Below are positions 1 through 41,962 of a stretch of 41,962 bases of DNA, piece by piece. The stretch is from Xanthobacteraceae bacterium. GTDB lineage: Bacteria > Pseudomonadota > Alphaproteobacteria > Rhizobiales > Xanthobacteraceae. The notes beneath the pieces were generated by a model that saw nothing but the letters and a program-made list of their open reading frames with translations, did no database searches and was not told the DNA's origin. The translations under genes were made by a program, and so were the position numbers. Numbering within the stretch: position 1 is the first letter of the stretch; the number at the start of each line of letters is the position of its first letter. Location of the stretch: contig JASHPW010000127.1 of NCBI GenBank assembly GCA_030037895.1, forward strand, positions 1-41,962, given 5' to 3'.

Positions 1-191
1 TGGCACCAATGACAGGCCGCGTAGCCGACCGAGAGCAAAATCGGCTTGCCGCTCGCTTTCGCCTCCGCCAATGCCTCCGGTCCCCAGGCCCACCAATCCA
101 CCGGATTGTCCTTGTGCTGCAGAAGATAGGGGCTCGTCTCGCGCGCGAGACGGTTTTGATGAGCGGCAGCGGCGGGTGCGGTCGAGGTCAT
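1..191 (-). CDS. DUF255 thioredoxin-fold protein (YyaL/SSP411 family), N-terminal fragment
   Basis: The gene reads leftwards from an ATG at 191-189 and is cut by the window edge after 63 codons. The visible protein has a short Ala/Thr-rich leader, then the family signature: [20 protein letters not shown], a stretch ending KPILLSVGY, and ACHWC at the edge, the start of the CHWCHVM motif of DUF255 proteins. Family members are about 650-700 residues, with an N-terminal thioredoxin-like domain and a six-hairpin glycosidase-like domain; the cellular role is not settled. An upstream ATG at 208 is out of frame. The leftward vapBC pair lies upstream with 94 bases between, so read-through is possible. 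The identity is firm; nothing can be said about the missing part. Confidence 0.85.
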
Positions 192-285
192 GAGCAGGAG
201 CTTCGCATGGGTCGTGTGGAACTGTGAAGGATAACGAGTTTGCCGGCAAATGGATGCGGAATGCGGCGTCTTCGCGCGCGTCCGT

Positions 286-696
286 TCAGTCCGGTAGGGA
301 GCAAGGGATGATCCGCCGTCCGTGCCGCCGATAGATGCGGAAGTCAGCATCGAGCGTGAGCAAGACGGGGTCCGCCAGTATTTCGGTCATGCGGACGAGA
401 CAGGCATCGGCAAGGCTCATGGGGACGTCCGCATATTTCGTCATGAGCTTGAGCACCTCATCGACGTCCGCGGCAAAATTGAAGGCGCCAACGACGGCGC
501 GCCGTTGCAGCAGCGCGGCGAGCACGGGGCCGCCCGTCGCGCCAAGGAGATAGAACGTTTCGGACAGCACCGCCTCGCATGTCTTCCATGGCGGTGGCAG
601 GCGCTGCGACTGGACGATCGCCCGTCGATGACCGGCATCTCTCTCGCTCACGAGCGCGATCAAAAACCCCGTGTCAACGAGGACGTTTGCGGCCAT
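286..696 (-). CDS. vapC: VapC-type PIN-domain toxin
   Basis: A 136-residue protein starting [16 protein letters not shown]. It shows the PIN-domain layout: an acidic residue after the first strand (VDTGF), a Glu near residue 40 (VLSET), a further Asp in [11 protein letters not shown] and a last one in [13 protein letters not shown]. These match the four acidic metal ligands of PIN ribonucleases. VapC toxins are Mg2+-dependent RNases, usually cutting initiator tRNA or rRNA. The open frame extends upstream to 780, but that stretch overlaps vapB and looks non-coding, so ATG 696-694 is chosen. It overlaps the upstream vapB end by 23 bases, the usual antitoxin-first coupling. The RNA target cannot be read from the sequence. 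Confidence 0.85.
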
Positions 697-928
697 AGCC
701 GGCTCGCAGATATTTTTTCTTGTTAGCGCCCAAATCGGCAGGCAATCCTTTGACGGCACCGATGAGGTCGGCGATCGCATCGAGCGTCGCGGGCCGCCGC
801 CGCGGCGAAGCGGTCGTGTTCGTCAGGCGCTCCCTGACAATGTCGGACTTCGAACGCCTGCGCCGGCGCGATTCAACCTCGATTTGGCTGATCAGCGCGT
901 CGGGAAGCCGGACGGTAAGAGTTTTCAT
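674..928 (-). CDS. vapB: Ribbon-helix-helix antitoxin partner of the PIN toxin
   Basis: An 84-residue protein. Residues 1-40 (MKTLTVRLPDALISQIEVE, then RRRRSKSDIVRERL) match the ribbon-helix-helix fold of CopG/Arc-type antitoxins: a basic beta strand followed by two short helices. The basic C-terminal part ([15 protein letters not shown]) would wrap the toxin. It should neutralise VapC and repress the shared promoter. ATG 928-926 is chosen over an in-frame start at 955 because the RHH strand begins there. There is no clear Shine-Dalgarno sequence and the candidate promoter lies very close, so the mRNA may be nearly leaderless. Whether the antitoxin is VapB-like or another CopG type cannot be decided from sequence alone. 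Confidence 0.8.
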   Translation of the reverse strand: MKTLTVRLPDALISQIEVESRRRRRSKSDIVRERLTNTTASPRRRPATLDAIADLIGAVKGLPADLGANKKKYLRAGYGRKRPR

Positions 929-948
929 GTGGCCGTTGTATGACGCGA

Positions 949-963
949 TTGGCAATTGCGCAA
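949..963. promoter_or_regulatory. Candidate vapBC operator (imperfect palindrome)
   Basis: TTGGCAATTGCGCAA is a near-palindrome (13 of 15 positions symmetric) centred on GCAATTGC, 21-35 bases upstream of the antitoxin start. On the minus strand it overlaps a possible -35 TTGCGC followed after 17 bases by TACAAC. RHH antitoxins typically repress by binding such sites. This is inference from position and symmetry only. Confidence 0.35.
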
Positions 964-1045
964 GACAAGTGACTTTAAATACCGGTCTTCGGGCAATGGG
1001 AGTGCGGATGGAGCGTAAGCTGAATTCGGGCTACATGTGTCGGCA

Positions 1046-2416
1046 ATGATGCCTCGATGCGAGACCATCTTCGCGCTGTCCTCCGGCCGGCCGCCGGCGG
1101 CAATTGCCGTGGTGCGCATCTGCGGCCCGAGCGCGCGCAGCGCGCTCGAAAAGCTGATCGGCCGCGTGCCGCAGCCGCGGCAGGCGGCGCTCGCCCGGGT
1201 GCGCAATCCGGCAAACGGCGAAATGATCGACGAGGGGCTTGCGCTCTGGTTTCCGGGTCCGCGCAGCGAGACCGGTGAGGACATGGCCGAATTGCAGCTT
1301 CACGGCGGCCATGCGGTCATCGCCGCGGTGCTCGACGCGCTGGGGCGCATCGAGGGCTGCCGTCCCGCGGAGGCCGGTGAATTCACGCGCCGCGCTTTCG
1401 CGAACGGCCGGCTCGATCTCACGGCAGTGGAGGGCCTCGCCGATCTGATCGCGGCGGAGACGCCGGCGCAGCGCCGGCAGGCGTTCCGCCAGCTCAAGGG
1501 ATTGATCGGCGATCGCGCCGAGGCGTGGCGGCAGCAGCTCATCGAAGCGGCGGCGCTGGTCGAGGCGCGGATCGATTTCGCCGACGAGGCCGACGTGCCC
1601 GAAGACCTCGTCAATCCGGCGCTTCACGCCGTGCGGCGATTGCGCGCGGAGATTGCCACCGCGTTGGCCGACAGCGGCCGCGGCGAGCGTCTGCGCGACG
1701 GCCTCGTCGTCGCTATCGCCGGCCCGCCCAATGCCGGGAAATCGACGCTGCTCAATCGGCTGGCGCGGCGCGAGGCGGCGATCGTGTCGCCCCATGCCGG
1801 CACCACGCGCGACGTCGTCGAGGTGCATCTCGACCTCGACGGTTATCCGGTGATGCTGCTCGACACGGCAGGTATCCGCGATGGCACCGATCCCGTGGAG
1901 CAGGAAGGCGTGCGGCGGGCGCGCGAGCGCGCGGCGGCGGCCGATCTCGTGCTCTGGGTCGTTGACGCATCGGCCGTTGGCGGAGCTCGTGGTGAGATCG
2001 ATAAAAATATCGCTGAATCAGATGTTTGGGAGATAAACAATAAGCTCGATCTGGTTGTGGATAAACTGTGCACAAGAAGTGAATCGCGATCCCACCATGA
2101 CCGTGCCGTCACGTTTGCGATTTCCGCCGCCGATGGGACGGGAATGGACGCGCTCGTGGCGGCGCTCGCGACTTACGCCCGCGATTATTTTTCGGCGACG
2201 GAATCGGCGATCGTGACGCGGGCGCGGCATCGCCGGGCGCTTGAGGAAACCGTGTCCGCCCTCGATCGCGCCCTGTCTGAAGGTGAATCCGGGCGGGAAG
2301 AACTGATCGCCGAGGACCTGCGCGCGGCCGCGACGACGCTTGGCCGGCTCACCGGCCGGGTGGATGTCGAAGATATCCTCGACGTTATTTTCCGCGATTT
2401 CTGCATCGGTAAATGA
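1046..2416 (+). CDS. mnmE: tRNA modification GTPase MnmE (TrmE)
   Basis: A 456-residue GTPase that, with MnmG, puts the (carboxymethyl)aminomethyl group on wobble U34 of certain tRNAs. An N-terminal formyl-THF-binding-like domain (TIFALSSG, then GEFTRRAFANGRLDLT near 115-130) is followed by helical segments around a G domain: P-loop GPPNAGKST near 226, TTRD near 253, DTAG near 273, NKLD near 332. The invariant C-terminal CIGK is present. A GTG at 1037 would add three residues; the ATG at 1046 gives MMPRCETIF, matching relatives better, and neither has a strong Shine-Dalgarno. The segment just before and after NKLD is unusually AT-rich and carries a DnaA-box-like sequence. mnmG follows after 138 bases. 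Confidence 0.97.
   Translation: MMPRCETIFALSSGRPPAAIAVVRICGPSARSALEKLIGRVPQPRQAALARVRNPANGEMIDEGLALWFPGPRSETGEDMAELQLHGGHAVIAAVLDALGRIEGCRPAEAGEFTRRAFANGRLDLTAVEGLADLIAAETPAQRRQAFRQLKGLIGDRAEAWRQQLIEAAALVEARIDFADEADVPEDLVNPALHAVRRLRAEIATALADSGRGERLRDGLVVAIAGPPNAGKSTLLNRLARREAAIVSPHAGTTRDVVEVHLDLDGYPVMLLDTAGIRDGTDPVEQEGVRRARERAAAADLVLWVVDASAVGGARGEIDKNIAESDVWEINNKLDLVVDKLCTRSESRSHHDRAVTFAISAADGTGMDALVAALATYARDYFSATESAIVTRARHRRALEETVSALDRALSEGESGREELIAEDLRAAATTLGRLTGRVDVEDILDVIFRDFCIGK
1995..2084. other. AT-rich patch inside mnmE with a DnaA-box-like 9-mer
   Basis: I count 33 G/C in these 90 bases, far below the neighbouring GC-rich coding DNA. TGTGGATAA at 2056-2064 is the exact reverse complement of the TTATCCACA DnaA box; TGTGCACAA at 2067-2075 is a second copy with two mismatches. 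The patch falls in a variable region of MnmE around the G4 motif, so the reading frame tolerates it. Whether DnaA binds here is unknown; it may simply be a drifted or acquired segment. Confidence 0.4.
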
Positions 2417-2441
2417 TCGATGAAGGTAAAATGGTTCATTG

Positions 2442-2457
2442 TAAATGAAAGGTTAAC
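2442..2457 (+). promoter_or_regulatory. Imperfect CtrA-like box in the mnmE-mnmG gap
   Basis: TAAA-N7-TTAAC differs from the CtrA consensus TTAA-N7-TTAAC at one position. It lies 20 bases before a perfect parS site and about 100 bases before mnmG. Weak on its own; listed because a perfect box of the same type lies before parA. Confidence 0.25.
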
Positions 2458-2477
2458 GATCGCCTGGGCCGAACCTA

Positions 2478-2493
2478 TGTTTCACGTGAAACA
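2478..2493. other. parS centromere site 1 (perfect 16-bp palindrome)
   Basis: TGTTTCACGTGAAACA is identical to the consensus chromosomal parS sequence bound by ParB. It lies in the 138-base gap between mnmE and mnmG, 3.7 kb from parB. ParB loads here, spreads and condenses the origin region, and ParA then pulls the complex polewards. A second identical copy lies at 4542-4557. Confidence 0.93.
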
Positions 2494-2554
2494 CGCCCCC
2501 GATTTTGACCGTGTAGAGGGCGTTGGCTAGAGATCACCCTTTCGGAGACGAGCG

Positions 2555-4426
2555 ATGGAGGCCTGCTTCGATGTGATTGTCGTCGGCGGCGGTCACGCCG
2601 GCTGCGAGGCCGCGGCCGCGGCCGCGCGCATGGGCGCGCGGGCGGCATTGGTCACGCACCGGTTCGCCACCATCGGCGCCATGTCCTGCAATCCTTCGAT
2701 CGGCGGCCTCGGCAAGGGCCATCTGGTGCGCGAGATCGACGCCCTCGACGGCCTCATGGGGCGCGTGGCGGACGCGGGCGGCATCCAGTTCCGCGTGCTC
2801 AACCGCCGCAAGGGCCCGGCCGTGCGCGGTCCGCGCGCCCAGGCCGATCGCAAGCTCTACGCCGCGGCCATGCAGGAGGCGATCCGGGCGACGGCGAATT
2901 TGACGGTGATCGAGAGCGAGGTCGACGACCTCCTCGGTGATACGCGCGTCACCGGCGTGCGGCTGGCGGACGGCCGCGTGTTCGGTGCCGCTGCGGTCGT
3001 TCTGACCACGGGTACGTTCCTGCGCGGCCTGATCCATATCGGCGAGCGGCAGGTTCCGGCCGGCCGCGGCGGCGAGGCGCCGGCCATCGGCCTTTCGCTC
3101 ACGCTGGAACGCGCGGGGTTCGCGCTCGGGCGCCTCAAGACCGGCACGCCGCCGCGGCTCGACGGCACCACGATCGACTGGGCGGCGCTCGAGCGGCAGC
3201 CCGGCGACGAGCCGCCGGAACCGTTCTCCGCGCTCACCGAGCGCATCGCCAATCCGCAGGTGGAATGCGCGATCACGCGCACCACCGCGGCGACGCACGC
3301 CATCATCCGCGCCAATGTCCACCGCTCGCCCATGTATTCGGGACAGATCAAGAGCCGCGGGCCGCGCTACTGCCCTTCGATCGAGGACAAGATCGTGCGC
3401 TTCGGCGAACGCGACGGACATCAGATATTTCTCGAGCCGGAAGGCCTCGACGACACCACCGTTTATCCGAACGGCATCTCGACGTCGCTGCCGGAAGACG
3501 TGCAGCGCGCGCTCGTCGCCTCCATTCCCGGGCTTGAGCGCGCGCGCGTCCTGCGGCCGGGCTATGCGATCGAATACGACCACGTGGATCCGCGCGAACT
3601 GCATCCGTCCCTGGAAGCCAAGCGCCGTCCCGGCCTCTTCCTCGCCGGCCAGATCAACGGCACGACCGGATACGAGGAGGCCGCCGCTCAGGGTCTCGTC
3701 GCCGGCCTCAATGCCGCCGCGCGGGCGCGCGGCGGTGCGCCGATCCTGTTCGACCGCGCCGAAGGCTATCTCGGCGTCATGATCGACGATCTGGTCACGC
3801 GCGGCGTCACCGAGCCCTACCGCATGTTCACCTCGCGCGCTGAGTACCGCCTGACGCTGCGGGCCGACAACGCCGACCAGCGGCTTACCGACAAGGGCAT
3901 GGCGCTTGGCTGCATCGGTCCTGAGCGCGCGCGGGCGCACCGCGCCAAGATGGCCGCGCTCGACGCGGCGCGGGCGATGGCGCGGGCGCTGACGCTGACG
4001 CCGAGCGAAGCCGCGCGGCACGGTCTGGCGCTGCGCAAGGACGGCCATCGCCGCTCCGCCTTCGAGCTTTTGTCCTATCCGGATATCGGCGTCGGCGATC
4101 TTGCCCGCATCTGGCCGCGCTTCGCCGAACTCGACCGGAAAATCGCGGAGCAAATCGAGATCGACGCGAAATATGCGGTTTATCTCACGCGCCAGACGGC
4201 GGACGTGGACTCCTATCGTCGCGACGAAAGCCTCGTTCTGCCCGACGAAATCGACTATGCGGCGCTGCCTGGACTATCCAACGAGGTGCGCCACAAGCTG
4301 CAAATCCATCGGCCGCGCACGATCGGACAAGCCGGCCGCATCGACGGCATCACGCCGGCGGCGCTGACGCTGTTGGTGGCGCATCTGCATCGGCACGGCC
4401 GCAAGTCGAGCCGCGGCGCCGCATGA
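2555..4426 (+). CDS. mnmG: tRNA U34 carboxymethylaminomethyl synthesis enzyme MnmG (GidA)
   Basis: A 623-residue FAD enzyme, full length for the family, that works with MnmE to modify tRNA wobble uridine. The N-terminal Rossmann motif [14 protein letters not shown] starts near residue 8, followed by [22 protein letters not shown] (shown here only as its hallmark GGLGKGHL), the RGPRAQAD segment and [21 protein letters not shown] near 368 is the conserved FAD-binding C-terminal element; the last 70 residues form the helical MnmE-binding domain. ATG 2555 follows GGAGACGAGCG, a reasonable ribosome site. The stop overlaps the rsmG start by four bases (ATGA), so the two are translationally coupled. 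Confidence 0.97.
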
Positions 4427-5163
4427 TCGCGGATCGGCGCCGGCGTCGCGGGCAGGGCGCCGGCCGCGCGGCCTCCCGGGCATCCGCCAAAGAGGTGAGG
4501 GACCTTACGGCCGATCGCGCCCGCGCGCTCGCGCTGACGCCTGTTTCACGTGAAACACTGGCCCGCCTCGACCGCTTCGTCGCCGTCCTGCTGGCGTGGC
4601 AGCGGCGGATCAATCTGATCGCGGCCTCCACCGAATCGAAGCTTTGGACCCGCCACGTGGCCGATTCGCTGCAGCTTCTCGCGCTGGAGCCGCAGGCGCG
4701 CATATGGGTCGATCTCGGCTCCGGCGGCGGATTCCCCGGCCTGGTGATCGCCTGCGCGCTCGCGGAGACTGCCGGGGCGCGGGTGCACCTCGTCGACAGC
4801 AGCGGGAAAAAGGCCGCGTTCCTGCGCGCGGCCGTGCGGGTGACCGGCGCACCGGCCACCGTCCACGCCGCAAGGATCGACGATTTCGTCCGGAGCGCTC
4901 CGGAACCCATCGATGTCGTGACCGCCCGCGCGCTCGCGCCGCTCCCCGAACTCCTCGCCATGGCCTATCCGCTGTTGAAAAAGGGCGCGCGCGGCCTCTT
5001 TCCCAAGGGTCAAGATGTTGCCGGCGAATTGACCGAGTCCGCTAAATGTTGGAAGATTCAGGCCGGTCTGGCACTGAGTCGGACCGATCCGGACGCTCGA
5101 ATCGTTGTCGTGCGTGGCCTCGAACCGAGGTTTCGACCCGCGCCCGGAAAGGGATTCGATTAA
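4423..5163 (+). CDS. rsmG: 16S rRNA (guanine-527-N7) methyltransferase RsmG (GidB)
   Basis: A 246-residue SAM-dependent methyltransferase that modifies G527 in 16S rRNA; loss often gives low-level streptomycin resistance. The SAM loop [12 protein letters not shown] is at 96-107, preceded by the family motif [11 protein letters not shown] and [10 protein letters not shown], and followed by [13 protein letters not shown] and the FPKGQ element. The protein is about 30 residues longer than usual because of a basic N-terminal leader (residues 1-25). A GTG at 4495 would give normal length, but the ATG overlaps the mnmG stop by four bases and is kept. Codons for VSRET (residues 41-45) are also a perfect parS site. 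The stop codon lies inside a CtrA-type box. Confidence 0.96.
4542..4557. other. parS centromere site 2, inside rsmG
   Basis: A second perfect TGTTTCACGTGAAACA. It consists of the last base of a Pro codon plus GTT TCA CGT GAA ACA, encoding Val-Ser-Arg-Glu-Thr of RsmG, so DNA site and protein sequence constrain each other. It is 2.06 kb from site 1 and 0.66 kb from parA. Confidence 0.93.
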
Positions 5164-5175
5164 CGCCGTCTTAAC
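5160..5175 (+). promoter_or_regulatory. Perfect CtrA-type box upstream of parA
   Basis: TTAA-CGCCGTC-TTAAC matches TTAA-N7-TTAAC exactly. It spans the rsmG stop codon (5161-5163) and ends 25 bases before the parA start. A GATTC sequence (CcrM-type GANTC methylation site) lies at 5153-5157, two bases before it. Position so close to the parA start would suit repression of an upstream promoter, or activation of a short-leader parAB promoter. Binding is inferred. Confidence 0.55.
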
Positions 5176-5200
5176 CTTGAGAGGAACGGAATCGGCCGCG

Positions 5201-6082
5201 ATGAGTGACGTGTCATCAGCGCTCTCTCTCTGCGAGGTCGAACCTTCCGCGCCGCATCACGAAACGCAGGTCGGACCGGCGCGGCCGCCCCGGATATTGG
5301 CCATCGCCAATCAGAAGGGTGGCGTCGGCAAGACCACGACGGCGATCAACCTCGGCACCGCGCTCGCAGCGATCGGCGAAGACGTTTTGATCATCGATCT
5401 CGATCCGCAGGCCAACGCCTCGACGGGCCTCGGCATCGATCGCCGCAGCCGCCGTTATTCGACCTATGACGTCATGACCGGCGAGACGATGTTACGCGAG
5501 GCGATCATCCCGACCGCCGTGCCGCGCCTTCATCTTGCGCCCTCGACGCTCGATCTCGCCGGGCTCGAGCTTGAAGTCGGCCAGGAGCAGGACCGCGCGT
5601 TCCGTCTGCGTCATGCGCTCGCGCCGCTCGTCGAGCCGGCGCCGCATCGCGCCGACTTCACTTACATCCTGGTCGATTGCCCGCCTTCGCTCAATCTGCT
5701 CACGGTCAACGCCATGGCGGCGGCGCATGCCCTTCTCGTGCCGCTGCAGTGCGAGTTCTTCGCGCTCGAAGGCTTGTCGCAGCTGCTCAAGACGGTCGAC
5801 ACGGTGCGGGCGCAGCTCAATCCGGAGCTCACGATCCACGGCGTCGTGCTGACCATGTATGATTCGCGCAACAATCTGTCGGGCCAGGTGGTCGCCGACG
5901 TGCGCGAATTCATGGGGCGCAAGGTCTACGATACGGTCATTCCGCGCAACGTGCGGGTGTCGGAGGCGCCGTCCTACGGCAAGCCGGTGCTCGTTTATGA
6001 TCTCAAATGCAGCGGCAGCGAAGCGTATCTGCGGCTCGCGACCGAGGTCATCCAGCGCGAAAAAGAATTATGCGTCGGATAG
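5201..6082 (+). CDS. parA: Chromosome partitioning ATPase ParA
   Basis: A 293-residue Walker-type ATPase that binds DNA non-specifically as an ATP dimer and moves ParB-parS complexes. The deviant Walker A KGGVGKTT is at 39-46, Walker A-prime region IIDLDPQANAS follows, Walker B is ILVDCPPSLN, and the C-terminal IPRNVRVSEAPSYGKP signature is intact. The open frame extends upstream to 5105 inside rsmG, but the ATG at 5201 with GAGAGGAACGG about 12 bases before it is the sensible start. The first 30 residues are a variable leader. A perfect CtrA-type box lies 25 bases upstream. parB follows after 62 bases. Confidence 0.97.
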   Translation: MSDVSSALSLCEVEPSAPHHETQVGPARPPRILAIANQKGGVGKTTTAINLGTALAAIGEDVLIIDLDPQANASTGLGIDRRSRRYSTYDVMTGETMLREAIIPTAVPRLHLAPSTLDLAGLELEVGQEQDRAFRLRHALAPLVEPAPHRADFTYILVDCPPSLNLLTVNAMAAAHALLVPLQCEFFALEGLSQLLKTVDTVRAQLNPELTIHGVVLTMYDSRNNLSGQVVADVREFMGRKVYDTVIPRNVRVSEAPSYGKPVLVYDLKCSGSEAYLRLATEVIQREKELCVG

Positions 6083-6144
6083 TGCAAGATGATGCGGGCG
6101 GCGCGGGTGTTTTTTGCAATGGCGATCTGACCGGTGGAGCGCGC

Positions 6145-7056
6145 ATGACTGAAAGCTTAGGGCAAACCGCGACGGCGGAGGAGGCGACGCGGTCGCGGCT
6201 GGGGCGCGGCCTTGCCGCGTTGATCGGCGACGTGCGCGCGGAAGGTCCGCACGAGCGCCCACGCGGGCAACGGCGGCTGCCGACCGATGCGCTGCGGCCC
6301 AACGCGCGCAATCCGCGGCGCGTTTTTTCCGACGCCGAGCTTGACGACCTTGCCGGCTCGCTGCGCGAGCGCGGCGTCATCCAGCCCATCGTGGTGCGGC
6401 CGGTGCGCGGCCTCGCCGACGGTTACGAGATCGTCGCCGGCGAACGCCGCTGGCGCGCGGCGCAGCGCGCCGGGCTGCACGAGGTTCCGGTCGTCGTCGT
6501 CGAGGCGACCGACGCCGAGGCGTTGCAGTTCGCCATCATCGAGAACGTGCAGCGCACCGATCTCAATCCGCTCGAAGAGGCGGAAGGCTATCGCGCGCTC
6601 ACCGAGGAGCACGGCAACAGCCAGGAGGAGATCGCGCGGATCGTCGGCAAGAGCCGCAGCTACGTCGCCAACACGCTGCGCCTGCTCAGGCTTCCTGACG
6701 CCGTCAAGGCGCATATTCACGCCGGCAAGCTCGACGCCGGGCACGCCCGCATGCTGATCGGCGCACCCGACGCCGAGGCGCTTGCGGAAGAGATCGTCGC
6801 CCGCGGCCTCAACGTGCGCCAGGTCGAGGCGCTCACGCGCGCGCGCAAGAACGGGAAAGAACGCGGCAACGGTCACGCGTCCCGCTTATCGACCGCCAAG
6901 AGCCCCGACACGCTGATGCTGGAAAAGCGCTTGTCGGACGCGCTCGGGCTCACTGTGAGCATCGAGGAACGCCGCAGGGGCGGCATTCTCAACATCCATT
7001 ATCGCAACCTCGATCAGCTCGACGACGTAACGCGGCGACTGGAGCGGCGGGGCTAG
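6145..7056 (+). CDS. parB: Chromosome partitioning protein ParB (CTP-dependent clamp)
   Basis: A 303-residue ParB. It has a basic N-terminal ParA-activating peptide (RSRLGRGLAALIGD), a CTP-binding ParB/Srx domain with GERRWRAAQRAGL and ENVQRTDLNPLEEAEGY, a helix-turn-helix (SQEEIARIVGKSRSYVANTLRLLRLP) that reads parS, and a C-terminal dimerisation domain (LEKRLSDALGLTVSIEER to the end). The ATG at 6145 follows GGTGGAGC. An open frame back to 6007 overlaps parA and is not used. Its DNA targets, two perfect parS sites, lie 1.6 and 3.7 kb upstream. Expected to spread from parS and load SMC. Confidence 0.97.
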   Translation: MTESLGQTATAEEATRSRLGRGLAALIGDVRAEGPHERPRGQRRLPTDALRPNARNPRRVFSDAELDDLAGSLRERGVIQPIVVRPVRGLADGYEIVAGERRWRAAQRAGLHEVPVVVVEATDAEALQFAIIENVQRTDLNPLEEAEGYRALTEEHGNSQEEIARIVGKSRSYVANTLRLLRLPDAVKAHIHAGKLDAGHARMLIGAPDAEALAEEIVARGLNVRQVEALTRARKNGKERGNGHASRLSTAKSPDTLMLEKRLSDALGLTVSIEERRRGGILNIHYRNLDQLDDVTRRLERRG

Positions 7057-7113
7057 CTGATATTCCCTTCATTATTCCAGTTACTTAGGCTACGCTTGCG
7101 GCGCGCAAAACGT

Positions 7114-7130
7114 GAGCTACATTGTAGCTC
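7114..7130. promoter_or_regulatory. Candidate operator of the dinJ-yafQ type pair
   Basis: GAGCTACATTGTAGCTC is a perfect inverted repeat (8-base arms around one base) ending 11 bases before the antitoxin ATG. RelB/DinJ antitoxins autoregulate through palindromes at this position. Good candidate; binding not shown. Confidence 0.6.
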
Positions 7131-7141
7131 AGAGGTTTGCC

Positions 7142-7405
7142 ATGGCCGAAAATGCCGTCGTTCGCGCCCGCATTGATGAACGCATCAAAAATGAAGCTGC
7201 CGCGGTGCTGGGCGCCATGGGCCTTACCGTGTCTGACGCCTTTCGACTTCTGATGGTGCGGATCGCTAGGGAGAAGGCGCTGCCGTTCGAGCCGCTTGCC
7301 CCCAACGCCGAGACCATCGAAGCCATGAAGGCGGCGCGACGCGGCGACCTCAAGGTCGCCGGCTCTCCCGACAAGTTGGTCGAGAGCCTGAATGAGGACG
7401 GTTAG
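7142..7405 (+). CDS. RelB/DinJ-family antitoxin
   Basis: An 87-residue protein. Residues 1-50 (MAENAVVRARIDERIKNEA, then VLGAMGLTVSDAFRLLMVRI and REKALPFEPL) match the ribbon-helix-helix head of the RelB/DinJ family, including the typical GLTVSDAFRLLM and LPFE elements. The C-terminal half should bind and block the toxin. The frame opens at 7112 within the palindrome, but ATG 7142 begins the RHH strand and is chosen. It overlaps the toxin gene by 14 bases. The pair lies directly downstream of parB on the same strand. Confidence 0.85.
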   Translation: MAENAVVRARIDERIKNEAAAVLGAMGLTVSDAFRLLMVRIAREKALPFEPLAPNAETIEAMKAARRGDLKVAGSPDKLVESLNEDG

Positions 7406-7673
7406 GTACACCAACCGCTTCAAGCGCGATTATAAACGCGAGCAGGTCGGCCGGCGCGGCAAGACGCTCGATACTGAATTGACCGAGGTCATCCGCCTTC
7501 TTGCTGCGGACATGCCGCTGCCTCGTCGCAACTTCGATCATCCGTTATCCGGGGAATGGAAAGATCACCGCGACCGTCGCGTGCGGCCCGATCTCATTCT
7601 CATCTACCGCAAACCGGACAATCAGCATCTCGATTTGGTGCGGTTCGGCTGGCACGGTGAGCTTGGATTTTGA
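7392..7673 (+). CDS. YafQ/RelE-type mRNA interferase toxin
   Basis: A 93-residue basic protein of the YafQ branch of the RelE/ParE fold: TNRFKRDYKRE at the start, HPLSGEWKDHRDRRVRPDLILIYRKPD in the middle and LVRFGWHGELF-like end (RFGWHGELGF). Histidines in the SGEW-KDHRD part and near the C-terminus, and Asp in RPD, correspond to residues known to be catalytic in YafQ-type ribosome-dependent RNases. Length and order (antitoxin first, 14-base overlap) are typical. The start ATG is inside the antitoxin gene. The convergent propeller gene ends 5 bases downstream. All catalytic-type residues seem present, so it is probably active. Confidence 0.85.
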   Translation: MRTVRYTNRFKRDYKREQVGRRGKTLDTELTEVIRLLAADMPLPRRNFDHPLSGEWKDHRDRRVRPDLILIYRKPDNQHLDLVRFGWHGELGF

Positions 7674-7678
7674 CAGCG

Positions 7679-8323
7679 CTATTCAGCCAGGCTTCGCTTC
7701 GGCCGGCGGACAACTCTCACCTTACCGCTGCTTCCGCCGCCGCAGAAGAATCGAGCGCCACCATCGGACTCAAGCCCCGACACGCCTGCTCCGGGCGGCA
7801 TGTCGAGCTTCTCCAGGACCTCGTCCGTTTGCGGATCAATGCGCCGCAAATCGCTCTCGTCGCCTTCCCACGTGGCGTGCCACAGCTCGCCGTCGACCCA
7901 GGTGACTCCCGTGACAAAGCGGTCGGACGTGATGGTGCGAAGGATTGTCCCCGTTTGAGGATCGACTTGATGGATTTTACGATTCCGATTCTGCCCCACC
8001 CAAAGTGTCCCTTCGGCCCATGCCAGCCCCGACCCACCGCCCTCGGGAGCCGGAATCGTCGCGAGCACGCGGCCGGTCTTCGGATCGATCTTCTGGATGC
8101 GGTCATCGGCGATCTGAAACAAGTGCCGACCGTCAAAAGCCGTTCCGGCGTGCGAAGCGACACCGATCGCGCGCAGTTCCTTCCCGCTTTTGGGATCGAG
8201 CGCATGCAGCTTGTCGCCGGAAGCGAACCATACTTGTTCGCCGTCATAAGTGACCCCATTCACCCGCTCGGCGCCGGGAAAAGGTCCATATTCGCGGAGG
8301 ATTTCGGCGATCGATCGTTTCAT
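7679..8323 (-). CDS. Small cytoplasmic beta-propeller protein (Vgb/YncE-like repeats)
   Basis: A 214-residue protein starting MKRSIAEILREYGPFPG. From residue 20 it is about five repeats of 38-44 residues, each with a GVTYDG/GLAWAEG-like strand, an aromatic strand (VWFA, LFQIA, LWVG, LWHAT, RFFCG) and a DPKSGKELR/DPQTGTILR turn. This is the pattern of Vgb-lyase, YncE and quinoprotein-like propellers. I see no signal peptide and no complete catalytic set, so it is probably a cytoplasmic binding or scaffold protein. The frame runs upstream to 8626 inside the next gene; ATG 8323 is chosen. It lies 13 bases downstream of the winged-helix regulator gene and is surely co-transcribed with it. Function unknown. 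Confidence 0.75.
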   Translation of the reverse strand: MKRSIAEILREYGPFPGAERVNGVTYDGEQVWFASGDKLHALDPKSGKELRAIGVASHAGTAFDGRHLFQIADDRIQKIDPKTGRVLATIPAPEGGGSGLAWAEGTLWVGQNRNRKIHQVDPQTGTILRTITSDRFVTGVTWVDGELWHATWEGDESDLRRIDPQTDEVLEKLDMPPGAGVSGLESDGGARFFCGGGSSGKVRVVRRPKRSLAE

Positions 8324-8336
8324 GCTTGTTTCTAGT

Positions 8337-9557
8337 CTAGTCGCCCGGCAGCAGCGCCGGGAGTAACAAAGTCGTCGTGAATCCCGGCACCGGGGGAGTG
8401 ATCCAACGGCGAGAGCGCGCACGGCCGAACGACTGCACTTTGCCGGAAGCCGCAAGCGCATCGAGCGTGCGTTGCACGCTGCGCTGACTCTCGCCCAGCG
8501 CCAGTGCGAGTGCCGAACTCGACCATGACTCGCCGTCAGCGAGGAAGGCGAGCACCGCGGCGTGCTCTTCCTCGACCGGCCGCGCCAACACCGCGACCTC
8601 GCGCGCGCGGCGCGGCACCAAAGCAAAACCCTCTTTCGTTGCGCTCACGTCGGCAAGAGTCTGAAGCTTCCGGCGCAGCCGCCCGATTTCGACGCGCAGC
8701 CGGACGCGGTGCGATTCATCGGTGAATTTCGCCCGGAAGGCGCGGGCAATAAGCGTGCTCCTCGACACGTCCGAAGGCCATGCTTCGCCGAGAGCACGCG
8801 CGAGCGCGAACAACACCGGACGACCTGCGAGCGAGATCCTTGTGCCGGCCTCCCGCACGGCATGACGACAAGCATCCACGACCAGTGTTTTCGACGCCAG
8901 CAATGCTTCGACGTCTTCGAGCCGCACAAGCTGCTCTTCGCCGCGCGCAATCAGCCGCGCCGCGGGCGTATTCAAAACGAGCGTGGCGTTTTCGACCTCT
9001 GCTATCAGCGCGGCAATGCCCGCCTGACGGGCAGAGCGTCCGGCCCGCACCAGCGCGGCGTCTGCGGTTTTCGCCTGCAGGCGTCGCATCGCGATTCCCG
9101 CAACGACCAGCTCATGTGCCGCCCGCGATGCCGGTGGGAAGGGCGCCGGGTCGAGCCCGGCGAGTTTGCGCTCTGCCTCGTCGAGGCGCCCGATCAGGAG
9201 AAGGCGGCGGACTTCGAGATAGCGCGCATGCGCGGCATTCGCCCGGTCTCCATGCTGTTCGAGCGTCGCACGCGCCGCATCGAGGACTTTCGCCGAGAAG
9301 CCGAGATCGCGCGAGGCGAGCGCGATCTCCGCCTCGGCAACGACGCATCGCGCGCGTGCCACGGTCTCCCGCGGACCGAAGCCGCGGGCGGCCTTATGCA
9401 GCAGCGTTTTCGCCCGAACGAAATCGCCGAGTTGCGCCATGGCGATGCCGCGAAGCGCCAGCGCCGGTGCGTCGTCGCGCAGCGCGACCCGCTTCAATGC
9501 GCCGAGGGGGTCACCTGCGGCCAGCGCCCGTGCCGCCGCCGCGATCAGCGAGTCCAT
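8337..9557 (-). CDS. Putative transcriptional regulator: helical-repeat N-terminus plus two winged-helix domains
   Basis: A 406-residue protein. Residues 1-200 are Ala/Leu/Arg-rich helical hairpins resembling TPR repeats (LALRGIAMAQLGDFVRAKTL, AAHARYLEVRRLLLIGRLDEA). Residues about 245-320 resemble an OmpR/BTAD-type winged helix (RPVLFALARALGEAW through EIGRLRRKLQTLADV). Residues about 335-392 form a second winged helix (AAVLAFLADGESWSSSALA, then SQRSVQRTLDALAASGKV). There is no receiver or kinase domain. The gene is transcribed leftwards, heads an operon with the propeller gene, and is divergent from the SRPBCC gene 107 bases away. It probably regulates one or both neighbours; the signal is unknown. 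The domain boundaries are by eye. Confidence 0.7.
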   Translation of the reverse strand: MDSLIAAAARALAAGDPLGALKRVALRDDAPALALRGIAMAQLGDFVRAKTLLHKAARGFGPRETVARARCVVAEAEIALASRDLGFSAKVLDAARATLEQHGDRANAAHARYLEVRRLLLIGRLDEAERKLAGLDPAPFPPASRAAHELVVAGIAMRRLQAKTADAALVRAGRSARQAGIAALIAEVENATLVLNTPAARLIARGEEQLVRLEDVEALLASKTLVVDACRHAVREAGTRISLAGRPVLFALARALGEAWPSDVSRSTLIARAFRAKFTDESHRVRLRVEIGRLRRKLQTLADVSATKEGFALVPRRAREVAVLARPVEEEHAAVLAFLADGESWSSSALALALGESQRSVQRTLDALAASGKVQSFGRARSRRWITPPVPGFTTTLLLPALLPGD

Positions 9558-9664
9558 CGGAATCCCGCCACACTTGTCACTCCCCCCGGCTGCCGTCGCG
9601 CACCTAATCTACTCACGACACGGCCGGCAGGTCGTAATGAAGACGCAAGGAGCTGGAGCGCGCC

Positions 9665-10114
9665 ATGACCGGCAAAAATTACACCGTGGCTTTCACAGTG
9701 GACAAATCTCCGGCGGAAGTCTTCGCCGCCGTCAATAATGTTCGCGGCTGGTGGTCGGGGGAAATCGATGGGCGCACCGACAGGGTCGGCGCGGAATTCA
9801 CCTACCGCTATCAGGACCTGCATCGCAGCACCCAGAAAATCACGGAGCTGGTGCCGGGCAGAAAAGTCGTCTGGCACGTGTCGGGCGCCAGTATCAATTT
9901 CGTTAAAGACAAGCAGGAATGGAACAACACCGACGTTGTTTTTGAGATCACCAAGAAAGGCGACAAGACAGAACTGCGCTTCACCCATATCGGCCTCGTT
10001 CCGACCATCGAGTGCTATGGCAAGTGCGCCGGCGCCTGGGGCTTTTATATCAACGACAGCTTGCGCAGCTTGATCACCACGGGCAAAGGCGCCCCGAACG
10101 AGAAAGAGCGATAG
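9665..10114 (+). CDS. SRPBCC (AHSA1/START-like) domain protein
   Basis: A 149-residue single-domain protein: NYTVAFTVDKSPAEVFAAVNNVRGWW is the typical opening strand and helix of SRPBCC folds, EIDGRTDRVGAEFTYRY and TEVRFTHIGLVP-like segments (TELRFTHIGLVP) form the sheet, and GFYINDSLRSLITTGKG the long C-terminal helix. Such proteins bind hydrophobic ligands in a cavity or resemble Hsp90 activators; ligand unknown. ATG 9665 has AAGGAGCTGGAG about 8 bases before it, a strong ribosome site. Two Cys (ECYGKC) close to the C-terminal helix are notable. It is divergent from the regulator/propeller operon and ends at a strong terminator hairpin. Confidence 0.85.
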   Translation: MTGKNYTVAFTVDKSPAEVFAAVNNVRGWWSGEIDGRTDRVGAEFTYRYQDLHRSTQKITELVPGRKVVWHVSGASINFVKDKQEWNNTDVVFEITKKGDKTELRFTHIGLVPTIECYGKCAGAWGFYINDSLRSLITTGKGAPNEKER

Positions 10115-10119
10115 ACAAA

Positions 10120-10148
10120 GCCCCGATCATCGCGCGATCGGGGCCTTT
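10120..10148 (+). terminator. Intrinsic terminator after the SRPBCC gene
   Basis: GCCCCGATC (10120-10128) pairs with GATCGGGGC (10136-10144) around a 7-base loop, followed by CTTTAT. It sits between two convergent genes (SRPBCC and ispG). The stem is strong; the T-run is short. Confidence 0.75.
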
Positions 10149-10181
10149 ATCGTCTCTGCCGGCCTTCTCGGGTAAAGCCGC

Positions 10182-11435
10182 CTACTCCGCCGCCGTCTGT
10201 CGCGTGCCGGTGCCGAAACGCCGCTCGATATAGTCGATGACGATCTTCTGGAAGTCCTGCGCCACCGTCGGGCCGCGCAACGTCATCGCCTTCTTGCCGT
10301 CGATGAATACGGGTGCGGCGGGAGCCTCGCCGGTGCCGGGAAGGGAAATGCCGATGTCGGCGTGCTTGCTCTCGCCCGGGCCGTTGACGATGCAGCCCAT
10401 GACCGCGACGTTGAGACCTTCGACGCCGGGATAGCGCGTCTTCCATTCCGGCATCGAGTCGCGGATGAAGTTTTGGATCTTGGCCGCCAGCTCCTGGAAC
10501 GTGGTCGAGGTGGTGCGGCCGCAGCCGGGGCAGGCGGCGACCAGCGGCACGAAGGTGCGCAACCCCAATGTCTGCAGCAGTTCCTGCGCGACTTTCACTT
10601 CGAGCGTGCGGTCGCCGTTCGGCTCGGGCGTGAGCGAGATGCGGATGGTGTCGCCGATGCCTTGCTGCAGCAGGACGCCGATCGCGGCGGACGAGGCGAC
10701 GATGCCTTTCGAGCCCATGCCCGCCTCGGTGAGGCCGAGATGCAGCGCATAGTTCGAGCGCCGCGCCAATTCGCCGTAGACCGCGATCAGGTCCTGCACC
10801 GCCGACACCTTGGCGGAGATGATGATCTTCGAGCGCGGCAGGCCGATCTCCTCGGCGCGCGCGGCGGACAACAGGGCCGATTGCACCATGGCCTCGCGGG
10901 TCACGTCGCGCGCGTCCGCCGGATGGTTCGAGCGTGCGTTCTCGTCCATCAGATGCGTGAGCAGTTCCTGGTCGAGCGAGCCCCAATTGGCGCCGATGCG
11001 CACCGGCTTGCCGTAGCGGATCGCGGTCTCGACGATGGCGGAGAACTGGCGGTCCTTCTTCTCCTTGAAGCCGACATTGCCGGGATTGATGCGATATTTG
11101 TCGAGCGCCTCGGCGCAGGCGGGATGATCGGCGAGGAGCTTGTGGCCGATGTAGTGAAAATCACCGACGATCGGCACCTCGACGTTCATCCGCAACAGCC
11201 GCTCCTTGATGCGCGGCACGGCGGCGGCCGCCTCGTCGCGGTCCACGGTCACGCGCACCAGCTCCGAGCCGGTGCGGGCGAGCGCCGCCACCTGCTGCGC
11301 GGTCGCCTCGGCGTCGGCGGTGTCGGTATTGGTCATCGACTGCACCACGACGGGCGCGCCGCCGCCGATGGCGACGTTGCCCACCTGCACGGCGACGGTG
11401 CGGTGCCTTTCGGCGGGGCCGGAAAACTCCATCAT
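10182..11435 (-). CDS. ispG: 4-hydroxy-3-methylbut-2-enyl diphosphate synthase IspG (GcpE)
   Basis: A 417-residue [4Fe-4S] enzyme of the MEP isoprenoid pathway, converting MEcPP to HMBPP. It shows the N-terminal TIM-barrel motifs [34 protein letters not shown] and [10 protein letters not shown], then the C-terminal Fe-S domain with ACPGCGRTT and [10 protein letters not shown], whose three Cys are the cluster ligands. The frame runs far upstream (to 12053), but two adjacent ATGs at 11435 and 11432 follow AAAGGATTGCTC, a good ribosome site. Length is normal. It ends at the terminator shared with the SRPBCC gene. The EamA transporter gene lies upstream on the same strand, 113 bases away. Confidence 0.97.
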
Positions 11436-11548
11436 GAGCAATCCTTTATCTTCCCTTCCCGTGGGGGGACTGACGGCGGGCCGTCGTGATGCACCACTAG
11501 CCCTTATGGTCCTCCTCCTTAAAGGGGAAGAGTGACAGGGATATAGCC

Positions 11549-12445
11549 TTACCGCGGCCGGTTGACGAGGACCAAGCCGGCGGCGACCAGCGCGACCGAC
11601 AGCCCGAAGGGCGGGGTCAGCGGCTCGTTCAGGACCAAGTGGCCCGCTGCGACGCCGAATAACGGGGTCAGAAAGGTAAACGCCGACAGCCTGGCGGCCG
11701 AATAGCGCACGATCAGCGCGAACCACACCACATAGGTGACGCTCACCACCCAGACGGCCTGGTAGGCGAGGGCGCCGAGCGCCAGCGCCGAGGGCATCGC
11801 CTCGACACGCTCGCCGAACGCAAGGGCGCCGGCGGCGAGGAGCGGCACCGAGACCACAAGCTGATAGAGCATGGTCTTCTCGGCGCTGATGCGGTTGAGC
11901 GGGCTCGCCTTGATGACCAGGGTCGTCGCCGCCCACGCCAAGGCCGCGCCCACCATCATGACGTCGCCGAGCATCTGGTGCGGATCGGCGGCCGGAGTGG
12001 GCAGGCCGAAGGCGATGACGATGCCGGCGAACGACAGCGCCAACCCGCCCCATTGCGAGGGACGGAAATGATCGCCGGGGATGAGCCAGCGCGATCCGAG
12101 CACCACGAAAAATGGCGCCAGATAGATGAACAGCACGGCGCGCGTCGCCGTGGTGAACAGGAGGCCGCGATAGATCAGCAGGAACTCGAGAGCGAACAGC
12201 GCGCCGGCGGCGATGCCGGCCGGCAACGTGCCGTCACGCTTGAACAGCGCGATCCCGCGCAGCCGCGCCCAGGCTCCGACCAGGAGCGCCGCGACGAATG
12301 AACGGGTCGCCGACTGGATCAGCGGCGGGATATCGTGGATGGCGAGCTTGACCGCGACCTGATTGAAGCCCCAGGTCAGGCAAAGCGCGACGATGAGCGC
12401 GATCGCGATCGCGTCGAGCGGACGGGATTGTGGGGAGTGGGGCAC
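11549..12445 (-). CDS. EamA-family (drug/metabolite superfamily) transporter
   Basis: A 298-residue membrane protein with about ten hydrophobic helices in two EamA repeats. The first repeat opens [20 protein letters not shown] and includes the conserved [24 protein letters not shown]; the second opens [18 protein letters not shown] and includes [24 protein letters not shown] and LNEPLT. DMT exporters move small metabolites or drugs by proton antiport; substrate unknown. The open frame begins at a TTG at 12466; the GTG at 12445 fits relatives better, but neither start has a strong ribosome site. It lies downstream of zur on the same strand, so the two may share transcription. Confidence 0.88.
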
Positions 12446-12529
12446 AGACGCTCGGTTCGATTCCAAGGCGAGGGAAAGGCACGCGGGGCGAAGCCGACCA
12501 AATCCGCCGAAGCGGGAAAAGGCAACCCG

Positions 12530-13018
12530 TCAGCGCGCGCGGCAGTGCGAGCAAATGCCGGCGATTTCGATCACCGGGCTTTTGGGCGCAAAGCCCGCCG
12601 CCCGCGACGACGCCTTGAGGGCATCGGCGACGCCGCCCCCCGGCGCTTCGCCGACGGCGCCGCAGCGCTCGCAGATGAGGAACACGATGAGATCCTTGCC
12701 GGCGTGATTGTGCACGCAGGCCACGAACGCATTGCGGCTCTCGATGCGATGAACGAGGCCGTTGTCGCGCAGGAAATCGAGTGCCCGGTAGACCGTGATC
12801 GGAGCCGGACGGCCGGTGTCCGCGAGCCGCTCCATGATCTCGTAGGCGCCGAGCGGCCGGTGGCTGGCGAGCAGCGCTTCGAGCACCTGGCGACGCATCG
12901 GCGTCAGTCGTTGCGCCCGCGCCGCGCACAGCTCTTCTGCACGGGCCAGCGCCGTGCTGGCACAGCGGTCATGGTCGTGGTCGGGCGCCGGGAAAATCGG
13001 ATGCGGCAAGATCGTCAT
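12530..13018 (-). CDS. zur: Fur-family metalloregulator, probably Zur
   Basis: A 162-residue Fur-fold protein. The N-terminus is His-rich (HPIFPAPDHDHDRC). A winged helix occupies about 35-100 (AQRLTPMRRQVLEALLASHRP, APITVYRALDFLRDNGLVHRIES). The dimerisation domain has the structural zinc pairs CERCG and CSHC. HNHAGKDLIVFL matches the zinc-uptake regulator branch better than iron Fur or PerR. Zur proteins repress zinc importers when zinc is abundant. No ABC zinc transporter is adjacent, as is often the case in this group, and downstream is an EamA transporter. The 211-base gap to the divergent bdhA should hold both promoters; I could not identify a Zur box. Confidence 0.85.
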   Translation of the reverse strand: MTILPHPIFPAPDHDHDRCASTALARAEELCAARAQRLTPMRRQVLEALLASHRPLGAYEIMERLADTGRPAPITVYRALDFLRDNGLVHRIESRNAFVACVHNHAGKDLIVFLICERCGAVGEAPGGGVADALKASSRAAGFAPKSPVIEIAGICSHCRAR

Positions 13019-13229
13019 CTCTTGGCCATCGAATTTGCTTAGTTGAGTCCGGCCGGAGGCTCCTCTGCGGCATTGTAGCGTCTAGACCGGCCTCGCGAAA
13101 ACGTGACGAGATTGCCGGCTTTCACGTTGCACTGCAGCAAGAAGCGTCTCACATTGCCGGCGACCTACCGACAGTCCAGGCAGCAGAGGGCGCTTTTCGC
13201 CGCGGCGCCGTTTTGAAGTGGGGATCGTC

Positions 13230-14012
13230 ATGCTGAAAGGAAAGACTGCGCTCGTCACCGGCTCGACTTCGGGCATCGGCCTTGCCATCGCCCGCGCGCT
13301 CGCCGCGCAGGGCGCCAACGTCACCATCAACGGTTTCGGCGACAAGGCCGCGATCGAAAAGGAGCGCAGCGGAATCGAAAAGGATTTCGGCGTCAAGGCG
13401 GTCTATTCGCCGGCTGACATGACCAAGCCCGCCGAGATCGCCGCCATGGTGCGCACCGCCGAGCAGACCTTCGGCGCGCTCGACGTGCTCGTCAACAATG
13501 CCGGCATTCAGTACGTCGCCCCGATCGAGGAGTTCCCGATCGAAAAATGGGACCAGATCATTGCGATCAATCTCGCGGCGTCGTTTCACAGCATTCGCGC
13601 CGCGATACCCGGCATGAAGTCGCGCCGATGGGGCCGCATCGTCAACACCGCCTCCGCGCACTCGCTCGTCGCCTCGCCGTTCAAGGTGGCCTACGTCTCG
13701 GCCAAGCACGGGCTCGCCGGTCTCACCAAGACGGTCGCGCTCGAAGTCGCGACCTTCGGCATCACCGCGAACTGCATCAGTCCCGGCTACGTTTGGACCC
13801 CGCTGGTCGAGAAGCAGATTCCGGACACGATGAAGGCGCGCGGAATGACCGCGGAGCAGGTCAAGCGCGACGTGCTCCTGGCCGCGCAGCCGACCAAGGA
13901 GTTCGTCACCGTGGATCAGGTCGCCGCCCTTGCCGTCTATCTGTGCTCCGACGCGGCGAAATCGATCACCGGCGCCAACCTTTCGATCGACGGCGGCTGG
14001 ACTGCAGAATGA
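13230..14012 (+). CDS. bdhA: 3-hydroxybutyrate dehydrogenase
   Basis: A 260-residue short-chain dehydrogenase that interconverts 3-hydroxybutyrate and acetoacetate with NAD, the key step in using polyhydroxybutyrate breakdown products. It has TGSTSGIGLAIA (cofactor loop), NNAGIQYVAPIEEFP, the catalytic Ser in NTASAHSLVASPFKVAYVSAKH with the Tyr-X3-Lys pair YVSAK, and the family-typical NCISPGYVWTPLVEKQI. A GTG at 13218 would add four residues; ATG 13230 gives the standard length. It is divergent from zur. A patatin-like lipase follows on the same strand after a 179-base gap with a repeat remnant. Confidence 0.93.
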   Translation: MLKGKTALVTGSTSGIGLAIARALAAQGANVTINGFGDKAAIEKERSGIEKDFGVKAVYSPADMTKPAEIAAMVRTAEQTFGALDVLVNNAGIQYVAPIEEFPIEKWDQIIAINLAASFHSIRAAIPGMKSRRWGRIVNTASAHSLVASPFKVAYVSAKHGLAGLTKTVALEVATFGITANCISPGYVWTPLVEKQIPDTMKARGMTAEQVKRDVLLAAQPTKEFVTVDQVAALAVYLCSDAAKSITGANLSIDGGWTAE

Positions 14013-14149
14013 AACGGTCATTTCGGCGCCGCGCCGACGGGCCCGGTCCTTCGGCTGGCCCGCTGACCAACGCGGCGAGGAGCCGGAAATCCATATTCAC
14101 CACAGCGTCAAGATGATGCCAACGATCGCGAGCCTCGCTTTCCGTGTTA

Positions 14150-14186
14150 TGGAATCCGGGCTCGCGCTGCGCATTCCCGAATGACG
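14150..14186. repeat. Short repeat remnant before the patatin gene
   Basis: The stretch TGGAATCCGGGCTCGCGC followed by TGCGCATTCCCGAATGACG resembles the abundant rhizobial intergenic palindromes with a GGAAT...ATTCC core and a trailing GAATGACG. Arms GGAAT (14151-14155) and ATTCC (14173-14177) pair. It ends 6 bases before the patatin start and occupies the place where a ribosome site would be expected. Confidence 0.4.
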
Positions 14187-14191
14187 GCTTC

Positions 14192-15286
14192 ATGAAAAAA
14201 ATTCTCTCCGCCTTGTTGCCCGGCCGCGATACGGAGCAGAAGCCTTCGCCGACGACCAAGCGCATCAATCTTGCGCTGCAGGGCGGCGGCGCGCATGGCG
14301 CATTCACCTGGGGAGTGTTGGATCATTTGCTCAGCGACGAGCGCTTGGTGGTCGAAGGCGTTTCCGGCACCTCCGCGGGTGCGGTCAACGCCGTGATGTT
14401 CGCCGACGGCTTGGCGCGCGGCGGACGCGCGGAAGCGCAAAAGCGACTTGCCGATTTCTGGCGCGCGGCGAGCAGCACCGGCAATCTGCCGGCATTGCAG
14501 CGCACGGTGATGGAACGGCTGTTGTCGTTTACGCCGCTCGAAAGCACACCGGTGCAGGCATGGCTCGATGCGATGTCGCGGTACTTTTCGCCGTATGACG
14601 TCAACCCGCTCAACATCAATCCGCTCAAGGATCTGTTCGAACGCATGGTCGATTTCGAGGCGTTGCGCGCCTATGCCGATTTGCAGATTTTCATCTCCGC
14701 GACCAACGTGCGGACCGGCCGCGTGCGCATTTTCCCGCGCGAGAAGATCACGGCCGACGCGGTGATGGCTTCGGCTTGCCTGCCGGTCATGTTCCGCGCC
14801 GTCGAGATCGACGGCGTGCCCTATTGGGACGGCGGCTATCTCGGCAACCCCGTCATCTTTCCGTTTTTCGGCACCACCACGACCGAGGATGTCCTGGTGG
14901 TGCAGATCAACCCGCTGGTCCGGCAAACGACGCCGACCTCCGCCGGCGAGATCATGAACCGCATCAACGAGATCACGTTCAATTCCCCGCTCATGGCCGA
15001 GTACCGCGCCATGGAGTTCGTCGCCCGTCTGATCGATCAGGGACGGCTGCCGCACGGCACCGGACCCGGTCAATATCGTCGCGTTAACATTCACCGCATC
15101 GTGCTCGACCGTTTCGGCACGCAGTTCGACGCCTCCAGCAAGCTCTCGACCGATTATGATTTCTTCGAAATGCTGCACGTCAACGGCAAGCGCGCCGCCC
15201 GGCGCTTTCTCGATGAGCATTTCGACGATATCGGCGTGAAGGGCACGGTGGATTTGCGCGCCGAAGTCCAGGCCGAATGGGCGTGA
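14192..15286 (+). CDS. Patatin-like phospholipase family protein
   Basis: A 363-residue patatin-fold acyl hydrolase. The oxyanion hole [18 protein letters not shown] is near residue 25, the nucleophile Ser in [12 protein letters not shown] near 60, and the catalytic Asp in [10 protein letters not shown] near 212; all three are intact. There is no signal peptide or membrane anchor, so it is probably cytoplasmic or peripheral. Substrate may be a phospholipid, or, given the neighbouring 3-hydroxybutyrate dehydrogenase, an acyl or PHB-granule substrate; the latter is inference from context. ATG 14192 starts [11 protein letters not shown]; the frame opens 48 bases earlier within the repeat remnant. 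The macro-domain gene starts 13 bases downstream. Confidence 0.9.
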
Positions 15287-15299
15287 CGGGCCGGCGGCC

Positions 15300-15857
15300 A
15301 TGGCGAAGCCGACACCGCTCGTCACCGCCGAGGTTGGCCCTGCGCGGCTTGAAATCTGCGTTGCCGATATCACCACGCTTGCACTTGACGCCATCGTCAA
15401 TGCGGCCAACCGCACATTGCTCGGCGGCGGCGTGGATGGTGCGATCCATCGCGCCGCCGGGCCGGGCCTGCTCGCCGAATGCGCGACGCTCGGCGGCTGC
15501 GAGACCGGCGCAGCGAAGATCACGCGCGGCTATCGGTTGCCGGCGAGGCACGTGATCCACGCGGTCGGGCCGGTGTGGAGCGGCGGCGGCAGGGGCGAAG
15601 AGGATTTGCTCGCGTCCTGTTATCGCAGGTCGCTTGAGCTTGCCGCCGCCGATCGGCTTCGCTCGCTCGCCTTTCCGGCGATCTCGACCGGCGTCTATCG
15701 CTTCCCGCCCGATCGCGCCGCGCGCATCGCGGTCGGGACCGTCGCGGCCGAACTCGCGGCATCGCCGCGCGGCATCGAGCGTGTCGTGTTCTGCTGCTTT
15801 GCGCGGGAAGCGGCCGACCACCACATCGCCGCCGTCGCCGAGCTTGGACTCGCCTGA
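15300..15857 (+). CDS. Macro-domain protein, O-acetyl-ADP-ribose deacetylase type (YmdB-like)
   Basis: A 185-residue macro domain. The ADP-ribose site motifs are clear: [62 protein letters not shown] and [21 protein letters not shown]. The Asn of NAAN and the Asp of GVDGAIH correspond to residues needed for O-acetyl-ADP-ribose deacetylation in the MacroD/YmdB class, so activity is likely. The gene follows patatin after 13 bases and is probably in the same operon. The macro domain removes the acetyl group made by sirtuins, or ADP-ribose from proteins; the link to the lipase and dehydrogenase is unexplained. Confidence 0.92.
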
Positions 15858-15922
15858 GCGGCAGGTCGTTCCGTCCGAAATGATCCTCCTGCAAGGCTGC
15901 TCTGCGGGAGATGCTCTCGAAT

Positions 15923-15938
15923 TATAAGTCACCTTATA
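15923..15938. promoter_or_regulatory. Candidate MarR operator
   Basis: TATAAG-TCAC-CTTATA is a perfect 6-base inverted repeat in an AT-rich pocket between the macro-domain gene and the MarR-type regulator, 45 bases before the regulator start. A related TATTAAGT follows directly. MarR repressors bind 16-20-bp palindromes of this kind over their own promoters. Confidence 0.5.
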
Positions 15939-15982
15939 TTAAGTGTCCTGAGCAAAGCTATCGGGAACAAGAGATTGGATCC

Positions 15983-16465
15983 ATGCCTTCACGTTCGCTC
16001 AACCGAGAATTTGCTTTTATCCTCAACGATGTAGCGCGCCTGCTGCGAACCTATGCGGACCACAAAGCGGCACAGTTCGGCATCACGCGCGGCCAATGGG
16101 CGGTGCTGGTGCGGCTCGACCGGTGCGAGGGTTTAAAGCAATCGGAACTCGCCGAAATGCTCGATTTGCAGCCGATCACGCTCACGCGGCTCCTCGACAA
16201 ACTCAGCGACGGCGGCCTGATCGAGCGCCGGCCGGATGCCGCCGACCGCCGCGCCAAACGCCTGTTCTTGACCCCGGCGGCGCGGCCCTTGCTCGAAAAG
16301 CTCGCCGCTCTCGGCGAGGAAACGATGGCGGGCACGCTCGCCGGCGTCGATCGCGCGCGCATCGAGCAGATGGTCTCCGAGCTTGCGGTAGTGAAAGAAA
16401 ATCTGCGGCGGCTGATCCAGCAACGCGGCGTCGACCAGACGGCGGGAGAGCGGCGCTATGGCTGA
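15983..16465 (+). CDS. MarR-family transcriptional regulator of the efflux operon
   Basis: A 160-residue MarR protein. Residues 10-50 form the dimer helix (LNREFAFILNDVARLLRTYAD), and the winged helix runs from ITRGQWAVLVRLDRCEGLKQSELAEML (cited only by its core RGQWAVL) through QPITLTRLLDKLSDGGLIERR and the wing PDAADRRAKRLFLT. The C-terminal helix returns to the dimer interface. An open frame upstream starts at 15911 within the operator region; ATG 15983 is chosen, though its ribosome site is weak. It overlaps emrA by 8 bases, so regulator and pump are coupled, as in emrRAB. It most likely represses the operon until a phenolic or lipophilic drug binds. Confidence 0.9.
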   Translation: MPSRSLNREFAFILNDVARLLRTYADHKAAQFGITRGQWAVLVRLDRCEGLKQSELAEMLDLQPITLTRLLDKLSDGGLIERRPDAADRRAKRLFLTPAARPLLEKLAALGEETMAGTLAGVDRARIEQMVSELAVVKENLRRLIQQRGVDQTAGERRYG

Positions 16466-17651
16466 AGCTCTCCGCAAATCCGTGCCGCCGGCACGCGAGG
16501 AAGCGCCGGATACACCGAGGACGCCGCCGATCGCACCGGTCGCCGCGCCGCCGCCCGCTCACGACCGGAACGCCGCCCACAACCGGCCGCGCCGTCGCGA
16601 TCGGCTGCGCTGGGCGTTATTCGCGCTGCTGCCGTTCGCGCTCATCATCGGCTGTTATTGGTACGTCACCGGCGGAGAGGTGATGTCGACGGATGACGCC
16701 TATGTCGAAGCCGACAAAGTCGGCGTCTCCACCGACGTTTCCGGCATCGTCAAAGAGGTCGCTGTCACGGAGAACCAGCACGTCACCGCCGGCCAGGTTC
16801 TCTACCGGCTCGATCCGCGGCAATTCCAGATCGCCCTCGACAACGCCAAGGCCAATTTGGCGCAGACGGCGCTGGCGATCGAGGCGATGAAGCAGGATTA
16901 CAAACGCATGGTGAGCGAGGCCGCCGCGCAACAGGCGCAGGTCGACCTCGATCAAGTGAACTACGACCGCAACGCCGCGTTGCTGCGCAGCGCCACCGTT
17001 GCGCAGTCGGTCTATGACCAGTCGCGCTACACGCTCGACAACGACAAGGGCAAACTCGCCGCGCTGCGCGAGCAGGCGCAAGTCCAGCTTGCCAAGCTCG
17101 GCGGCGATCCGGACGTCGATGTGACCCGGCACCCGCAATACCTGCAGGCGCAGGCGCAGGTCGCGGAGGCGCAGCGCCAGCTCGATCATACGGTGATAAC
17201 GGCGCCGTTCGCCGGGACGGTCACCAACGTGCCGGCGATCGCGCCCGGAAAATACCTCGCGGCTTCGACGACCGCCTTTTTCCTCGTCGACACCGATCAC
17301 GTCTGGATCGACGCCACGCCGAAGGAGACGGAGCTCACTTATGTGCGGCCCGGACAGTCCGTGACGGTGACGGTCGATACCTATCCGGACCGCGTGTGGC
17401 ACGGCGTCGTTGACAGCGTGAGCCCGGCGGCGGCGCAGGAGTTCTCGCTGCTGCCGGCGCAGAACACCAGCGGCAATTGGGTGAAGGTCGTGCAGCGTGT
17501 CCCGATGCGCGTGCACCTCGACACAAGCGACAAGACGCTGCCGCCGCTGCGCGCCGGGATGAGCGTCGAAGTCAACGTCGACACCGGGCATGCGCGCGGC
17601 CTGCCGCGCTTCCTGACCCGTTGGTTCGGCGAAGCTCGGCGGGATCGGTGA
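16458..17651 (+). CDS. emrA: EmrA-type membrane fusion protein (HlyD family)
   Basis: A 397-residue periplasmic adaptor for an EmrB-type exporter. Residues 1-50 are a Pro/Ala/Arg-rich cytoplasmic tail, 51-68 one transmembrane helix (WALFALLPFALIIGCYW). STDDAYVEAD is the EmrA hallmark start of the barrel/lipoyl domain; the lipoyl half motif VKEVAVTENQHVTAGQVLYRLD follows (core QHVTAGQ), then a coiled-coil hairpin (about 105-225) and the second lipoyl half with ITAPFAGTV. The C-terminal beta-barrel carries VRPGQSVTVTVDTYPD and LRAGMSVEVNVDT. The gene overlaps marR by 8 bases and emrB by one base (TGATG). No outer-membrane channel gene is nearby; a TolC homologue must be elsewhere. Confidence 0.95.
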   Translation: MAEALRKSVPPAREEAPDTPRTPPIAPVAAPPPAHDRNAAHNRPRRRDRLRWALFALLPFALIIGCYWYVTGGEVMSTDDAYVEADKVGVSTDVSGIVKEVAVTENQHVTAGQVLYRLDPRQFQIALDNAKANLAQTALAIEAMKQDYKRMVSEAAAQQAQVDLDQVNYDRNAALLRSATVAQSVYDQSRYTLDNDKGKLAALREQAQVQLAKLGGDPDVDVTRHPQYLQAQAQVAEAQRQLDHTVITAPFAGTVTNVPAIAPGKYLAASTTAFFLVDTDHVWIDATPKETELTYVRPGQSVTVTVDTYPDRVWHGVVDSVSPAAAQEFSLLPAQNTSGNWVKVVQRVPMRVHLDTSDKTLPPLRAGMSVEVNVDTGHARGLPRFLTRWFGEARRDR

Positions 17652-19186
17652 TGGCGGGTGAGGGCGCGCCGCAGGGTGGGATGCGCGGAGCGGTCACGGT
17701 CTGCGTGATCCTCGCCACCCTTATGCAGGCGTTGGATACGACCATCGCCAATGTTGCGCTGCCCTACATGCAGGGCAGCGTCGCGGCGAGCCAGGACCAG
17801 ATCGACTGGGTGTTGACGTCCTATATCGTCGCTGCCGCGATCATGACGCCGCCGACCGGCTTTCTCGCCCGCCGCTTCGGATTGAAGCGTCTGTTCCTGG
17901 TCGCCATCGGCGGCTTTACCGCCGCCTCGATGCTGTGCGGGATGGCGCAATCCTTGACGCAGATCGTGCTTTTCCGCGTCCTGCAGGGCGCGTTCGGCGC
18001 CGCGCTGGTTCCGCTCTCGCAATCCGTTCTGCTCGGCACCTATCCGCGGGAGCGTCACGGCTTCGCCATGGCGCTGTTCGGCATCGGCGTGATGATCGGG
18101 CCGGTACTGGGCCCGGTTCTCGGCGGCTGGCTCACCCAGAACTACAGTTGGCGCTATGTCTTTTACATCAACCTGCCGATCGGCATCCTCGATTTGCTCG
18201 GCATCATGGCTTTCCTGCCGGAGTTTCCGCAGAATCCGGCCGGCAAGCTCGACTGGTTCGGCTTCGGCACCCTGAGCGTCGGACTCGGCGCCCTGCAAAT
18301 CATGCTCGACCGCGGCGAGCAGAAGGACTGGTTCGGCTCGCCCGAGATCGTCATCGAGGCGATCGTCGCCGTCTCGGCGTTCTATCTGTTCCTCGTCCAT
18401 ACCTTCACCGCGGACGAGCCCTTTGTCAGGCCGGGTTTGTTCCGCGATCGCAACTTCGCCGCCGGCATGCTGTTCATCGCCATCGTCGGCCTCACCTATT
18501 ACGCCTCGATGGCGCTGCAGCCGCCCTATCTCCAGGAGCTGATGAACTACCCGGTCGTCACCTCCGGCCTGGTGATGGGCCCGCGGGGCGTCGGCACCAT
18601 GGCCTCCATGCTGGTCGTCGGGCGATTGGTGGGGCGCGCCGATACCCGCGTCCTGCTCGCCGTCGGGCTCGCCCTTACGGCGTGGTCGTTTTCCGCGATG
18701 ACCGGCTGGACGCCGGACGTATCGCAGGCGGCGATCATCGGCGTCACCATGGTCCAGGGCTTCGGCCTCGGCTTTCTCTTCGTGCCGCTGAGCGCGGCGA
18801 CCCTGTCGACATTGCCGCTGAAGCAGCGCACCGAAGGCGCCGGTTTGTTCAGCCTGTCGCGCAACATCGGCTCGAGCATCGGCATTTCCGTGGTGAACAG
18901 CCTGCTGATACGCAATACGCAGGTGAACCACGCCGCGATCGTGCAGCACGTGACGTCGGTGAACCGCGCCTTCGAAAGCCCGGCGATTGCACACTTCTGG
19001 AATCCGCTGACCGCCGTCGGCCGCGCCGCCCTCGACGCCGTGGTGACGCGCCAGGCGCAGATCATCGCCTATATCGACGATTACAAGTTCCTGATGATCG
19101 CAACGCTGGTCGTGATCCCGTTGCTCATCGTGTTCAAGAGGCCGGGCGCCGGCCGCGCCGCGGAGCCCGTCGCGGTCGCGGATTGA
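17651..19186 (+). CDS. emrB: EmrB-type multidrug efflux MFS transporter (DHA2 family)
   Basis: A 511-residue, 14-helix proton-drug antiporter. It has the family motif LDTTIANVALPYMQG in the first helix, motif A GFLARRFGLKRLFLV between helices 2 and 3, motif B RVLQGAFGAALVPLSQ, and motif C GIGVMIGPVLGPVLGGWLT of antiporters. Exports lipophilic drugs or fatty acids across the inner membrane with EmrA. ATG 17651 overlaps the emrA stop by one base. An open frame back to 17477 lies in emrA and is ignored. It converges on pnp, with a GC hairpin in the 62-base gap. Confidence 0.95.
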   Translation: MAGEGAPQGGMRGAVTVCVILATLMQALDTTIANVALPYMQGSVAASQDQIDWVLTSYIVAAAIMTPPTGFLARRFGLKRLFLVAIGGFTAASMLCGMAQSLTQIVLFRVLQGAFGAALVPLSQSVLLGTYPRERHGFAMALFGIGVMIGPVLGPVLGGWLTQNYSWRYVFYINLPIGILDLLGIMAFLPEFPQNPAGKLDWFGFGTLSVGLGALQIMLDRGEQKDWFGSPEIVIEAIVAVSAFYLFLVHTFTADEPFVRPGLFRDRNFAAGMLFIAIVGLTYYASMALQPPYLQELMNYPVVTSGLVMGPRGVGTMASMLVVGRLVGRADTRVLLAVGLALTAWSFSAMTGWTPDVSQAAIIGVTMVQGFGLGFLFVPLSAATLSTLPLKQRTEGAGLFSLSRNIGSSIGISVVNSLLIRNTQVNHAAIVQHVTSVNRAFESPAIAHFWNPLTAVGRAALDAVVTRQAQIIAYIDDYKFLMIATLVVIPLLIVFKRPGAGRAAEPVAVAD

Positions 19187-19207
19187 AGCGTCATTCCGAT
19201 GCTTCAA

Positions 19208-19231
19208 CCTCCCCTGCAAAAGCGGGGGAGG
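19208..19231. terminator. Convergent hairpin between emrB and pnp
   Basis: CCTCCCCTGC pairs with GCGGGGGAGG (10 pairs including one G-T) around an AAAA loop. There is no T-run, so it may act through Rho or mRNA stabilisation, or be a REP-like unit. It separates two convergent operons. Confidence 0.6.
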
Positions 19232-19248
19232 ATGAAAGAGTCAGATCA

Positions 19249-21414
<2,166 letters not shown>

Positions 21415-21428
21415 TGCGATTGTCTCTC

Positions 21429-21456
21429 ATGGTTTTCGCGAAAGAGCGAAAGCCAT
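21429..21456 (-). promoter_or_regulatory. Stem-loop just upstream of the pnp start
   Basis: On the minus strand ATGGCTTTCGC pairs with GCGAAAACCAT (one mismatch) around a 6-base loop, ending 14 bases before the pnp ATG. Its position would allow control of ribosome access or cleavage by a double-strand RNase. Candidate autoregulatory leader. Confidence 0.45.
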
Positions 21457-21551
21457 AAGCAAGACGGCGAGACGCTGTCGGCGCAGCGCCGCTGCACTGC
21501 CTGCCCAGCGTCCGGCGATCCTGCCATGGCCTTCGAACCTTCCCGGATATG

Positions 21552-21595
21552 GACGGGCCAACGGCCCGTCGCTCCAAATCGGCAGCGACGCTGCC
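21552..21595 (-). promoter_or_regulatory. Two stable hairpins in the rpsO-pnp gap
   Basis: GACGGGCC/GGCCCGTC (21552-21559 with 21563-21570, 3-base loop) and GGCAGC/GCTGCC (21581-21586 with 21590-21595, 3-base loop) are perfect inverted repeats. They could protect upstream rpsO mRNA ends or act as processing sites. No open frame of the region looks coding. Confidence 0.4.
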
Positions 21596-21633
21596 GCACG
21601 GCGAGCGGAGGGCTGACGCGCTCCGCCACGAAA

Positions 21634-21654
21634 CGCGCGGGATTTCCGCGCGCG
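21634..21654 (-). terminator. Hairpin directly after rpsO (possible partial terminator)
   Basis: CGCGCGG (21634-21640) pairs with CCGCGCG (21646-21652) around 5 bases. Read leftwards it begins 8 bases after the rpsO stop and is followed by TTTCGTG. A leaky terminator here would set the rpsO:pnp ratio. Confidence 0.5.
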
Positions 21655-21660
21655 AACTTT

Positions 21661-21930
21661 TCAACGGCGAATACCCAGCCGTTCGATCAGCTCCTTGTAA
21701 CGCCCCTCGTCCGTGCGCCGAAGATAATCGAGTATCTGGCGGCGCTGCGACACGAGCCTTAACAGCCCGCGCCGCGAATGGTTGTCTTTGATGTGGGCCT
21801 TGAAGTGATCCGTCAGGTTGTTGATCCGCTCCGACAACAGCGCAACCTGGACTTCGGGCGAACCCGTGTCGCCGGTTTTGACGGCGTATGTCTCGATAAG
21901 CTCCGCCTTACGCGCGGTGGTAATCGACAT
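21661..21930 (-). CDS. rpsO: 30S ribosomal protein S15
   Basis: An 89-residue primary-binding ribosomal protein contacting helices 20-22 of 16S rRNA and bridge B4. Motifs are textbook: [28 protein letters not shown] (core [13 protein letters not shown]), [37 protein letters not shown], and the C-terminal [12 protein letters not shown]. The frame continues upstream into truB, but ATG 21930 begins the conserved [12 protein letters not shown]. Only two bases separate it from the truB stop, so it is in the same transcript. The hairpin after it is likely to shape rpsO versus pnp expression. Confidence 0.98.
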
Positions 21931-21932
21931 CG

Positions 21933-23024
21933 TCACCAACCTTTTCCTCTGCCGGCACGGCCGGCCACGCCGGTCAAATTGAACACGCGCCTGGGGACGA
22001 CTTCGCCGCGGTCGACTTCGGCAATGGCCACGAGTTGACCGCTGCAAGCGACCTGGACCACGCCGCCGGAAATGGCGGCGTCCCGTCCGCGCAACAAAAC
22101 GGCTTGACCCCGGCGGAGTCTTGCCGCGTCTGCCGGGCTCACGGCCAGCGCCGGGATGTCGTCCAGCGCGGTTTCGATCGGCAGCAGAAAATCGGCGAGA
22201 CTTGCCTCGCCAGCGGCCGCTCTATGGCATAAAGATTCGAGCCGTTCCAGCGAAATCATGTCGCTCTCGCCGAACGGGCCGACCCGGCTGCGGCGCAAGG
22301 CCGCAACGTGACCGAGCGCTCCGTGCGCGCGGCCGAGGTCGCGGGCAAGCGCGCGCACATAGGTTCCCTTGCCGCATTCGGCCGCGAGCACGGCGTGATC
22401 CGGATCGGGCGTGGCGACGAGGGCGAGCCGATGTATCGCGACCGGGCGCGGGGCGATCTCGACCGCTTCGCCTTCGCGCGCCAGATCGTAGGCGCGCTCG
22501 CCGTCGATCTTCACCGCGGAAAATCGCGGCGGCACTTGCTCGATCGTGCCGGTGAAGCGCGGTAGCAGGGCGTGGATTGCCGCCGCGTCGGGACGGGCCG
22601 CGCTTGTATTCACGACTCGGCCTTCGGCGTCGTCGGTATCGCGCTCCTCGCCCCAGCGCACGGTAAACCCATAAGCCTTGCGGCTGTCGACCACGAACGG
22701 GACGGTCTTGGTTGCTTCGCCGAGTGCGATCGGCAGACATCCGGAGGCCAGTGGATCGAGCGTGCCGGCATGGCCGGCGCGCTTGGCCGCGAACAGGCGC
22801 TTGACGATCGATACGGCGTGCGTCGAGGTCATGCCGATCGGCTTGTCAAGCACGACCCAGCCGTGCACGTCGCGCTTTATTTGTTTGTTCTTTTTCGCCG
22901 CCTGCTCGGAACGTCCCCCTTCTCCTTGCGGGGAAGGGTCGGGGTCGTCCCGTCGCGCGTGTGCGACGGCGACCCCGGCGAGGGGGGACATATCGGTGGT
23001 CGGCACGCGCGGCGCCTTATTCAT
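21933..23024 (-). CDS. truB: tRNA pseudouridine-55 synthase TruB with extended N-terminus
   Basis: A 363-residue enzyme making pseudouridine 55 in the T-loop of tRNAs. Catalytic region is intact: [17 protein letters not shown] near 55, the motif with catalytic Asp [23 protein letters not shown] (core GTLDPLASG), and [19 protein letters not shown]; the C-terminal PUA-like part runs to the end. The start ATG overlaps the rbfA stop by four bases (ATGA), which supports translation from 23024. Residues 12-37, however, are encoded by a REP-like palindrome, so the first 50 residues are not part of the conserved enzyme. There is no better start between the repeat and KRDVHGW. The extension is probably disordered and tolerated. 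Confidence 0.95.
22913..22989. repeat. REP-like palindromic element translated within truB
   Basis: Nested inverted repeats: outer GTCCCCC (22913-22919) with GGGGGAC (22983-22989); inner GGGGTCG (22941-22947) with CGACCCC (22970-22976); core CCGTCGC (22950-22956) with GCGACGG (22963-22969) around a 6-base loop. CTTCTCCTTGCGGGGAAGGG resembles repeats common between genes in Bradyrhizobium-like genomes. Here it is read in frame without a stop. Confidence 0.7.
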
Positions 23025-23434
23025 GACTCGTCCTCTTCGCCGTCGAGGTCGCGCCGGACGGCGGGCGTCCGCAACAGCTTCTCGATTCGGTCCGCTTCGT
23101 CGAATCGCTCGTCGATGCGGAAGCGAATCTCGGGAGCGAATTTCAGGTTGACGCGCCGCGCGATTTCGCCGCGCATGTAGCGCTTGTTGCGGTCGAGCGC
23201 ATCGAGCACCTTTTCTTCATCGCCCCCGCCGAGCGGCATGACGTAGATCGTGGCGAGCCGCAGATCGGCGCTCATGCGCACTTCGGGGACCGTGATCGTG
23301 TGCGCTTCGATCACCGGATCATGGATGTCGCCGCGCAAAAACATGTCGGCGATGGCGTGGCGGACAAGCTCGGCGACGCGCAGTTGACGCGGTGAAGCGC
23401 CGGCCGTCGGATCGCGATGCTGCTGATGTGCCAT
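23021..23434 (-). CDS. rbfA: Ribosome-binding factor A
   Basis: A 137-residue KH-like protein that binds immature 30S subunits and helps mature the 5' end of 16S rRNA, important in the cold. Motifs: [21 protein letters not shown] near 18, [24 protein letters not shown] in the middle, and [25 protein letters not shown] at the end. ATG 23434 begins MAHQQHRD; the upstream frame to 23695 is not coding. The stop overlaps the truB start by four bases. It follows infB after a 170-base gap that holds a short repeat, the largest gap inside this operon apart from rpsO-pnp. Confidence 0.96.
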
Positions 23435-23455
23435 TCTCTTCGCTATTTTTCGTCG

Positions 23456-23480
23456 CCTCCGGGCTTGATCCGGGCATCCA
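23456..23480. repeat. Short palindromic repeat in the infB-rbfA gap
   Basis: CCTCCGGGCTTGATCCGGGC followed by ATCCA resembles the very common alphaproteobacterial intergenic repeat whose minus-strand form reads TGGATGCCCGGATCAAGCCCGG. The arms CCGG (23459-23462 and 23470-23473 region) can pair. The rest of the 170-base gap shows no feature I can name. Confidence 0.5.
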
Positions 23481-23604
23481 TATTGATTTCTGCGACGATC
23501 GACCTTGCTCGATGGATTGTCGGCACTGCGCACCAAGGCGGCGCCTCGCGCCTGTTGCCGGCGCTGACGGGGCTCGGCGCCACGCGCGGATGTGAGCCTT
23601 GAAC

Positions 23605-26187
23605 TCACAGCGTCCGCTGCACGCTCTCCACCCGGTAGCACTCGACCACATCGCCGACCTTCATGTCCTGGTAGTTCTCGAAGGCCATGCCGCATTCCTG
23701 GCCGGCGACGACCTCGCGCGCGTCGTCCTTGAAGCGCTTGAGCTGCGACAGCTTGCCTTGATGGACGACGACGTTGTCGCGAATGAGCCGCACATTGGCG
23801 CCGCGCTCGACGACACCGTCGGTCACGCGGCAGCCGGCGACGTTGCCGACCTTGGAAACCTTAAAGATTTCGAGAATCGCGGCGTTGCCGAGTATGGTCT
23901 CGCGCAGCGTCGGCGCCAGCAGACCCGACATCGCTTTCTTCACGTCATCGACCAGGGCGTAGATGATGTCGTAGTAGCGGATCTCGACGCCGGCCCGCTC
24001 GGCGGCTTCGCGCGCCTCCTTGTGCGCGCGGACATTGAAGCCGATGACGGCGGCGCCTGAGGCTTCCGCCAGCGTTACGTCGGATTCGGTGATGCCGCCG
24101 ACGCCGGCGAAAATGACGCGCGCGGCGACCTCCTCGGTCGATAATTTCTCCAGCGCCCCGACGATGGCTTCGATCGAGCCTTGCACGTCGCCCTTGATCA
24201 CCAGCGGGAATTCCTTGCGGCCGGCGATCTTGAGCTGGTTCATCATCTGCTCGAGCGAACCGCGCATGCCGGTCTGCCGCGCCGCCATTTTTTCGCGCTT
24301 CTGCCGGACGCGATAGTCGGTGATCTCTCTGGCGCGCCCCTCGGTGGCGACGACGGCGAGCCGGTCGCCGGCCTCCGGCGTGCCGTTGAAACCCAGCACC
24401 TCGACCGGCATCGACGGGCCGGCCGCCACCACGGAATGGCCGGTGTCCGCCACCAGCGCGCGCACGCGGCCCCATTCGGAGCCGGCGACGACGATGTCGC
24501 CGGGCTTGAGCGTGCCGCGTTGCACGAGGACGGTCGCAACCGGGCCGCGACCGCGATCGAGCCGCGCTTCGATCACCGTGCCTTCCGCCGGCCGGTTTGG
24601 ATTGGCCGTGAGTTCGAGGACCTCGGCCTGGAGGGCGATGACGTCGAGCAGCTTGTCGAGATTGCGCTTCTCCTTGGCCGACACCTCGACTTCGAGCACC
24701 TCGCCGCCGAGCGATTCGACCTGGATCTCGTGCTGCAAGAGTTCATTGCGCACGCGCTCGGGCTTGGCGTCCGGTTTGTCGATCTTGTTGATGGCGACGA
24801 TGATCGGCACCTTCGCCGCCTTGGCATGTTGGATCGCCTCCACCGTCTGCGGCATGACGCCGTCGTCGGCGGCGACCACCAGCACCACGATATCGGTGAT
24901 CTTGGCACCGCGCGCGCGCATGGCGGTGAAGGCGGCGTGGCCCGGCGTGTCGATGAAAGTGATGCGGCCGCCGGAGGGCGAGGTCACCTGGTAGGCGCCG
25001 ATGTGCTGGGTGATGCCGCCGGCCTCGGCGGCCGCGACATCGGTCGAGCGAATGGCGTCGAGCAGCGACGTCTTGCCGTGATCGACGTGGCCCATGATGG
25101 TCACGACCGGGGCGCGCGGCTGCAGGTTCGCCGGGTCATCCGGAGCGGCGAACATGCCTTCTTCGACGTCCGATTCGGCCACGCGCCGGACGGTGTGGCC
25201 GAGCTCCTCGGCAATGAGCTGTGCGGTATCGGCGTCGATCGTATCGGTGATCTTGGCCATGTGACCCTGCTGCATGAGGATGCGGATCACGTCGACGGCG
25301 CGCTCGGCCATGCGATTGGCCAGTTCCTGGATCGTGATCGTTTCGGGGATGGTCACCTCGCGGGCGATCTTTTCCTTCGGCTCGTCGCGGTGGCCGGTCA
25401 TGCGCTGTACGCGGCGACGGAAGGAAGCGACCGAGCGTTCGCGGATTTCGTCGGCGGAAAGCGCGGTCACGACGGTCAGCCGGCCGCGGCGTTTTTCGCC
25501 GCCGCTGCGCGGGGCCTTGGGCGCGGGCGCCGGCCGCGCCGCCGCGCCGCCGCGGCGGACACGCGGGGCCTCTTCCTCGTCGGCTTCGAGCGATGGTCGC
25601 GCGCCGCCCGGCTTTACCGTCGCCGTCTCCACGCCGAACCGCTTCTTGGCGACTTCGTCGGCCTTGCGCTTGGTTTCTTCATCGTGTTTGCGGCGTTCTT
25701 CTTCGTCGTGTTTGCGCGCTTCCGCCTTCGCCCGCTCGGTGCGTTCCGCTTCTTCGCGGCTTTGGCGAATACGCGCCTCTTCCTCGGCGATCTTGCGCTC
25801 TTCCGCCTCACGCAGGCGGGCGTCGGCGAGCGCATGGGCGCGGGCGCTGCGCTCCTCTTCCGTGAGCGTTCGCAGCACGACGCCGGAGGACTTGGGCGCG
25901 GCGGGAGCCGCGGCCGGCGCGGTTGCAACGGCGGCTGCGGCCGCCGCGGATTTGATGGCGGGGCGCTTCGGCGCAGTAGCGCGATCCACGGGCGCTGCCG
26001 CTTCTGCCTTGGTCTCGCTTGGACCGGCAATGCGGCGCTTCACCTTCTCGACGACCACCGCCTTGCTGCGACCATGGCTGAAGCTTTGGCGCACCACGCC
26101 CTGCTCGACGCCGCCGCGTTTGAGCGTCAGCGTCTTCGTCGAGCTCACGCTCAGCTTCTCGCCGCTGTTCTTTGTCGTCTCAACCAT
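23605..26187 (-). CDS. infB: Translation initiation factor IF-2
   Basis: An 860-residue GTPase that brings fMet-tRNA to the 30S subunit. The N-terminal 330 residues are charged and Ala-rich with a coiled-coil run of Arg/Glu around 130-210 and a [11 protein letters not shown] segment. The G domain starts near 360: [16 protein letters not shown], then [24 protein letters not shown] and a SAKEKRNLD region. Domains II-IV follow, ending [19 protein letters not shown]. Four possible ATGs lie at 26208-26187; 26187 ([14 protein letters not shown]) matches relatives best, but the choice is uncertain. Translational isoforms from internal starts are known in other bacteria and cannot be judged here. Confidence 0.97.
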
Positions 26188-26224
26188 CCGCACCATATCC
26201 ATACGCATCGGTAGCGCCGGCCCG

Positions 26225-26890
26225 CTAGTTCGGCGCTGCCTTCCCGGCCTGATTGTGCTGATCGCCGGTCCGAAACCGTTCAAGGCGCCGGCATCGCGCC
26301 AAAAAGGTTTCGCTCGCTGGTCCGGCGAGCAGGGCTGCATGTACCACATTTGCGCGGTGCAATGCCAAATCCAATTGCGCCGAGGTGAGGAATCCGATCA
26401 CAACGGGCGGTCGGGCCGATCGCCCTCGGCGCAAGGCCGCGTCGAGCTTGCGGATTCCCTCTACCGAAGCCTCGGCGGCGTGCAAAAGAGCGACTGGCTC
26501 CTCCCGCTCGAGCGTCGCTTCGCTTTTCGCGAAGCCGGCGGCGACCAGTCCGGACTTGCCGGCGATGGCGAGCGCATCGAGGGCGGCGCGTTCCAGCAGG
26601 CGCTCGGTGCGGACGACGAGGTCCGAGGGGAGGCGAACCTCGCGCTTGAACCCACGGACAAAGGCTTTGCGCTTGATCGCTTCACCGAGCGCATCCTTTG
26701 TCGCGGTCACCCAAAGGCCGCGTCCGGGCAATTTGTGTTTGACATCGGCGACCGCCTCGCCATCCGGCCCGATGACGAACCGGATCAGGTCGGAGATCGG
26801 CCGCACGGTGCGCGTGGCGACGCAGAAGCGTTCGCGTGCGTGTCCGCGCGGTCCGCTGTCGAACTCGACGTCGGCGGTCGGGGCAGTCAT
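26225..26890 (-). CDS. ylxR: YlxR-type RNA-binding protein with L7Ae-like C-terminal domain (DUF448)
   Basis: A 221-residue protein between nusA and infB. Residues about 15-95 are the YlxR domain ([21 protein letters not shown], then [20 protein letters not shown] with the GRGLWV signature). Residues 110-210 resemble an L7Ae/S12-like domain ([50 protein letters not shown]). The two-domain form is typical of alphaproteobacteria. It likely binds structured RNA in transcription or ribosome assembly; the exact role is unknown. ATG 26890 has AAGGAG about 9 bases before it, a strong ribosome site. It follows nusA after 16 bases. Confidence 0.9.
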
Positions 26891-26906
26891 GCGCGCGTTT
26901 GCTCCT

Positions 26907-28514
26907 TCAGCTCTGCGCCTCGGGGAGCGTCGCCTCCTCCGCGACCGGCGGCGGAGCCAGGTCGGCCTCGTCAACCCAGCCGGCCTTCAGCCGCGCCTGC
27001 ATGATGAGCGCCTCGATGTCCTCGCGCGGAATATCGAAGTCGTCGAGAATGCCGGCTTCGCGGACGGTCTCGCCGTCCTTGCGCTCGGTCCAGCCGGCGA
27101 GGTCGTCGGTCGCACAGCCGGCCAAATCCTCGACGGTCTTGATGCCGTTCTCGCCGAAGCGGACCAACATCGCCGTGGTGACGCCGGACACCTCCTTGAG
27201 CGCGTCCTCCACCCCAAGCTCCTTGCGTTTGGCGTCGAGCTCGGCCTCGATCTTGGCGAGGTAATCGCGGGCGCGGGTCTGCAACTCGCCCGCCGTGTCG
27301 GCATCGAAGCCTTCGATGCCGGCGATCTCCTTCACATCGACCATCGCCAAATCCTCGACCGAGCCGAACCCTTCCGCCGCCAGCAATTGTCCGATCACCT
27401 CATCGACGTTGAGCGCCTCGACGAACAGGCGCGTGCGGTTCTCGAACTCGGCCTGGCGACGTTCCGATTCCTCCTGTTCGGTGAGGATGTCGATGTCCCA
27501 GCCGGTGAGCTGGGAGGCAAGCCGCACGTTCTGGCCGCGCCGGCCGATGGCGAGCGAGAGCTGCTGATCGGGCACCACCACCTCGATCCGCTCGCGCTCC
27601 TCGTCGAGCACCACTTTGGCGACCTCGGCGGGCGCCAGCGCGTTGACCACGAAAGTCGCAACGTCTTGCGACCACGGAATGATGTCGATCTTCTCGCCCT
27701 GCAGCTCGTTGACCACCGCCTGCACGCGCGAGCCGCGCATGCCAACGCAGGCGCCGACCGGATCGACCGAGGAATCGCGCGATTGAACCGCAATCTTGGC
27801 GCGCGAGCCGGGATCGCGTGCCACCGCCTTCACCTCGACGATGCCGTCGTAGATTTCCGGCACCTCCTGCGCGAACAGCTTCGACATGAATTGCGGGTGG
27901 GTGCGCGAGAGGAAAATCTGCGGGCCGCGTTGCTCGCGGCGGACGTCGTAGATGTAGGCGCGGATGCGATCGCCGTTGCGGAACTGCTCGCGCGGCAGCA
28001 TCTCGTCGCGGCGCACGATCGCTTCGCCGCGACCGAGATCGACCACCACGTTGCCGTATTCGACCCGCTTGACGATGCCGTTGACGATGTCGCCGATGCG
28101 ATCCTTGTACTCGTCGTATTGGCGGTCGCGTTCGGCTTCGCGCACCTTCTGCACGATCACCTGCTTGGCCGATTGGGCGGCGATGCGCCCATATTCGAGC
28201 GGCGGCAGCGAATCGGCGATGGTGTCGCCGATCTGCGCGGCGGGATGCCGCCGCCGCGCCTCGTCGAGGCTGATCTGCGATGCGGGATTCTCGACGGCCT
28301 CGACCACCAGCATGTGCCGGGACAAATGCAGTTCACCGCTTTTCGGGTCGATCTCCGCGCGCACTTCGGTCTCGCTGCCGTAGCGCGCGCGGGCGGCCTT
28401 GGCGATTGCGTCCTCCATGGCGCCGAGCACGATCTTGCGATCGATCGACTTTTCCCGGGCGACCGCATCCGCGATCTGTAAGAGTTCGAGTTTGTTGGCG
28501 CTGACCGCCGCCAT
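26907..28514 (-). CDS. nusA: Transcription termination/antitermination factor NusA
   Basis: A 535-residue RNA polymerase-binding factor. The N-terminal domain (LELLQIADAVAREKSIDRKIVLGAMEDAI, core KSIDRKIVL) runs to about 130, the S1 domain has GIVKRVEYGNVVVDLGRGEAIV, and the two KH domains contain DPVGACVGMRGSRVQAVVNEL and LSLAIGRRGQNVRLASQL. The C-terminal 160 residues include acidic helix-hairpin repeats (EVSGVTTAMLVRFGENGIKTVEDL). Length is as expected. It lies 3 bases after rimP and 16 before ylxR. Besides its role in pausing and antitermination, NusA could act on the attenuator-like hairpin in this operon's own leader. Confidence 0.97.
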   Translation of the reverse strand: MAAVSANKLELLQIADAVAREKSIDRKIVLGAMEDAIAKAARARYGSETEVRAEIDPKSGELHLSRHMLVVEAVENPASQISLDEARRRHPAAQIGDTIADSLPPLEYGRIAAQSAKQVIVQKVREAERDRQYDEYKDRIGDIVNGIVKRVEYGNVVVDLGRGEAIVRRDEMLPREQFRNGDRIRAYIYDVRREQRGPQIFLSRTHPQFMSKLFAQEVPEIYDGIVEVKAVARDPGSRAKIAVQSRDSSVDPVGACVGMRGSRVQAVVNELQGEKIDIIPWSQDVATFVVNALAPAEVAKVVLDEERERIEVVVPDQQLSLAIGRRGQNVRLASQLTGWDIDILTEQEESERRQAEFENRTRLFVEALNVDEVIGQLLAAEGFGSVEDLAMVDVKEIAGIEGFDADTAGELQTRARDYLAKIEAELDAKRKELGVEDALKEVSGVTTAMLVRFGENGIKTVEDLAGCATDDLAGWTERKDGETVREAGILDDFDIPREDIEALIMQARLKAGWVDEADLAPPPVAEEATLPEAQS

Positions 28515-28517
28515 GAT

Positions 28518-29213
28518 TCAGTCTCCATTGCGCTGGCGCCCGCGTCGGTCTTGCTCCGCCGCGGCGTCCATCGGTTTCGATCGGTGAGATTCCCGTCCGT
28601 TGCGTCCTCGCCCGCGAGCTTCGTGCTCGCCGGCGGTGTCGCCATGCTTGCTCCGCCGCAACGCCGCGGAAATGAGCGCATCGGTGAGGGCAAGCTTCGC
28701 TTCCGTCATGTCGTCGATCCGCAACAGGATTTCCGTCCGCTCGGCCGCGGCTCCCTCAAGGCAACGAAGGCGCACGCACTCGCCGTCGGCGCCGACAAGC
28801 TCGCCGCGGAAGCGCCGGCGGCCGGCGATGGGAACGAGCATCTCCACCTGGGCGAACTGGCCGGCATAGCGGTCGAAATCCGAGCGCCGCACCAGCGGCC
28901 GGTCGATGCCGGGCGAAGAGATCTCCAGCCGATACGGACCTTCGATCGGGTCGGCGGCGTCGAGCACCGGCGAGAGCGCCCGGGAAGCCGCTTCGCAATC
29001 CTCGATGCTCATGGCGCCGTCGGGCCGCTCGGCCATGATCTGCACCGTACAGCCGGAGGCCGCCGAAATGCGCACGCGCACCAGCCGATAGCCGAGCTCC
29101 GCCAGCACCGGTTCGACGATCGCGGCGATGCGCGCGGCGCGCCCGGGCTCGGTGATGAGCCGCTCTTCGTCGGCAAAGGTCGTCAGCCTGTCGTCCATGC
29201 TGTCCGCGGCCAT
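28518..29213 (-). CDS. rimP: Ribosome maturation factor RimP
   Basis: A 231-residue 30S assembly factor. The N-terminal domain has [22 protein letters not shown] and [22 protein letters not shown]; then comes the hallmark [25 protein letters not shown] (core SSPGIDRPL) and a C-terminal SH3-like barrel with [12 protein letters not shown]. The last 45 residues form a basic, low-complexity tail ([14 protein letters not shown]), longer than in most relatives. ATG 29213 is used; an in-frame ATG at 29198 is possible. It is first in the operon, behind a 130-base leader containing a terminator-like hairpin. Confidence 0.95.
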
Positions 29214-29261
29214 CTAATCCTGCACCAGGATCCGGCAAAGGAAGGGTCGGCCCTCGGGTAA

Positions 29262-29320
29262 CAAAAAAGAGCGGGTCCCGGGGGGCCCACTCTCAAAACC
29301 GTTCGGATGAACCGACCGTT
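29262..29320 (-). promoter_or_regulatory. Attenuator-like leader of the rimP-nusA-infB operon
   Basis: Read leftwards, AGAGTGGGCC (29293-29284) pairs with GGACCCGCTCT (29278-29268; one mismatch, one G-T) and is followed by TTTTTTGT, a full intrinsic terminator about 50 bases before rimP. An upstream hairpin (29297-29320, loop TTCAT) could form first or be alternative. A terminator between promoter and first gene is the layout of transcription attenuation. I do not recognise a named RNA family. Confidence 0.7.
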
Positions 29321-29347
29321 ATGAGGTATCCAATGACGGACGCGCCG

Positions 29348-29375
29348 AATATAACCTTTTATCAGGCCGTTGCAA
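29348..29375 (-). promoter_or_regulatory. Likely promoter of the rimP operon
   Basis: On the minus strand TTGCAA (29375-29370), 16 bases, TATATT (29353-29348). It is the best sigma-70-like match in the gap and lies just upstream of the leader hairpins, giving a leader of about 130 bases. Confidence 0.55.
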
Positions 29376-29393
29376 GAGGCCCTTCAGGGATCG

Positions 29394-29414
29394 GTAATCA
29401 GTAATCAGTAATCA
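29394..29414. repeat. Tandem repeat, three copies of GTAATCA
   Basis: Three exact 7-base copies in a row, 50 bases before the DUF2336 gene and just upstream of the rimP promoter on the other strand. Slippage here could alter spacing of either promoter. Confidence 0.8.
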
Positions 29415-29464
29415 AGTACGCGCTGAGAACCGCCGATTGCCGATTTCTGAAGACTGATGCCTGC

Positions 29465-30544
29465 ATGGGTGCCGCCCTCTCCCTGATCCCCGAGCTCGAC
29501 GAGGTCGTCCAGCGCGGCTCGCGTGAGAAGCGCGTCGAGACCCTGCAGCGCATCACGGCTCTCTTCCTCGACGGCGCCGGCCGTTATAGTGACGATCACG
29601 TCGATCTTTTTGATGACGTCTTCGGGCTGCTCATCGAGGAGATCGAGACCAAGGCGCGCGCCGAGCTTGCGAGCCGTCTTGCGCCGGTCGGTAACGCGCC
29701 GGCCAAGGTGCTGCGTGCGCTCGCCCGCGACGACGACATCGCCGTTGCCGGACCGGTGCTGAAGCTCGCGCCGCGCCTGACGGAAGCCGATCTCATCGAT
29801 GTCGCCAGCACCAAGGGTCAGGCCCATCTGCAGGCCATCTCGGCGCGCCGCGCGCTGGGCGAGGCGGTCACCGACGTGCTGGTGCGCCGCGGCGATCGCG
29901 AGGTCGCCCGCCGCGTCGCCGGCAACCGGAGCGCCCGCATTTCCGAGCAGAGCTTCCACCTCCTCGTCAAGCGCGCCGAGGACGACGGCATCTTGGCGGA
30001 GAAGGTCGGAATGCGTCCCGATATCCCCGCGCCGATGTTTCGCGAATTGCTGACCAAGGCGACCGCGGTGGTGCATCGACGCCTGCTCCTGTCGGCGACT
30101 CCTGAGGCGCGAGCCACGATCTGCGCCGTGCTGGCGAAGGTCGCCACGGACGTCGGCGCCCGTGTCGGCCCGCGCGATTATCGCGCCGCGCAGCGCGCGG
30201 TGCTGAGCCTCGATCGGGCGGGTCGCTTGGACGAGACGGCGTTGGCGGCGTTCTGCGGCGAAGGCAAATACGAGGAGACGGTGATGGCGCTTGCCGCGCT
30301 TGCCAAAGTGCCGATCACAATCGCCGGCCGGCTCATGGACGGCGATCGGCCCGATCCGGTGCTGATCCTGTGCAAAGCGGCGGGCTTAAGCTGGCCGACG
30401 GTGAAGGCCGTCATCATGGCGCGCCCGAACGGAACAGGGACGTCTACGCAGGGCCTCGACGCCGCCTTTGCCAACTATGGACGGCTCTCGCAGGCGATCG
30501 CGCAACGCGTGGTCCGCTTCTGGCAGGTCCGGCAGAACCAATAG
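29465..30544 (+). CDS. DUF2336 domain-containing protein
   Basis: A 359-residue, mostly helical, soluble protein. It has the DUF2336 pattern: an opening segment REKRVETLQRITALFLDGAG, then HVDLFDDVFGLLIEEIETKAR, a repeated helical array with LARDDDIAVAGPVLKLAPRLTEADL and KGQAHLQAISARRALGEAVTDVLV, and a C-terminal part with KVPITIAGRLMDG and FWQVRQ. HEAT-like alpha repeats suggest a protein-binding scaffold. DUF2336 proteins are widespread in alphaproteobacteria and no function is established. It is divergent from the rimP operon and converges on trmB with 21 bases between. No strong ribosome site precedes ATG 29465. Confidence 0.88.
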   Translation: MGAALSLIPELDEVVQRGSREKRVETLQRITALFLDGAGRYSDDHVDLFDDVFGLLIEEIETKARAELASRLAPVGNAPAKVLRALARDDDIAVAGPVLKLAPRLTEADLIDVASTKGQAHLQAISARRALGEAVTDVLVRRGDREVARRVAGNRSARISEQSFHLLVKRAEDDGILAEKVGMRPDIPAPMFRELLTKATAVVHRRLLLSATPEARATICAVLAKVATDVGARVGPRDYRAAQRAVLSLDRAGRLDETALAAFCGEGKYEETVMALAALAKVPITIAGRLMDGDRPDPVLILCKAAGLSWPTVKAVIMARPNGTGTSTQGLDAAFANYGRLSQAIAQRVVRFWQVRQNQ

Positions 30545-30565
30545 CGCGGTGCCGCGCGCGGCGCT

Positions 30566-31258
30566 TCACAGCCTGCGGAACGTCAGGAAACAGGGCAGGC
30601 GTTCTTCGCGAGCGGCCTTGGCGTGGTACCGCGTGCGGATGAAATCCAGCCAGGGGTGCCGCCAATCGTCGGCGCATTGCGCCGTCCAATCGAAGGCGGC
30701 CGAGCGCAGCAGGTGTTGCAGCGTCCAGGCGGCGTAATCGGCAACGTCGGTCACGAAGCGGAACTCGCCGCCCGGCCGCAAGATGCGGGCGAGCTGCGCC
30801 ACCGTCACATCCCGGACGAAGCGGCGCTTCCAATGCCGCCGTTTTGGCCACGGATCGGGATGGATCAGATCGACGCGATCCAACGACGCAGCCGGAAGCC
30901 ACGCGATCAGTTCCATGGCGTCGTCGGCAAAGAGACGGACATTGCGCAGCTTCCCGCTTTCGATCGCGGCGAGCGCTTTGGCCATGCCGTTGACGAACGG
31001 TTCGACGCCGATGAAGCCGGTTTGCGGCCGCATCGCGGCCTGCGCAATCATGTATTCGCCGCCGCCGAAACCGATTTCGAGCTGAACCTCGGTGACCGGG
31101 ACCGGAAACAGCGTGCGCAACTCTGCCGGTGCGGGACCGGAAAGGTCGAGCGCAAGGAACGGCAGCAACGTGTCAAAGAGTGCCACCTGCCGCTTGCGCA
31201 GCTTATGACCCTTGCGCCGGCCGAAAAAGGCGCGCGCCCGATGCGCTTCGGAATCCAT
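30566..31258 (-). CDS. trmB: tRNA (guanine-46-N7) methyltransferase TrmB
   Basis: A 230-residue SAM enzyme making m7G46 in tRNA variable loops. It shows the SAM-binding VQLEIGFGGGEYMIAQA near 58, FIGVEPFVNGMAKAL, the catalytic-face motif LIHPDPWPKRRHWKRRF near 130, and LRPGGEFRFVTDVADYA. All family residues I can check are present. ATG 31258 gives normal length. The small glycine-zipper gene lies 76 bases upstream on the same strand and metK beyond it, so this is the tail of the miaB-metK series. Confidence 0.95.
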   Translation of the reverse strand: MDSEAHRARAFFGRRKGHKLRKRQVALFDTLLPFLALDLSGPAPAELRTLFPVPVTEVQLEIGFGGGEYMIAQAAMRPQTGFIGVEPFVNGMAKALAAIESGKLRNVRLFADDAMELIAWLPAASLDRVDLIHPDPWPKRRHWKRRFVRDVTVAQLARILRPGGEFRFVTDVADYAAWTLQHLLRSAAFDWTAQCADDWRHPWLDFIRTRYHAKAAREERLPCFLTFRRL

Positions 31259-31334
31259 GCAGTGGTGACCGCGCGCGGCCCGCGCAATGCGACCCGATCG
31301 CCCAGACTATCTTCACAAGTCGCTCAGACTATCG

Positions 31335-31664
31335 TCAATGGGACGGGTTGGGCGAGCGGTTTTGGGTTGCCTGCTCGTGTTTCTTGGCCATGTGACGACC
31401 CATGATGCAGCCCGCCGCCGCCCCCAACAGGCCGTGATGGCCGGCGTAATGTCCGGCGACGCCGCCGACTATCGCTCCTTTGATGCAGCCCCTGGCGCCG
31501 GCGGGATTCGGTGTGAAGGCCATGACCAGCGCTAACGCCGCGCAGCCTAAAGCGCGTCCATGAAAAGTGGGAACCGGTTTTCCGTCCGGACGCGCGACAA
31601 TACAAAAACGTAGAGCGGGATGACGATTCGAAGATAAGTCATCCCGCTTTAGGAACGCTTTCAT
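31335..31664 (-). CDS. Small secreted glycine-zipper protein with an insertion in its signal peptide
   Basis: A 109-residue open frame. Residues 1-5 (MKAFL) are followed by 34 residues encoded by a mobile repeat, then GCAALALVMAFTPNPAGA, a signal-peptide core, and the mature part RGCIKGAIVGGVAGHYAGHHG, LLGAAAGCIMGRH, a Gly-zipper membrane-spanning pattern with two Cys. Without the insert the protein starts MKAFLGCAALALVMAF, an ideal signal peptide with cleavage after AGA. With it, the export signal is split; the only other in-frame ATG, at 31523, falls within the hydrophobic core. The gene may therefore be poorly exported or inactive. The function of the family is unknown. It lies between metK and trmB. 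Confidence 0.7.
   Translation of the reverse strand: MKAFLKRDDLSSNRHPALRFCIVARPDGKPVPTFHGRALGCAALALVMAFTPNPAGARGCIKGAIVGGVAGHYAGHHGLLGAAAGCIMGRHMAKKHEQATQNRSPNPSH
31546..31653. mobile_element. MITE-like element with TA at both ends
   Basis: Terminal inverted repeats CCTAAAGCG (31546-31554) and CGCTTTAGG (31645-31653). Inside, one palindrome has arms GCGCGTCC (31552-31559) and GGACGCGC (31588-31595) around an AACCGGTT core; a linker with ACAAAAACGTAGAGC leads to a second hairpin AGCGGGATGA (31614-31623)/TCATCCCGCT (31639-31648). This two-hairpin plan matches very common rhizobial repeats. TA at both ends fits IS630/mariner-type insertion into CCTAGG. Element plus one TA is 102 bases. Confidence 0.8.
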
Positions 31665-31836
31665 GCCAGCACAGCTCCGCTCGTTGGTGTCCTAATCCGC
31701 ACTGCCCGGGTTCGTTCCCTCGCTCGTCGGCGGCAAGCGCGAATAGAGACAAGCCCGATAACCGGATCAGCCGGATCGTAGATAGGTCTCGGGCGACAGT
31801 TGCGAAACGGAATGCGAAACGGAACTGTTGCGGCTC

Positions 31837-33111
31837 TCAGCGCAAGCTGCGCTTGAGCGTGTCGGCGAGGTCGGTTCGCTCCCAGGAGAAGCCGCCGTCC
31901 TTTTCCGGTGCGCGGCCGAAATGACCATAAGCGGCGGTGCGGCGATAGATCGGCCGGTTGAGCTTGAGCGCGCGGCGGATGGCGGTCGGCCGCAACGGGA
32001 ACAGCTCCGGCAGCAGCTTCTGCAGCTTCGCCTCCTCGATTTTGCCGGTGCCGTGCGTGTCGACATAGACCGACATCGGATCGGCGACGCCGATCGCATA
32101 GGCGAGCTGGATGGTGCAGCTTTCGGCGAGCCCGGCGGCGACCACGTTCTTGGCGAGATAGCGCGCGGCATAGGCGGCCGAGCGGTCGACCTTGGTCGGA
32201 TCTTTGCCGGAAAAGGCGCCGCCGCCATGCGGCGCATAGCCGCCATAAGTATCGACGATGATCTTGCGTCCGGTGACGCCGCAATCCCCGTCGGGTCCGC
32301 CAACGACGAAATTCCCCGTGGGATTGACCAGGAAATCGCTCACCTTTTTCGGCATCCAGCCTTCCGGCAGCGCCGATTCGATCGCGTCGGCGATCATCTC
32401 TTTGACCATGCCGGGCGTGTATTTCTTGCCGTTGCGGCTCCGCGCGTTGTGCTGCGTCGACACCACGACCTTGGTGCAGCCGATGGGCTTGCCGCCGACA
32501 TACCTCACGGTCACCTGGCTCTTGGCGTCGGGTTGCAGATCGAACAGCGCGCCCGCGCGGCGCTTCTCCGCCAGCACTTTGAGGATCTTGTGCGCGAAGT
32601 AGATCGGCGCGGGCATGAACGAGCCTTTTTCATAGACTTCGCTCTCGGTGCAGGCGAAGCCGAACATCATGCCCTGGTCGCCGGCGCCTTCTTCCTCGCC
32701 GCCCTTCTTCTTCTTGGCATCGACGCCCATGGCGATGTCCGGCGACTGTCCATGCAGCAGCACCTCGACGTCGGCGCCGTAATAGGAGAAGCCGTCCTGG
32801 TCGTAGCCGACGTCCTTGACCACGCCGCGCACGATTTCGACGATCATCTCGCGGTTGACCACCGCCTTGTCGCCGTGTTTGCAGAACAGCGGTGCCTGGC
32901 CGCGCCCCTCGCCGGCAATGACGATCTTGTTGGTGGTGCAAAGAGTTTCGCAGCCGAGCCGCGTGTTCACTTTGCTTTCATCGGCGATGCCGAGCTTGAC
33001 GTCGTTCTCGATGAAGGCGTCGAGTATGGCGTCCGAAATCTGGTCGCAAAGCTTGTCCGGATGTCCCTCCGAGACGGATTCGCTCGTGAACAGGTAATTT
33101 GAACGTGGCAC
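31837..33111 (-). CDS. metK: S-adenosylmethionine synthetase
   Basis: A 424-residue enzyme making SAM from methionine and ATP. N-terminal [28 protein letters not shown] holds the methionine/ATP site (core SEGHPDK); [10 protein letters not shown], with the catalytic loop before it, lies near 138; [30 protein letters not shown] and [19 protein letters not shown] complete the active site. A Lys/Glu-rich [15 protein letters not shown] stretch is the alphaproteobacterial insertion. The start is GTG 33111 (VPRSNYLF), with AGGGGAG about 10 bases before; no ATG is suitable. It is preceded by a 190-base gap with two inverted repeats and then an XRE regulator gene. Confidence 0.97.
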
Positions 33112-33206
33112 TGCGGAACACTCCCCTTGTAATACGGACTTCCTGATCGCACCGGGCGCGTCTGATCGTTTCAAGCTCGCGCCGCAAATGCGGGCCGCAG
33201 CCGTCA

Positions 33207-33246
33207 GGCCGCGCGCGGCCGTAGGGGTTGTTGCAGCGTCCCTACG
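33207..33246 (-). promoter_or_regulatory. Inverted repeats in the metK upstream region
   Basis: CGTAGGG (33220-33226) and CCCTACG (33240-33246) are perfect arms around 13 bases containing GCTGCAACAA on the minus strand. GGCCGCGCGCGGCC (33207-33220) adjoins. A possible -35 TTGACC (33255-33250) lies just upstream, so the repeat may be an operator rather than an RNA leader. I could not fit it to a SAM riboswitch class I know. Confidence 0.4.
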
Positions 33247-33302
33247 CCCGGTCAAGACGTGGGCGGAAAGTGGGCGAAACTCTACGGACGGTGGCGGCTT
33301 CG

Positions 33303-33719
33303 TCAGCGCTTATCGCTGCTGGCGATTTGCTCCACCAGATCGACGATGCGCCGCCGCAGCTTGGTGTCGTCAATGCGCATGAATGCCTTGACGAGCGCCA
33401 AGCCTTCCGAGGTGGCGAGAAAATCGGAGACATAGGCCGGCGATGGCGCCTCGCCCAGGCCCTCCACGCGGGTCGCCAACGCAACCGTCGGCGCGCCCTC
33501 GAAAAAAAACGATACCGGCACCTGCAGGATGTGCGAGATCTGCTGCAAGCGGCTCGCGCCGATGCGGTTGGTGCCCTTCTCGTATTTTTGTACTTGTTGA
33601 AATGTCAGGCCGAGAGCGTCCCCGAGCTTCTCCTGGCTCATCCCCAGCATCATGCGCCGCATCCGTACCCGGCTGCCGACATGTTTGTCGATTGGATTTG
33701 GTGCCTTCTTGGCTATCAT
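33303..33719 (-). CDS. XRE-family transcriptional regulator adjacent to metK
   Basis: A 138-residue protein. Residues 15-70 are a Cro/CI helix-turn-helix ([46 protein letters not shown]). The C-terminal half has a helical tail ending [15 protein letters not shown]. This protein is highly conserved before metK in rhizobia, and related proteins have been tied to development or exopolysaccharide control. The open frame starts at a TTG (33728); ATG 33719 ([17 protein letters not shown]) is chosen, with AGGGGGAG about 10 bases before. An inverted repeat overlaps the -35 of its likely promoter, suggesting self-repression. It may also regulate metK. Confidence 0.9.
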
Positions 33720-33744
33720 AATAATCAACTCCCCCTGCCATCCC

Positions 33745-33779
33745 TATTTACCGTAGTGGCCGCCGATATCAAATCGGCG
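33745..33779 (-). promoter_or_regulatory. Promoter of the XRE gene with overlapping inverted repeat
   Basis: On the minus strand TTGATA (33772-33767), 16 bases, TAAATA (33750-33745). The perfect repeat CGCCGAT-ATCAA-ATCGGCG (33761-33779) covers the -35. The promoter match is good and the layout is that of a repressor operator. The rest of the 254-base gap to lnt shows nothing else I can name. Confidence 0.5.
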
Positions 33780-33973
33780 CGATTGAATTCGGACCGGTTT
33801 CACCTGACCTTCGCTCACTAAATCGATCGCGAGCCCCGTGGATCGCAAATATTGCCGAGTATTCAGCGAGGACTTGCGCGTAATGGTTGAGCTTAAACCG
33901 CGTCATGCAGCCGGCAGTCGTTAATGCATGTCATGGTCGCATGTTCCGCTCGCCGCCTCTACGATCCCCCATC

Positions 33974-35602
33974 TCAGCCAGACTTTTCATCCCGTAAGCT
34001 CAACTTCGTCCCGTTTGTGCGGACGCGGCGGCGAATGACGATGAGCAGCGCGACCGCGACGATGATGGCGGCCGGGACATCGCCGAAGCGGGCATAGATC
34101 GGCGCCGCGATCGGTCGCGGCAGCGGTGAGTCGATCACGCCCTCGCTGCCGAGCGGCAACGAAGTGATGATCCGTCCGAGCGGATCGACCACGGCCGAAA
34201 TGCCGGTGTTGGCCGCGCGCGCGAGCGGCAGGCCCTCTTCGATGGCGCGCACCCGCGCCTGTTGGAAGTGTTGGTAGGGGCCGGTGCTGATGCCGAACCA
34301 GCCGTCATTGGTGACATTGACGATCCAGCCCGGTCGCGCGCCTGCGGGCACGACGTCGCCCGGGAAGATGATCTCATAGCAGATCAGCGGCAGCGCAGGC
34401 GGAGCGCCGGGAACGGCGATGAGCCTGCGGCGGTCGCCGGCGAGGAAGCCGCCGGGCAGTTCGACGAGTTGCTGCAGGCCGAGATTTTCGAAGAAGTGCC
34501 GGAACGGCAAATATTCACCGAACGGTACGAGGTGAACCTTGTCGTAGACCGCAACAATGGAGCCGTCGTGATCGATGACATAGATCGAATTGTAGGCTCC
34601 CGGAGCGGCGGGATTGGCCGGCTCGGCCGGTCGGGCGGCACCGGTGATGAGGACGGTGCCGCCGCGCAGGAGCTTGGTGATTTGGGCGAGCGCATCGGGT
34701 TCGCGCGTGAGGAAGAACGGAAAGGCCGATTCCGGCCAGATCAGATGCGTGGCGTCGCGCACGCCAAGCGATCGCGGCCCCGAGGCGCGGTCGGACAGCG
34801 CGATATAGCGGTTCATCACGTCCTGCTTCGCCGAATAATTGAATTTGGCGTCCTGCTGCAGGTTCGGCTGCATGATGCGCAGATGCACACCCTCGACCAG
34901 GCGCGTCGGCGTGCGCGCCAGCCGGAGCGCGCCGAAGCCGCCGAGCCCAATGAGGACGGCGGCGCCGAGCGCGAGCGGCAGCCATGCCCAGCGGGTTTCG
35001 GCGCGATCGTCGGTGAGGGCGGCCGGGCTTGCTAACACGGCAACCGCGATGAAGGTGAGGCCCCACAGGCCGACGATCGCGGCGCCCTGCGCCAGTGCCA
35101 ACGGACCGGTGAGGGCGTAGCCGAATGCGTTCCAGGGAAAGCCGGTGAGCACGTGGCCGCGCAGCCATTCCGCCGCGGTGAGCGCCACGGCCAACGCCAG
35201 GATGCGCGGTGCCCCTCGGGTCCATAAGATGCGGGCCAGCGCCACGCCAAACGCGGTGAACAGCGCGAGCCCTGCCGGCAGGCCGATCACCGCGATCGGC
35301 AACAACCAGCCGAAGGTCGGCGCATCGACAAGGAAGGCGTAGCCGATCCAATAAAGGCCGGCGAGAAAATAGCCGAAGCCGAACCACCAGCCGGTCGCCG
35401 CCGCCGCGGCGACGCCGCCCCAGCGGCCGGATCCGGAGCCATCGATCAGCCAGACCAGCGTCGGAAAGGTCAGGAACAGGACCGGCCAGATATTGAACGG
35501 CGCCATGGCCAGCGCCGACAGCGCGCCGGCGCCGAAAGCGATGAGCCGCCGCCGCCATCCCCAGGCCAGAACGATCGTGTGGGTCAGGCCCGTCGGCGTC
35601 AC
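33974..35602 (-). CDS. lnt: Apolipoprotein N-acyltransferase
   Basis: A 542-residue inner-membrane enzyme that adds the third acyl chain to lipoproteins. The N-terminal 215 residues contain about six to seven hydrophobic helices (LSALAMAPFNIWPVLFLTFPTLVW, FPWNAFGYALTG motif). The nitrilase-like periplasmic domain carries the triad: Glu in LIWPESAFPFFL, Lys in YDKVHLVPFGEYLPF, Cys in LICYEIIFPG. NVTNDGWFG and QHFQQARVRAIEEGLPLARAANTGIS are also conserved (core RAIEEGLP). A last helix follows near 510. The start is GTG 35602, overlapping the corC stop by four bases (GTGA). Confidence 0.96.
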   Translation of the reverse strand: MTPTGLTHTIVLAWGWRRRLIAFGAGALSALAMAPFNIWPVLFLTFPTLVWLIDGSGSGRWGGVAAAAATGWWFGFGYFLAGLYWIGYAFLVDAPTFGWLLPIAVIGLPAGLALFTAFGVALARILWTRGAPRILALAVALTAAEWLRGHVLTGFPWNAFGYALTGPLALAQGAAIVGLWGLTFIAVAVLASPAALTDDRAETRWAWLPLALGAAVLIGLGGFGALRLARTPTRLVEGVHLRIMQPNLQQDAKFNYSAKQDVMNRYIALSDRASGPRSLGVRDATHLIWPESAFPFFLTREPDALAQITKLLRGGTVLITGAARPAEPANPAAPGAYNSIYVIDHDGSIVAVYDKVHLVPFGEYLPFRHFFENLGLQQLVELPGGFLAGDRRRLIAVPGAPPALPLICYEIIFPGDVVPAGARPGWIVNVTNDGWFGISTGPYQHFQQARVRAIEEGLPLARAANTGISAVVDPLGRIITSLPLGSEGVIDSPLPRPIAAPIYARFGDVPAAIIVAVALLIVIRRRVRTNGTKLSLRDEKSG

Positions 35603-36693
35603 GGCGGGGGCAGTGTGTTCGGGTTTGGCCGGCCGGGTTCCTCGCGCGGCGATGCACGTGGAACGGCGGACCGCAACACCGTCGGCAGCTCGCGTACCGC
35701 GCCGGACCGGCGCTTCTCGTTCCGATAGATTTTGACTCTCTTGACCCGACGCGGATCGGCATCGAGCACCTCGGCCTCGAAGGCGGCCGGTCCGGGGATC
35801 AGCTCGCCACGCACCGGAACGTGGCCCGCGCGCATGACGAGATAGCCGCCGAGCGTGTCGACTTCGCGCGCGGCCTCGCCGACGTCGAATTCGTCGCCGA
35901 TCACGGCGCGCACGTCGTTGAGGCTGGCGCGACCGATGGCCAGGAACGAGCCATCGTTCTGGCGCGTCACCGCCGGCGTCTCGGCCGCGTCGTGTTCGTC
36001 GGCAATATCGCCGACGATCAGCTCGACCAGATCCTCGATGGAGACCACCCCGTCGCTGCCGCCGTATTCGTCGATGACGAGCGCGAGGTGGATGCGCGTG
36101 GCCTGCATCTTGGCGAGCAGATCGAGCGCCGGCATCGAGGGCGGCGCGTAAAGAATTTCGCGCACGATCTTGGCCGCGCTCAACGGCATGGAAAGATCGA
36201 TTTTTGCGAAATCGAGAGCCGCCGGCGGTTGTTCGCGCCCGGTGGCCGACGCGGGCGTCGCGCGCGCGGCCATGAACGCGATCAGATCGCGGATATGCAC
36301 CATGCCGGTCGGATCGTCGAGCGTGTCGTTGTAGACCACGAGCCGCGAATGCCCGGCGCCCTCAAACACCCTGACCAGATCGCCGAGGGTGATATCGCGC
36401 TGCACGGCGACGATGTCGGCGCGCGGCACCATGACGCTCGCGATCCGGCGATCCCGCAGGCTGAGAATATTCTTGAGCATCGCCGCCTCGGCCGGCGAAA
36501 AGCCCGATGCGGGCTCATCGGCGGTGAGGACGAGTTCAAGGTCGGCGCGCGTCGCCGCCGCCTTCCAGCCGAACAGGATGCGCATGACGCGCGTGAGCCA
36601 TCCCTCGCGCGGCGCGCCGGCTTCCGGCAAGACCATGGGAAGGCCGCGATGCTCGGTCTCGCCTGGTTCGCTGTGCTGGGGGGATTGAATCAT
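35599..36693 (-). CDS. corC: CorC/HlyC-type CBS-domain protein (hemolysin family)
   Basis: A 364-residue soluble protein with no membrane domain. Residues about 85-215 form a CBS pair (RRIASVMVPRADIVAVQRDI, HSRLVVYNDTLDDPTGMVHIRDL, THLALVIDEYGGSDGVVSIEDLVELIVGDI-like, core VIDEYGGSDG), and about 240-325 a CorC_HlyC domain (RASLNDVRAVIGDEFD, DTLGGYLVMRAGHVPVRGE). Related proteins take part in Mg2+/Co2+ efflux or resistance, and sit beside lnt and ybeY in most proteobacteria. ATG 36693 is chosen. The basic C-terminal 40 residues overlap the lnt start. Biochemical role is not firmly established. Confidence 0.92.
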   Translation of the reverse strand: MIQSPQHSEPGETEHRGLPMVLPEAGAPREGWLTRVMRILFGWKAAATRADLELVLTADEPASGFSPAEAAMLKNILSLRDRRIASVMVPRADIVAVQRDITLGDLVRVFEGAGHSRLVVYNDTLDDPTGMVHIRDLIAFMAARATPASATGREQPPAALDFAKIDLSMPLSAAKIVREILYAPPSMPALDLLAKMQATRIHLALVIDEYGGSDGVVSIEDLVELIVGDIADEHDAAETPAVTRQNDGSFLAIGRASLNDVRAVIGDEFDVGEAAREVDTLGGYLVMRAGHVPVRGELIPGPAAFEAEVLDADPRRVKRVKIYRNEKRRSGAVRELPTVLRSAVPRASPREEPGRPNPNTLPPP

Positions 36694-36738
36694 GGCTTCG
36701 ATATCGGGCGCCGGCCGTCGGGCCGCGGCCGGCAGATG

Positions 36739-37284
36739 TCAGGCCACGGCCGAACGCCGATAGGGATCGGGGATTGCAAGCCGTCGCATGACGTCGCGTT
36801 CGAGCCGTTCCATCGCCTCGGCGTCCTCGTTGCGCACGTGATCGTAGCCCAAAAGATGGAGGAAACCGTGCACGGCAAGATGGGCGACATGATGGGTGAA
36901 CGACTTGCCTTCCGCGCCGGCTTCTCCGGCGATGGTTTCATAGGCCAGCACGATGTCGCCGATGAGCGGCTCACCGCTGATGCGCCTGGCCGGGAACGCC
37001 AGCACGTTCGTGGCGGCGTCGACGCCGCGCCAGACGCGGTTGAGCTGGCGGATTGCCGAATCATCGGCCAACACGATAGCAAGCTCCGCCTCCGGTGTTG
37101 ACAGCATGGCGGCGGCCTCCGCGACCGCCTGCCGCGCAAACGCTCCGGCGGCGCTCTCCTTCCAGAGGTCGGATTTGACGAGCACATCGATCGTGAGTGC
37201 CGCGCGCGCGGCTCCCGCCACCCGCGACACGCCCGCCACATCCGCCGTCCGGGGCGGCCGCGCCTTGTGTCCCCCCGGCGTCAT
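36739..37284 (-). CDS. ybeY: Endoribonuclease YbeY (rRNA maturation)
   Basis: A 181-residue metal-dependent RNase for 16S rRNA 3'-end maturation and 70S quality control. The zinc motif HLAVHGFLHLLGYDH (H-X3-H-X5-H: HGFLHLLGYDH) is near 136-150. The ATNVLAFPARR motif near 90 and IGDIVLAYETI are family hallmarks. The first 30 residues are a variable, Ala/Arg-rich leader. The ATG overlaps the phoH stop by four bases (ATGA), as in most relatives; phoH and ybeY act together. corC starts 45 bases downstream. Confidence 0.95.
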   Translation of the reverse strand: MTPGGHKARPPRTADVAGVSRVAGAARAALTIDVLVKSDLWKESAAGAFARQAVAEAAAMLSTPEAELAIVLADDSAIRQLNRVWRGVDAATNVLAFPARRISGEPLIGDIVLAYETIAGEAGAEGKSFTHHVAHLAVHGFLHLLGYDHVRNEDAEAMERLERDVMRRLAIPDPYRRSAVA

Positions 37285-38309
37285 TCCGGGCGCTCGCGCC
37301 TTGCCGCCGCGGCCCGATCGTAGGCCTCGACGATGCGCGCCACGAGCTCGTGGCGGATCACGTCGGCGGCCGTGAACATGACGTGGGCGATGCCCTCGAT
37401 GCCGTCGAGGAGCCGCACCGCCTGGACAAGGCCGGAGGTCTGGCCCGGCGGCAAATCCACTTGACTCGGATCGCCGGTCACCACCATCCGGCTGTTCTCG
37501 CCGAGCCGGGTGAGCATCATCTTCATCTGCATCGTGGTCGTGTTCTGCGCCTCGTCGAGGATGACGGCGGCGTTTGCCAGCGTGCGCCCGCGCATGAAAG
37601 CGAGAGGCGCGATCTCGATTTCGCCGGTCTGCAGCGCCCGCTCGACGATACGCGCGTCCATCAGGTCAAAGAGCGCGTCGAAGATCGGCCGCAGATAGGG
37701 ATCGACCTTCTCGCGCACGTCGCCCGGCAGGAAGCCGAGCCGCTCGCCCGCTTCGACCGCGGGCCGCGACAGGATGATGCGGTCGACCTCCTTGCGCTCG
37801 AACAATTGCAGGGCATGGGCGACCGCGAGCCAGGTCTTGCCGGTCCCGGCAGGGCCGGTCGAGAACACCAGCGGATGGCGCTTGAGCGCGCGCACATAGG
37901 CGTCCTGCGCCGGCGTGCGGGCGCGCACGCGGCGCTTGCGCAGATCGATCTCCTCAAAACTTTCCCGTGCCGAAGCGGGATCGAAATCGAACAGCGACCC
38001 TTGCGCCAGAGCGAGCCGAATGGTGCCGTCGACGTCGCCCTGCACCAGCTCGTCGCCGCGCTTGAGCCGCGCATAAAGGCCCTCGAGCACGCGACGCGCC
38101 TGTTCGCGGGCCGCGCGCGAGCCTTCGAGCGTGACCTGGTTGCCACGCGACGTCGCGGCGACGCCGAGGCGGCGCTCGATCAAGGCGAGATTCTGTCCGT
38201 ATTGCCCGAACAGCGCGGAGGCGAGGCGGTTGTCGTCGAAGGTGAGAACGGTCGGCGCCGCACTGTCCGGCGCGACGACGAGAGATTCCTCTATTTCAGG
38301 TGTTCGCAT
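37281..38309 (-). CDS. phoH: PhoH-family ATPase (YbeZ)
   Basis: A 342-residue P-loop NTPase. An N-terminal KH-like segment (LFGQYGQNLALIERRLGVAATSRGNQVTLEG, core GQYGQNLALIE) is followed by PhoH motifs: Walker A VFSTGPAGTGKTWLAVAHAL near 145, RPAVEAGERLGFLPGD, AFMRGRTLANAAVILDEAQNT (Walker B ILDEAQN), and MVVTGDPSQVDLP. Partner of YbeY, probably an RNA helicase-like activity in rRNA handling. It begins one base after the miaB stop (TGA then ATG with no gap) and overlaps ybeY by four bases. Length is normal. Confidence 0.95.
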   Translation of the reverse strand: MRTPEIEESLVVAPDSAAPTVLTFDDNRLASALFGQYGQNLALIERRLGVAATSRGNQVTLEGSRAAREQARRVLEGLYARLKRGDELVQGDVDGTIRLALAQGSLFDFDPASARESFEEIDLRKRRVRARTPAQDAYVRALKRHPLVFSTGPAGTGKTWLAVAHALQLFERKEVDRIILSRPAVEAGERLGFLPGDVREKVDPYLRPIFDALFDLMDARIVERALQTGEIEIAPLAFMRGRTLANAAVILDEAQNTTTMQMKMMLTRLGENSRMVVTGDPSQVDLPPGQTSGLVQAVRLLDGIEGIAHVMFTAADVIRHELVARIVEAYDRAAAARRERPE

Positions 38310-39698
38310 TCAGGCTCCTGCGCCGACCAGGGCCGGCTTTTGCGCGGGCGCGTCCGCGAGCGCGCCGAACAAACTGTTGCTGGCGACTTCGGTCACGGTG
38401 ACGGCGGCAATTTCGCCGATCAGCGCCGCCGGCGCTTCGACCTGCACCGGCTGCAAATAAGGCGAGCGGCCGACGAGCTGCCCCGCGTGCCGGCCCGGCC
38501 GCTCGAACAGCACCGGGAAGGTACGGCCGAGACAGCGGCGGTTGAACGTCGCCTGGCAGCGGTCGATCGCCTCCTGCAGACGACGCAGGCGATCCGCTTT
38601 CGTCGCTTCGTCTACCTGCTCGCTCATGTCGGCGCCGGGAGTGCCGGGCCGCGCCGAGTATTTGAACGAAAACGCGCCGGAATAGCCGATCACGCCGACC
38701 AGATCGAGCGTGGCGGCGAAGTCGCTCTCCGTCTCGCCGGGGAAGCCGACGATGAAATCGGAGGTGAGCGCAATATCGGGCCGCGCTTGGCGCAGCCGCC
38801 GCACGACATCGAGGTAATCCGCGCGGGTGTGGCGGCGGTTCATGGCAGCAAGCACGTGGTCGGAGCCCGACTGCACCGGCAGATGCAGTTGCGGCATGAG
38901 CCGCGGCACCTCGCGATGCGCAGCAATCAAATCATCGTCCATGTCGCGCGGATGGCTGGTCGTGTAGCGTAGTCGTTCGATCCCGGGCACCGTGGCGAGG
39001 CGGCCGAGTAGCCGCGCCAAGGACCAGGGCCGCCGGTCCGGCCCCTCGCCGTGATAGGCATTGACGTTCTGTCCGATGAGGGTGACTTCGCGCACGCCGG
39101 CGTCCGCGAGCCGCTCGACTTCGGCGAGGACTTTGCCGACCGGCCGCGAGGATTCCGACCCGCGCGTATAAGGCACGACGCAAAACGTACAGAACTTGTC
39201 GCAGCCCTCCTGTACGGTGACGAAAGCGCTGACGCCGCGCGCCCGCGTGGCCGCGCGGCTCGGCGCCGCCAGATGATCGAACTTGTCGTCGACCGGAAAG
39301 TCGGTGTCCACCACCTTGCCGCCGCGCTCGGCGCAGGCGACGAGGTCGGGCAGGCGATGGTAGTTCTGCGATCCGACCACGACGTCGACCACCGGCGCGC
39401 GGCGGATGATCTCCTCGCCTTCGGCCTGCGCGACGCATCCGGCGACCGCGATGAGGAGCCGCCGGCCGTCGGCCGCCGCTGCCTCCTTCAGGCGGCGCAC
39501 GCGGCCAAGCTCGGAATAAATTTTCTCCGCCGCCTTCTCACGGATGTGGCAGGTATTGAGGATGACGAGATCGGCATCGTCGGCGGTTGCGGTCTCGACA
39601 TAGCCGGCGGGCGCCAACGTGTCCGCCATACGCTGCGAGTCGTAGACGTTCATCTGGCAGCCGAAGGATTTTACGAAGAGCTTGCGAGAACCTTTCAT
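38310..39698 (-). CDS. miaB: tRNA-2-methylthio-N6-dimethylallyladenosine synthase MiaB
   Basis: A 462-residue radical-SAM methylthiotransferase acting on i6A37 of tRNA. The UPF0004 domain has [34 protein letters not shown] and [11 protein letters not shown], giving three cluster Cys. The radical-SAM motif [15 protein letters not shown] is near 160 and followed by [34 protein letters not shown] (core [11 protein letters not shown]) and [10 protein letters not shown]. The C-terminal TRAM domain runs from about 385. ATG 39698 is chosen. It is the first gene of the miaB-phoH-ybeY-corC-lnt series; 81 bases separate it from the upstream rimI stop. Confidence 0.97.
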
Positions 39699-39779
39699 CC
39701 GTTTTCGAATCTGAACCTTCTCAGCGCGCCGCGAAGTCGAAGCATGAACTCTGGATCATACCGCGTTTGCGCCGGCGCG

Positions 39780-40253
39780 TCAGCCAAGCTCGCGGCGCAG
39801 CGTGAGGGCGGTGGCGCCGCCCGCGTAATAACCTTGACGCCGGCCGACCTCGTGAAATCCGGTCCGTTGGTAGAGCCGGCGGGCGGGCGCATTCGGCTCG
39901 CCGACTTCGAGGAAGACGGCGCGCGTGCCGAGGCCGGCCAGGCGGCGCAGATGCAGGTCGAGCAGCGGGCGCGAAAAGCCGCGTCCACGCCAAGCCGGCG
40001 CGATCGCGATCGACAGGATTTCCGCTTCGTCGGCGGCCATGCGCGAGAGGACGAAGCCGATCATCGTCTGCCCGACGGTCGCCCGGTGGGCGACGACGGC
40101 GCGGTCGATGAGCAGCCGATGGATCTCATCCTCGTCCCAGCCGCGCTGGAACGAGGCGGCGTGCACGGTCGCGATCCTGGCGGCGTCGCGCTGCCGCGCT
40201 TCGGAGAAGGTCGGCTCGGACCGGGCGAGGAGGCGCGTGACGAAGTTCATCAT
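39780..40253 (-). CDS. rimI: Ribosomal protein S18-alanine N-acetyltransferase RimI (GNAT)
   Basis: A 157-residue GNAT acetyltransferase. The acetyl-CoA loop is RGRGFSRPLLDLHLRRLAGLG near 87-108 and the family motif FLEVGEPNAPARRLYQRTGFHEVGRRQGYY near 113-142 (core ARRLYQRTGF). RimI acetylates the N-terminus of S18. Two ATGs in a row (40253, 40250); the first overlaps the tsaB stop by four bases, so RimI is translated with its usual neighbour. The N-terminus has extra residues MNFVTRLLARSEP. Exact substrate in this group is not certain. Confidence 0.9.
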   Translation of the reverse strand: MMNFVTRLLARSEPTFSEARQRDAARIATVHAASFQRGWDEDEIHRLLIDRAVVAHRATVGQTMIGFVLSRMAADEAEILSIAIAPAWRGRGFSRPLLDLHLRRLAGLGTRAVFLEVGEPNAPARRLYQRTGFHEVGRRQGYYAGGATALTLRRELG

Positions 40254-40933
40254 CGGCGCGGGAGCTGAGCCGCGTTTTGCGGCTGCGCGTTGGGCGCGCG
40301 CAGATATTGCGGGCTCGGCGGCGACTGTCCGTCTGCCGTCTCGGCGCCGAGGCGCGCGACCCAGGCGATATCGGGCGCCGCGCGCGCCTCGACAAAGGCG
40401 GGCGCCGCGCCGGCTTGCCGGAGCGCGGCGGCGACCGATTGCGCCGCCGAACCGACGATGCCGGCCGGTGCGTCGCAGGCCGCCTGCACCGCTTCGTGCA
40501 GCGCCGCCAATCGCGGCGGCGTGTGCGGGCGCCCGCCGGGATCGAAAACCTGCAGGTAGACGTGCTCATGCCGCGCGTCGATGGCGGCGACCACGGGAAG
40601 CTTGTGGCTGGCGCTCATATGGGGCGCCGCGTAGGCAGCGAGCGTCGATAAGCCGACGGCCGGCTTTTCCGCCGCGAGCGCGATGCCGCGCGCCGCCGCG
40701 ATGCCGACCCGCAAGCCGGTGAAGCTGCCGGGTCCGGTCGTGACCACCACCCGGTCGAGATCGGCAAAATCCATGCCCGCATGCTCCATCACGCGGGCGA
40801 GGAGCGGCATCAGGGCTTCGGCATGACCGCGCCCCATCGGCAGGCTTTCGCTGGCGACGATGCCGCCATGCCCGGTGTCGAGCACGGCGGCCGAACACGC
40901 CGCCAGCGCCGTGTCGATGGCGAGCAGGCGCAT
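40250..40933 (-). CDS. tsaB: tRNA t6A synthesis protein TsaB (YeaZ)
   Basis: A 227-residue ASKHA-fold protein, partner of TsaD in forming threonylcarbamoyl-adenosine 37 of tRNA. It begins MRLLAIDTALAACSAAVLD, then HAEALMPLLARVMEHAG and the hallmark VVTTGPGSFTGLRVGIAAARGIA near 65-87. The second half (VVAAIDARHEHVYLQVFD) is as expected, and the C-terminus is a short Pro/Gln-rich tail. Like other TsaB proteins it is a catalytically dead paralogue of TsaD and serves as a structural partner. It overlaps rimI by four bases. Confidence 0.94.
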   Translation of the reverse strand: MRLLAIDTALAACSAAVLDTGHGGIVASESLPMGRGHAEALMPLLARVMEHAGMDFADLDRVVVTTGPGSFTGLRVGIAAARGIALAAEKPAVGLSTLAAYAAPHMSASHKLPVVAAIDARHEHVYLQVFDPGGRPHTPPRLAALHEAVQAACDAPAGIVGSAAQSVAAALRQAGAAPAFVEARAAPDIAWVARLGAETADGQSPPSPQYLRAPNAQPQNAAQLPRR

Positions 40934-40964
40934 CGCCCGTCATGCCGCCGATGGCGGCCGCAAA

Positions 40965-41522
40965 TCACACCGGCCGGACTTCGGTGACATCGGGGATGAA
41001 ATGGCGCAGCAGATTCTGGATGCCGTGCCGCAGCGTCGCCGTCGATGAGGGGCAGCCGGAGCACGCGCCCTTCATGTTGAGGTAAACGACGCCGTCCTTG
41101 AAGCCGCGGAAGGTGATGTCGCCGCCGTCATTGGCGACCGCAGGCCTCACCCGCGTTTCGATCAAATCCTTGATGGTGGCAACCGTCTCGGCGTCGGCCG
41201 CGTCGTAAAACTCCTCGCCGTTGTTTTGCTCGGCCGCGCCGCTGTTGAGCAGCGGTTCGCCGGACATGAAGTGTTCCATGATGGCGCCGAGAATCATCGG
41301 CTTGAGCTGCTGCCATTCGCCGGCATTCTTGGTCACGGTGATGAAATCGGAGCCAAAGAACACGCCGCTGACGCCTGAAATGCCGAACAGCCGCTCGGCA
41401 AGCGGCGACTGCGCCGCCTCGCCAGGCTCGCGCAAGTCGAGCGTGGCGTTTTCCAATACCTGCCGGCCGGGCAGGAATTTCAGGGTTGCCGGATTCGGCG
41501 TCGCTTCGGTCTGGATGAACAT
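40965..41522 (-). CDS. nfuA: Nfu-type iron-sulfur scaffold/carrier protein
   Basis: A 185-residue protein with an N-terminal Nfu_N domain (MFIQTEATPNPATLKFLPG, then GVSGVFFGSDFITVTKNAGEWQQLKP, core FFGSDFITVTK) and a C-terminal NifU domain (LIETRVRPAVANDGGDITFRGF near 110, CSGCPSSTATLRHGIQNLL near 150). The CXXC pair in CSGCPSS binds a [4Fe-4S] cluster delivered to target proteins. ATG 41522 starts the conserved MFIQTEATPNP; an open frame upstream to 41618 is not conserved. Its neighbours include radical-SAM MiaB in the same direction, a likely client, though not adjacent. Confidence 0.95.
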   Translation of the reverse strand: MFIQTEATPNPATLKFLPGRQVLENATLDLREPGEAAQSPLAERLFGISGVSGVFFGSDFITVTKNAGEWQQLKPMILGAIMEHFMSGEPLLNSGAAEQNNGEEFYDAADAETVATIKDLIETRVRPAVANDGGDITFRGFKDGVVYLNMKGACSGCPSSTATLRHGIQNLLRHFIPDVTEVRPV

Positions 41523-41626
41523 GTCTCGTTCTCCGAAAACAGCGCGGGGAGATCGTCCAAATTTGCTATCGCCCGCTGATCTCGAAGGATAAATGGCGCT
41601 TTTGCGCCCAAGGTGCAAGTCGCCGC

Positions 41627-41962
41627 TTACTCCAACGCCCGGGCGACCGGACGGGCCGGCGCACCGTCGCAGCCCGCAATGTTAATTGCCAGGAACATGA
41701 TCTCGATCCGCTTGCCGGCGAGCGCGGTCAGATTGGTCACGTGCTCGGCGATCAGCACGCCGTTGCTCAATAGCGTGTTGTGGACCGGGAAATCGTAATC
41801 CTTGCTGCGGTAGTGAGCAGCCTGGTCGGGGCTGCTGCTGTCAACGCCGACGAACTTGGCGCCCTGCGCCACCAGCCAGTCGCAAGCTTCGCCGGTGAGG
41901 AAAGGGTGCTCCTCGTAGCGCTCGGTGTTCATATGCCGCCACCACCCGGTATCGATCAGCAC
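41627..41962 (-). CDS. Cyclase-family protein (kynurenine formamidase-like), C-terminal part
   Basis: The last 111 visible codons; the gene continues beyond the right edge, so the Met near the edge is probably internal. VLIDTGWWRHM (first residue uncertain), HPFLTGEACDWLVAQGAKFVGVDSSSPDQ and VHNTLLSNGVLIAEHVTNL match the C-terminal half of metal-dependent cyclase/formamidase proteins, with the DS-X-D pair and late Glu (IAEHVTNL) of the family. The end FLAINIAGCDGAPARPVARA is typical. The N-terminal metal-binding HXGTH motif lies outside. Substrate cannot be told; related enzymes hydrolyse formylkynurenine or cyclic amides. nfuA begins 105 bases downstream. Confidence 0.85.
   Translation of the reverse strand: MLIDTGWWRHMNTERYEEHPFLTGEACDWLVAQGAKFVGVDSSSPDQAAHYRSKDYDFPVHNTLLSNGVLIAEHVTNLTALAGKRIEIMFLAINIAGCDGAPARPVARALE

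Follow-up and report, generated by a model that had tools for sequence, protein, structure and literature searches.

What the short RNA leader in front of the rimP-nusA-infB genes does for these genes was the question raised by this locus of a Xanthobacteraceae bacterium. The window, i.e., the whole stretch of DNA analysed (41,962 nucleotides), carries on its minus strand the gene order rimP, nusA, ylxR, infB, rbfA, truB, then rpsO (S15) and pnp (Table 1), with NusA, IF2 and 30S assembly factors among the products of the operon. From this order we infer a cotranscription of rimP-nusA-ylxR-infB-rbfA-truB. The S15 match on the listed rpsO frame starts at residue 47, thus the true rpsO start lies further downstream. 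The leader is arranged on the minus strand as promoter, P1, P2, P3, U6 and then rimP; a preliminary description of the locus had named no strand, and all of its elements lie on the minus strand. An attenuation of the operon by this leader is well supported at the level of sequence, by the conserved promoter, by the divergent gene next to it in the window and by the scant room that some loci leave for a second promoter. We regard the leader as probably an attenuator of the rimP-nusA-ylxR-infB-rbfA-truB operon that is subject to negative feedback by NusA.

Table 1 Leader elements and genes of the rimP operon region, with positions in the window
Feature	Position	Strand	Basis or remark
-35 hexamer TTGCAA	29370..29375	minus	conserved in relatives
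-10 hexamer TATATT, spacer 16	29348..29353	minus	conserved in relatives
Predicted transcription start, 6-8 nt past -10	29340..29342	minus	from position only
Hairpin P1, UCCG...UGGA	29329..29340	minus	predicted fold
Hairpin P2, closing UCA/UGA, CUC/GAG with one extra pair	29293..29324	minus	predicted fold; shuffle test
Terminator stem P3, GAGUGGG...CCCGCUC, fixed U.G pair	29269..29292	minus	sequence, fold, alignment
U6 tract	29263..29268	minus	sequence; weakened in six relatives' loci
GTTACC directly 3' of U tract	29257..29262	minus	kept in most aligned family members
rimP	28518..29213	minus	RimP_N and RimP C-terminal SH3 domains
nusA	26907..28514	minus	NusA_N, S1, KH domains
ylxR	26225..26974	minus	DUF448; ORF as listed, start probably further downstream
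infB	23605..26349	minus	IF2
rbfA	23021..23695	minus	
truB	21933..23024	minus	
rpsO	21661..22047	minus	ORF as listed; S15 match at residues 47-127
pnp	19249..21414	minus	polynucleotide phosphorylase

The preliminary description had reported a TTGCAA/TATATT promoter, a hairpin and a T6 terminator before rimP, and these were recovered by their coordinates as well as by the pattern in the relatives. TTGCAA-16-TATATT was the only promoter-like site listed between positions 28000 and 30500, with 0.2 ± 0.4 sites in shuffled sequences. Forty-one of 57 loci reached a promoter score of at least 10/12 versus 1.5 % of resampled sequences, and 51 of 57 at least 9/12 versus 9.6 %, in a scoring that used the window's own hexamers on loci of which many are near relatives. 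The predicted leader RNA of about 75 nt presents two small hairpins, P1 and P2, followed by the intrinsic terminator P3; an 81-nt leader folded with -31.4 kcal/mol (z -3.14), equalled by 1 of 200 shuffles. The U tract ends 49 nt before the rimP ATG at 29213. P3 was not listed in a simple terminator scan of the window, presumably because of its 10-nt loop, the scan being limited to loops of 3-8 nt. Just 5' of the -35 hexamer, tandem TTACTGA-like units were observed on the minus strand, TGATTACTGATTACCGATCCCTGAA (29383-29407), a sequence unique in the genome at up to three mismatches. Stretches resembling it are present upstream in several members of the genus, e.g., L006, L012, L013, L014 and L017; TGATTACTGATTACCGATCCCTGAA is possibly a regulator site.

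A terminator at this position might simply close an upstream transcription unit, an explanation that we consider extremely improbable. It has a precedent in locus L372, where a same-strand Methyltransf_4 gene (probably trmB) precedes. In the window, however, the gene beyond the leader (DUF2336) is divergent, thus P3 is not the 3' end of the upstream gene, and the conserved promoter lies between this gene and the terminator. Ordinary terminators, moreover, do not retain this sequence, as seen in the control described below (0 of 109 among the matches listed).

The reading as an attenuator was followed through the order by comparison. RimP was present in all 61 genomes, to which the organism of the window contributed one and its relatives 60, and by a loose pattern within 420 nt of RimP the terminator preceded rimP in 58 of the 62 loci from these genomes. 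Four loci were off the pattern: L019 at a contig end, L035 with the stem present and the U tract lost, L048 with the wobble U replaced by C, and L060 with a GGGCT...AGCCC hairpin and a T run, without GUGG. A covariance model built from 33 family members had a single match at E <= 10 in the window's genome, located at the leader, in a search of an assembly 89.9 % complete with 150 of 545 first-look candidates scored. The covariance search across the order, which the preliminary description had proposed, gave a match in 183 of 297 genomes (E <= 0.01, strict filters). At all of the 19 best order matches after the window (L064-L082) RimP was encoded downstream. Second matches in G231 and G058 were other terminators without RimP, and the genomes G041 and G043 were missed by the model, yet carry the element by pattern (loci L053 and L046).

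The terminator stem is the most constant part of the leader. P3 pairs were standard in 99.7 % of the cells of an alignment with 73 distinct rows, and the fixed pair was U.G in 73 of 73. Three of the eight P3 pairs were invariant and two varied on one side; for the other three, two-sided changes were counted in 1, 1 and 3 rows. Since P3 barely varies while P1 and P2 vary with compensation in the same alignment, the comparison shows selection on the letters of P3 and not on pairing alone; the parts of the putative leader, their order, the promoter and their conservation are established by the same kind of comparison. Intact P3 stems were followed by at most 4 T in 8 bases in L030, L031, L033 and L042 of the window's family and in L035 and L050 of two other families. 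Either termination may be weak at these loci, or P3 may have another role; a stem kept beside a weak U tract would agree with termination assisted by a factor, or with a further role of the stem. P2 and the letter-fixed P3 might, end to end, constitute one composite RNA site read by a specific partner, the KH/S1 domains of NusA or another operon product, as opposed to the generic hairpin effect of NusA. We hold this for unlikely. If true, the fixed U.G in Hyphomicrobiales would be a part of the site, and the stem kept where the U tract is weak would mark a function beyond intrinsic termination. The hexamer following the U tract, GTTACC or ATTACC, is conserved in most aligned family members though it lies beyond the termination point.

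Evidence for the two hairpins upstream of P3 depended on the alignment. On the structure-fitted alignment 75.5 % of the P1 cells were paired, and P1 was weak on the structure-blind alignment. In P1 and P2 together, 20 of 26 pairs were altered on both sides versus 13.6 in shuffles, a strong result obtained on this structure-fitted alignment. With the structure-blind alignment A1 the excess was small: both sides were altered in 6 pairs, where shuffles gave 4.1 and 86 of 500 were at least as high; the covariation score was matched by 26 of 500 shuffles. RNAalifold predicted P3 alone on both alignments and did not find P1 and P2. In 56 loci the region 5' of P3 had a mean fold z of -1.26, with z < -2 in 16 loci. 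P2 is supported chiefly by an alignment-free shuffle test, for which 169 loci with the P3 stem were taken; 8 were without CTC within 48 nt, and the remaining 161 gave 114 distinct CTC-to-GAG segments, near relatives included, of which the inner letters were shuffled. Thirty-eight of the 114 segments folded at p <= 0.05 (5.7 expected) with a mean z of -1.56, figures that are inflated by kinship, and 97 of 114 were closed by CUC/GAG. As to the covariation among relatives on which the preliminary description had made its reading depend, the P2 hairpin is kept while its letters change widely, and P3 is so close to invariant that it has little scope to covary. Judged by these comparisons P2 is likely real and P1 plausible. 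P2 abuts P3 without a linker, and both may compete for one base pair.

An antiterminator was not found in the leader. A long pairing of P2 with the sequence 3' of the U tract was rejected, as it is not conserved in relatives (by eye). The short open reading frame AUG-GAU-ACC-UCA-UAA of some relatives was dismissed too, its start codon not being kept in L002, L009 and L016. An S15-type GU/GC motif was considered as a candidate in the leader; its orientation does not appear to fit.

Specificity was assessed with the exact P3 pattern GAGAGTGGG-N4..20-CCCGCTCTTTTT, scanned over 84,980 species genomes, which gave at least 118 loci. Among the matches listed, 109 of 118 were followed by RimP on the same strand, two loci were too short to tell, and seven were without RimP, by title from Verrucomicrobia, Akkermansia and Poribacteria. 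Four of the listed matches, L091, L112, L102 and L162, are verrucomicrobial loci with the exact pattern in which RimP was not found; L091 and L112 are near-identical over more than 70 nt before the terminator pattern. From the end of the pattern to the RimP alignment 22-226 nt were counted, with a median of 105 nt among the matches listed. In the closest 20 of the 109 listed, the start codon nearest the RimP alignment lay 10-33 nt past the five T of the pattern, thus little room remains for a separate rimP promoter. These observations bear on an independent small RNA gene acting in trans, with its own promoter and terminator and merely placed before rimP. A promoter, about 75 nt and a terminator are the anatomy of a small RNA, and the leader is structured according to the predicted fold and the P2 shuffle test, but the presence of RimP behind all 109 of the listed loci that were long enough, the seven loci named above aside, the short distance to the start codon and the single promoter-like site render this explanation very improbable. 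The leader may have a second function in trans.

Outside the order, 110 upstream stretches of other Alphaproteobacteria were cut, 109 of them long enough. A hairpin scoring at least 10 was present within 420 nt in 82 of 109 and absent in 27. The best hairpin had a GTGGG (GUGGG) 5' arm in 63 of the 82 and lacked it in 19. In a control on 111 of the pattern-scan loci listed, GTGGG occurred in 0 of 109 other terminator-like matches, the control genomes and the class-sample genomes being different sets. The partner arm in the 63 GTGGG hairpins was CCCAC in 32, CCCGC in 26 and another sequence in 5; as GTGGG is kept while CCCAC and CCCGC alternate, the letters of the 5' arm tend to persist, and the base paired with the U is sometimes A and sometimes G. 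A mimicry of the boxA motif by CGCUCUUU was rejected because of these 32 CCCAC arms. When the covariance model was applied to the whole class, 40 genomes out of 385 had a match (E <= 0.01). RimP was encoded in 14 of the 29 loci fetched, so many of the weak matches at class level are other terminators. P3 is kept near letter-for-letter across the order, and the GUGGG arm is common across the class. Such a conserved hairpin offers a clean test of the self-control of a general transcription factor and of sequence recognition in hairpins.

For the operon of the window, RNA polymerase would start at the conserved promoter, synthesize the leader of about 75 nt and meet the P3 terminator, where some polymerases would stop and others read through into rimP. 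Polymerase-bound NusA would most likely raise the termination at P3, hence a high level of NusA would lower the expression of its own operon. Termination at P3, its partial nature and NusA as the sensor are what we infer here, and NusA feedback is likely the best model for this leader. The preliminary description had taken it for an attenuator-like leader of the operon, a view that position, promoter, terminator and scant promoter room support well. For the autoregulation by NusA that it also proposed, the support comes from precedent in another bacterium. A NusA attenuation of the nusA (ylxS) operon of Bacillus subtilis was reportedly described by Mondal in 2016. According to the part of a review consulted, B. 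subtilis NusA is autoregulated via NusA-stimulated termination in its own 5' leader (PMC12288461), and a NusA-dependent negative feedback of PylxS appears in a passage of another paper (PMC6200986). Both systems share, as far as these excerpts go, a terminator in the 5' leader of an operon encoding NusA; however, B. subtilis belongs to a different phylum, and the likeness is one of the described mechanism.

A closer relative was found in the rimP-leader, which Naville and Gautheret (2010) head 'the most ubiquitous transcription attenuator' in the main text of their paper (PMC2965389). The terminator described in this text is short and situated 4-130 nt from the gene; its GGGc...gCCC stem motif is unusual and exceptionally well conserved, no larger conserved element accompanies it, and in its general form an antiterminator is not visible. 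NusA is proposed there as the best candidate for the sensor. By its sequence, the leader is the alphaproteobacterial form of this rimP-leader in the broad sense. Compared with that text, the terminator of the window likewise precedes rimP-nusA-infB, lies inside the 4-130 nt range, and consists of GUGGGC...ACCCGC and T6 with the GGG/CCC core; where the motif has its lower-case g ahead of CCC, the window has A and many relatives have G. Unlike the form described there, the terminator of the window is accompanied by P2 (more weakly by P1) and a promoter, and its stem is fixed as GUGGG/CCCGC with U.G. This fixed stem and the adjoining P2 hairpin we regard as new. The main text of PMC2965389 does not contain 'alphaproteobacteria' or 'rhizobi', and its supplementary lists may hold such members. 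By title, none of the publications retrieved for 'rimP leader' or 'rimP-leader' dealt with Alphaproteobacteria, and no title found in the rimP/nusA literature of rhizobial, alphaproteobacterial or small-RNA scope reported the leader. In the available text of selected alphaproteobacterial papers, supplements aside, the term nusA was absent, as was rimP where it was asked for.

The search against RNA family models of leader attenuators, proposed in the preliminary description, brought no match: an Rfam search of the window and of the region gave nothing at gathering score, including riboswitches and ribosomal-protein leaders. Five matches below threshold (E 0.37-7.3) look like chance. This outcome matters for the view that the attenuator of the same operon is relieved or driven by a factor other than NusA, which we consider somewhat unlikely. 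Cold-shock proteins might melt the terminator, or, in connection with ribosome assembly, a product of the operon or its neighbourhood (RimP, S15) might bind P2/P3. Antitermination by the CspA family was reportedly described by Bae in 2000. For Escherichia coli, the terminators t1 and t2 before rimP and a rise of the operon transcripts in the cold are described in the part of PMC6511841 consulted. In the window rpsO and pnp come after truB, and P3 is kept as letters with P2 abutting, as a protein site might be. Against this view, the Rfam search found no ribosomal-protein leader at gathering score, an L20-leader match appeared only at E 4.3, and the letters of P2 vary widely. Cold-shock proteins or another operon product as the factor are live rivals to NusA feedback.

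The Rfam model of the rimP leader, RF01770, is gammaproteobacterial, and not one of the 61 genomes of the window's organism and its relatives attained the cut-off of 47 bits; our own covariance model covers a leader that is out of its reach. Both leaders resemble each other in the last hairpin, which in E. coli (102 bits) is UGGGCU...GCCCUUUUUUU just before rimP. By contrast, the tandem upstream terminator CCCCG...CGGGG (CCCg...cGGG) of RF01770 is absent, by reading, between the promoter of the window and rimP, and the window has no tRNA gene. A tRNA remnant in P2, suggested by CUCAUAA, was rejected, as ARAGORN and Rfam detected no tRNA in the window. Outside the class, GGGC...GCCC and a T run preceded rimP in 12 of 22 loci (by eye). 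A tRNA-Met gene was located before rimP in 17 of these 22 loci, metY being annotated there in E. coli, and the anticodon loop of these tRNA-Met genes has the same letters, CUCAUAA, that occur in P2 in the window and in its genus.
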